Position numbers and translations under genes: made by a program. Shown here piece by piece: positions 1 through 49,991 of a stretch of 49,991 bases of DNA. How positions within the stretch are numbered: the stretch's first letter is position 1; every line of letters starts with the position of its first letter. The stretch is from Puniceicoccales bacterium (GTDB lineage Bacteria; Verrucomicrobiota; Verrucomicrobiia; Opitutales; UBA953). Below the pieces are notes generated by a model. That model did not search any database and was not told the origin of the DNA. It was given only the letters and a program-made list of their open reading frames with translations. The stretch covers positions 1-49,991 of the forward strand of contig JAISZI010000037.1 in the NCBI GenBank assembly GCA_031269335.1, in the 5' to 3' direction.

Positions 1-26
1 CGCAAGGCAAGGCGGTCGTGGCGGGG

Positions 27-1292
27 TCAACTTCCCGGGGCAAGTTTGCCGCTGCGGAGCATGATTCGTGAAATTACGACGGCGACAATAGCCAACCCAA
101 GAAAAATTTCATTGGGCGAAATGTTAATCTTATTAGCTATAAGTAAATAGACGGAGGCGAGGCACATGCCGAGGTAATCGAGGAAGTTTTGGGTGGCGAT
201 GGTTTTTCCGGTTTTTGCGGGATCGCTTTCGGCTTGGAGAGCGGCGTTGAGTGGGATGAGGAAGAGACCTGCGAAAATGCCTGCGGCTGCCACGAGGGTA
301 GAAACTGGCAGAATCAGGGTTTGATCGAAGAAGTTTATGCGGAGATGGAGGAAGGCTTCGTTGTGGCCGATTATCCATGTGAGGATGAACACGATGGCGA
401 GGGCGAAGCCGTTCCAAGGAGTTTTGCGCAGATCGCCTACTTTGTGGAGGCGTCCGGCGAGCAAGCCGCCCGCCATGACGCCGATGCTCATTGCGAGGAC
501 GAGGAGGGAGATTTCGGTGTTATTGCGCAATTTTAACACGGAAATGCCCCACGGGTTGAAGTGGCTTTTCATCGCTGCGCCGACGAACCAGAACATTGCC
601 GAGCCGAGCAGGAGTATTTGGGGGCGGGGTGAACGCAAGAGGCTCCATGCGTGTTGGAAAAAGGCGCTTGTGCACTGGCGTAATTTTGCGTCGGGGGCGG
701 TAACGTAAGTGCGTGACATGAACATATTTAAGACGAGAGCGATGGCATAAGTGCCAAGGATGAGGGCGAAGGGAATCCCCCGCTGCCCGTCAAAGGTGTC
801 GGCGAGTTTTGCGCCGCCGCCGAAACCGGCGAGAACAGCGATGAGGGTGAGCATTTCGACGACGCCGTTGGCGTGGACAAGTTTGGCGCGGGGCAAAATT
901 TCGGGAAGCACGCCGTATTTTGCGGGTCCATAGAGGCAAGTCCCTGCGCCGATGATGAAATAACCTACGCCCTGAAATAGGCTCTCCGTCCACCAAAGAC
1001 CACAGGTGCAAAGAATTGCGCCCGTGAGCTTAAATGCGTTTCCAGCTACAAGGCAGGAGGTCTTGGGAAAACGGTCATTAAAATAACCGGCGAGTGGTGC
1101 GAAAATTACGCACGGGACGAAAAGTAATACTGTGTAAAGAGTATTGGCATCACGCAGGACGCTTTCGGAGATTTCGCCGCGGCTCGCTTGAAAGGTGAGC
1201 GGTCCAATGATGATGGCGAGAATAGCGTTGTCGCCAAACGCGCTGAGGAATTGGGCAGAAAGCAGGAGCGGATAATCGCGTTTTTTTGGCAT
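27..1292 (-). CDS. MFS transporter, LplT-like (lysophospholipid flippase family)
   Basis: A 421-residue, strongly hydrophobic polytopic membrane protein of the major facilitator superfamily. The N-terminal stretch SAQFLSAFGDNA and the later GPAKYGVLPE and ANGVVEM segments match the LplT lysophospholipid transporter family of the inner membrane; LplT moves lysophospholipids inward for re-acylation. About 12 membrane segments are expected from the hydrophobicity pattern. It starts 46 bp after the leuS stop on the same strand, so co-transcription with leuS is likely. No acyltransferase partner (plsC/aas) is visible, so the substrate is inferred from family resemblance only. The start ATG at 1292 places the family motif at the usual distance from the N-terminus. 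No Shine-Dalgarno sequence precedes it. Confidence 0.8.
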   Translation of the reverse strand: MPKKRDYPLLLSAQFLSAFGDNAILAIIIGPLTFQASRGEISESVLRDANTLYTVLLFVPCVIFAPLAGYFNDRFPKTSCLVAGNAFKLTGAILCTCGLWWTESLFQGVGYFIIGAGTCLYGPAKYGVLPEILPRAKLVHANGVVEMLTLIAVLAGFGGGAKLADTFDGQRGIPFALILGTYAIALVLNMFMSRTYVTAPDAKLRQCTSAFFQHAWSLLRSPRPQILLLGSAMFWFVGAAMKSHFNPWGISVLKLRNNTEISLLVLAMSIGVMAGGLLAGRLHKVGDLRKTPWNGFALAIVFILTWIIGHNEAFLHLRINFFDQTLILPVSTLVAAAGIFAGLFLIPLNAALQAESDPAKTGKTIATQNFLDYLGMCLASVYLLIANKINISPNEIFLGLAIVAVVISRIMLRSGKLAPGS

Positions 1293-1338
1293 GGCTGGTC
1301 TATCATTGGGAAGGATAGGTGTGGCAACCTATTTGTTA

Positions 1339-4074
1339 TTATTGTTTTACGACGAAGTTCACGAGTTTCCCCGGGACGACAATTTCCTTTAAGATAGTTG
1401 TGCCTTCGGTGAATTTGCGGACGCCCTCATTCGTGCGGGCAGCGGCGAGCATAGTGTCGCGGGAGAGGTTGTCGCGGGGAAGTTCGGTTTGACCGCGAAG
1501 TTTTCCATTAACTTGGAAGACAATAGTTACCACCTCTCGGACGAGTTTTGAGGTGTCGTAATTCGGCCAGCCTTCGGAAGTGATGCTTTCATGCTCGCCG
1601 GAGGAGGCGTGGACGCGGTACCAGAGTTCTTCCGAGATATGCGGGGCGAAAGGGGCGAGGAGGCGCAGGAAGTCGAGGACAATGTCCAGCGGGAGAGTTT
1701 CCTCTTTTTCGGTGAAATTGAGGAAAATCATCAATTGGGAAATGGCAGTGTTGAGGCGCAGGTGTTCGATATCTTCGGTGATTTTTTTGATGCTTTGGTG
1801 GCGCACGCGGTCAAGTGCCGGGGAAACTTGCGCCGTTTTGCTGATGCGCGGAGAGAGGGAGCCGTCGGCTTCGTTCACGATCATGCGCCAAGTGCGACGG
1901 AGGAAACGTGAGACGCCCTCGATGTTCTTCGTATTCCACGGCTTCATGGCTTCGAGCGGACCGAGAAACATCAGGTAAAGGCGCAAGGCGTCCGCACCAT
2001 AGTCGTGAACAATGGTGTCGGGGTTGATGACGTTGCCACGGCTTTTCGACATTTTTTCGTTATCTTCACCTAAAATAATACCTTGGTGAAAAAGGCGCGT
2101 GTAAGGTTCGCGGGAAGCGAGGGCACCGATGTCGTGCAAAAAGATGTGCCAGAAGCGGGCGTAGAGCAAGTGGAGGACAGCGTGTTCCGCGCCGCCGATG
2201 TAGAAATCCGGCGTTGCCCAATAGGCAGCTTTTTCCGGGGCGACTAATGCTGTTTTATTTGAGGGGTCTATGTAACGCAGGTGATACCAACAGGATCCAG
2301 CCCAGTTAGGCATGGTATTCGTTTCCCGCAAGGCGGGGACGATGGGAAACTCCACTTTTGCGGGGTTCGCAAGAGCGTCAGCGGAGTAAAATTTGCCTGT
2401 GGCGAGATTTACATAGACATTCACCCAGTCAGAAGCGCGGGAGAGAGGGCTTTCGCCCGTTTCGGAAGGCAGGTAAGACTCCACTTCGGGGAGGAGCAGC
2501 GGCAGTTGGGCGGCGTTTAGTGGCAAGGCGAAATACGTGATTCCGTTGATGTTACAGGAAACTGGATCGGCGGGGAGAAATTCGCGCTGGGGCGAGTCGG
2601 CTGGGATGGCGGCGTAGGCTTCGGGAGAAATCCAAACGACGGGGAAAGGCTCGCCCCAGTAACGTTGGCGGGAAAAAAGCCAGTCGCGCAGTTTGTAGTT
2701 AACTTTGCTTCTGCCAACGCCCCGTGAAGCGAGGTCGGCGGTGATGCGCTGTTTCGCTTCTACGTTCGACAACTCGTTGTATAAGCCAGAGTTAATCAGC
2801 AGACCATCGCCCTCAAAGGCATTTTCGTTGAAGTCAAATGTCTCGCTTCCCGAAGCGGGCGGCTCCCCCGCCGGGCGACATTTTGCGACAGTATTGGGGG
2901 GCGGGTTGACAACGGGGATAATGGGAAGGTCATATTTTTTGGCAAAATCCCAGTCGCGTTGATCGTGGGCGGGGACCGCCATTATCGCGCCGGTGCCGTA
3001 ACCCATGAGGACGTAGTCGGCTATCCAGATGGGGATTTTTACATTGTTGACCGGATTGATGGCGTAGGAGCCGGTGAAGACACCGTGTTTATCTTTGGTA
3101 AGGCTGGTGCGTTCCAATTCGGATTTATCGCGGGCGGCGGCAATATAGGACGCGACCGCGCTGCGTTGTGGGGGCGTTGTTAACGTCGGCACGAGCGGGT
3201 GTTCGGGGGCGATGACCATGTAAGTCGCGCCAAAAAGCGTGTCGGGGCGCGTCGTGAAAACCGTAAGTTTTTCGGCGTTACCGGGCACCGTTTGAGAAGA
3301 GGCGAGAAGGAAGTCAACTTCTGCGCCTTCCGAGCGACCGATCCAGTTTGTTTGGAGCCGTTTAGTGGATTCCGGCCAATCGAGCGTATCGAGACCTGCA
3401 AGGAGTTTTTCGGCATAAGCAGTAATGCGCAAAACCCATTGGCGAATCGGGCGCCGTTCGACTGGATGGGAACCCCGCTCCGAGCGCGGTCCATCTCCGG
3501 TGTTGATGACCTCTTCGTTTGCGAGCACCGTTCCGAGGGCGGGGCAAAACCAGACTGGTTTTTCGTCAACGTAAGCGAGGCCGTGTTTGAGCAATTGGAG
3601 AAAAATCCACTGCGTCCAGCGATAGTAGATAGGATCAGTCGTATTGATTTCTCTGGACCAATCTATTGCGAAGCCAAGCATTTCCAATTGGCGGCGGAAA
3701 GTGATGATGTTTTGACGGACTTGGGAAGAAGGATGGATTCCCGTTTTAATGGCGTATTGTTCGGCAGGCAGTCCAAAGGCGTCCCAGCCCATTGGGTGCA
3801 AGACATTAAATCCGCACGCTTTCTTGTAACGGGCGAGAATATCGGAAGCTGTGTAGCCTTCGGGGTGTCCGATGTGAAGCCCTGAACCGGAAGGGTAAGG
3901 GAACATGTCGAGCACGTAGTATTTAGGTTTGGCGGGCGCATTTTCTCCTGGTGCCGGGTCGGTGGCGTGAAAGGTTTTATTTGCGCGCCAATACTCCTGC
4001 CAGCGAGGTTCGACAAGGTTTGGTTCGTAGTTGCCCGGAATCTTTGTAGGATCGTTATTTTTGTTTACAGACAT
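1339..4074 (-). CDS. leuS: Leucyl-tRNA synthetase
   Basis: Cytoplasmic class I aminoacyl-tRNA synthetase charging tRNA-Leu; 911 residues, somewhat longer than the roughly 860 of E. coli. The HIGH signature appears in [10 protein letters not shown] near residue 65 and KMSKS in EKMSKSRGN in the C-terminal half. The CP1 editing domain is present ([14 protein letters not shown], and [13 protein letters not shown] with the editing Asp). A Leu-specific insertion precedes the KMSKS loop, and an anticodon-binding domain follows. Unusual: the zinc-cysteine cluster that follows the WCP motif in E. coli-type LeuRS is absent. Only WFCP remains, and the cluster is replaced by [19 protein letters not shown]. 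The start ATG at 4074 gives the expected N-terminus ([14 protein letters not shown]); there is no Shine-Dalgarno sequence. It probably leads the operon that continues into the LplT-like gene. Confidence 0.97.
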
Positions 4075-4233
4075 GTCTGAAGAAAGTCATTTTTGAGAGG
4101 AGAAAAACTCTAAAAAAACATTGTTGTTTACACGTGTATCTTGCGATTTGTGTTGTTTGTCATGGAGTTTTGAAAGTGCATAGCAAACTTCTTTGGAAGC
4201 ATTTTAATGTGCGCTGACGAAACCAATTTTTCA

Positions 4234-4271
4234 GGAGTCGGGCAATGTTATTTTACTCCATTGCCGACTCC
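4234..4271. repeat. Long imperfect inverted repeat in the leuS upstream gap
   Basis: GGAGTCGGGCAATG and CATTGCCGACTCC form a 13-bp stem with one bulge and an 11-nt loop. It lies in the 285-bp gap between leuS and the esterase gene, both on the minus strand. There is no T-run on the minus-strand side (GAAAAATTGG follows), so a classical intrinsic terminator is not shown. It could act as a Rho-independent-like 3' end for the esterase transcript or as a protein-binding site ahead of leuS. No other feature was recognised in this gap. Confidence 0.5.
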
Positions 4272-4359
4272 GATGATAGTGGTGTTTTTTCTTATTTTCG
4301 TTTCGCAAAGGACGCGCAAAGCACACCGAAAGAAGCACTATTTTACAAGCGGCGAGGCA

Positions 4360-5778
4360 TTATTTTGCTTTCCAGCGGAAAGGACCCGCCGGCAACTTAT
4401 CGCCATTTATAAGGTTAGGCTCGGCGGATTCCGTCCATGCGAAACGCACTTGTTTAAGAGAGGTTAATTCTTCGCAAGAAACCTCGACAGTATTATTGAC
4501 TATTGTCGCGGTGGCGGGGTGAAAAATACCATCACGACCGGCGACTTCAAAGTGAGAAGGAGGTTTGCCGTCACGGGTGGTGAGACCGCTATTAACATTA
4601 GTAAATTCGACTATAATTTTTTTCGGGCTTTCGATACGTGCGTTCTTAAAGAGAGGACTCGCGTCATCGGTGAATTTTTTATCGTAGATGCGTGAAAGAG
4701 CGAGGCGGGCGAGGCGGGCGGAGACATCGCGTTTATTACCTGGGTGGATGTCGCGGAGGTTGCCGATGTCGGTGGTAACGATCATGCCCGTGTTAGGGAT
4801 TTCGAGGGCGAGGGTTTGCTGTTCCCATGTCACGGCGAGGCGGTCGGCGGCGTTTCCGCGTTCGTAAATAAAGGGGGCGAGCTGGACGTAGTAGAAGGGG
4901 AAGTCGCCTTGATTCCAAGCGATGCGCCAACCTTGGATGAGGGCGCGCATTTTAGCGGCGTAGTCAGTTTCGCCGCGGTTGGATTCGCCTTGATACCAGA
5001 TTGCGCCGCGAATGGCGTAGGGAACGAGGGGGTGTATCATGGCGTTGTAGAGAGCGGAAGGCGTAGAGGAGGAGATTTTTCTATTTCGGGCGGAAGCGAT
5101 GCCGGATAGTTCCGGGACGGATTTGAAGCCCTCCGGAGTTGTCCAAGGTTCGATGCGTGTGCCGCCCCATGCACATTGGATAATGCCGACGGGCACATTT
5201 AGTCTTTGGTGGAGTTCTTTTCCGAAAAGGTAGCCGACGGCGGTGAAGCCGTCCCAATTTCCATGTTTAAGACTCTCGGGGGAACAGGCGCGCCAGGAGG
5301 AGCCTTGGAAGTTTGTCCGCGGGCTGCTGGAAGTTGCCCTTTTGGCGTAGCGGATACGGATGAGGGGGAAATCTGCTTTTGCGGCTTCTTTTGCGCCGTC
5401 GTAGGTGCCCCTGTGAAGGATGCCTTGTTCCATGTTGGATTGACCCGAGCAGAGCCAAACTTCGCCGACGAGGACTTTCTCGTATTCGACGGTCGTGGTG
5501 CCGTCGGAGACCGTGAGATTGCGGTTCTCGGAGGAGGCGACAAGCGGGCTGAGTTTGACCTGCCATTCGCCGGTAGCACTGGCGCGGGTGGTCTTTTTTT
5601 GACCGGCGAAGGAGACGGACACCTCGACGTCGGGATCGGCGGTTCCCCAAACGGGGACGGAAATATCGCGCTGGATGACCATTGCGTCGCCAAAGGCATC
5701 GGCGAGTTTGAGTTTGGCAGCTGCGAAGACGGGAAGCAGGCAACTGAGGACGAAAATGGAGAAGCGTAGAAGTTTCAT
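4360..5778 (-). CDS. Secreted sialate O-acetylesterase-like (SASA/SGNH) esterase
   Basis: A 472-residue protein of the DUF303/SASA carbohydrate-esterase group (sialate O-acetylesterase-like), with an SGNH-hydrolase fold. The nucleophile Ser lies in WLCSGQSNME, a second block IWYQGESN follows, and the Asp/His pair is in LRDIHPGNK, in the expected order. The start was chosen at ATG 5778 because MKLLRFSIFVLSCLLPVFAA reads as a signal peptide with an AAA cleavage site; the frame is open upstream but overlaps ribB. An N-terminal beta-sandwich-like region (VIQRDISVPVWGTA) precedes the catalytic domain, as is common in the family. It lies 40 bp downstream of ribB on the same strand. It probably de-acetylates glycans in the periplasm or outside the cell; the true substrate cannot be read from sequence. 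Confidence 0.88.
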   Translation of the reverse strand: MKLLRFSIFVLSCLLPVFAAAKLKLADAFGDAMVIQRDISVPVWGTADPDVEVSVSFAGQKKTTRASATGEWQVKLSPLVASSENRNLTVSDGTTTVEYEKVLVGEVWLCSGQSNMEQGILHRGTYDGAKEAAKADFPLIRIRYAKRATSSSPRTNFQGSSWRACSPESLKHGNWDGFTAVGYLFGKELHQRLNVPVGIIQCAWGGTRIEPWTTPEGFKSVPELSGIASARNRKISSSTPSALYNAMIHPLVPYAIRGAIWYQGESNRGETDYAAKMRALIQGWRIAWNQGDFPFYYVQLAPFIYERGNAADRLAVTWEQQTLALEIPNTGMIVTTDIGNLRDIHPGNKRDVSARLARLALSRIYDKKFTDDASPLFKNARIESPKKIIVEFTNVNSGLTTRDGKPPSHFEVAGRDGIFHPATATIVNNTVEVSCEELTSLKQVRFAWTESAEPNLINGDKLPAGPFRWKAK

Positions 5779-5818
5779 ACGGCTCGGGAGGAAGGGGCGA
5801 AGAATGCGGGGTGGCAAG

Positions 5819-6460
5819 TTACAAATGCTGCGAGTGCACGGAGGCAGGGCGATGAGAACGGCGGTATTCGATGAGCTGGGCGATGGAAATGAGCCGCATG
5901 GCATATTTTCTTTTGAATGCCAGTATTTGCGGGAGCCGTTGCACCGAACCGTCGTCGTTGACGAGTTCGCAGAGGACGCCGACGGGGTTTAGTTTGGCGA
6001 GGAGGGCGAGGTCAACAGCGGCTTCGGTATGCCCTGGGCGTTCGAGAACGCCGCCTTGTCTGGCGCGCAGAGGGAAGACGTGCCCCGGTCGGGCGAGCTG
6101 GGTTGGGAGAGTGGCAGGATCGGCGAGGAGGCGAATGGTGCGCGTCCGGTCAGCGGCGCTTATGCCCGTAGTAACCCCTTGGGCAGCATCAACAGAGACG
6201 GTGAAGTCGGTGCGGTGCGCGTCGTGGTTTTGGGCGACCATCGGTTGAAGGCTGAGGCGGTGCAGCCAAGTTTCCGTAGCTGGGACGCACACAATCCCGC
6301 TGCAATGCCGTATCATGAGGGCAATTGCTTCTGGGGTGGCTTTTTCCGCTGCCATGATGAGGTCACCCTCGTTTTCGCGCTGTTCATCGTCCGTGACGAT
6401 GACGAGGCGACCGGCGGCGATATCGGCAAGGGCGTCATCAACAGTGTCAAAGAGAGGCAT
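5819..6460 (-). CDS. ribB: 3,4-dihydroxy-2-butanone-4-phosphate synthase
   Basis: A 213-residue cytoplasmic enzyme of riboflavin synthesis, converting ribulose 5-phosphate to dihydroxybutanone phosphate plus formate. The acidic loop DDEQRENEGDLIMAA near residue 24 is the active-site signature; Gln replaces the usual Asp in DDEDRENEGD. RPGHVFPL and RPGHTEAAVDL are the other catalytic blocks. The protein stops where a GTP cyclohydrolase II domain would begin in RibBA fusions, so this is the stand-alone form. ATG at 6460 is set by the conserved N-terminus and a good AGGAG Shine-Dalgarno sequence. The esterase gene follows 40 bp downstream and may be in the same transcript; rpoC lies 150 bp upstream. 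Confidence 0.95.
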   Translation of the reverse strand: MPLFDTVDDALADIAAGRLVIVTDDEQRENEGDLIMAAEKATPEAIALMIRHCSGIVCVPATETWLHRLSLQPMVAQNHDAHRTDFTVSVDAAQGVTTGISAADRTRTIRLLADPATLPTQLARPGHVFPLRARQGGVLERPGHTEAAVDLALLAKLNPVGVLCELVNDDGSVQRLPQILAFKRKYAMRLISIAQLIEYRRSHRPASVHSQHL

Positions 6461-6464
6461 AGGA

Positions 6465-6469
6465 CTCCT
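6465..6469 (-). promoter_or_regulatory. Shine-Dalgarno site of ribB
   Basis: On the minus strand AGGAG sits 4 nt before the ribB ATG. It is the only convincing Shine-Dalgarno sequence found in front of any protein gene in this window, and it supports the start at 6460. Confidence 0.75.
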
Positions 6470-6540
6470 GTGATGAAAATTCGCGTGGGGAGAAGGTTCG
6501 CGTTTTCATGTTTTGACGACGTTCAGTTTTCTTCGGCTAT

Positions 6541-6563
6541 CCTGCGGACTCTCTGTCCGCAGG
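6541..6563 (-). terminator. Perfect 9-bp hairpin after rpoC
   Basis: CCTGCGGAC and GTCCGCAGG form a perfect 9-bp stem with a 5-nt loop, 48 bp past the rpoC stop and before ribB. On the minus strand the sequence after the stem is ATAGCCGAAG, without a T-run. It is therefore either a weak terminator, an RNA 3'-stabilising or processing structure, or a protein site. Its position between two same-strand genes fits a transcript boundary. Confidence 0.5.
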
Positions 6564-6610
6564 AGGGAAGGTGCGGGTGCGCGGTGTTGCTCTGGGCGAC
6601 GGCGGGAAGG

Positions 6611-10759
<4,149 letters not shown>

Positions 10760-10889
10760 TGGTGTGCGTGTGCAAAAAAGGAAGGGCGGCAGAGGGTGAG
10801 AAAACGGAATGAGTGTGCAAGTTTTTTAATTTCACTCGCACGAGACACCGCAGCACGGGCGTTGTCGCACTTTTTCTGCGAATTCGGCG

Positions 10890-10915
10890 AAAAACATGCG
10901 CCGCGCCGCCCGCAT
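10890..10915 (-). terminator. Possible weak terminator after araB
   Basis: On the minus strand, ATGCG...CGCAT encloses a GC-rich loop and is followed by GTTTTTCG, directly after the araB stop. The stem is only 5 bp, so this is tentative. It would separate araB transcription from rpoC. The rest of the 158-bp araB-rpoC gap shows no clear promoter motif. Confidence 0.3.
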
Positions 10916-10917
10916 TC

Positions 10918-12570
10918 TTATTTCAACGAAAGAAGTTCCTTCATGACAGCGCCAAGCAACGCAGTTTCGGACACGCCGCCGAAAGCGTCGTGCAGGGTGC
11001 GGTAGAGCGCGTAAAGGCGCGTGTAAACGTGCTGGTTTTCGGGAATGGGGACGTAGGCGATGTCCTTGATGCCCGTCATTGCCGCTTGGGCAGAGTCGAA
11101 ATTCGGGTGGACGGCTGCGGCTACAGCAGCACCGACGGCGGCACCGAGGGCGCAGGCGTTACCGGAGCGCGAGATGCGAATTTCGCAGCCTGTCACATCG
11201 GCGTAAATTTGCATGAGCAAAGGATTTTTTTCGGCGACGCCCCCTGAGCACACAATTCGTTCGACGGGGACTCCGTATTCGCGAAGGCGCTCAATGATGG
11301 TTCGTGCGCCAAATGCCGTTGCTTCAATAAGTGCGCGGTAAATCTCGGCGCGTGTGGTGTGGAGCGTTTGCCCAAGCAGAAGCCCCGTGAGGCGCTGGTC
11401 AACGAGGATGGTGCGGTTGCCGTTATTCCAATCAAGGGCGAGCAAGCCGGATTGACCGGGGCGCAGTGCCGTGGCGGCGGCAGTGAGTTGTGCGTGACTG
11501 CCTGCGTCGCCGCCAAGGACACCTTCGACAAACCACTTAAATATGTCGCCCACAGCGGATTGACCGGCTTCGACGCCAAAGTAACCCGGCAAAATCGCGC
11601 CGGGGACGATGCCGCAGATGCCCGGAATGTCTGCCACTGTTTTTTTTGCGGAGACGACGGCGCAGTCGCAGGTCGAGGTGCCGATTATTTTAACGAGAGT
11701 TCCCTCGCTTATGCCGCAACCGATTGCCCCCCAGTGGACGTCCATCTCACCGATGGCGACGGGGATTCCGGCGGGCAAACCGAGTTTTTTCGCCCAGTAA
11801 TCGCAGAGGTTCCCGGCGGTTGACGAAGCGTCGTGCGCGGCGGAGTAGAGGCGATCGCGCAGCGATGCGAGACCGGGGTCGAGAGAGGAGAGAAACGCCT
11901 TGTCAGGCAGACCGTCCCATTCTTCGGAGAACATTGCCTTATGCCCTGCCATGCAAATGCCGCGCCGGATATCTTCCGGGGTCTTCACTCCCGCGAGCAC
12001 GGCGGGGATAAAGTCAGACAACTCGACCCACGAGTAAGCAGCGTCAAAGACGGCAGGGTCGGTCTTGAGACAGTGCCAGATTTTTGCCCAGAACCATTCG
12101 GCGGAATAGACACCTCCAATTTTGGCGAGATACTGCGGGCGCGAGGCGCGTGCCCTCTGCGTAATAGCGGAAGCTTCCGCGATGCTCGTGTGGTCTTTCC
12201 AAAGCCAACATTGGGCGTTGGGGTTTTCCGAAAAACGCTGATCGAGGGCGAGCGGCGCGTTGTGCGCATCCACGGGCAAGGGGCTGGACCCGGTGCCGTC
12301 CATGCCGATGCCAACGACCTTGTCGGCGGAAAACGCAATGTCTGCGTTGCCGGCGGCGGCGAGGGCGCGGCGGGTGGCGTGTTCGAGGGCGTAAAGATAA
12401 TCTGCGGGATTTTGCCTCGCGAGATGGTGGTTGGCGGAGTCGAGCAGTATCCCTTGTTGTCCAGAGGGATAGTCCACGACCGCTGCGCCGACTTCGCGTC
12501 CGTTAGTGCAGTCCACGACGAGTGCGCGCGCCGAGTTTGTTCCGTAGTCGAGTCCGATAGTGTAAGGCAT
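10918..12570 (-). CDS. araB: Ribulokinase
   Basis: A 550-residue FGGY-family carbohydrate kinase that phosphorylates L-ribulose to L-ribulose 5-phosphate in arabinose catabolism. N-terminal TIGLDYGTNSARALVVDC is the phosphate-binding motif. AraB-specific blocks follow: GIGMDGTGSSPLPVD, FSENPNAQCWLWKDHT, KIGGVYSAEWFWAKI and IGEMDVHWGAIGCG. The C-terminal ATP-binding part includes VCSGGVAEKNPLLMQIYADV. ATG 12570 was preferred to an upstream in-frame TTG at 12579 because it matches the family N-terminus. It lies downstream of pdxH with a hairpin terminator between, so it may have its own promoter. araD is about 8 kb away and araA is not in the window. Confidence 0.94.
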   Translation of the reverse strand: MPYTIGLDYGTNSARALVVDCTNGREVGAAVVDYPSGQQGILLDSANHHLARQNPADYLYALEHATRRALAAAGNADIAFSADKVVGIGMDGTGSSPLPVDAHNAPLALDQRFSENPNAQCWLWKDHTSIAEASAITQRARASRPQYLAKIGGVYSAEWFWAKIWHCLKTDPAVFDAAYSWVELSDFIPAVLAGVKTPEDIRRGICMAGHKAMFSEEWDGLPDKAFLSSLDPGLASLRDRLYSAAHDASSTAGNLCDYWAKKLGLPAGIPVAIGEMDVHWGAIGCGISEGTLVKIIGTSTCDCAVVSAKKTVADIPGICGIVPGAILPGYFGVEAGQSAVGDIFKWFVEGVLGGDAGSHAQLTAAATALRPGQSGLLALDWNNGNRTILVDQRLTGLLLGQTLHTTRAEIYRALIEATAFGARTIIERLREYGVPVERIVCSGGVAEKNPLLMQIYADVTGCEIRISRSGNACALGAAVGAAVAAAVHPNFDSAQAAMTGIKDIAYVPIPENQHVYTRLYALYRTLHDAFGGVSETALLGAVMKELLSLK

Positions 12571-12610
12571 CGCTGTCAAAAAACGGAAAAGAGGCGCGGC
12601 GGAAACACCG

Positions 12611-12634
12611 AAAAACGCCGGCGTGGCAACGCCG
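12611..12634 (-). terminator. Intrinsic terminator after pdxH
   Basis: On the minus strand CGGCGT-TGCC-ACGCCG forms a 6-bp GC stem, followed by GCG and TTTTT. It begins just past the pdxH stop and before araB, consistent with Rho-independent termination of pdxH. Confidence 0.55.
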
Positions 12635-12639
12635 TTGCG

Positions 12640-13284
12640 TCAGGGTGCCAGCCGCTCGATGCGCCAGCCGTTCTCGATATTGCCATCGCGAGTGTATTGA
12701 AAACGGTCGTGCAGGCGGTTTGGGCGACCTTGCCAAAATTCCGCTGTTTGCGGCGTGACGCGGTATCCGCCCCAGAAATCCGGCAGAGGGACTCGGCCTT
12801 CGGCGAATTTACGCCGTATTTCATCAAGTTTTTTCAACAACAGCTGGCGTGAAGAAATCACAGTGCTCTGGTGCGACACCCACGCGCCGAGTTGGCTGCC
12901 GTAGGGGCGCGACAAGAAGTAGGCGAGCGACTCCTTTGTGCTGATTTTTGCCGCTGTGCCCGCGATTTGCACCTGACGCTCCAATGCAAACCACGGGAAA
13001 TGCAGCGCGACACGGGCGTTTTCCTCAATGTCGGCTGCCTTCTGACTCGTGTAATTGGTGAAAAAAACGAACCCACGTTCGTCGAATGCCTTTAACAAAA
13101 CCGCACGGCAAGACGGTGCTCCGCCGGCGGATACCGTGGCGAGGCTCATCGCGTTTGGCTCCGCTAAATGCGACTCGCACGCCTGTTTGAACCACAATTC
13201 AAATTGCACGAACGGCGAGGGTGCGAGCGTCTCGCGAGAAAGCCCCGCCCGCGTATATTCTTGCCGGAAAGCCGATATGTCCAT
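12640..13284 (-). CDS. pdxH: Pyridoxamine/pyridoxine 5'-phosphate oxidase
   Basis: A 214-residue FMN flavoprotein that oxidises pyridoxine or pyridoxamine 5'-phosphate to pyridoxal 5'-phosphate. Family blocks in order: MSLATVSAGGAPSCRAVLLK, FVFFTNYTSQKAADI and VALHFPWFALERQVQI (FMN binding). SRPYGSQLGAWVSHQS, EGRVPLPDFWGGYRV and the C-terminal RLHDRFQYTR...WRIERLAP carry the substrate-binding Arg/His and the typical terminal motif. Length is normal for the family. ATG 13284 is well placed by homology. It is divergent from the U32 gene across 132 bp with no recognisable regulatory motif. Confidence 0.96.
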   Translation of the reverse strand: MDISAFRQEYTRAGLSRETLAPSPFVQFELWFKQACESHLAEPNAMSLATVSAGGAPSCRAVLLKAFDERGFVFFTNYTSQKAADIEENARVALHFPWFALERQVQIAGTAAKISTKESLAYFLSRPYGSQLGAWVSHQSTVISSRQLLLKKLDEIRRKFAEGRVPLPDFWGGYRVTPQTAEFWQGRPNRLHDRFQYTRDGNIENGWRIERLAP

Positions 13285-13416
13285 GTCCCGCGAAAAAACG
13301 CCCGCCTTCGCCCGACATCAACCTGAATCCCGCACCGGCAGCGCACAGCCTCATCGAAATGTGCCGCGCCGTGTTTTCATTTGCACTTTCCCCACTTGCC
13401 CACATGCAAACCCCGG

Positions 13417-16041
13417 ATGCGAAAACCCGCCCTGCTCGCTCCCGCCGGTAACTGGGACTGTGTCCGCGCCGCCGTGGAAAATGGTGCCGACGCCGTCTAT
13501 TTCGGCGTCGGTCGCTTCAACGCACGGGCACGGGCGGAAAATTTTTCCCTCGAAGACCTGCCAAATTTGATGGCTTTCTTGCACCAACGCGGCGTCGAAG
13601 GTCGCATCACCTTCAACACCATTATCTTCCAAGACGAAATGCGCGATGCCGCCGCAGACCTGCGCACGATCATAGCAGCCGGTGTGGACGCCGCCATTGT
13701 GCAAGACGTGGGCGTGTGCCGCCTCATTCGCGAAATTTCGCCCGATTTTCCCATCCACGCCTCGACGCAGATGAGCGTGACCAGCGCGGCGGGACTTGAT
13801 TTTGCGCGATCACTGGGCGCATCCCTCGTCGTGCTCGCAAGGGAATGCGCCGTAGCGGAAATCGCACCGATGATCGCCGCCGCCAGCGGGACGCCGCCAG
13901 CCATCGAGGTATTTGTCCACGGCGCACTTTGCGTGGCATACTCCGGACAATGCCTCACGAGCGAGGCGTTGGGCGGGCGTTCAGCCAACCGCGGGGAATG
14001 CGCCCAGGCGTGTCGCCTCCCCTACGAACTTTTATGCGACGGCGCGCCCGTGCACCTCAACGGGCGGGCGCACCTCCTCAGCCCGCACGATCTCGCCGGA
14101 ATGGAAATGCTGGCAGAACTGATGCAGGCGGGTGTTGCTTCGTTGAAAATTGAGGGACGCCTGAAATCGCCCGAATACGTCGCCGCCGTCACCCACGCCT
14201 ACCGGACCGCTATTGACCGCGTCTGGAACGCGTTGAGGGACGGGGACGGAACAATCGCGGCAGACCTTGCCCGTTCTGCGCGGCGCGAGTTCGACTACGA
14301 TCTCGCGATGAGTTTTTCGCGCGGTTTTGGCACAGGCTGGATGCGCGGCATGGACAATAAGTGCCTCGTTAACGGACGCTGCGCCGGCAAACAGGGCGTT
14401 TTCCTCGGCGAAATTGAGGACGCCGATTCCGAGGGCATTTTGCTGCGCCTGCGCGCCCCGCTCAAAAACGGAGACGGCGTGATGATTGATGACGGGCTTG
14501 CCGACGGCGAAGCAAGCGGCGGGTTTGTTTACGCCGTGGAGACACGACCGGACGGGCTTTCACGGGTGCGCATTAACAGGGCGGCAGAGGTTTTGCGGCG
14601 CAGACAGCGCGGGCACAAACTTTGGAAAACCGCCGATCCCGCGCTCGCGAGGCGTCTGCGCAACAGTTTTTCCAGCGCAACGCCGCAGTTCCGCCGCCCC
14701 CTGCGCGTGCGCGTCTGCGGCACCGCCGGCGCACCGATTCGCGTGGAGTTTGAGGACACCGCCGGAAACGTGGTTTCTTGCGAATCCGATGTCCCCGCGA
14801 TTCCAGCCGTCAGCCGCCCACTCACGACGGAAGTTTTGCGTGCCCATCTGGGACGCCTCGGCGGAACGCCCTACGCGATGGACGCGCTGGACAATGCGTT
14901 GGCGGGCGACGTCAACGTCCCGCTTCCCGAATTAAATCGCCTGCGCCGCGAACTTGTTTCTCGCCTCGATAGCCTGCGTGCCGCCGGGCGCCGCTGGACA
15001 ATCCTTCCGTCGCCCGCTGCCAATGCCCCGCTTGCGGCGGTCACTGCGGACAAGCCAGCTTCGTTGCCCGAAATCATCCCTGTTATCCGGCACCGCGAAC
15101 AGATAGATGCCGCCCTGCAATCGGGCGCAAAAACCCTTTATTGCGAATTTGACGACTTGCGCGAACACAAGTTAGCCGTTGCCCGCGTTCGCGAATTTTC
15201 AGCAACCACCGGCATAGCGGTGGAAGTCTGGGCGGTGCCGCCACGCATTTTTAAGCAAGGCGACGACTTTCTTTTACGCCAAATTGAGGAAAGCGGTGCC
15301 GATGGCTGGCTTGTGCGCAACCACGAGCAACTTCGCCGCAAGTCCAGTGCTCTTCGCCGCCGCGGCGATTTCTCATTGAACATCTCCAACGCCACCGCTG
15401 CCGCCTATTTCACGCAACATCACGGGTTGGAACGCCTCACCGCATCCTACGACTTGAGCGCGTCGCAGCTTGAGGCACTGCTGCATTCTGCGCCTTCAAC
15501 ATGGTTTGAAGTCACTATCCACCAACGCGTTCCTATGTTTCACATGGAACACTGTGTATTTTGTGCATTTCTCTCCACCGGACACGATTATCGCGACTGC
15601 GGGCGTCCTTGTTCCCGCCACACAGCGGCACTGCGAGATCGGACGGGCGTTATCCACCCGCTACGCGCCGATGCCGCCTGCCGCAACACGCTTTACAACG
15701 GGCGCACGCAGACAGGGGCGGAGCTTGTTCCCCACCTCCTCGCCATCGGAATCCGCCACTTTCGGGTCGAATTTCTCGACGAAGACGCCGCGACAATTAC
15801 CCGCGTCCTCTCGCGTTACGCCGCCCTTTTGCGGGGCGAAATCACCGGCGCGGCACTCTGGCGCGAATTGCGTTTGCACAGCCAGATCGGCGTTACCCGA
15901 GGCACCCTTATCGGAAAAAGGGACCCCCGACGTCCGCTTGCGTTTGAGTCAGCGTTTCCTACACATCGCGCCCATGAAAAAGAACCGTTGGGTAATAAAA
16001 CTGGGCACCGGCATCCTCACACGAGCAGACGGCGGGACTGA
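13417..16041 (+). CDS. Peptidase U32 family protein, long RlhA-like form
   Basis: An 874-residue member of the U32 family, long form with extra C-terminal domains. The N-terminal TIM-barrel-like part starts PALLAPAGNWDCVRAAVENGAD and contains the U32 signature around EVFVHGALCVAYSGQC, then NRGECAQACR and LKIEGRLKSPEYV. Cys-rich blocks continue near the C-terminus (EHCVFCAFLS, DCGRPCSRH). Proteins of this layout include RlhA, which hydroxylates C2501 of 23S rRNA; the function here is inferred from family. ATG 13417 was chosen; an in-frame TTG 12 codons upstream adds residues without family support. The last 68 nt overlap proB in another frame, and the final 30 or so residues look unlike the family, as if the original stop was lost. 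Confidence 0.85.
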   Translation: MRKPALLAPAGNWDCVRAAVENGADAVYFGVGRFNARARAENFSLEDLPNLMAFLHQRGVEGRITFNTIIFQDEMRDAAADLRTIIAAGVDAAIVQDVGVCRLIREISPDFPIHASTQMSVTSAAGLDFARSLGASLVVLARECAVAEIAPMIAAASGTPPAIEVFVHGALCVAYSGQCLTSEALGGRSANRGECAQACRLPYELLCDGAPVHLNGRAHLLSPHDLAGMEMLAELMQAGVASLKIEGRLKSPEYVAAVTHAYRTAIDRVWNALRDGDGTIAADLARSARREFDYDLAMSFSRGFGTGWMRGMDNKCLVNGRCAGKQGVFLGEIEDADSEGILLRLRAPLKNGDGVMIDDGLADGEASGGFVYAVETRPDGLSRVRINRAAEVLRRRQRGHKLWKTADPALARRLRNSFSSATPQFRRPLRVRVCGTAGAPIRVEFEDTAGNVVSCESDVPAIPAVSRPLTTEVLRAHLGRLGGTPYAMDALDNALAGDVNVPLPELNRLRRELVSRLDSLRAAGRRWTILPSPAANAPLAAVTADKPASLPEIIPVIRHREQIDAALQSGAKTLYCEFDDLREHKLAVARVREFSATTGIAVEVWAVPPRIFKQGDDFLLRQIEESGADGWLVRNHEQLRRKSSALRRRGDFSLNISNATAAAYFTQHHGLERLTASYDLSASQLEALLHSAPSTWFEVTIHQRVPMFHMEHCVFCAFLSTGHDYRDCGRPCSRHTAALRDRTGVIHPLRADAACRNTLYNGRTQTGAELVPHLLAIGIRHFRVEFLDEDAATITRVLSRYAALLRGEITGAALWRELRLHSQIGVTRGTLIGKRDPRRPLAFESAFPTHRAHEKEPLGNKTGHRHPHTSRRRD

Positions 16042-16747
16042 CCGCCGCCAAATCGGGCTGCTCGTCAAACAAATCGCGACCCTCACCAGCACCGGGCACG
16101 AGATTGTCCTCGTCTCTTCTGGCGCGATTGCCACCGGCATGACCGTCCTCCACCTCACGAATCGCCCGCATTCCATCGCCGAACTGCAAGCCTGCGCCAC
16201 TATCGGTCAAATCGAACTAATGGGCGAATATCAACGCCACCTGCGCAAACACGGCTTTTTCGCCGCCCAACTCCTCCTCACCCACGCCAACCTCGACAGC
16301 CGCTCCTGCTGCCTCCACGCCACACACGCTCTCGAACACCTCCTTTCTAAAAAAAACGTCATCCCCATCATTAACGAAAATGACGCCGTCGCCAGTGATG
16401 AAATCAAAGTCGGCGACAACGACCGCCTTTCCGCCTACGTCCTCACGCTTGTCCATGCCCGCCGCCTCATCATCCTTTCTTCCGTCGATGGCCTTATGTC
16501 ATCTCCCGACGGAACCGGAAAACTCATCCCCCGCGTCCGCGAAGTGGACGACTCAATCCGCCAAATCGCCACCGGCACAACAACCCAACGCAACGTAGGC
16601 GGCATGGCGACAAAACTGCTCGCCGCCGAAATCGCCGCTTCCGTCGGTGCCGAAACCATCATCGCAAACGGTCGCACCCCCGATATCCTGCTCAATATCG
16701 CATCGGGAAAATTCACCGGAACAACCTTTTCCCTCAAACGAACATGA
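15974..16747 (+). CDS. proB: Glutamate 5-kinase, short form
   Basis: A 257-residue amino-acid kinase catalysing ATP-dependent phosphorylation of glutamate, the first step of proline synthesis. Visible motifs: VIKLGTGILT, LVSSGAIATGM, IPIINENDAV, VGDNDRLSAYV and LSSVDGL. The protein ends after GGMATKLLAAEIA...GTTFSLKRT, so the C-terminal PUA domain of E. coli ProB is missing. This corresponds to the short ProB form. The start ATG at 15974 gives the canonical N-terminus and lies inside the end of the upstream U32 gene, so translation is probably coupled. The stop is followed by 123 bp before the amidotransferase gene. proA is not in the window. Confidence 0.93.
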   Translation: MKKNRWVIKLGTGILTRADGGTDRRQIGLLVKQIATLTSTGHEIVLVSSGAIATGMTVLHLTNRPHSIAELQACATIGQIELMGEYQRHLRKHGFFAAQLLLTHANLDSRSCCLHATHALEHLLSKKNVIPIINENDAVASDEIKVGDNDRLSAYVLTLVHARRLIILSSVDGLMSSPDGTGKLIPRVREVDDSIRQIATGTTTQRNVGGMATKLLAAEIAASVGAETIIANGRTPDILLNIASGKFTGTTFSLKRT

Positions 16748-16870
16748 TTGTTACACCGACACGGGAGACCTTCTCTCCACAGACAGGTTGCAGCTAATTC
16801 ACCCACCATATTTTTCCGATCATTCGGGAATAGTGTTTCGCGTCAGGCAGATTTCCTATTATTTCGGCGA

Positions 16871-17566
16871 ATGAAAATTCACTATTTTCAACATGTCCCA
16901 TTTGAGGGACTCGGGAAAATTGAGATGTGGATGCGTTCACGAGGGCACCAGTTGAGTGGGACACGGTTTTTTGCAGGCGAGACACCGGGGGCGGAGATTA
17001 CAGCGTGCGATTGGCTCGTCGTGATGGGCGGTCCGATGAACATTTATCAACACCGTGATTATCCGTGGTTACTCGTAGAAAAAAAGATGATCGAGGCGCG
17101 AATCGAAGCCGGTGCGCGTGTGCTTGGCGTGTGCCTTGGCGCACAGCTCATTGCGGACGTGTTGGGGGCGAAAGTTTACCAAAACGCCGAACGTGAAATT
17201 GGCTGGCTGCCCGTGCACGCCACGCCGCACACTGGAGACGAACGCCTGGCATTTCCCGCTGGGAAATCGACGGTGTTTCACTGGCACGGAGACACCTTCG
17301 ATTTGCCCACCGGCGCGGCACGACTTGCATCGAGCGAATCTTGTGTAAATCAAGCATTTGCGTTCGGGACACGCGTGCTCGGACTACAATTTCATCTCGA
17401 AATGGGCGAGGCGGAAATAGAGCGAATTTGCGAAAACTGTGCCGCCGAAATCACCCCCGGCACCTTTGTCCAAACCAGAACGGAGATGCTGTCACGAACA
17501 CCGGCGGCAGAACCACTTGCGTCTCTGTTACTTAACCACCTCCTCTTGCGCATGGAGCAGCACTGA
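16871..17566 (+). CDS. Class I glutamine amidotransferase (GMP-synthase-like)
   Basis: A 231-residue stand-alone class I glutamine amidotransferase domain. The nucleophile Cys is in LGVCLGAQLIADVLGA, the catalytic His and Glu in LGLQFHLEM, and an oxyanion-side Gly-rich strand in WLVVMGGPMNIYQ. It resembles the GuaA-like, YfeJ-type single-domain proteins whose acceptor substrate is unknown. The frame is open upstream, but homology and the ATG at 16871 set the start. It follows proB with 123 bp between and precedes a tRNA gene by about 110 bp. Operon membership with proB is possible but not shown. No specific function can be assigned. Confidence 0.82.
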   Translation: MKIHYFQHVPFEGLGKIEMWMRSRGHQLSGTRFFAGETPGAEITACDWLVVMGGPMNIYQHRDYPWLLVEKKMIEARIEAGARVLGVCLGAQLIADVLGAKVYQNAEREIGWLPVHATPHTGDERLAFPAGKSTVFHWHGDTFDLPTGAARLASSESCVNQAFAFGTRVLGLQFHLEMGEAEIERICENCAAEITPGTFVQTRTEMLSRTPAAEPLASLLLNHLLLRMEQH

Positions 17567-17628
17567 GCTTTTGCCTGTCCCACGCCCGATATTCTTCGGT
17601 CAAAACAGAACGGAGCTGTTATCACAGC

Positions 17629-17658
17629 TTGACAAAGGGGAATCGGGACAACTTCGTA
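17629..17658 (+). promoter_or_regulatory. Probable promoter of the CAU tRNA gene
   Basis: A perfect TTGACA -35 hexamer at 17629-17634, then an 18-nt spacer and a poor -10-like TTCGTA at 17653-17658, ending 19 nt before the tRNA 5' end. The -35 and position are good; the -10 is weak. Confidence 0.45.
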
Positions 17659-17677
17659 TCTGGTGCAAGTCTGCGTG

Positions 17678-17753
17678 GGGCCTTTAGCTCAATGGTCAGA
17701 GCAGAGCACTCATAATGCTTTGGTTACAGGTTCGAGTCCTGTAAGGCCCACCA
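17678..17753 (+). tRNA. tRNA with CAU anticodon (tRNA-Ile2 or elongator tRNA-Met)
   Basis: A 76-nt cloverleaf with encoded CCA. The acceptor GGGCCTT pairs with AAGGCCC, the D-stem is GCTC/GAGC, the anticodon loop is CTCATAA (anticodon CAU), and the T-arm is ACAGG-TTCGAGT-CCTGT. It is not an initiator, since position 1 pairs normally. The GAGCA/TGCTT anticodon stem and the TGGTT variable loop resemble E. coli tRNA-Ile2 (lysidine-modified CAU) more than elongator Met, but sequence alone does not settle this. Confidence 0.93.
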
Positions 17754-17870
17754 TAACTTGTGACGCGTTCACCTAAATCGGATTTTCCTCCGCGTTCGCG
17801 GCTGGAACCGGGGCGGGTGGCTGTGTCGGTCTTGGTCTCTCTCTCAACTCAAACAAAAACGCATACTCTC

Positions 17871-18914
17871 ATGCCACGTCCAGTAACACTATTCACCGGC
17901 CAATGGGCTGACCTACCATTGGAAACATTGGTTAAGAAAGCCAAAAGTTTTGGCTATCAAGGTCTTGAACTCGCTTGTTGGGGCGACCACTTTGATGTGC
18001 TTCAAGCGGTTGACTCCGACAAATACATCACCGAAAAGTGGGAACTCCTGCTTGATAACGGGTTGGACTCGTTTGCCATTTCAAATCACCTGTCCGGACA
18101 GGCGATTTGCGACAACATTGACGAACGTCACAAAGAAATTGTCGCAAAAGAAGTCTGGGGAGATGGCGACCCCGAAGGCGTCCGCCGCCGCGCTGCCGAT
18201 TACTTGGCAACTGCGGGCAGAGCCGCCCGCCGTTTCTTCGACGCCCGCCCGGGGCGCACAGACGAAGAAAAGGCGAAACCGGTCGTCGTAAACGGATTCA
18301 CCGGCTCGTCCATCTGGGGTGCGCTTTACGCATTTCCGCCCACTTCGCAGGAATACTGGGAACGCGGTTTCCAAGATTTCGCAAAACGCTTCCTCCCGAT
18401 TCTCGAAGTCTTTGAAAGCGTTAACGCCAACTTCGCCCTCGAAGCGCACCCGACCGAAATCGCCTACGATCTCGCGAGTGCGCAACGCGCCGTTGATGCC
18501 GTCAAGGGACACAGGCGTTTCGGGTTTAACTACGACCCGTCGCACTTCGGTTACCAAGGCGTTGACTACGTGAAGTTTATCCGCGACCTCGCCTCGCGCA
18601 TTTACCATGTCCACATCAAGGACGTGTGGTGGGGCAAGGGCGATGGTTCCGTGGGTGTCTTCGGTGGGCACACGAGCTTTGGCGACCCGCGCCGTTTTTG
18701 GGAGTTTCGCTCGCCGGGGCGTGGCAACATCAACTTTGAAGATATCATTGTCGCATTGAACGACATCGGATACGCGGGTCCTCTTTCCGTCGAATGGGAA
18801 GATATTCGCATGAACCGTGAGTTCGGTGCCACCGAAGCCGCCGCCTTCGTGAAAAAGCTGGATTTCCAGACCAATACGCAGGCGTTTGACGCTGCGTTTG
18901 CCCGTAAGGAATAG
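17871..18914 (+). CDS. Sugar phosphate isomerase/epimerase-like TIM-barrel protein
   Basis: A 347-residue protein of the xylose-isomerase-like TIM-barrel superfamily, which holds sugar epimerases, isomerases and inosose dehydratases. Likely metal ligands occur in order: Glu in ALEAHPTEI, Asp and His in NYDPSHFGY, His in [10 protein letters not shown], and Glu in [10 protein letters not shown]. The start ATG at 17871 gives [15 protein letters not shown], a typical N-terminus; the frame is open upstream to the tRNA. No signal peptide. It stands alone between the tRNA and a strong terminator. The substrate is unknown. Nearby araD and araB suggest sugar metabolism but do not prove a link. Confidence 0.82.
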
Positions 18915-18971
18915 AAAAAAACGGGATACGCTCCGGGCGCCTCGCCGTGCGGAGCGCGTCCAAACACTTGT

Positions 18972-19014
18972 CATGCGCCGTCCGGAGGAAGAATCCGGAC
19001 GGCGCATGTGTTTT
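18972..19014 (+). terminator. Strong intrinsic terminator between convergent genes
   Basis: A perfect 15-bp stem: CATGCGCCGTCCGGA at 18972-18986 pairs with its complement at 18994-19008 across a 7-nt loop, then TGTTTTC follows. It lies 57 bp past the isomerase stop and 24 bp before the end of convergent ychF. The T-run favours the plus-strand transcript. Confidence 0.8.
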
Positions 19015-19037
19015 CTAACGGATTCGGCAAGAATGCG

Positions 19038-20144
19038 CTAATTCGCGAAACGGAACAGGGCAACGTCACCGTCTTTGAAAAGATACTCCTTGCCCTCGAT
19101 GCGGTATTTGCCCGCGTCACGGGCGGCAGCAACGGAGCCGACGGCAATGAGGTCTGCGTAGGAAATGACCTCTGCTTTGATGAACCCTTTTTCAAAATCG
19201 GAGTGAATTACGCCCGCACACTGCGGCGCAGTCATGCCACGTTTGAACGTCCACGCCCGCACTTCTTTTTCGCCGGCGGTGAAGTAGGAGGCGAGGCCAA
19301 GCAGGCTGTAAGTGGAACGGATCAGCTGGCTTGCGCCGCTGTCAGAAACGCCGATGGCAGCGAGGTATTCCCGCGCTTCATCTGGGGAAAGCTCGCCAAG
19401 CTCCGCCTCCACTTGGGCGCAGGTGACGCATACACAGGCGTCATTAAAATTGGAAGCGAAGGCGTGGACAGCCTCAACGTATTGATTTCGTGCAGGATCC
19501 GCGAGAGCCGCCTCATCCACATTGCAGGCGTAAAGCACCGGTTTGAGGGTAAGCAGCCCGAAATGCTTCAGGCGGGCACGTTCTTCGACATCGGACACGG
19601 GGAGGGTGGATGCAGGCTTGTTTTCGTTGAGATGCGCGAGAAGGCGTTGGAGAAGCGCTGCGTTGGCGGCGGCATCCTTGTCCTGCCCGCGTGCTTTTTT
19701 GAGGTTACGCTCGAGTTGCAATTCGCAGGACTGCAGGTCGGCGAGCGTTAACTCGGTGTTAATGACCTCAATATCGCGCACGGGGTCAACACCGCCCATG
19801 TTGTGGATAATGCCCTCGTCATCGAAGCAGCGCACAACGTGGACAATGGCGTCAACCTCGCGAATGTTAGCGAGAAACTTGTTGCCAAGCCCTTCGCCCT
19901 TAGAGGCTCCCGCGACCAGCCCTGCGATATCAACAAACTCGACCGCAGCCGGGATAATGACGCCTGTTTTCGCTATGACCGCGAGCGGCGCGAGGCGATC
20001 ATCAGGGACTTCGACGACACCGATGTTTGGCTCAATAGTGCAGAAGGGATAGTTGGCGGCCTCGGCTTTGCGAGAACGTGTGAGTGCGTTGAAAAGGGTG
20101 CTCTTGCCCACATTGGGCAGTCCCGCGATTCCGGCTTGAAGCAT
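19038..20144 (-). CDS. ychF: Redox-regulated ATPase YchF (Obg-related)
   Basis: A 368-residue cytoplasmic P-loop protein of the Obg/YchF family that binds ATP and the ribosome. The Walker A motif GLPNVGKST is at residues 8-16. [20 protein letters not shown] is the switch/G3 region, and NVDE replaces the GTP-specific NKxD, as expected for the ATP-preferring YchF group. The C-terminal TGS-like domain reads [28 protein letters not shown] and ends [15 protein letters not shown] 20144 was chosen because it gives [16 protein letters not shown]; the open frame further upstream runs into araD. It follows araD with 70 bp between, on the same strand. Confidence 0.96.
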
Positions 20145-20214
20145 GTGTGAAAAGAAAGTGGAAGCCGCCACGGTGAAACCGCACGGCGAGGGGTCAAGGG
20201 GCAAAGCAGACGGG

Positions 20215-20934
20215 CTACGACTTCCGCCCGTTCGGCTGCCCGTAATAAGCACCCGCGCCGTGCTTGCGGAAAAAGTGCTTGTCGAGCAAAGCTCCCGCCG
20301 CAGGAGAAACGCCGGGGTTAAGGGCGAGCGTCCGCGCCGCCATATCCGCCACGATTTCCAGTGATAATGCCGTTTCCACGGCTTTTTCGCCAGAAACGCC
20401 CCACGCAAAGGGACCGTGCTTGCGCACAAGCACCGCAGGAACGCGCAACGGGTCCAGCCCGCGCAACGCAAAACACTCCGTGATAGCGACGCCGGTCTCC
20501 CATTCGTATTCCCCCTCAATCTGCGCATCCGTCAGTGCCCGCGTAACGGGCACCTCGCCGTAAAAATAGTCACAATGCGTTGTGCCGAGACAGGGCACAG
20601 GCAATCCAGCCTGCGCAAATGCCACAGCAGCACGCGAATGCGTGTGGACAATAGACCGAATGGCGGCGTCAAAATGCAGAAACAAATGCCGGTGCGTCGG
20701 CGTATCCGAGGAAGGTCGCGCCGTGCCCTCGACAACAACGCCTTCGTAGTCGAGCACAACAATGTCGTCCGGGGTGAGCTTGCCATACGCGATTCCGCTG
20801 GGCTTGATGGCGAAAACGCGCCGTGCGGGATCACCGACGGACACGTTGCCAAAGGTCAGATCGACAAGACCTGTGCGCTGCAACGCAAGATTAGCCGCGA
20901 GACATTCGTCTTTGAGCAAACGGTAGGAGGACAT
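20215..20934 (-). CDS. araD: L-ribulose-5-phosphate 4-epimerase
   Basis: A 239-residue class II aldolase/AraD-family enzyme, converting L-ribulose 5-phosphate to D-xylulose 5-phosphate. Recognisable blocks: LTFGNVSVGD and AIKPSGIAY (phosphate and metal-side loops), RPSSDTPTHRHLF, and the zinc His pair in SIVHTHSRAAVAFAQAG. CLGTTHCDYFYG, LVRKHGPFAWG and the C-terminal HGAGAYYGQP are AraD-specific. ATG 20934 is fixed by the conserved MSSYRLLKDECLAANLAL start. Its functional partner araB lies about 8 kb away, transcribed in the same direction; araA is not in the window. The substrate could also be a related pentulose phosphate, but AraD is the best fit. Confidence 0.93.
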   Translation of the reverse strand: MSSYRLLKDECLAANLALQRTGLVDLTFGNVSVGDPARRVFAIKPSGIAYGKLTPDDIVVLDYEGVVVEGTARPSSDTPTHRHLFLHFDAAIRSIVHTHSRAAVAFAQAGLPVPCLGTTHCDYFYGEVPVTRALTDAQIEGEYEWETGVAITECFALRGLDPLRVPAVLVRKHGPFAWGVSGEKAVETALSLEIVADMAARTLALNPGVSPAAGALLDKHFFRKHGAGAYYGQPNGRKS

Positions 20935-20998
20935 GGCACCAAAGAAAATCACTCTGCACCGCAGCGGCAAAGGGGAAAACGAGCAGGGCAAGCCCGCC

Positions 20999-21766
20999 CT
21001 ACCCTGCCAGCACGGACGCCGCCGCAAGCCGTTTGCGCAAGACTTCCCACTTGGGCGGCAATGGAGCGCGTATCGCACCCCAAGCATTAATTTTTGCACG
21101 CGAACAATCTACGCACGCAAGACGCAGGCAAATGCCGTCGATAAGTGGACGGGCAATGCCTTTGTTGAGCCGCTTTCGGGGCAAAAGCATTTCCAAGGTG
21201 AGCACTGCATCCTCGGCATCAGGAGATGTCTCGCCGACAATGCGCAACCCGCTCATAGCAGCGTGTTTTCGAATTTGCTGGAAACGCGGGTAATCCGTCT
21301 CTGCTTCCCACCACGTCCACCGCGCCGCACGCTCCATGCGCCGAAACAAGGTCGCGCTTTTACGCCCCGTGATCGGCGCGGCACAGGTGAAAACGTCGTC
21401 AATGCCGGCATCCGCCACGGCGAGAAATGCGTAAGTGAATCGAATGAGCGCCGAGCCGTAGGCATTGCGCCAACGGGCAAATTCCTCGCCGTGCGGCACA
21501 AACAGACCGATTCCCGCCATATCCGCTTCTAACGGCCACACAGACACCGCCGAACGGGTCGGCGCAATCGCAACCAACTCCGTTTTGCCTGCCGCAAGCT
21601 GGCTGCGGACGGCTCCTTCCACCCCAGCCGGTCCCTCCCACGCGATAGCCGCGGGCTTCTCCAATGCGAAAACTCCGTCGCGGGCAGCCAACACGGGCAG
21701 ACGAACCGGGCTACGACCGAGCAACGGCGGCGGAAACCCGATGGAAGCAGGGACACAGCGCGGCAT
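20999..21766 (-). CDS. Degenerate RluA-like pseudouridine synthase homologue
   Basis: A 255-residue protein resembling RluA-family pseudouridine synthases in outline but without their catalytic motif. DGVFALEKPAAIAWE matches the N-terminal 'vvnKPaG' strand. WPLEADMAGIGLFV sits where HRLDxxTSGLLLF should be, so the catalytic Asp is replaced by Glu and the Arg by Pro. DYPRFQQIRKHAAMSGLRIVGE matches the C-terminal 'GRtHQIRvHla..G.PivGD' block. The family assignment is my reading of this spacing, not a database result. ATG 21766 was used; the frame extends to 21817 but that part lies in the rpsT terminator. The start is only 12 nt past the terminator T-run, so expression may depend on read-through. 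It precedes araD by 64 bp. It may act as an RNA-binding protein or be inactive. Confidence 0.6.
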   Translation of the reverse strand: MPRCVPASIGFPPPLLGRSPVRLPVLAARDGVFALEKPAAIAWEGPAGVEGAVRSQLAAGKTELVAIAPTRSAVSVWPLEADMAGIGLFVPHGEEFARWRNAYGSALIRFTYAFLAVADAGIDDVFTCAAPITGRKSATLFRRMERAARWTWWEAETDYPRFQQIRKHAAMSGLRIVGETSPDAEDAVLTLEMLLPRKRLNKGIARPLIDGICLRLACVDCSRAKINAWGAIRAPLPPKWEVLRKRLAAASVLAG

Positions 21767-21778
21767 AGTGTTGAACGC

Positions 21779-21807
21779 AAAAAAAACCGGCACCCCGAAG
21801 GATGCCG
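21779..21807 (-). terminator. Intrinsic terminator of rpsT
   Basis: On the minus strand CGGCATCC-TTCG-GGGTGCCG forms an 8-bp stem (one G-U) capped by a stable TTCG tetraloop, then G and eight T residues. It lies 31 bp past the rpsT stop. It is the best intrinsic terminator on the minus strand of this window. Confidence 0.88.
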
Positions 21808-21838
21808 AAGTCAGCACCAGACCGGTGCCGTAAAAATT

Positions 21839-22156
21839 TTACGCTGCCTCGCCACCACCGTCGGACGCCTCAGTCGCGGCGGGCTTAACGGCGGGTGCCG
21901 CTTTTGCTGCGTTCTTTGCGAGCTTCGATTTTACACGAGAAGCCTTGTTCCGATGAATGACCCCAGTCTTGACAGCTTTGTCAAACGCACTCGCCGCAGC
22001 CGCAGCCGCCGTGGCGATTTTCTCTGCATCGCCGCCTTTGAGGGCGACCGCTGCGTTCTTTGAAAGTGTTTTCAGACGACTCCTCACGGAAGCATTGGCG
22101 AGTGCTCGTTTCGCCGATTTTCGGATGTTTTTCCGGGCTGATTTGATGTTTGCCAT
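21839..22156 (-). CDS. rpsT: 30S ribosomal protein S20
   Basis: A 105-residue basic ribosomal protein binding 16S rRNA. The N-terminus [21 protein letters not shown] and the [17 protein letters not shown] block are the S20 signature. The usual length is about 87 residues; here an Ala/Pro-rich tail ([24 protein letters not shown]) extends the C-terminus. This tail resembles the KPAA repeats of the divergently placed rpoD next door. The gene ends in a strong terminator. ATG 22156 is certain from homology; there is no Shine-Dalgarno sequence. Confidence 0.97.
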
Positions 22157-22175
22157 GCGATTTGATTTCTATACC

Positions 22176-22204
22176 CGAAATGTTTGTGCGTCGGGCGGTG
22201 TCAA
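22176..22204 (-). promoter_or_regulatory. Possible rpsT promoter
   Basis: On the minus strand a perfect TTGACA (22199-22204) lies 43 nt before the rpsT ATG, with a weak -10 candidate (TTTCGG-like) about 17-18 nt on. The spacing would give a short 5' leader. The -10 match is poor. The 134-bp gap is shared with divergent rpoD, for which I see no clear promoter. Confidence 0.35.
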
Positions 22205-22290
22205 CGGAAATAGCAAAGCCGCCCACAAGAAAACATTGCCAAAACTGCGTCCTTCACTTGGGATGGCGCGTCACACCAAAGCCCTTGCTC

Positions 22291-24708
22291 ATGGCCGTCA
22301 AAAAGAAAATCAATGCTGCTTCAACTAACAAAACAACCGCCGCCGCTCCCGTCCGCGCCCGCGTCTCGGGACCTGTCGCAATAGCTAAAAAAGCGAAAAA
22401 TCAGGTCAAAAAAAATAATCCGCCCGCACCCGTAAAAGCCCCCGCATCCACCGCCGTCAGAAAAATCTTACCCCCGTCCCCAAAAGCGATTTCCCGGGCG
22501 CCGCGCAAACCCGCCGCCACGCTTGCACCAAAAACCCGCTCCAAACCCGTCGCTGCCGTTAAACCTGCCGCTGCCGTTAAACCTGCCGCCGCCAAACCCG
22601 CCGCCGTCAAACCCGCCGCCGTCAAACCCGCCGCTGCCGTTAAACCTGCCGCTGCTAAACCCGTCGCCGCCGTTAAACCTGCCGCTGCTAAACCTGCCGC
22701 CGTTAAACCTGCCGCTGCTAAACCTGCCGCTGCCAAGCCCGCGCCTGGCACCCCAGCAAGAAAGACCCGCCCCGCGAAAACGCGGTCTGCGCTGGCGAAA
22801 AACACGAACACCGCGATAGACAAACCCTTTCGCCTGCCCGTGCGCACAAGTGCCGAAATCGTCGTGCCGCGCACTGCCGACACCCGTGATAGAGCCATCC
22901 CGCCGGGGCACGAACAGGAATTGCTCAACGAAAAAATCGGCATCCTCGTCCGCGCATCCAAAGAAAAGGGCTTCATTACCGTCCAAGATATTAACCAGAT
23001 TGTCCCCGAAAGTGCCAGTATGCCGGACTCTATTGAGAATATCATGAACATTCTCGATAACCTTAGAGTCCAGATAATTGACGAAGACGATGTCGAGACC
23101 TACAAACAGAAACGCGACGAAAGCGAAGAAGAACAAGCGCGCACCGCCCCCGTGGACATCCTCGACGACCCTGTCCGCATGTATCTCAAACAAATGGGAC
23201 AGGTGCCCCTCCTCACCCGCGAACAGGAAGTCGAAATCTCGAAACGTATTGAAAACGCCGAAACCCGCGCCCTCGACGCGCTTTTCTCCATCTGGATCAC
23301 CCTCCCTTACCAGCGCGATCTCGCCCGCAAACTCCTCCCCTCCGTCCGCGAAGAACGCTTCGACCGCGTCGTCCTCGATAAAAAAGTCGAGAGCCGCGAC
23401 ATCTATTTGAAGAAGATACTCCCACGCGCCCTCGAAGAAATGGACGCCCTCTCCCGCAAGCTCGACAAGGCGTGGAATGAGGTCATGGGAAGTGCAGATG
23501 CCCTTGTGCAAGAAAAAGCCCGCAAACGCTTTGCAAAATTAGAGACGGGCATCCGCGAGGCTTCGCGCAAGTTGTGTTTCAAAACAAAGATTTTCGAGGA
23601 ATGGTTGGAAAAGTTCGTCCCCATCGTGCGCGAATGCCAAGAAATCCGCGACTCCTCTGCCCTGCTCGCCCGCAATGACCGCCGCTCCCGCAGCATTAAC
23701 GCCGCCGCCATCGAAACGCGCACCCGCGAAATCGAACGCCTTTACCGCATTTCCCCACAGGCTCTCCTCGACGTCATAGGACGTATGCGCTCCGGTCTGC
23801 GCGATGCCCACAAAGCCAAAACAGACATGGTCGAAGCCAACCTCCGCCTCGTCATTTCCATCGCAAAAAAATACACCAACCGCGGTCTCTCCTTCCTCGA
23901 CCTCATCCAAGAGGGCAACATGGGTCTCATGAAGGCGGTCGAAAAATTTGAATACCGCCGCGGCTATAAATTCTCCACGTATGCCACATGGTGGATACGC
24001 CAAGCCATCACCCGATCCATCGCCGACCAAGCCCGGACTATTCGCATCCCCGTCCACATGATCGAAACCCTCAACAAGGTCATGCAAATTCAGAAGCAGC
24101 TCCTCCAAGAACTCGGTCATGAGCCTACACCGGAAGAAGTTGCCAACGAAATGCAAATGCCCATCGAGCGCGTCCAGCAGATCATGAAAATGGCGCAGCA
24201 ACCAATCTCACTCCAAAGCCCAGTCGGCGACGGCGATGACAGCTCCTTCGGCGATTTCATCGAAGATAAAGGCGCCGAAAACCCATACGACATGGCATCC
24301 GCAAGCCTACTGCGCGAAAAGATCGTGAGCGTCCTCGAATCGCTCGCCCCGCGTGAACGCGAAGTCCTCGCCCTGCGCTTCGGCCTCAAAGACGGCTTCA
24401 GCCGCACGCTCGAAGAAGTCGGCAAAATGTTCGCCGTCACCCGCGAACGCATCCGCCAGATCGAAGCCAAAGCTCTACGGAAAATGCGCCATCCCACCCG
24501 TATCCGCCAATTAAACGGATTCTTCGAGGGCGAGAGAGATATCTCCGGTCCGGGCTTCGAGCAAATCCGCCAAGAAGTCGAAGCAGGAAGCATCAACGCC
24601 AATGATGCCTTCCGCCCTGCCCCCGACGCGAAAGCCTCAAATACGCCGGCTTCGTCTTCTTCCAGCCGACCAAGCCGCAATTCCTCATCCTCGTCCAAAA
24701 CACGGTGA
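22291..24708 (+). CDS. rpoD: Primary RNA polymerase sigma factor (sigma-70)
   Basis: An 805-residue group 1 sigma factor. The first 210 or so residues are a low-complexity Lys/Ala/Pro tail with KPAA-type repeats at residues 85-151. Region 1.1 follows ([20 protein letters not shown], near residue 215), then region 1.2 ([20 protein letters not shown]). A non-conserved insertion comes next. Region 2 includes [19 protein letters not shown] and the -10-reading helix [20 protein letters not shown]. Region 3 follows, and then region 4 ([24 protein letters not shown]) that reads the -35. The C-terminus carries an extra Ser-rich tail after region 4. ATG 22291 ([12 protein letters not shown]) was chosen because the open frame further upstream enters the rpsT region. 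The repeat tail is longer than in most RpoD proteins. Confidence 0.97.
22543..22743 (+). repeat. In-frame KPAA-type repeat tract in rpoD
   Basis: About 15 imperfect copies of a 12-15-bp unit (AAACCTGCCGCT / AAACCCGCCGCC with GTT/GTC/GCT/GCC codons between) encode KPAA(A/V)(V) repeats at residues 85-151. Unit length stays a multiple of three, so copy number can change without frameshift. Synonymous codon differences between copies suggest an old or maintained tract. Confidence 0.9.
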
Positions 24709-24820
24709 ACCCGCGCCGCGCCGCGTGCCGCATCAGCGATTTTATTTTGTTCCCATCCGCCCTGCCCCTTGCACCCTCGCGTCCTCTCAACAAAAGTGCG
24801 CATGGGCGCGCCAGATAACC

Positions 24821-25303
24821 ATGAAAGACATCCTTCAATTGTTGCTCGAAGGCGAGGCACTTGATTCCTCGCAGCTCGCCAGAATCCTTGCCATCCCGCA
24901 GGTCGAGGTGGACGCCCGCCTCGCCGTGCTCAAAGAAAAAGGCATTTTCCTCGGCTGGCGTGCTATTCTTAACCCTGCCTACGAAGAAGATAAATACGTG
25001 CGCGCCCTCATCGAGGTCAAAGTCCGCCCCGAAGGCGGCCTCGGCTACGACAGTATCGCTGGGCGCATCAGCCGTTTCGAGCAGGTTGAGACTTGCTACC
25101 TGCTTTCCGGAGCATTTGACCTGCTCGTCATTGTGAAAGACGTTAGCCTGCGCAAGGTTGCGTCCTTCGTGCACGAACGGCTTGCCCGTATCGAGGGTGT
25201 CCAATCTACTGCAACTTGCTTCATGCTGCGCACTTACAAAGAACAAGGCTGCTTTATCCCCAACGGCACTGCCACTACGGACAAGTTGGCGGTCAGCCCG
25301 TAA
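24821..25303 (+). CDS. Lrp/AsnC family transcriptional regulator
   Basis: A 160-residue regulator with an N-terminal winged helix-turn-helix (MKDILQLLLEGEALDSSQLARILAIPQVEVDARLAVLKEKG) and a C-terminal RAM/AsnC ligand-binding domain. The RAM part includes YVRALIEVKV, ETCYLLSGAFDLLVIVK and the terminal VQSTATCFML. Such proteins bind amino acids and act as dimers or octamers on promoters of amino-acid genes. ATG 24821 fits the family start, although the frame continues upstream into the rpoD 3' end. The class I aminotransferase gene follows 40 bp downstream, suggesting one operon and possibly regulation of that enzyme. The ligand is unknown. Confidence 0.87.
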   Translation: MKDILQLLLEGEALDSSQLARILAIPQVEVDARLAVLKEKGIFLGWRAILNPAYEEDKYVRALIEVKVRPEGGLGYDSIAGRISRFEQVETCYLLSGAFDLLVIVKDVSLRKVASFVHERLARIEGVQSTATCFMLRTYKEQGCFIPNGTATTDKLAVSP

Positions 25304-25343
25304 AACGCCGTCACGAACGCCATTATTCCAGCCATTTTCCAAT

Positions 25344-26525
25344 ATGGAAGACACCTCTGCCCGCTACGTGGCGCACCACGTCGAGCGTATGCCTAAATCG
25401 GGCATACGTGATTTTTTCAACATCGTTGCCCAGATGCACGGCGCCGTCTCGCTTGGCATCGGCGAACCCGATTTTGTTACCCCGTTCGGCATCCGCGAAG
25501 CCGCTATCCGCGCCCTTGAAAAAGGCAAAACAAGCTACACCGACAACCGCGGACTCAAGACATTACGCGACGCTATCTCGCGGCACGTCGCCCGAAACCA
25601 CGGCCTCGAATACGACCCCGACACCGAAATTATCGTCACTATCGGCGTCTCCGAAGCCCTCGACACCGCCCTGCGCGCCATCCTCAACCCCGGCGACAAA
25701 ATCCTCTACCATGAGCCTTGCTTCGTCTCCTATGCCCCCTGCGCTTCCCTTTGCCACGCCCTCGCCATTGGCGTCCCTACCACGGCTGCTGACAATTTCG
25801 CGCTCGACCCCGTTGCCCTGCGCCACGCTTGGCAAATAGGCTGCAAAGCCCTTTTGCTCAACTTCCCCACCAACCCCACCGGCGGCACCGCAAGCAAAGA
25901 ACTCCTCGCCCAAATCGCCACCTTTGCCCAAGAAAAAGACCTTTTCGTCATCAGCGACGAAATCTACTCGGAACTGACCTACGAGGGGGAACACACCAGC
26001 ATCGCCGCCCTTCCCAACATGCGCGAACGCACCCTTTACCTCCACGGATTTTCCAAAGCATACGCCATGACCGGCTTCCGCGTCGGCTACGCCTGCGGTC
26101 CGGCGAGCGTGATCAACGCCATGTTGAAAATCCACCAATACACGATCATGTGCGCCTCAATCATTACCCAAGAAGCCGCACTCGAAGCCCTGCTCAACGG
26201 TCGCGACGATATGCTCCGCATGCGCGATAAATACCACGAACGGCGCGACTTAATCGTGCGCCGCTTCAACGAAATCGGCCTGCGCTGCCACTCCCCCCGC
26301 GGAACCTTCTACGCATTCCCAGACATCTCTTCCAGCGGACTCGACTCAACCTCTTTCGCGACACGCCTCCTGCACGAACAAAAAGTCGCCATTGTCCCCG
26401 GCACCGCCTTCGGTCCAAGCGGCGAAGGCTTCTGCCGCGCCAGCTTCTCCACCAACTACGAAAACATTATCAATGCCTGTGACCGCATCGCACGCTTTGT
26501 AGATTCCCTAAAAAATACGCATTAG
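25344..26525 (+). CDS. Class I/II PLP-dependent aminotransferase
   Basis: A 393-residue fold-type I aminotransferase. SLGIGEPDFVTPFGIREAA is the N-terminal substrate block, NFPTNPTGGTASKE the NPTG PLP contact, VISDEIYSEL the Asp/Tyr pair, and HGFSKAYAMTGFRVGYA contains the PLP Lys. FCRASFSTNYENI carries the carboxylate-binding Arg. It resembles aspartate/aromatic/alanine-type aminotransferases (PatA/AspB-like); the amino donor cannot be fixed. ATG 25344 gives a normal family N-terminus, 40 bp past the Lrp gene; the longer open frame upstream overlaps that gene. The gene converges on pheA with a 20-bp gap. Confidence 0.9.
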   Translation: MEDTSARYVAHHVERMPKSGIRDFFNIVAQMHGAVSLGIGEPDFVTPFGIREAAIRALEKGKTSYTDNRGLKTLRDAISRHVARNHGLEYDPDTEIIVTIGVSEALDTALRAILNPGDKILYHEPCFVSYAPCASLCHALAIGVPTTAADNFALDPVALRHAWQIGCKALLLNFPTNPTGGTASKELLAQIATFAQEKDLFVISDEIYSELTYEGEHTSIAALPNMRERTLYLHGFSKAYAMTGFRVGYACGPASVINAMLKIHQYTIMCASIITQEAALEALLNGRDDMLRMRDKYHERRDLIVRRFNEIGLRCHSPRGTFYAFPDISSSGLDSTSFATRLLHEQKVAIVPGTAFGPSGEGFCRASFSTNYENIINACDRIARFVDSLKNTH

Positions 26526-26545
26526 CCGAAAAATACGGCAGTTTT

Positions 26546-27616
26546 TCAGTGGGCGATATTGGGGTAACTGCCAAGCCATTTCACAAAATGGCACGACTCG
26601 CGCAATTCTGCCATGGCGGATTGCAACTTCGCATCATCCCAGTGCCCAATGACATCTATAAAGAAAAAGTATTCCCAAGCCTTTTTCCGATTCGGGCGCG
26701 ACTCGATCCGCGTCAGGTTCAACCCGTGCGTTGACAAGGGTTGCAACGCCTTTTGAAGCGATCCCGGCTCGTGTTTCAACGAAAGCACGAGGCTTGTTTT
26801 TTCCTCATACCCTGAACTCGACGGGTTCGCCTTCGCTCCAATGACGAGGAAGCGCGTCGTATTATCTCGCTTGTCCTGAACGCTATGCGCAAGCACAGGC
26901 ACCGCATAAAGCGTGGCTGCCACCGCGCCGGCTACCGCCGCACTTCCTTCTTCTTCCGCCGCCCGACGCACCGCCTCCGCCGTGCTTTCTACGGCAATGA
27001 GCGCCGCTTCCGGCAAATTGCGCTGCAGCCACTCGCGGCACTGCGCCAGCGCAATGTCCTTCGACAATACCCGGCGCACGTCCTCGATTCGCCCGCGCCC
27101 CATTAGGCAGTGTTCAATGTCGAGGTAAACTTGCGCGACAATTTTCAAGTCCGTCTCCGCCAACATGTCCAACGAGTGGACGACCGCCCCTTCGGTGGAG
27201 TTTTCGACGGGGATAACGCCGTATGCCGCCTCGCCACGCTCCACCGCCGCAAACACATCCGCTATCGTGCGCATCGCCGCAAGCATCACGCTCGAACCAA
27301 AATTTTTCAGCGCAGCCTGTTGCGTATAAGTGCCTTCCGGTCCCAGGTAAGCCACCGGACGCCCCATTTGCGCCCCGACGGACAACGAGATGATCTCGCG
27401 ATAAATGGCACGCAACGACGCCCGTGGAAGCCGCGGAGAAGCAAGGTTCTCCAGCCTGCGCAATAACGCCTCCTCGCGGGCGGGAAAATAGGCTCCCACG
27501 CCGCAGGCACGCTTCTTTTCGCCAATTTTCTCGGCAAGTTCCTGCCTCTCCTGCAAGAGGCGAATTATTTCGCGGTCAGTGCGGTCTATCGCTTCGCGAT
27601 ATTCGTCAAGGTTCAT
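26546..27616 (-). CDS. pheA: Bifunctional chorismate mutase/prephenate dehydratase
   Basis: A 356-residue enzyme of phenylalanine synthesis. Residues 1-90 form an AroQ-type chorismate mutase helix bundle (DEYREAIDRTDREIIRLLQERQ). A prephenate dehydratase domain follows (VAYLGPEGTYTQQAA, VIPVENSTEGAV, DNTTRFLVIG with the catalytic TRF). The C-terminal ACT domain (TSLVLSLKHEPGSLQKAL, GLNLTRIESRP) is the phenylalanine feedback site. ATG 27616 was used because the longer frame would overlap trpB. It is 34 bp downstream of trpB on the same strand, so a trpB-pheA aromatic operon is likely. The 20-bp gap to the convergent aminotransferase holds only a short GCCG...CGGC hairpin with a T-run. Confidence 0.95.
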   Translation of the reverse strand: MNLDEYREAIDRTDREIIRLLQERQELAEKIGEKKRACGVGAYFPAREEALLRRLENLASPRLPRASLRAIYREIISLSVGAQMGRPVAYLGPEGTYTQQAALKNFGSSVMLAAMRTIADVFAAVERGEAAYGVIPVENSTEGAVVHSLDMLAETDLKIVAQVYLDIEHCLMGRGRIEDVRRVLSKDIALAQCREWLQRNLPEAALIAVESTAEAVRRAAEEEGSAAVAGAVAATLYAVPVLAHSVQDKRDNTTRFLVIGAKANPSSSGYEEKTSLVLSLKHEPGSLQKALQPLSTHGLNLTRIESRPNRKKAWEYFFFIDVIGHWDDAKLQSAMAELRESCHFVKWLGSYPNIAH

Positions 27617-27650
27617 AGATTGTGTATTTTTACAGACCTTCCTAACATTT

Positions 27651-28922
27651 TCAATCTTCGCTTCGGGCACCTGCCGCTGTCGCGAAATCCGCCTCAACAA
27701 AGGCGGCGTATTTTTCCATTACAAAGTCGATATCCTTGTCCCCGCGTCCGCTCAGGTTCACGAGAATGCTTCGAGCGGGATTCTCCCGCGCAAGTTTTGT
27801 GGCAAATGCCACCGCGTGTGCACTTTCTAAAGCGGGGATAATCCCTTCTTCCCGGGAAAGTTGGAAAAACGCACGGATAGCCTCTTCGTCGGTCGCCGTT
27901 GCAATCCGCGTGCGCCCTTGCGAGCTGAGGAAAGCGTGTTCGGGTCCGACTGAAGGATAGTCCAAGCCGCTCGCGACAGAATACACCGGCGCAGGCGCAC
28001 CGTCAGCATCCTTTAACATGATGGAATTAAAGCCATGCATGACGCCTTCGCTGCCGTGGCTGAGCGACGCAGCATGTTCGCCAATCTTCGCACCGCGCCC
28101 GAGCGGTTCTACGCCATAAAGCTCGACCGGATCATCAAGAAAACCGGAAAAAATCCCCATCGCATTCGACCCGCCTCCGACACACGCGACCACATCATCG
28201 GGCAAACTCCCCGTCATTTCGATAAATTGCTCCCGCGATTCAATGCCGACAACTCGTTGGAACTCGCGCACCATGAACGGGAAAGGATGCGGACCGACAA
28301 CCGATCCGATGCAGTAGATACTGTTCACGGGATCGCTCAAATAAGAGGCAAAGGCGGAGTCCACAGCCTCTTTCAACGTCCGTCCCCCGACCGTCACCGG
28401 AACGACTTCCGCCCCAAGTATCTTCATGCGAATAACATTCGGCCGCTCCTTCTCGATATCTACCTCGCCCATGTGAATTTCTACCGGTATGCCGAAATAC
28501 GCCCCCGCCGTAGCCAATGCCACGCCGTGCTGCCCCGCGCCGGTCTCGGCGATGAGCTTCTTTTTGCCCAAATACTTCGCGAGCAAACCCTCTCCCATGC
28601 AATGGTTTAGCTTGTGCGCTCCCGTGTGGTTGAGGTCTTCTCTCTTCAAGTAGATTCGTGCCCCTCCAATCCGTTCGCTCATGTTTTTACAATAATAGAC
28701 GGGCGTCGGACGTCCCTGAAAATGGACCCGGATAGACCGCAACTCGCGGATAAAATCATGGCTGCGGCTGAGGCATTGATAGGCAGCGTTGATCTCATCC
28801 ATCTGCTTCTGCAGTGCTGGCGGGATAAAGGAACCGCCAAATTTACCAAAAAAGCCATTCGCGTCCGGTTGGTCGCGGTAAGTTGAAGGTGCTGTCACAC
28901 CAGCAGGGAGTTGTTTTGACAT
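27651..28922 (-). CDS. trpB: Tryptophan synthase beta chain
   Basis: A 423-residue PLP enzyme condensing indole and serine to tryptophan. The PLP Lys is in [20 protein letters not shown], followed by the substrate block [14 protein letters not shown] and the phosphate-binding glycine loop [14 protein letters not shown]. The C-terminal [12 protein letters not shown] is typical of TrpB1. N-terminal [14 protein letters not shown] is also standard. trpA is not adjacent on either side; pheA follows instead, so the trp genes are not clustered here. ATG 28922 agrees with the family and lacks a Shine-Dalgarno sequence. Confidence 0.97.
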
Positions 28923-29013
28923 AGTATATAAAAGAAAGGAAACGCCGACACCCTACCCCGCCGCCCCGCCTGCGGGCAAGCAAGGAAAACACCCGCCCCG
29001 CCGCCGCCGTCAT

Positions 29014-31095
29014 TCACCGCAACCACGCCGCAACCTGCGGCCAATTTTTAATGAGAGTCGCCGAAATCGCCATGAACGCCATCGCCAAAGACTCGCCCGC
29101 CACAAAACCGGACGCCAGCGGGATGCCGTATTTCTCATTATTGCGGGAAGCCTTTTTCGCCCAAACCCATGTTATTAACGCACCTACGGTGAAAGCCAAC
29201 GAGTTAGGAATGCTTTGCGGCAACACAAACGCCAATCCCACCCCCAACGGCGACGGCACGAATCGCCGCCACCGTGGCAAATAATGCTCCAATAATACCA
29301 GCACGACCCCAATCGCCCCACCCACCACCATCGCCACCTGCGCACTGTGCGGGAGCGCATTATTCGCCGAAGTCAAAAACTTCGCCACCGCCATCCACAT
29401 CGTCGCCGCAGGCGGATTGTAGCTCTGTAATGTCGCCACATCAGGCACTAACAAATTCCAGACGGGCACGACAATCACCGTGCCAAGGGCAACCCCAATT
29501 ATCTGCGTCCAAAATTGTTTGCGCGGATTCAAACCCAATAAATAGCCAACTTTCATGTCGCAAACCAAGTCTGCCGCCGATCCGCCCGCCGTAGCCGTCG
29601 CACCGCCAATCATGAGGTTTATGCCGGCATTCCCCTTCGCCCCGGGCAAAACCGAATACAATAATTGCGCCACCTTCCCCATCGCCCCAATCGGGTTGAC
29701 GTCCACCTCGCCGGCCGTGCGCGTGCAAATCAATCCGGTTAAAAATGAAAGAAGCACCGCCAACAGCCCGAGCCACGGCGCAATGTCAAAGGCGAACCAA
29801 AGCGTTACAATCAACCCCAAGCCAACCGGCACAATGCCAATAGAAAACCACCGCGCCGGCACTTCCACCGCCGCAAGGTCTCCGTTCCCCTTCGCCTCCT
29901 TGTTTCGCACCCAAAGCCGTGTCACAGCGCGTTTTAACACCGGCCATTGCATCGCAAGCGACGTAAGCCCAGACGTCACCATCACCGCCGTTCCACACCA
30001 AAGCGCCCACTTGTACACAAGGTATGTCTTCACGCCATCATGCGTCACAAACTCCAAATTTGGCACCCACCCGGCAACGCCCTCTCCAGCCTTGTCCTGC
30101 AACACTAACACCGGCAATAGCACACAGTTAAGCAACAACGCCGCCCCAAACATCGAAAGGGCTACCCGCATCCCAATTATCATTCCGGCACCGACAAGCA
30201 TCAGGCTGAGTTCAAAACCATACGCAACCGGACGCCCATCCTGTATCTGCCACCATGTCAACGGATTAAGCCAACCCTTAAATTCCACCAGCGCAGGCAG
30301 CGCGATCCGTGTCGCAAAGGTGTCAAACCACTCAATCTCAAAAATCTCGCGAATGATACGCGCCAACCCAGGCAAACTCTGCCAAATCCCCAATACCGCC
30401 CCCGCCACTGCCCCGACTAATAAGCACCGCGCCTTTTCCACCGCCTCCCGCCCGTGCGCATACAACGTCCGCATCGTCTCCGCAAACGCCACGCTGCTGG
30501 GAAACTTTAACCGCTCAACATTGACCGCCGAACGCTTCAACGGAATCGCGACAAGCGTCCCAAGTAAGGACGAAAAGAATATCGTCGGCACCATGTAATA
30601 CCACGGCACAACCCCGTTCACCATCCCAGCCTGCGTCCCTCCCAACAAAATCAACCCGCCAAACGCCCCAACAACCGTGTGCGACGGCGTAATGCCCGTC
30701 ACACTCGCCACCGACGACGCAGCACAATTCTCCAACATGCCCATCTCCCGAATGCGTCCACGCGAGGCTCTACGTAACGAATTGAAAGCCACATACGAAA
30801 TAATACACGCCGAAATGCTCACCCCAAAGCCCCACCCTATCACCAACGTCGTGTAAAGTGCCGACGCACACGCCAACACCCCCATCGCCCCACCCACAAC
30901 TACCGCCCGCCACGTAAGTTGCGGCTCTCGGTGCGCCCGATACACGTGCGCAAGCCAATAGGCATCACACTCCTCCACTGATGCTCCGACCGACGGCGGC
31001 GGTGGCACCACACTTTCAGACCCGGAACTAATTCCAACATTAACGGGATCAGTAGCTTCGTTTTTTTTGGACATCTCGGACACGGGGGAATGCAT
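29014..31095 (-). CDS. OPT family oligopeptide transporter
   Basis: A 693-residue integral membrane protein of the oligopeptide transporter (OPT) family, with about 14-16 hydrophobic segments. Family blocks: the LTWRAVVVGGAMGVL first helix, NCAASSVASVTGI, FPSSVAFAETMRTL, LIGxx-type loops and the C-terminal GIPLASGFVAGESLAMAFMAI. OPT proteins import peptides or metal chelates driven by protons; the substrate here is unknown. Two ATGs are possible (31095 and 31074); both precede a hydrophilic, Pro-rich cytoplasmic N-terminus. The gene lies alone between trpB and the repeat-containing queG downstream region, on the same strand as both. The 91-bp gap to trpB is GC-rich without a clear terminator. 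Confidence 0.9.
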   Translation of the reverse strand: MHSPVSEMSKKNEATDPVNVGISSGSESVVPPPPSVGASVEECDAYWLAHVYRAHREPQLTWRAVVVGGAMGVLACASALYTTLVIGWGFGVSISACIISYVAFNSLRRASRGRIREMGMLENCAASSVASVTGITPSHTVVGAFGGLILLGGTQAGMVNGVVPWYYMVPTIFFSSLLGTLVAIPLKRSAVNVERLKFPSSVAFAETMRTLYAHGREAVEKARCLLVGAVAGAVLGIWQSLPGLARIIREIFEIEWFDTFATRIALPALVEFKGWLNPLTWWQIQDGRPVAYGFELSLMLVGAGMIIGMRVALSMFGAALLLNCVLLPVLVLQDKAGEGVAGWVPNLEFVTHDGVKTYLVYKWALWCGTAVMVTSGLTSLAMQWPVLKRAVTRLWVRNKEAKGNGDLAAVEVPARWFSIGIVPVGLGLIVTLWFAFDIAPWLGLLAVLLSFLTGLICTRTAGEVDVNPIGAMGKVAQLLYSVLPGAKGNAGINLMIGGATATAGGSAADLVCDMKVGYLLGLNPRKQFWTQIIGVALGTVIVVPVWNLLVPDVATLQSYNPPAATMWMAVAKFLTSANNALPHSAQVAMVVGGAIGVVLVLLEHYLPRWRRFVPSPLGVGLAFVLPQSIPNSLAFTVGALITWVWAKKASRNNEKYGIPLASGFVAGESLAMAFMAISATLIKNWPQVAAWLR

Positions 31096-31182
31096 TTTCA
31101 GTGCCAAACCGTCAATTCATGAAATCCCACCATTCTCAAAACCAGCTACCGCCACAGACAAAACCCAAGCTCGCGCCACGCG

Positions 31183-31211
31183 GGGGATTTCAATCCCGCA
31201 CTTCTCTATTT
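31183..31211 (-). repeat. Dispersed repeat copy (GTGCGGGATT family)
   Basis: Read on the minus strand, TAGAGAAGTGCGGGATTGAA followed by a C-rich run is nearly identical to 45387-45415 on the plus strand. The same GTGCGGGATT core forms one arm of the terminator at 35562-35587. It lies in the 286-bp gap between the OPT and queG genes. Confidence 0.65.
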
Positions 31212-31274
31212 CCTAACCGCTACCGCCGATTCCTTTTTTCCGCACACCCGCGCCAACGGCGCATCCTAATGATA

Positions 31275-31295
31275 ACCCAGGGCGTTGCCCTGGGT
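31275..31295. repeat. Solitary palindrome P1 (REP-like)
   Basis: ACCCAGGGC-GTT-GCCCTGGGT is a perfect 9-bp stem with a 3-nt loop. The same 19-nt core recurs several times at 45.8-46.2 kb, so it belongs to a dispersed intergenic palindrome family. It lies about 90 nt past the queG stop and could shape the 3' end of that transcript; no T-run follows. Confidence 0.8.
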
Positions 31296-31381
31296 ATTTG
31301 GGGACCACAAAAATAGAGCCTCTGAAAGGGCGGGGCGCACCTCCCTATGTCTCAATTGGTGCCACCCCTTCAGCGGCAAAT

Positions 31382-32407
31382 TCACGCGCAAAATTTCCCC
31401 AATGCCCAAGCGGCGTGTTCGGCGAGGAGAGGGTCTGGGTGCTCCGCCATTTTTTGGAGTGCGGGGATGTCGGCGGGGGTGCCGATGTTGCCAAGAACGA
31501 CGCAGGCATTGCGCAGCCAGCGGCGCAGGCCGAGGCGTTTGAAGGGGGTGCCGGCGAAGTGGGCGTTGTAGGTTTCTTCGTTCCAAGCGAGGGTATCGCG
31601 CAGTGGCGCTGGGAAGAGAGAGTTCGATAGCGGGAAGGCGGTTTCACGGGCAGTGCGGGCGTAACGATTCCAAGGGCAAACTTCGAGACAGGTGTCGCAA
31701 CCGAAAATACGGTCGCCGAGTGCCGGGCGGATTTCGACGGGGATGGAGCCTTGGTGTTCGATGCTCATGTAGGCGAGGCAGCGGCTGGCGTCGAGTTGGT
31801 AGGGTGCTGTGATGGCGCCGTTTGGGCAGGCGTCGAGGCAACGGGTGCAATTGCGGCAATTGTCATTAGCGGGGGTGTCCGGAGGGAGTTCGAGGGTGGT
31901 GAGAATGACGCCGAGCAAGAGCCACGGACCGAATTCGCGGTGGATGAGGAGGGTGTTTTTACCTTGCCAGCCAAGACCGGCGCGGGCGGCAAGCGGTTTT
32001 TCCATGATGGGGGCGGTGTCAACGCAGGGGCGTTGTTCGCCTCCGTAGATGCGCATGAGGGCGCAGAGTTTCTTCAAGCGTTTGAAGAGAAGGTTGTGGT
32101 AATCTTTGCCAAGGGCGTGGCGGGCGATTCGGTAGGGAGCGGGCGGCGAGGGGCGGTAGCTGTTCATGCCCAGAACGATGATGCTCCGTGCGCCGGGGAG
32201 GAGTGATGCGGGATCGAGGCGTTTGTCGCTGTTTTGCTCCAACCAGCGCATAGTCCCGTGGCGGAGGCGGGAAATCCACTGCAAGAAGTATTCGCGGCGC
32301 GGGGGCGCGGTGACGGGGGCGACTCCGAAGGCGTCGATCCCGAGCGCGTCTGCGCTTTTGCGAAGGCTGTCTTTTATGCTGCTTGGGCTAATAGCGGGGG
32401 CGTTCAT
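31382..32407 (-). CDS. queG: Epoxyqueuosine reductase
   Basis: A 341-residue cobalamin-dependent iron-sulfur enzyme catalysing the last step of queuosine synthesis in tRNA. CVDTAPIMEKPLAARAGLGW contains the catalytic Asp; NCTRCLDACPNGAI and FGCDTCLEVCPWN bind two 4Fe-4S clusters. The C-terminus (LGNIGTPADIPALQKMAEHPD) has HEAT-like repeats seen in longer QueG proteins. Length and order are normal. ATG 32407 is 20 bp after the coaC stop, so the two genes are probably co-transcribed. The tRNA-Gln gene nearby is not a queuosine substrate (those have GUN anticodons). Confidence 0.95.
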   Translation of the reverse strand: MNAPAISPSSIKDSLRKSADALGIDAFGVAPVTAPPRREYFLQWISRLRHGTMRWLEQNSDKRLDPASLLPGARSIIVLGMNSYRPSPPAPYRIARHALGKDYHNLLFKRLKKLCALMRIYGGEQRPCVDTAPIMEKPLAARAGLGWQGKNTLLIHREFGPWLLLGVILTTLELPPDTPANDNCRNCTRCLDACPNGAITAPYQLDASRCLAYMSIEHQGSIPVEIRPALGDRIFGCDTCLEVCPWNRYARTARETAFPLSNSLFPAPLRDTLAWNEETYNAHFAGTPFKRLGLRRWLRNACVVLGNIGTPADIPALQKMAEHPDPLLAEHAAWALGKFCA

Positions 32408-32427
32408 GGCGCGGCGACGGCGTTCCG

Positions 32428-32976
32428 TTAATTGAAAAACGCCGTGACGCGTTCGACGATTGCTTCCACGGGAGCGAGCCTGCCTTTGCCGACGGCTCCG
32501 CAGGCGAGGACACCGGTGTCGGGTTCGATGATGATGTCGCCGCGTTCGCGGAGGACGTCGAGGTTTGCGCGGGTGGCTGGGTGCGCGAGCATGTTGCTGT
32601 TCATAGCCGGGGCGAGCATGACGGGGGCGCGGGTGGCGAGGTAGATGTTCGTCAACAAGTTAGGTGCGAGACCGTGGGCGAAACAGGCGAGGGTGTTCGC
32701 CGTTGCCGGGGCAACGAGGAGCAGGTCGGCGGCGTCGGCGAGCGGGATATGGTTGGGAAGCCATTCGCGGGGTTCCTCCCACGGGTCGAGGGCGACGGGA
32801 TTGCGGGAAAGCGTTTGCAGGGTGAGCGGCGAAATGAAACGGGCGGCGGCGGGCGTCATCACAACGCGCACGCAGGCGTCGAGCTTGACGAGGCGCGAGG
32901 CGATATCCGCGGCTTTGTAAGCGGCGATGGAACCGGTGACGCCGAGCACGATAGTTTTTTTGCCAAGGAGAGACAT
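32428..32976 (-). CDS. coaC: Phosphopantothenoylcysteine decarboxylase (CoaC domain only)
   Basis: A 182-residue HFCD-family flavoprotein that decarboxylates 4'-phosphopantothenoylcysteine in coenzyme A synthesis. IVLGVTGSIAAYKAADI is the FMN-binding start, ADLLLVAPATANTLACFAHG carries the catalytic region, PAMNSNM is the substrate motif, and GVLACGAVGKGRLAP is the recognition clamp with its Cys. The protein stops before a CoaB synthetase domain, unlike the common CoaBC fusion, and no CoaB follows in the gene order. ATG 32976 was preferred to an in-frame TTG at 32985. It precedes queG by 20 bp. Confidence 0.87.
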   Translation of the reverse strand: MSLLGKKTIVLGVTGSIAAYKAADIASRLVKLDACVRVVMTPAAARFISPLTLQTLSRNPVALDPWEEPREWLPNHIPLADAADLLLVAPATANTLACFAHGLAPNLLTNIYLATRAPVMLAPAMNSNMLAHPATRANLDVLRERGDIIIEPDTGVLACGAVGKGRLAPVEAIVERVTAFFN

Positions 32977-33028
32977 GGTGCGCAAGGTAGGGAAAAAGAT
33001 GCTTGCGGGAAAGGTCTTGTTTTCGTGC

Positions 33029-33057
33029 TTGACCGGGAATGCGTTGTTCGGGAAAAC
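33029..33057 (+). promoter_or_regulatory. Possible promoter of the tRNA-Gly/tRNA-Gln pair
   Basis: TTGACC at 33029-33034 and GAAAAC at 33052-33057 are separated by 17 nt and end 16 nt before the tRNA-Gly 5' end. The -35 is good and the -10 weak. Confidence 0.35.
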
Positions 33058-33073
33058 CCTGCGCGTTCACGCT

Positions 33074-33147
33074 GCGGGTATCGTTCAGTGGTAGGACCCC
33101 ACTCTTCCAAAGTGGTGACACCAGTTCGAATCTGGTTACCCGCACCA
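33074..33147 (+). tRNA. tRNA-Gly (UCC)
   Basis: A 74-nt cloverleaf with encoded CCA. The acceptor GCGGGTA pairs with TACCCGC; the anticodon stem CCACT/AGTGG encloses loop CTTCCAA (anticodon UCC). The D-loop contains AGTGGTA and the T-arm CCAG-TTCGAAT-CTGG. It is six nt upstream of tRNA-Gln, probably one transcript. Confidence 0.97.
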
Positions 33148-33153
33148 ATTTAC

Positions 33154-33227
33154 TGACCGATGGTGTAATGGTAGCACAAGAGATTTTGGTTCTCTTTGTC
33201 CAGGTTCGACTCCTGGTCGGTCAGCCA
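33154..33227 (+). tRNA. tRNA-Gln (UUG)
   Basis: A 74-nt cloverleaf with encoded CCA. The acceptor TGACCGA pairs with TCGGTCA, with the G discriminator typical of tRNA-Gln. The anticodon stem AGAGA/TCTCT encloses loop TTTTGGT (anticodon UUG). T-arm: CCAGG-TTCGACT-CCTGG. It ends 18 bp before convergent hisC. Confidence 0.97.
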
Positions 33228-33245
33228 TTCTTCGTTATGACGTTA

Positions 33246-34352
33246 TTATTTGCGGGATAAAATGGCGCGAAGCTCCGCCAAAAAACGGGTGTTTTGCTCC
33301 GGCGTGCCGACTGTGACACGCAGGCTATCGGTCATGCCGTAGCCGGCGAGAGGGCGGATGATGACGCCTTTCCGTTGCAAGGTGTCGAAGACCTCGGTGG
33401 CAAAGTGCGTGTGGAAGACAATGAAGTTTGCCCGGCTTGGAATGTAGCTGAGCCGCAGGGCGGAGAACCCGAGTTCGAGCTGGCGCAAGCCGGAGGCGTT
33501 CACCTCGCGGGCGCGGCGCAAAAAGGCGTCGTCATCGAGCGCGGCGGCAGCGGCGACCTGCGCAACGAGGTTCACGTTAAAAGGCTGGCGGGTGCGGCGG
33601 ACAAGTGCGGTAACTTCTTCGGCTCCATAGAGATAACCGATGCGCAGTCCGGCGAGACCGTAAATTTTTGAAAAAGTGCGTGCGCCGACGATTTTCACGC
33701 CCGCAGCAATGAGCGGGCGGATGTCCACCGCATCGTCGAGATACTCGGCATATGCCTCGTCGAGGCAAAGAATGACGTGCGGCGGCAACGCAGTGGCGAA
33801 ATCAACGATGTCCGCCGGGGAGTTCACGGTGCCGGTGGGGTTATTCGGGCAGGCAAGGAAAACGAGTTTCGTCTGCGGCGTCACCGCTGCGAGCATGGCA
33901 CCAAGGTCGTGGGTGTGCGCAGGCATCGGCACTGCAACGGGCTTCGCGCCAAAGAGCAACGCCGCGAGCTTATAGACGATAAACGCTTCGGCACCAAAGA
34001 CTACCTCGTCTCCTGCCCGCAGAAAGGTTTGCGCGAGCAAGATCATTGCTTCGTTGGAACCGTTCGTGGGCACGAATTGAGCAGGCGAGAGACCGGCGCG
34101 CCGGGCGAGTTTCTCCCGCAAGAGCGTTGCCCCGCCGTCGGGGTAGAAGTTCACCCCGCCGAGTGCGTCGCGGGCGGCAGCGAGGGCGAGCGGCGACGGA
34201 CCGAGCGCGTTCTCATTCGACGCCATTTTGATAATGCCCGCCGAATCGATTCCGAACTCGCGGGCAACGGTTTCGATGGGCTTTCCGGGTTCGTAAACGG
34301 GCTGTGTGAGCACCGTTGCATTCGCTAATTCCGTGTAAGTCGCGCTTCCCAT
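33246..34352 (-). CDS. hisC: Histidinol-phosphate aminotransferase
   Basis: A 368-residue PLP-dependent fold-type I aminotransferase of histidine synthesis. IIKMASNENALGPSPLAL is the N-terminal HisC block, FLACPNNPTGTVNS the NPTG contact, LDEAYAEYL the Asp/Tyr pair, and RTFSKIYGLAGLRIGYLYG holds the PLP Lys. The C-terminal GVIIRPLAGYGMTDSLRVTVGT carries the carboxylate Arg. Some members of this family also act on aromatic amino acids. ATG 34352 fits the family. It is not in a his operon: tRNA genes lie downstream and a divergent deaminase gene upstream. Confidence 0.93.
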   Translation of the reverse strand: MGSATYTELANATVLTQPVYEPGKPIETVAREFGIDSAGIIKMASNENALGPSPLALAAARDALGGVNFYPDGGATLLREKLARRAGLSPAQFVPTNGSNEAMILLAQTFLRAGDEVVFGAEAFIVYKLAALLFGAKPVAVPMPAHTHDLGAMLAAVTPQTKLVFLACPNNPTGTVNSPADIVDFATALPPHVILCLDEAYAEYLDDAVDIRPLIAAGVKIVGARTFSKIYGLAGLRIGYLYGAEEVTALVRRTRQPFNVNLVAQVAAAAALDDDAFLRRAREVNASGLRQLELGFSALRLSYIPSRANFIVFHTHFATEVFDTLQRKGVIIRPLAGYGMTDSLRVTVGTPEQNTRFLAELRAILSRK

Positions 34353-34435
34353 GCCACGCAGGATGTATAGCGTAGATGGGGCGGAAAGTTTTTTCTTTGC
34401 GCAGCCGCCTCTTTTTTTCCTTTTCTGCCTTCGCC

Positions 34436-34969
34436 ATGCCTGACTCTCCTTCTAATAACGATTCCGCGCTTCCCGCGCCCACGACAGTCGCGGGCGTATC
34501 GCACGGCATTGTCGGCGCGGTAAACGCCCTTGTGCAGGGTTGGGCGGCGCGTCCGACGTGGGACGAGTATTTCATGGCTGCCGCCGTGCTCATCAGCAGT
34601 CGTTCTGCGTGCGGACGCCTGCACGTAGGCTGCGTCGTCGTCTCGGCGGGACGCCACCCGCACCGCGTTATCGCCGCGGGCTACAACGGCTTTTTGCCCG
34701 GCGCGCCCCACGAATCCTGCATGCGAGACGGGCACGAACAAGCAACCGTGCACGCCGAACAAAATGCCATCGCCGACGCCGCGAAACGGGGCGTCTCCCT
34801 CGAAGGCGCAACCGTCTATGTGACCCATTTCCCCTGCATCAATTGCGCCAAAATCCTCGCCGCCGCAGGCGTCGGCGCAGTCAAATATCTCCACGACTAC
34901 CACAACGATCCGTTAGTTCCTGTCTTGCTCTCCCATGCAAACGTGCACATTTCTCAAATTCCCGTATAG
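34436..34969 (+). CDS. dCMP/cytidine deaminase family protein (ComEB-like)
   Basis: A 177-residue zinc-dependent deaminase. The catalytic HAEQNAIADA supplies the zinc His and general-acid Glu, and PCINCAKILAAAG supplies two zinc Cys. GYNGFLPGAPHESCMRDGHEQATVHAEQNA has the typical dCMP deaminase spacing. The likely reaction is dCMP to dUMP for thymidylate supply. ATG 34436 was chosen; an earlier in-frame ATG at 34376 adds an Arg/Phe-rich stretch without family support. The YqgE-family gene starts 21 bp later on the same strand, so the two form a probable operon. Divergent from hisC. Confidence 0.85.
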   Translation: MPDSPSNNDSALPAPTTVAGVSHGIVGAVNALVQGWAARPTWDEYFMAAAVLISSRSACGRLHVGCVVVSAGRHPHRVIAAGYNGFLPGAPHESCMRDGHEQATVHAEQNAIADAAKRGVSLEGATVYVTHFPCINCAKILAAAGVGAVKYLHDYHNDPLVPVLLSHANVHISQIPV

Positions 34970-34990
34970 AACAACACACCAACGCTTCCT

Positions 34991-35542
34991 ATGAAACCAA
35001 CTCTCGCTGAACTCGCAGGTAAATTGCTCGTCTCTCATCCGGCGCTGCGACACGATGCGTTCCGGCGGACGGTGATTTTTCTTTCCGCCCAGTCGCAAGG
35101 CGGTCCAACCGGTATCGTCCTGAACCGCCCGACCGGAAAAACGCTCGGCAGCTACGCCCCGGCTTTCTCAGACGGACCGCTCAACACGATTCCCCTTTAC
35201 ACCGGCGGTCCGGTAAGCCCCGGCACCTTACTCTTCTGCGCATGGGGACGTCTCCCAAACGGGGGTTTCCAAATAAAAATCGGCCTAAGCAAAGAACAAT
35301 CCCTCCATCTGCTCTCCGAAAATAATACAACGATGCAACTGCGCTGCTTCCGGGGACACGCAAGCTGGTCGCCGGGGCAATTAGAAAACGAATTACAAAA
35401 TAACGCTTGGGTCGTCACACGCATGGACTCCAACCTTTTGCTAACAACCGAAGGCGATAATCTCTGGAATGAACTCCTCGCCCAACATCACCCCTTCCTC
35501 CGCCTCCTCGCCAGCGCACCAAGCGAGATATGGAAAAATTAA
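34991..35542 (+). CDS. YqgE/AlgH family protein
   Basis: A 183-residue conserved protein of the UPF0301 (YqgE/AlgH) family, whose biochemical role is unsettled. The family hallmarks are visible: LAGKLLVSHPALRHDAFRRTVIFL, GPTGIVLNRPTG, YTGGPVSPGTLLF and RCFRGHASWSPGQLENEL near the end. Length is normal for the family. It follows the deaminase gene by 21 bp and is the last plus-strand gene before the giant surface protein, which is convergent to it. Confidence 0.92.
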   Translation: MKPTLAELAGKLLVSHPALRHDAFRRTVIFLSAQSQGGPTGIVLNRPTGKTLGSYAPAFSDGPLNTIPLYTGGPVSPGTLLFCAWGRLPNGGFQIKIGLSKEQSLHLLSENNTTMQLRCFRGHASWSPGQLENELQNNAWVVTRMDSNLLLTTEGDNLWNELLAQHHPFLRLLASAPSEIWKN

Positions 35543-35552
35543 CCCCGCCCCG

Positions 35553-35587
35553 TAAAAAATAGAGTGCGGGATTTTACTCCCGCACTC
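35553..35587 (-). terminator. Intrinsic terminator of the giant PEP-CTERM gene
   Basis: GAGTGCGGGA-TTTTAC-TCCCGCACTC is a perfect 10-bp stem at 35562-35587. On the minus strand it is followed by CTATTTTTTACGG (six T). It lies 31 bp beyond the giant gene's stop and may serve yqgE from the other side. Its arm shares GTGCGGGATT with the dispersed repeat. Confidence 0.85.
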
Positions 35588-35618
35588 CAGAGGTGCCGTT
35601 TCGCTGTTTCGTTGCCGC

Positions 35619-38600
35619 TTACACAAGCGGCACTTCGCCCTGCCCCGATGCGACAACAGGGGCAGGCGGCGGTGTTTGTTTCTTTTTTCTACGACGGTGC
35701 ACCAGCGCAAATGCGACAATAAACACGCCGGAAAAGAGGCCATAGGTGCCAGGTTCGGGAATGTTGGTGTAGCCGGTTTGCTCCAAGATCAGGCGTCCGT
35801 CGGTGGTAAATGACAAACTGAAACGGCTGTTCAATATCTCAAGTACGTCTTTTCCGAATATTTCCTCGGCAAGAGCGTCCACATTTACGCCAGCGGCCAA
35901 AGCCATTGCGCCAGTGTCCAACCCGTCCATAAGCGTGAAGTGTCCTGGAAAGGTAAGCCCGTTGTCCTGCGAGGGCTGTGGGATGTAGCCAAAAGCGTCA
36001 ACGCGCAGGGTGGTGCCAGCGTTCAACACGACAGAGCCGCCGTTACCGGTGACTGTTAACTTCGGGTTAGGCGCGCCGAAGCTGTCAATGTCGGAAGTGT
36101 CGAGACGAAACACAAGCGTGATATTGTCAGAGGTCAGTTCACCGAATTTCAGCTCGGTGGAAGCGTCTATTGTAAATTGCCCCGGATTCACGACGAGCGT
36201 GGTGTTATTTTCCATGACAAAACTTTGCGTATGAACTTTTCCACCGCCGCCGACATACAGCACAGAGCCACCTTTTACCCTGAATGCTCCAGCACCGTTT
36301 CCATAGCTTTGTCCGGCGGGAGTATTCAGGTGGAAAATGCTGCCGCCGGCGACCGTGGTTGTTCCGGCAAAGTTGTTGGCGTTTCCAGCATAATAGAAGG
36401 GCATTCCACTGTTTATTTTCAGGGTGCCGGTGCCGGTGATCGCGCCGCTTGCGTATTGATAGTCGCCATTATACGCAAATTCGACAGTGCCGCCGGTTTC
36501 GATGTTCATACTGCCTGTGTAACGGGCGTGGTAATAGGTGGCTTGCCACGAAGTGCCGCCGTCAAAAGTTTCCGTTACCGTGCCGAGTGGTCCGGCTATT
36601 TGCAAGGTGCCCGAACTCGCGTGGAGATTGCCCTGGAAGGGATTTTCTCTTTGATAGTAGGAACCAAAAACCGGGTTGGAATTTGTGAAGCCACGTCCGG
36701 CGATTATGAGCGTGCCGGTAGAAGCGTTGGAGAGCGTTCCGTATTTACCAGAAGCGCCAGGTTTTATTTTGCCAGAGAGCGTTTGCACGTCGGTTCCGGT
36801 GTATTGGAAAACGCCATTTTCACCGAGGATAATATCCTTTGTGTAATTGTTGTTTTCGCCCATTGACCCCGCCGACACCACGCGCCCGCTGAGTATTTCC
36901 AAATTCGCCTTGAAGGATGCGCCGCCGACGTAGGAAATAATGGTTGTGTTTGCTAGCGGAGAGGGCGCAGTGCCCGGATTCGCAGCATGATTTACCACCA
37001 ATTTTATGTTCTCCGCGAGTGCTCCGAGGAGACCGAAGTTGCCGGCGCCAGACAGCGTTAATTGCGTGCCACCAAAAACGTTGATTGTTTTGCCATTCGC
37101 TCCCAGCCAGACAACGGCACCGCCGGTGGTACTGCTTGTGAGCGTGCGGTTTCCAGAAAGAGTGACATTGCCGGAAAAAGTGAGATCTTGGTCGCCGACA
37201 AAAGTGACGTCACCGGTGATCGTGTAATCATTGGACACCGTAACAGCACCCGCACTTGTCGCACCGAGCGAGCCTCCCGCGTGGGTGAGTGTGCCGCCAC
37301 CGAATGCATTATTGTTTCCAACAAGCACAGTGCCGCTTTCGAGTGTAAAACCGCCGGTGAACGTATTTGTCCCGTTTAATATCACCTTCCCCGTTCCATT
37401 GCCCTGCACTTTTACGCCGGCGTTTATACCGCTTATTTGACCGTTGAAAATCAAATCGCCGGAACCATTCATTCCTATAAAAATGGTCTCGCTGGTTGAC
37501 TTGCCTTGCGCTGTGTCGTAACGCGCCACGATGGGACTGTTTATAGTGACATTCATCGCGCTGTTTTGGAGAATACTCGTCTGAGTATTGTCGCCATAAA
37601 AACCGGAGTCCAAAGACAGGGTTCCGCCGTTCAAAGAAAAGGAGTCCGAAGACGCGCCGTTCTTAAACTCGAGGGTGCCCAGTGTTTTCCCGCCGGAGAG
37701 GTTGATTATTTTACCGCCGAGTGTCGCTTTGGCACCGTCAAACACTGCCATTGCCGTAGCAGAATCAGGATAAGAGGAATGCCCTCCGGAAACGTCTTCC
37801 CAGTTGTTTTTTCCCGTCCATATTTGCGAGTCTGCCGCGTCCGCTCCCGTCCATGTGAAAACGGTGTCGAAGGGCATCAAGACTAATTGTGCGCCGTTCG
37901 GATCGGAGTTCAGGCGGACAACGCCAATCGTCGATGCGGAGGCTCCCAGTTTTACATTGGTTACAATTGCGCCGATGCCCATCCCTGGCGTTAAAATGCG
38001 CGTCGGTCCCAAGCCTGTTGTTGTATCGCCGTTCCAATTGAGGAAATGCAGGATACTTGTGTCCGCGACGTTGATGCTGCCGTTAATTGTAAATGTAAGC
38101 GGGTTTGTCGCCGTCCATGCAGAACCGGAAATATCCATGTCGATCGTGGCGAGAACATTGCTGCCTTCGACGCGGATATTGTTCACGGTTTGCGTGGTTT
38201 TATTTAAGTTGAGCGCGGGACCGGAGGCAGTGACTGTGCCGTTGGCGAAAACAAGATTGCCGACATCCGCCAGCAAATTGCTTTTTTCCAACACAACGCC
38301 CGTGCCGCCGTTTGCTTTGCTTTTAACAGTGAGCGTTTCCGCTTTTATTTTCACACCAAGGTTGAAGTTTGTGGCGTGGATATTTTGCGCATCGAGGACG
38401 CCTTCTTGTCCGGCGGTGTCGGCACTTACCAACGAACCGCCGGAGCCGAGGACGGTCGTCACATTCGTGCCAGAAATTTTCAGCGAGCCGCCATCGTTAA
38501 GCGTGTAACGATTCGCGCCGCTGGATTCGAGCGTGACCGTAGCATTGGCAGTGGTAGCCTTTATTTCAAAGGTCCCTGCCGTGCCGGTGCCGGTAGCGGT

Positions 38601-41600
38601 TTGGGTGATGCGTGCGCCCGTCCCAAATGCGACGTCCGCGCTGGCAGTGGTGTTGTTTATACTGACTGCGTTTCCTGAGACTTCGGTGCGCACCGTGCCA
38701 GCCTGTGCAATGATGTTCTGCGAGATCTGATTGTTTGTGTTTGTAAGTTCCAGTGTTCCCGTGCCGAGTTTGACTATTTGCGCACGATTGCCGGTGTTTT
38801 CTCTTACTCGCGATTCCACGCGCAGAGTGGCACCCGAGGAAACATCAAAGCTTATCTGCGGTGCTGCCGGAAGATCCACATAAGAAGCGGTTAAAACCAG
38901 TCTGTCCGCTTTGTTTTCCACCGCTTCGGATTTCCCAAAAGAGAGGTAATTTCCGGTGAGCGCAAGATTGTTGGAAAGCGTGTGTGATGTCGTGCTTGAG
39001 TCGCTACTATAGACACGTAATTTACTCGAGCTATTCAAAGTCAACGTGCCGCGACCGACTGGACCACTGATGATACTGCCGGAATTACCCACAGAACTCG
39101 CGCCAATTTCCAAGATGCCAGTGGATGTCAGCCCTCCGCTAAACGTGTTGCCAGAACCCAGTATCCGCAACGCGGTGCTATAAAAATAGAGCTTGCCTGT
39201 ATCGTCTCCCGTAAGGACGAAATTCTTTCCAAAAACAAATGCTCCGTCGTAAAAATAACGGGATACATTTGCCCCTATTGTGCTGTTTCCGAGGGAATCT
39301 TCAAAAGTAATGGTCCCCGAAGTATGCTGTGTTCCGGTGGTATCCCAAATCACGCGGTTCTGCAATTTCACCCCACCCGCCGGAGTAGCAACTAATTCGG
39401 CGGAAGATGCGTCGCTGCTATTGGCCCTCATATACAGATTGCCCAAGCCCAGAGCGTTATCCGCGTCCATGCGGACAGAGCCTTCGTTCCATGAAAAATC
39501 ACCGGTGAAAGTGTTGCTGGAAGTGAGGTGCAATTCGCCGCCGCCCGTTTTCTTTATACCACCGGGAGTTCCGGCGATGGCGTTGGAAATAACGCCGTCA
39601 AGTTTGAGCACGGGTCTTGTTTCACTGCTCGCAGTCCAGACAGTGTTAATGGTATGGGTTCCCGCGCCAAGTTTGCCGTCTCCTTCCAAGGTTAAATTGT
39701 CGAATGCGGAATTAGATTGAGATTGCGAGTATCTTCCAATGGTAAGATTCGCGTTGAGCGTGTAACCTCCGTCAAGACGAATGGTCCGCCCAGTGCCGGA
39801 AGGGTTGTCCGTGGCAAAAGAATATACTTTATCCAAGTTCGGATTTGCCGCCGTGCTGTTTGTTCCGCCGATATAGAAATGCCCGCTTCCTGTAAGACGA
39901 TAATCGCTCGCGCCGCCCAGAATTGCAAGCGCGATGTTGTCTTCCCAAATCAAATTGCCGGTCCATGCAGCGTTGTTTCCCTTCATTACTAAGTTGGCAC
40001 TGCTATAACGGTCGTTGTTTCCATTCCCTTTGAGTATCAAGTTTCCGTTTCCGGATATGGAATTAGCCAAAACCAATTCAACCCCGCTCCCGTGGATTCC
40101 CTGCGTTTGTAATTCCAACGATGAAACTAAGTTCCAATTGGTCGTCATCGTTACATTGGATTTGGAATGCACTAACAACGCACCGTGCCCGCCGATAGAA
40201 AGCCCGTGGGTTCCGTTAAAACTCAGCGTCCACGAACCTCCTATGGTATAAGAAGACGCACTCGATTGGAGGCTTAATTTTCCAATGGTATAATTGCCGT
40301 TCACATCAATGGTTTTGCCCTGAAGCGAACCGTCTAAACCGCCAATCGTAGCTATGGCACCCCCATTGTTCGGGACGCTTCCTTTTGACCAGTTTGAGGC
40401 GGTGCCCCACAGAGTCCCCGATCCTTTCCATTCATTGACAGTAACATTGGATGCGGGAAGCAGGTAATGGAAGCCATCGTATTCCACCAATTTCGCCCCT
40501 GCTTCGTAACCAGAAAAGGTGATATTAGCAAGGCGTTCACGATCATCGGGTATAGTAGAATTTAAATAATATAGGGTTTTAAAACGAATATAGGAGTGGT
40601 CGGTGTTAGCCCCCCAAGCGTCACCGTCGCCGTTTTGTATAAAGAGCTGGGCGGTCTTGCTCCACAAGTAAAACGCAGAAGTGAAGGTTATCCCGCCATC
40701 TGCTCCGGTGAGAATAGTACTGTCGCCGGTAAGGTGGAGAAAAGGGATCACGGTGGTGTCGCCCTGCCCGTGGGTAAGAGTGGTGTTCTGCTTTGTTCCA
40801 TTTAAGTCTAATGTTCCGCCCGCCAATTCTATATACCTACCGTCCTGGGGTGTCTTTCCTTGCACACCCAATTGATCATTATTTGTAAGCTTGAGCGTTC
40901 CCGCATACAAAGAAATTTTACTCTGAACTTGAAATTTCTCCACGCTTGTACCTATGGTCGTCGTGGTGTCCGGGCTTCCTTTTCGGGAAAAAGAATTGAC
41001 GGCTATTATACCGTTTTTGTTGTTTCCACTTTGCAAAGAGATGGTGTTATTTGACCGACCGTAAGTCTCGAGATTTATCTCGCCGCTTATTGCGGTTTGA
41101 TATATTTCCAGATTATGGTCAAACCGAAGGGTGCCACTGCCGGTGAGATTACCGCCTTGCAAATAAACGGTTCCGGTTGCGTTGCCGTCAACGACCCACA
41201 AGCTGCTGCCACTTGCAATATCCAGAGTGCCGCCCTTCAAATAGGTAGGCGCGTTGGCAGTCCACTGAATTCTTCCCTCCGTGATGCTGATATTGCCGGA
41301 CCCCAACGGGTTATACCCGTTCTCCAACGCGCCCAGCGTGATGCGGGACTGGGTGCTCGGAACCAATACATGTAAATAACTGCTTCCACTTTTTACCAGA
41401 CCGCCGGAAAACGTATTTCCCATGCCTTCAATTCTCATGCCATAGTTTCCCGTATCGAGGGTCAATTTCCCCGATCCCGTGAACTTCAAATCAGGTCCGA
41501 AAATGACGGACTGCCCACTGTATTCAGCCGACTTTGTAGGACCGACAGCGGTTATTTTTTTATCACCGGTGACTGCCACTTCGCCATTGTAATAGAAACC

Positions 41601-44564
41601 TATGGCGGATGCCGTTAAGTCGCCACCCAATATAATTTGGTTTTGAATTTTACGGGTGTATCCGGACGCCAAACCAAGGTTTTGGTCATACCCGACGATA
41701 GCACCTCCGCCGGCGCCGATAGTGATGGGACCGGTCCCGAAGTAGTTTCCCGTCGTCGTGGAATTAGGCGCACCGGTGACGCCGATTTGCCTGCCGTTAT
41801 TGAGAAAAATACCGCCGGAAAAATCATTTTCAGCGTTTCCAAATTGAATGGAACCGCCGCCGGTGTTTTCAAAAACAATTCTCCCCGTGCCGGAGATTTT
41901 TCCTAAAAACCGTGTATAGTTACTCGTCGTCTCGATTTTTAAGTCACTGTTTAATTGGACGGAAAGGTCGCTGGTCAAAACAGTATAGTTTCCTCCCATG
42001 ATATATTTCGCCTGCGCGCCCGTAACACCGCTGTCAAAGATCAGCTTTCCGTTGGTAAAACTAAGGCTGCTCGCGCCTATACTAAGCGTTCCCAGTGTCA
42101 CCGAATTATTATCGAGACGAATGACGCTGGAAGAAGGCACGCCGCTGGCGAAAGTGGCGGAGACGCCGGGGGAATTGGGGATGTTAAAAATGTCGTCGCC
42201 TTCCCAGTTTCCAGCGGAGAACCACTTGTAATCAAGCGCACCGTTGTCCCAAGTGCTTGTGAGAAAACCGCTGTTGGGCGTGAGGACGCCGTTGGAGAGG
42301 GACGCGCCTTTGTTATAGCCGTAAAACCAGACTTGCCCCGAGGAGGCGCTCATGGAGGTGGCTTTGACGATGTCGGGCGCGGAAGAAAACGCGGAACCTG
42401 TGTAGTCGAGGATGCGCAAAAGAGAGGCCGCGCCAAGGGAGAGATTACCGAGGTCGAGCGTGGTAGAAGTATCCCTGCTTCCGCCGAGCGAAATGGTGCC
42501 GACGGCATTCGCTACGGTAGAGACATTCTGGAAAGTTCTGCTGTTTCCGTGGAGGGTGACTGTGCCTGCGTTGGAAAGAACGAGCGGCGCAGTAACTTGG
42601 TTAACGAGCACTGCCGGCGAACCTTCAAAAGAGAGGGTGGCGTTGGCGATGTTTATAGCAGAACCGCTGATCCTGGTCGCACCAACTTTGAGGGTTCCGG
42701 CGGAAAGATTCATTCCGGAAGCAAGGTTGAGCTGCGTGATGGTTGGATCGAGGGTGACCGTTCCAGCACCGGTTTTGTTGAGAACCTTGGAGAGGGTGAC
42801 CTGTCCGCTTCCGTCTCGGGAGAGGGTTTGGGCGGCGGAAGAGGTGAGGTTCAAGACGTGGGTGTTCGTAATGGCACCGGTAGTGCTTTTGAAAACGACG
42901 TCGCCCGCGAAAGCAAGCCCGGCGGCGGGGACACCGACGATGGCGGTGTCGCCGAGTTTGACGGTGCCGGAGAGAACGAGGTTTCCGGTGCCGTTCAGGT
43001 TGATGTTGCCGGCGGCGAGGTCGAGCGTGCCGCTGTTGAAGGCAAGGGTCGCCCCGTTGAGCAGGGAGATGTTGGCGGTGGCGCCGAGGGTGAGCGTGTT
43101 GGTCGCGACGTCGGCGGAAATTTCGAGAAGGGTGTTCTGCCCGTTCACGGTTACCGTGCCGGCACCCAGGACGCTGGCGGAGCCGCCGAGCGTGGACGCG
43201 GCAGTGGTCAGATGGGCGGCGAATTTTCCTGCGGTGACGCTGAGGGCGGCAAAGGTGTTGTTCGCACTGCGCATCACGAGCGTGCCGCCGCCGTTTTTGA
43301 CAAGCGTGCCGCTGCCGGAAAACGATTGGTTTTCCCCGATGTCAAAGGCGGTGAAGCTTTCGACGGTGATTGTGCGATCGCCAGAACCAATGCCGCTGGT
43401 GAAGGAGAGGGCGGGATTAAGGGTGAGCGTGAGGGCGGTCGCACCTTGCTGGGGATTGTCTGAACGCCCGACGACGAGGTCGGAGGCGGCGATGTCGATG
43501 GTGTTGGCCAGCGTGCTGCTCGCGGCAACACCGCCGACAGCGGCGAGGGAGAGCTTGCGGGAACCGCCAACGCCGCCGCCGAGGACAATCCGGTCCGTGC
43601 CAAGCGCATTGCTCGCGGAAATGGCTATGGTGCCGTCGTTGAACGCGATGTTCCCGGTGAGACTGTTGCCGTTTCGGGTGACAACAAGGGTGCCTGTGCC
43701 GGTTTTGACGAGGGTGCCGCTGCCCAGAATGTCGCCATTAAGGGTGATAACGCCGGTGGAGTCGATGGTGTCAAAGGTGACTTGGTGTCCTCCGAAGCTG
43801 AAAATGTTGTCAAAGGTGATGCTGCCGAACGTGACGCTGTTGTTGGCAACGACGAAGTCGGCGTTGGCGTAAACATTGGCGCCAAACTTGAGCGACTCGC
43901 CGCCAGACAGGGAAATGCCCGCATCAGCACCGCTGAAATAGAGCGCAGCAGCAGGATCCGCGCCCGGAGCAATGGTGGTGAAAAGCGGCGAATTGGCGTA
44001 AATCGCGGTAGAACCCGAAAAGGTCAGGGCGTTAAGGCTGCGGGAGGCGCCAAGGGATATGGTCTGACCAGCGAGAGCGGGCGTGCCCGTTCCCGATAGG
44101 TCGAAGGCAGCGGTGTCAGCGGCGGAGCCGGGGACGCCGGACGGCGACCAGTTGGCGGTGTCGCCCCACGCTAAGGGAGCCGCGCCACTGCCGCCTGTCC
44201 AAATATAGGTGGCGGCGTAGGCACCAGGGACAAGCAGCGGAAAACCCGATTCTGTCGGGAGGGCAACCGTGCCGAAGGCAAGAAGTGCCGCGGCAGCAAG
44301 CGTGCGGTGCGAGAGCGCAAAAACGCGTGAAGCACGTGAAGCACGGGCTTCGCGAAGAGAACGCCCTTCGCGAAAACGCGTAGTCGCAGAGCCGCCGCAA
44401 CGCGCAGTCGCGGAGGACAGCGGCGGCGTCCCGTTGCCTGAGGCACGGGAATCAGCGGCGCAAACGGCGTCGGTTTGGATAGTCTCGCGGCGACAAACGC
44501 TGTTGCCGGTTGGACGGTTGGTGTTGGTTAGATCGTTGGTGTTGGTTACTGTGTATTCTTTCAT
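35619..44564 (-). CDS. Giant autotransporter-repeat surface protein with PEP-CTERM anchor
   Basis: A 2,981-residue secreted protein, Gly/Ser/Thr/Asn-rich. A long N-terminal presequence of about 120 residues leads to a hydrophobic core (TLAAAALLAFGTVALP) and a likely cleavage after GAYAA. The body has about a dozen PATR-like repeats of the form GTLxKxGxGTLxL..NxFxGG..xxxGxL, predicted to wind into a beta-helix. It also has four recurring W...NW...P modules (starting IWTGGSG, YKWFSAGNW, EWKGSG and FTWTGAD), spaced 600-860 residues. The C-terminus ends NIPEPGTYGLFSGVFIVAFALVHRRRKKK plus 18 residues: PEP motif, transmembrane stretch and basic cluster, i.e. a PEP-CTERM exosortase signal. There is no autotransporter barrel. 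ATG 44564 precedes MKEYTVTNTND; a longer frame to 44651 is unsupported. Function as a surface adhesin or matrix protein is inferred. Confidence 0.88.
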   Translation of the reverse strand: MKEYTVTNTNDLTNTNRPTGNSVCRRETIQTDAVCAADSRASGNGTPPLSSATARCGGSATTRFREGRSLREARASRASRVFALSHRTLAAAALLAFGTVALPTESGFPLLVPGAYAATYIWTGGSGAAPLAWGDTANWSPSGVPGSAADTAAFDLSGTGTPALAGQTISLGASRSLNALTFSGSTAIYANSPLFTTIAPGADPAAALYFSGADAGISLSGGESLKFGANVYANADFVVANNSVTFGSITFDNIFSFGGHQVTFDTIDSTGVITLNGDILGSGTLVKTGTGTLVVTRNGNSLTGNIAFNDGTIAISASNALGTDRIVLGGGVGGSRKLSLAAVGGVAASSTLANTIDIAASDLVVGRSDNPQQGATALTLTLNPALSFTSGIGSGDRTITVESFTAFDIGENQSFSGSGTLVKNGGGTLVMRSANNTFAALSVTAGKFAAHLTTAASTLGGSASVLGAGTVTVNGQNTLLEISADVATNTLTLGATANISLLNGATLAFNSGTLDLAAGNINLNGTGNLVLSGTVKLGDTAIVGVPAAGLAFAGDVVFKSTTGAITNTHVLNLTSSAAQTLSRDGSGQVTLSKVLNKTGAGTVTLDPTITQLNLASGMNLSAGTLKVGATRISGSAINIANATLSFEGSPAVLVNQVTAPLVLSNAGTVTLHGNSRTFQNVSTVANAVGTISLGGSRDTSTTLDLGNLSLGAASLLRILDYTGSAFSSAPDIVKATSMSASSGQVWFYGYNKGASLSNGVLTPNSGFLTSTWDNGALDYKWFSAGNWEGDDIFNIPNSPGVSATFASGVPSSSVIRLDNNSVTLGTLSIGASSLSFTNGKLIFDSGVTGAQAKYIMGGNYTVLTSDLSVQLNSDLKIETTSNYTRFLGKISGTGRIVFENTGGGSIQFGNAENDFSGGIFLNNGRQIGVTGAPNSTTTGNYFGTGPITIGAGGGAIVGYDQNLGLASGYTRKIQNQIILGGDLTASAIGFYYNGEVAVTGDKKITAVGPTKSAEYSGQSVIFGPDLKFTGSGKLTLDTGNYGMRIEGMGNTFSGGLVKSGSSYLHVLVPSTQSRITLGALENGYNPLGSGNISITEGRIQWTANAPTYLKGGTLDIASGSSLWVVDGNATGTVYLQGGNLTGSGTLRFDHNLEIYQTAISGEINLETYGRSNNTISLQSGNNKNGIIAVNSFSRKGSPDTTTTIGTSVEKFQVQSKISLYAGTLKLTNNDQLGVQGKTPQDGRYIELAGGTLDLNGTKQNTTLTHGQGDTTVIPFLHLTGDSTILTGADGGITFTSAFYLWSKTAQLFIQNGDGDAWGANTDHSYIRFKTLYYLNSTIPDDRERLANITFSGYEAGAKLVEYDGFHYLLPASNVTVNEWKGSGTLWGTASNWSKGSVPNNGGAIATIGGLDGSLQGKTIDVNGNYTIGKLSLQSSASSYTIGGSWTLSFNGTHGLSIGGHGALLVHSKSNVTMTTNWNLVSSLELQTQGIHGSGVELVLANSISGNGNLILKGNGNNDRYSSANLVMKGNNAAWTGNLIWEDNIALAILGGASDYRLTGSGHFYIGGTNSTAANPNLDKVYSFATDNPSGTGRTIRLDGGYTLNANLTIGRYSQSQSNSAFDNLTLEGDGKLGAGTHTINTVWTASSETRPVLKLDGVISNAIAGTPGGIKKTGGGELHLTSSNTFTGDFSWNEGSVRMDADNALGLGNLYMRANSSDASSAELVATPAGGVKLQNRVIWDTTGTQHTSGTITFEDSLGNSTIGANVSRYFYDGAFVFGKNFVLTGDDTGKLYFYSTALRILGSGNTFSGGLTSTGILEIGASSVGNSGSIISGPVGRGTLTLNSSSKLRVYSSDSSTTSHTLSNNLALTGNYLSFGKSEAVENKADRLVLTASYVDLPAAPQISFDVSSGATLRVESRVRENTGNRAQIVKLGTGTLELTNTNNQISQNIIAQAGTVRTEVSGNAVSINNTTASADVAFGTGARITQTATGTGTAGTFEIKATTANATVTLESSGANRYTLNDGGSLKISGTNVTTVLGSGGSLVSADTAGQEGVLDAQNIHATNFNLGVKIKAETLTVKSKANGGTGVVLEKSNLLADVGNLVFANGTVTASGPALNLNKTTQTVNNIRVEGSNVLATIDMDISGSAWTATNPLTFTINGSINVADTSILHFLNWNGDTTTGLGPTRILTPGMGIGAIVTNVKLGASASTIGVVRLNSDPNGAQLVLMPFDTVFTWTGADAADSQIWTGKNNWEDVSGGHSSYPDSATAMAVFDGAKATLGGKIINLSGGKTLGTLEFKNGASSDSFSLNGGTLSLDSGFYGDNTQTSILQNSAMNVTINSPIVARYDTAQGKSTSETIFIGMNGSGDLIFNGQISGINAGVKVQGNGTGKVILNGTNTFTGGFTLESGTVLVGNNNAFGGGTLTHAGGSLGATSAGAVTVSNDYTITGDVTFVGDQDLTFSGNVTLSGNRTLTSSTTGGAVVWLGANGKTINVFGGTQLTLSGAGNFGLLGALAENIKLVVNHAANPGTAPSPLANTTIISYVGGASFKANLEILSGRVVSAGSMGENNNYTKDIILGENGVFQYTGTDVQTLSGKIKPGASGKYGTLSNASTGTLIIAGRGFTNSNPVFGSYYQRENPFQGNLHASSGTLQIAGPLGTVTETFDGGTSWQATYYHARYTGSMNIETGGTVEFAYNGDYQYASGAITGTGTLKINSGMPFYYAGNANNFAGTTTVAGGSIFHLNTPAGQSYGNGAGAFRVKGGSVLYVGGGGKVHTQSFVMENNTTLVVNPGQFTIDASTELKFGELTSDNITLVFRLDTSDIDSFGAPNPKLTVTGNGGSVVLNAGTTLRVDAFGYIPQPSQDNGLTFPGHFTLMDGLDTGAMALAAGVNVDALAEEIFGKDVLEILNSRFSLSFTTDGRLILEQTGYTNIPEPGTYGLFSGVFIVAFALVHRRRKKKQTPPPAPVVASGQGEVPLV

Positions 44565-45061
44565 AAAAAAGTGATTTAGACGTGGTAAAGCTTGTGGTGA
44601 TAAAGGCTTATGGACAAAATGCCCCGAGGCGCGTTTCCAACGCACAGCCATAGCGAGTGCGCAAGAAACCCCTTGCGGGAAACTTGCCTAACTACTTGAT
44701 TTACAAGGAATTAAGCGAGGGAAGTGGGGAGGAGGGGTGGGGGTAAGTCCAGCGGAACGAAGAACTTACGTAATGCTACCAATGAAAAAAATGAACGAAA
44801 TGCCGCACGAAGCGCGTCAGGGGGGAATGCAGACAGGCTAAGCCCACGACTCGCATAACTGGATGAGTCGCGGGAAGATTTGAAAAAGAGGATGGCGGCT
44901 TTTCGTTCAGACATATAGGCGTTTTTTGGGCGTCGTTGGATGTTAGTCTTTTGGTGATTACAGGTGTTTTTGCAGAAGAAAATGAAATATCCTGCCAAAG
45001 CAAGCGTTTTTTTGAAAAAAGTGGAAAAAAGTTTTCCGCAGTCGAAAGACGCAGGACAAAA

Positions 45062-45194
45062 GCAGGCAGAATGCGGGATGGATGCAGGCAGAATGCGGGA
45101 TGACACGGGCAGGAGGCGGGTGGGAAGCGGGCGGGAAGGCAGGTGGAATACGGGCAGGAAGCGGGTGGAACACGGGCAGGAAGCGGGTGGAACA
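45062..45194. repeat. 22-bp tandem repeat, about six copies
   Basis: Six consecutive units of 22 bp (one of 23), of the type CGGGCAGGAAGCGGGTGGAACA. Units 1-2 are a close pair (GCAGGCAGAATGCGGGATG...), units 5-6 are identical, and 3-4 are intermediate. Strand-asymmetric: purine-rich on plus. Confidence 0.9.
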
Positions 45195-45254
45195 CGGTGT
45201 CGAACACGTGGGACAGGACCTCACACGAAGCCGCAGAACCACGAGGGAAGGCGC

Positions 45255-45402
45255 AGAAGATAGGGGATAGGGGGTATGAGGTAGGATGCAGCGGGCATGG
45301 GGGTAGGGGATATGGGATATGAGGTCGGAGATAGAGGACATGGGGATAGGGGGTAGGAGGCAGGGGATAGGAGGTAGGGATAGGGGATAGAGAAGTGCGG
45401 GA
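45255..45402. repeat. G-rich imperfect array (GGGGATA/GGGGTAGG units)
   Basis: About 150 bp of degenerate 7-14-bp units such as GGGGATAGG, GGGGTAGG and GGGATATGAGG on the plus strand, almost free of C. Several runs of three to five G with short loops could fold into a G-quadruplex on this strand. Confidence 0.8.
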
Positions 45403-45406
45403 TTGA

Positions 45407-45744
45407 ACTCCCCCGAAGGGGCACAACGTGAATAACCGCCGGTGGAGCGCGAGCACAGCGAGCGCGGAACCGGCGGATGCCGCAACCAACCACCCGCGCC
45501 CTGAAGGGGCGCAACTCCAGACCTCGGTTACGTGCCGCTGCCTCAGATACACCCCCGCTGCGTATCCGTCTCCGCACGCCCTCGCTGCGACTATGCTGCG
45601 CTTATGTCGCGCCTCTGCGGGGGGGGGCACGGCCAACGGTTGTTGGTCGCGCCCCTGCGGGGCGCGGGGAGAGAGGGGGTCGCTGTCCGGCAGTTCCGCT
45701 GCGCTTCACTGCCGGTTATTCACGTTGTCCCCCTTAGGGGGAGC
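45407..45744. repeat. Inverted repeat pair flanking a 0.3-kb non-coding segment
   Basis: ACAACGTGAATAACCG at 45423-45438 is repeated as its exact complement at 45713-45728. Both are flanked by a small CCCCC...GGGGG hairpin, so arms of about 25-30 nt enclose roughly 270 bp. The interior is GC-rich, includes GCGCCCCTGCGGGGCGC palindromic stretches and a run of nine G, and encodes no recognisable protein. Confidence 0.65.
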
Positions 45745-45802
45745 GAGAATGCAACAAGTGCGGATCACGTTATCCCCATCGGGGGGATACGTTGTCGGCT
45801 TC

Positions 45803-46207
45803 ACCCCAAAAGGGCGGTTCTAATGTGGCCAGGGCAACGCCCTGGGTTTGGAGGGAAAGGGAAACCATAGCCCCAAAGGGGCGGCTCCAAGTCAGCCCAG
45901 ACATGGGAGCGCAGGCGTCCCGCCTGCACGACTGCCCGCAGCCCCAAAGGGGCGGCCCCAATATAGCCCAGGGCACGCCCTGGGTTTGGAGGGAAAGGGA
46001 AACCATAGCCCCAAAGGGGCGGCTCTAAGATAGCCCAGGGCAACGCCCTGGGTTTGGGAAACCAAAAAAATCATAAGCCCCAAAGGGGCGACCCCAATCC
46101 CCAGCCTGGGGCAGCGCCCCGGGCTATCATCGGGATGCGCCGTGGCGCGGGTAAATTAGGGTGCACCGTCGCCTTCGCCCCACCCTTCCCCAGGGCGTTG
46201 CCCTGGG
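45803..46207. repeat. Cluster of alternating palindromes P1 and P2 (BIME-like)
   Basis: P1 (CCCAGGGCAACGCCCTGGG) or near copies at 45829-45845, 45967-45984, 46034-46052 and 46189-46207 (inverted), with a variant near 46104-46124. P2 (GCCCCAAAGGGGC) at 45870-45882, 45941-45953, 46008-46020 and 46077-46089, with a variant near 45803. Spacers such as TTTGGAGGGAAAGGGAAACCATA are also repeated. A separate GCAGGCG-TCC-CGCCTGC palindrome sits at 45911-45927. The alternation resembles bacterial interspersed mosaic elements. Confidence 0.88.
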
Positions 46208-46220
46208 CTATCTTAGGGTC

Positions 46221-46426
46221 GCCCCTTTGGGGCTTCGTGTGAGCCGTTCTTTTCGGCAGCCTCATTCGTGGTTACCTTTGGGGTTTCGTGTGAGCGGCTC
46301 GCACGCGTGCGTTCCCTCGTGGGTTTTTTGCTAACTTAGGGCCGCCCCTTTGGGGCTTCGTGTGAGCCGTCCTTTCCGGCAGCCTCATTCGTGGTTATTC
46401 GTGATCATTCGTGGTTACCTTTGGGG
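46221..46426. repeat. Two long direct repeats with inverted P2 palindromes
   Basis: P2 in inverted form at 46221-46233 and 46344-46356, each followed by a direct repeat starting TTCGTGTGAGCCGT (46234-46283 and 46357-46426). The second copy carries an extra ATTCGTGGTT-type internal duplication of about 20 nt. The stretch reaches to within 50 bp of the second surface-protein stop and may affect its 3' end. Confidence 0.8.
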
Positions 46427-46475
46427 CGACCCCGTAACTGCCAAAGCGTAGTGCCCCTTCGTGTGCTGCCCTGCC

Positions 46476-49400
46476 CTATCCCTCGTGTCCGGCACCGCGA
46501 GCCGCCGAACGGCGGCGGCGGCGCAATAACGCAAAGGCGGCGATAAATACGCCAGAAAAGAGGCCGTAGGTGGCGGGTTCGGGGACGCCGATGTAGTCGG
46601 TTTGGTCTAAGATCAGGCGTCCGTCGTCGGTAAATAATAAACTGAAACGGCCGTTCAATATCTCAAACTCGTTTTGTCCGAATATGGCTAATGCGAGTCC
46701 GTCCATGCCTACGCTGGCGGAGGCTGCCATCGTGGCAGTATTCAACCCCGACATAAGTGTAAAGTGTCCGGGGTAGCTCGCCCCGTTATCTTGCGAGGGT
46801 TGGGGGATGTAGCCAAATGAGTCAACGCGCAGGGTGGAGCCAGCATACAGGACGACGGAGCCGCTGTTGCCGGTGATTGTTAACTTCGGAATAGGGCTGT
46901 CGGCGGTGTCAACGTCGTCGGGGGCGAGGCGAAACGCGAAGGCGATATTATTACCGGGTATTTCGCCGAGTTTCAGTGTTGTAAAAGCGTCTATTGTAAA
47001 TTGTCCCGGATTCACGACGAGCGTGGTGTTATTTTCCATGACAAAATTTTCCACGTGCATTTTCCCGCCGCCGCCGACATACAGCATGGAGCCACTTTTT
47101 ACCGTGAATGCTTTTGCGCGAGCACCCTGTGTTCCGTAGCTTTGTCCGGCGGGTCCGCTCAGGTGAAAAATGCTGCCGCCGGTGATAGTGGTCGTGCCGG
47201 TAAAACCACTGGCGTCTCCGGTGTAATAGAAGTTTTGTTTTGTGTTTATTACGAGGTCTCCGCCGCCGGAAAGTTTGCCGGTGTGGAGTTGGTAATCGCG
47301 GTCGTATGTAAAGGTGAGTGTGCCGCCGTCGGCGATTGTTATATTGCCGTAGTATTGCGCGTGTTGGTAGCTCGTCCCCATCGGCGTTCCACCGTCGAAG
47401 GTTTCTATTTTTGTGTTCAGGCGACCGCTTACAGTTAAAATGCTTCCAGAGTCGCCAATATACAAATCGCCTTGGAAGGTGTTGTGTCCGTAGGCAGCGG
47501 CGGTTTTTCCTTCGTTGGGATTGTAGTGCGGGGTGTTGTCGAGGTCGGAGCTGATTTCTACTTTGCGTCCGTTTGAAATGGATAATACGGTGCCGGATTC
47601 GCCGCTTATACTGCCGCTAAGAATTTGCGTGAATCCCAAATCTACACCGCTAAATTCAAGGACGCTCTCGGTGGCACCGTTCTCTTTGGTAAGTTGTATT
47701 TTTCCGGTGTAATTTCGCCCGACGATGGTGGCAGGGCTGCCGCTGTCATATACAGTGCCGAGACCGCCGGCAATTGTTAGTGTATTGCCGCTGACGCGTG
47801 TGTCGCCGGTGTATGTTTGGTCGCCGGTGAGAGTAAAGACGCCGCCGCCTGTCCCGCTTCTTACCACATGTCCGGCTCCGCTTATATTGCCCGTGTATGT
47901 GAGGTTGCTGTCGCCAGCGTTTTTATTAAATTCAATGGTTCCCGGGAGAATGTTTTCACCGGTTACGCCGAGGTCAACTTTGGGGAGTTCCAAGAGACCA
48001 TCTCCACCGATAACGACGCGTGCTCCCGTTGTTATATGCAGCGTATCGTCGCCGCGGCGAGGGGTGGGTTCGTTGTTTGCGCCGCTGGTGACTTTATTTT
48101 CAAAGCGGACGAGTGCCCCGTCTTGCGCAATGAGTGTGACGGGGACGGCAGAGGGGTATTCGTAAAAATAGTTATTGGCTTCAATGTCGTAGGGTTTTAT
48201 TGTAATGGAACCGCCTTTAATGACGATGTTTGTAGTATCTCCGCTGATGACGAGAGTGTTCGGGGCAACACCGTTGTCGTGGACATTTATTTCTCCGGTG
48301 CTGTCGCCGATTTTGGCTTTGTAGGTGTTTGCGAAAATAACTATATCGCCGTTTGCAAAAGTGTAATTGGGGTCGAAATCAATGGGAGTGTCGGCGAGAT
48401 CGATATCGTCGGCGCGGTAGAAGTTTCGTGTAGTATTGACAGCTTTGTCCGCCCAGATATGCGTTGCGGCGGTTTTTGTAGCGCCCCAGTAGAGGGCGTA
48501 ATAAGCATCCACAGCGTTTAATATAAGGTCGTTTCCGCCGTTGCCAATTGTGAGTGAATAGAAGTGGTGCGGGTCGGGGACGGAACCGTCTTCAAGGAAG
48601 GTGGTTGCCTCGTAAGTTGTGCCGCTGGTGCCATTGGTGGTGACGCCGCCGGTAGTCGTAAGTATCGTGTATTGAAGGCGTTTTGTGCCACCCCAAATGC
48701 CGTTGATATTTATCGTATTATTGTCTTTGAAAACAACGCTTCCCGTGTGGCTGAGAAAGTCGCTGGTAGTGTTGCTGTCGTTATCGTGTGCAACATTTAT
48801 TTTATACTGGATATTGTCGTAAACAACGGAGTTATTTGTCGATGTAAAATGAATTTCTCCGAAGCGGGTTGCGTCCGACGCATTAGGTTTTCCTGGGGAA
48901 ATGATGGTGTTCGCAGCGAAAGTGACATTGCCGGTAATTCCACCGTTTCCGGCGAGAGTGCTTCCGCCGGAAAAGTTTGTCTGCGCGAGAGATACAATGC
49001 CTTTTTCGTCACCGCCACTATTGTCGAGGACAAAGCTACCGCCGGTTACGTTGAGCGTGCCCGTCGCCACCCCACTCTCCTCTAATCCTTCTATCTTTCC
49101 GGTGAGAGTGAAGGTGCCGGTGCCAGACTTTATAATCGTGCCTTGGATAGCGTTTGTTTGCGTAGTACCGGAATAAGTTTGGTTTACCGTTTGGTCGAAA
49201 TGTAAAGTAGCACCGTCTCCTACTTGAATTCTTCCCGAGTAATCGGCTGTCGTGGCACCAGTGGAACCGAGCACGCCCGTTATTTTCAAGGTGCCGCCGG
49301 TCACATTTGTGTAGCTTATGGTTTCGTTGTAGGTATTGCGACCGGAGAGAATTTGAGTCCCAGCTCCGCTTTTCACCAACCAGGCGTTGTTTCCAGTAAT

Positions 49401-49991
49401 AACGCCGCTGTAGGTAGTGCTATCGCCATCAGAATTATTCAACGTGAGTATGGTTCCATTGTAGATATTCACGCGGCTGCTTCCGGAATCAGCACCGGAG
49501 AGTGTTTCCACAATTGTTTTTCCTTGGTTGGAACCGCTCGTCGGGGCACTGATGGAGGTGAGCGAATAAACAGCTAACACACCATTATTGACAACGCTTC
49601 CGCGGAGCATGATGGGGAGACTATTAGCATGATTTGTCTTGAGCGTGGAACCTTTGTTTACAGTGACGAGTCCGCGGAGAGAAGGAGGCTCTCCATTTAC
49701 AACAGGAGCGTTTACAGTCACCACAGAAGTGGCTCCGTTTTCTACGCCAATATAAACGGGCGAATAAACATTCTCGGTCTTAAAAATGGTCTCTGCGTTT
49801 TGTATATAAAGCGTGAGGACACCCGTGGTAGTAGTGACACCGTCGAAAGCGATAGCAGAGCTATCGCCGCTGGTGGTGCTGCCGCTACGGGTCTGATCCG
49901 CAAAGCCGACTGTTTTTGCAGCGATAGCGACTTTGCCTGCTCCCGTGAGCGTAAGCGCGGCACCGGCAGTATTCGCGTCAAGATTGGTGTT
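46476..49991 (-). CDS. Second autotransporter-repeat PEP-CTERM surface protein (5' end outside the window)
   Basis: At least 1,171 residues, continuing beyond the right edge. Translating 49725-49991 in the same frame shows no stop (…AFDGVTTTTGVLTLYIQNAE…), so the GTG at 49724 is not the start and the N-terminus with its signal peptide is missing. The body is PATR-like (GAGTQILSGRNTYNETI, GTGTFTLTGKIEG, GTGGGVFTLTGDQTYTGDT), consistent with a beta-helix. The last 300 or so residues closely match the giant neighbour, including NNTTLVVNPGQFTIDA and FGYIPQPSQDNG. It ends VPEPATYGLFSGVFIAAFALLRRRRR plus ten residues: a PEP-CTERM exosortase signal. Role as a surface-anchored adhesin or matrix protein is inferred. 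Confidence 0.88.
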   Translation of the reverse strand, partial: NTNLDANTAGAALTLTGAGKVAIAAKTVGFADQTRSGSTTSGDSSAIAFDGVTTTTGVLTLYIQNAETIFKTENVYSPVYIGVENGATSVVTVNAPVVNGEPPSLRGLVTVNKGSTLKTNHANSLPIMLRGSVVNNGVLAVYSLTSISAPTSGSNQGKTIVETLSGADSGSSRVNIYNGTILTLNNSDGDSTTYSGVITGNNAWLVKSGAGTQILSGRNTYNETISYTNVTGGTLKITGVLGSTGATTADYSGRIQVGDGATLHFDQTVNQTYSGTTQTNAIQGTIIKSGTGTFTLTGKIEGLEESGVATGTLNVTGGSFVLDNSGGDEKGIVSLAQTNFSGGSTLAGNGGITGNVTFAANTIISPGKPNASDATRFGEIHFTSTNNSVVYDNIQYKINVAHDNDSNTTSDFLSHTGSVVFKDNNTININGIWGGTKRLQYTILTTTGGVTTNGTSGTTYEATTFLEDGSVPDPHHFYSLTIGNGGNDLILNAVDAYYALYWGATKTAATHIWADKAVNTTRNFYRADDIDLADTPIDFDPNYTFANGDIVIFANTYKAKIGDSTGEINVHDNGVAPNTLVISGDTTNIVIKGGSITIKPYDIEANNYFYEYPSAVPVTLIAQDGALVRFENKVTSGANNEPTPRRGDDTLHITTGARVVIGGDGLLELPKVDLGVTGENILPGTIEFNKNAGDSNLTYTGNISGAGHVVRSGTGGGVFTLTGDQTYTGDTRVSGNTLTIAGGLGTVYDSGSPATIVGRNYTGKIQLTKENGATESVLEFSGVDLGFTQILSGSISGESGTVLSISNGRKVEISSDLDNTPHYNPNEGKTAAAYGHNTFQGDLYIGDSGSILTVSGRLNTKIETFDGGTPMGTSYQHAQYYGNITIADGGTLTFTYDRDYQLHTGKLSGGGDLVINTKQNFYYTGDASGFTGTTTITGGSIFHLSGPAGQSYGTQGARAKAFTVKSGSMLYVGGGGKMHVENFVMENNTTLVVNPGQFTIDAFTTLKLGEIPGNNIAFAFRLAPDDVDTADSPIPKLTITGNSGSVVLYAGSTLRVDSFGYIPQPSQDNGASYPGHFTLMSGLNTATMAASASVGMDGLALAIFGQNEFEILNGRFSLLFTDDGRLILDQTDYIGVPEPATYGLFSGVFIAAFALLRRRRRSAARGAGHEG

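Follow-up and report, generated by a model that had tools for sequence, protein, structure and literature searches.

Probable exosortase-sorted beta-helix proteins with a shared C-terminal end-cap, apparently homogenised by gene conversion, in a Puniceicoccales genome

Similarity among PEP-CTERM regions is much stronger within than between species, from which Haft et al. 2006 inferred paralogous expansion (PMC1569441). The locus described here resembles the PEP-CTERM/EpsH system of that account in its PEP motif, hydrophobic helix and basic cluster; the genome likewise has one exosortase and several paralogues. Unlike in the published description, the within-species similarity here continues for 200-300 residues ahead of the signal, and the tails of these giant beta-helix proteins form an apparent gene-conversion mosaic.

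The passengers of type Va autotransporters are also related in kind. The two proteins at this locus, A and B, share with them the PATR/TIGR02601 repeat class and a predicted beta-helix; unlike type Va autotransporters, they have no C-terminal barrel and carry PEP-CTERM in its place, and their end-cap has no detectable relation to the pre-barrel region. Akkermansia muciniphila, with 23 predicted PEP-CTERM proteins of which nine were detected by mass spectrometry (PMC4960237), also combines PEP-CTERM proteins and autotransporter-barrel outer-membrane proteins in one bacterium. Unlike the present genome, no shared module ahead of PEP-CTERM and no conversion are described in the accessible part of that account.

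For meningococcal tpsA, the accessible part of the account (PMC3848433) describes paralogous genes of large secreted proteins that exchange 3' segments, and a similar exchange is likely here. The tpsA exchange diversifies the C-terminus, whereas here the C-terminus is uniform and the bodies differ; the secretion systems also differ.

Neither this module nor gene conversion of PEP-CTERM tails is the subject of any paper found in the literature search. Within the literature covered, a shared part reaching into the beta-helix end and a formal mosaic are apparently undescribed, though in line with expectation. The finding adds neither a new system nor a new export domain; it represents the established PEP-CTERM/exosortase system in a form specific to this lineage. 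It would provide a sequence-level example of PEP-CTERM tails being propagated, and kept similar inside one species, by gene conversion; the converted cassette would take in the beta-helix end, beyond the 24-residue signal. In addition, the same repeat class occurs with barrels and with PEP-CTERM, a natural setting in which to compare two exit routes for similar passengers.

Two large genes and their common ending

The window, that is the whole stretch of DNA analysed, is 49,991 nucleotides long and covers positions 1 to 49,991 of contig JAISZI010000037.1 (here C63) of a Puniceicoccales assembly (GCA_031269335.1). Both genes, and all features given for them below, are on the minus strand. Protein A (35619..44651) has 3010 amino acids counted from the first ATG; the second ATG, at residue 30, is a possible alternative start. 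Its most hydrophobic N-terminal stretch by hydropathy, residues 117-131 (44259..44303), is the putative core of a Sec signal, preceded by a long, basic n-region of about 116 residues. Protein B (46476..49991) is read over 1171 amino acids; its N-terminus is incomplete, the gene being cut by the contig end.

The two genes are separated by about 1.8 kb and are not immediately adjacent. A TTG ORF in the interval (44776-45636) is probably not a gene; its translation resembles non-coding repeats. The spacer (44652-46475) contains dense palindromic repeats (AGCCCCAAAGGGGCGGC..., CCAGGGCAACGCCCTGGG). The genome contains 27 occurrences of GCCCCTTTGGGGCTANG and none of its reversed control; about 10 of the 27 sites, as counted by reading, lie within ~1.3 kb of giant autotransporter or PEP-CTERM genes (on C32, C49, C63, C69 and C88).

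Both proteins end in a PEP motif, a predicted transmembrane helix and a basic cluster, the features of a PEP-CTERM/exosortase substrate. The NCBIfam PEP-CTERM model TIGR02595 scores 17.2 bits in A and 23.7 in B (curated cut-off 16); Pfam PF07589 stays under its gathering score in both. The signal of A, IPEPGTYGLFSGVFIVAFALVHRRRKKK, is encoded at 35682..35762 and its transmembrane helix, placed by the AlphaFold model and hydropathy, at about 35679-35744; the signal of B, VPEPATYGLFSGVFIAAFALLRRRRR, is encoded at 46509..46586 (TIGR02595, hydropathy). The helix has a hydropathy of 1.9 and is followed by six R/K within ten residues.

Upstream, the autotransporter beta-strand repeat model TIGR02601 scores 32.3 bits in A and 29.8 in B (cut-off 19.85), and Pfam PATR falls slightly short of its gathering score. 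The best repeats are residues 2418-2445 of A (37317..37400, TIGR02601/PATR) and 714-740 of B (47772..47852, TIGR02601). The autotransporter beta-barrel, PF03797, has no match in either protein up to an E-value of 1. A and B are probably exosortase-sorted beta-helix surface proteins which share an end-cap homogenised by gene conversion.

The shared C-terminal module with PEP-CTERM spans 35676..36566 in A (297 aa) and 46506..47399 in B. BLASTP aligns the proteins over 395 C-terminal residues at 55% identity (E 2e-110); identity is 64% over the final 295 residues, and at the DNA level the coding tails reach 77% over 717 nt. Within the tail, 36161..36222 and 46985..47046 differ at one of 62 positions. 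This 62-nt identity exceeds expectation from overall similarity, since none of 5000 codon-column permutations reached a stretch of such length with at most one mismatch (maximum 57 nt).

Mosaic tails on different bodies

The draft genome, 2.50 Mb in 113 contigs and 94% complete, has seven copies of the module: those of A and B, and one each on C48, C26, C107, C38 and C16. Six are complete; the C16 copy stops at the contig end inside the module. In the A/B/C48 triple, the mosaic test pairs A with C48 at 74 of the 94 upstream informative sites and B with C48 at 115 of the 151 downstream ones, with the switch of partner at about position 36356 of copy A (maximum chi-square 70.5; 0/5000 permutations). 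Over most of the final ~240 nt of their shared coding sequence, B and C48 are 98-100% identical, and they have 141 nt in a row with no more than one mismatch (0/5000 permutations); C26 and C16 are likewise 98-100% identical across the final ~240 nt. Similarity among the copies collapses just beyond the PEP-CTERM coding part; therefore there is no long duplicated DNA block. The tails appear to be mosaics produced by gene conversion among several paralogues on different contigs, not merely between neighbours, in a fragmented draft where short-read chimeras at repeats could mimic part of the mosaic.

The sequence-only reading had described about 300 common C-terminal residues, repeat bodies that differ and about 60 nt differing at one position, and had suggested recent duplication of the neighbours or gene conversion. 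The observations hold at the values given above, A and B aligning to each other in the tail alone, and the partner switching argues for conversion. Duplication fares differently. A recent tandem duplication, with the repeat bodies diverging afterwards, would account for the common strand, the 1.8-kb gap, the common tail and the 62-nt tract. However, A finds its full-length partner on C48 (35% identity, 3080 alignment columns). The body of B matches C107 at 31.6% (1021 columns) and C38 at 27.9% (1038), and these two are themselves 52% identical at full length (1562 columns). Tail sites that change partner along the alignment also argue against it. The full-length body comparison already largely refutes this explanation, which is extremely improbable. 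Because the sister of A is on C48 and the body of B is nearest to C107 and C38, A and B appear to be different proteins with a common ending, not recent duplicates.

Assembly of a draft in 113 contigs could produce mosaic tails by itself, as near-identical tails favour mis-joins and the C16 copy is cut off precisely where its contig stops, within the module. Such an artefact is very unlikely: the last ~240 nt of B and C48 are not fully identical and carry private differences, the identity of this pair declines gradually toward the 5' side, and that between A and B is local, with flanks that differ on both sides. Strong selection on protein and codons, in place of conversion, might explain the 62-nt identity, given that the encoded MENNTTLVVNPGQFTIDA stretch is among the better-conserved parts of A, B, C48 and C26. 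This is also unlikely, if slightly less so; third positions in the tract match too, C26 encodes a similar peptide with a DNA identity of only ~70%, and the codon-column permutations (0/5000) speak against it.

Predicted structure and exit routes

The AlphaFold model of the last 420 residues of A, made with a seven-sequence alignment, has a pLDDT of 80.9 and a pTM of 0.80. It contains short strands throughout, an alpha/beta cap at model residues 291-371 (35769..36011) and a helix at 380-401. The strands are read as the right-handed beta-helix expected of the repeat class, which the cap would end, and the helix is predicted to correspond to the PEP-CTERM membrane segment. The model of the B tail is weaker (pLDDT 66.1, pTM 0.63, cap partly below 50) with the same order of elements; since it is much less confident, details of the cap come from the A model alone. 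Foldseek finds no match to the tail model in the PDB at E<=0.001. The top-ranked entries, none of them significant, are autotransporter passengers at TM-scores of just 0.2-0.4; a PDB sequence search gives a single chance-level match (E 0.11).

By analogy with the known system, A and B would be exported by Sec until the C-terminal hydrophobic helix and the Arg/Lys cluster stop threading in the inner membrane. The single exosortase would then recognise the signal and cut near PEP, and the path would end in release or in attachment to the outer surface. Sorting, cutting and surface location of A and B are presumed from that system. The shared ~200-300 residues would represent the final beta-helix coils and a small alpha/beta cap beside the PEP-CTERM linker; the cap may close and stabilise the beta-helix. 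Gene conversion, the preferred explanation, would exchange paralogous 3' ends, so that unrelated repeat bodies keep a nearly uniform tail.

The exosortase ORF (L037, C7:4165-5238) scores 118 bits against PF09721 and 53.6 bits against TIGR04178 (cut-off 23), and the motifs CSGVR, Arg (R) and His (H) can be read directly in it. It is the sole clear exosortase in the genome, and it reaches the cut-off of none of the named Xrt subtypes listed. Its neighbours, from reading of the ORFs, are tgt-, glycogen-synthase- and ABC-transporter-like, with no obvious exopolysaccharide cluster near the gene, unlike the PEP-CTERM/EpsH system (PMC1569441).

The genome also has many autotransporters. PF03797 is above cut-off at 18 places in 2.5 Mb, of which two adjacent ones on C80 may be one broken gene; these places are on C46, C111, C49, C88, C69, C33, C32, C84, C91, C8, C45, C16, C19 and C80 of this genome (G000), and the barrel-bearing open frames reach 5131 aa. 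The bodies of the C107 and C38 proteins match autotransporter passengers of the genome at ~30% identity over 600-980 columns (E down to 1e-59), a likeness which places them in the same repeat class and is not proof of recent common descent, because the sequences are repetitive, low-complexity beta-helix. It is conceivable, if unlikely, that one stock of beta-helix passengers takes either a barrel or the gene-converted cap and PEP-CTERM cassette at its C-terminus, with 3' recombination switching between outer-membrane autotransport and exosortase sorting.

Distribution of the module

The sequence-only reading had also suggested that the module may be dedicated to surface display or export, and had proposed searching Verrucomicrobiota genomes for it and checking that it always precedes PEP-CTERM and occurs together with an exosortase. 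The last two checks agree with it in this genome: PEP-CTERM directly follows the module in all seven copies, and the exosortase on C7 is present. The wider claim of a dedicated Verrucomicrobiota export domain lacks support, as described below, both from PEP-CTERM proteins of this genome and from distribution.

Five of the 12 places with PEP-CTERM above cut-off are without the module. They make up a second group whose tail hardly varies (...PEPSTYALWGS..., TPEPSTYALWGSSLLAGLVFLRHRRRRKG), located at L034:3406-5439 and 17490-19550, L035:3-767, L036:4931-6949 and L031:1-765. The three members read at full length have ~680 aa, and the one member compared with Pfam is an FG-GAP protein, with seven FG-GAP_2 repeats. 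In this genome the module implies PEP-CTERM; PEP-CTERM sorting does not require the module, because these five proteins are without it. A separate ORF, L031:17906-19687, weakly matches a PatA-type protease model; its PEP-CTERM-like tail, STPEPSTYAFWAGTLALALTPIARRKKK, is under the TIGR02595 cut-off.

The strict module, ~200 aa ahead of PEP-CTERM (35763..36362 in copy A), was the query of the wide searches. Its profile, A3, has 201 positions; PEP-CTERM was removed because family-wide matches were mostly to the PEP-CTERM motif alone or to generic repeats. A3 finds weak matches in two of eight congeners, none in the other 70 genomes of a 79-genome family set and none in the 288 other genomes of a phylum set, the two sets overlapping by a few family genomes. 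When the module alignment was compared with named genome contigs, the PEP-CTERM part alone was matched, in an Acidobacteria MAG. Of the 79 family genomes, 73 have an exosortase and 59 have PEP-CTERM above cut-off. Given these counts and the weak matches in two congeners only, the PEP-CTERM/exosortase system appears to be general in the family and the exact module local and lineage-specific.

A profile of the regions ahead of PEP-CTERM in five congeners, A6, matches A3 with a probability of 97.3% (E 1.7e-11), a comparison somewhat biased by the choice of the congener caps, which was made partly via a profile containing PEP-CTERM. As a negative control, the pre-barrel region taken from six of this genome's autotransporters gives a probability of 0.1% against each of A3 and A6. 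A comparison of A3 with profile A2 was trivial, as the two have sequences in common, and that with A6 was used instead. Because A6 matches A3, the module appears to be a local version of a genus-wide end-cap.

These results bear on the possibility that exosortase substrates require the module as a dedicated domain for surface display or export. Its constant place directly ahead of PEP-CTERM (7/7), its absence from all autotransporter proteins compared and the diverged relative at the same place in congeners would suit such a role. This reading is nevertheless rather unlikely, as the five module-less proteins, including the three of ~680 aa, pass the PEP-CTERM cut-off, and the strict module is missing from nearly all relatives despite the frequency of PEP-CTERM (59/79) and exosortase (73/79) among them. 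The strict module is practically confined to this genome, and a local end-cap spread by gene conversion remains the favoured explanation.

Very long open frames are also seen in relatives. Frames of 13549, 12014, 11590 and 6989 aa, on L066 (G020:C160), G036:C33, G045:C37 and G008:C67 respectively, match the repeat profile or PEP-CTERM.
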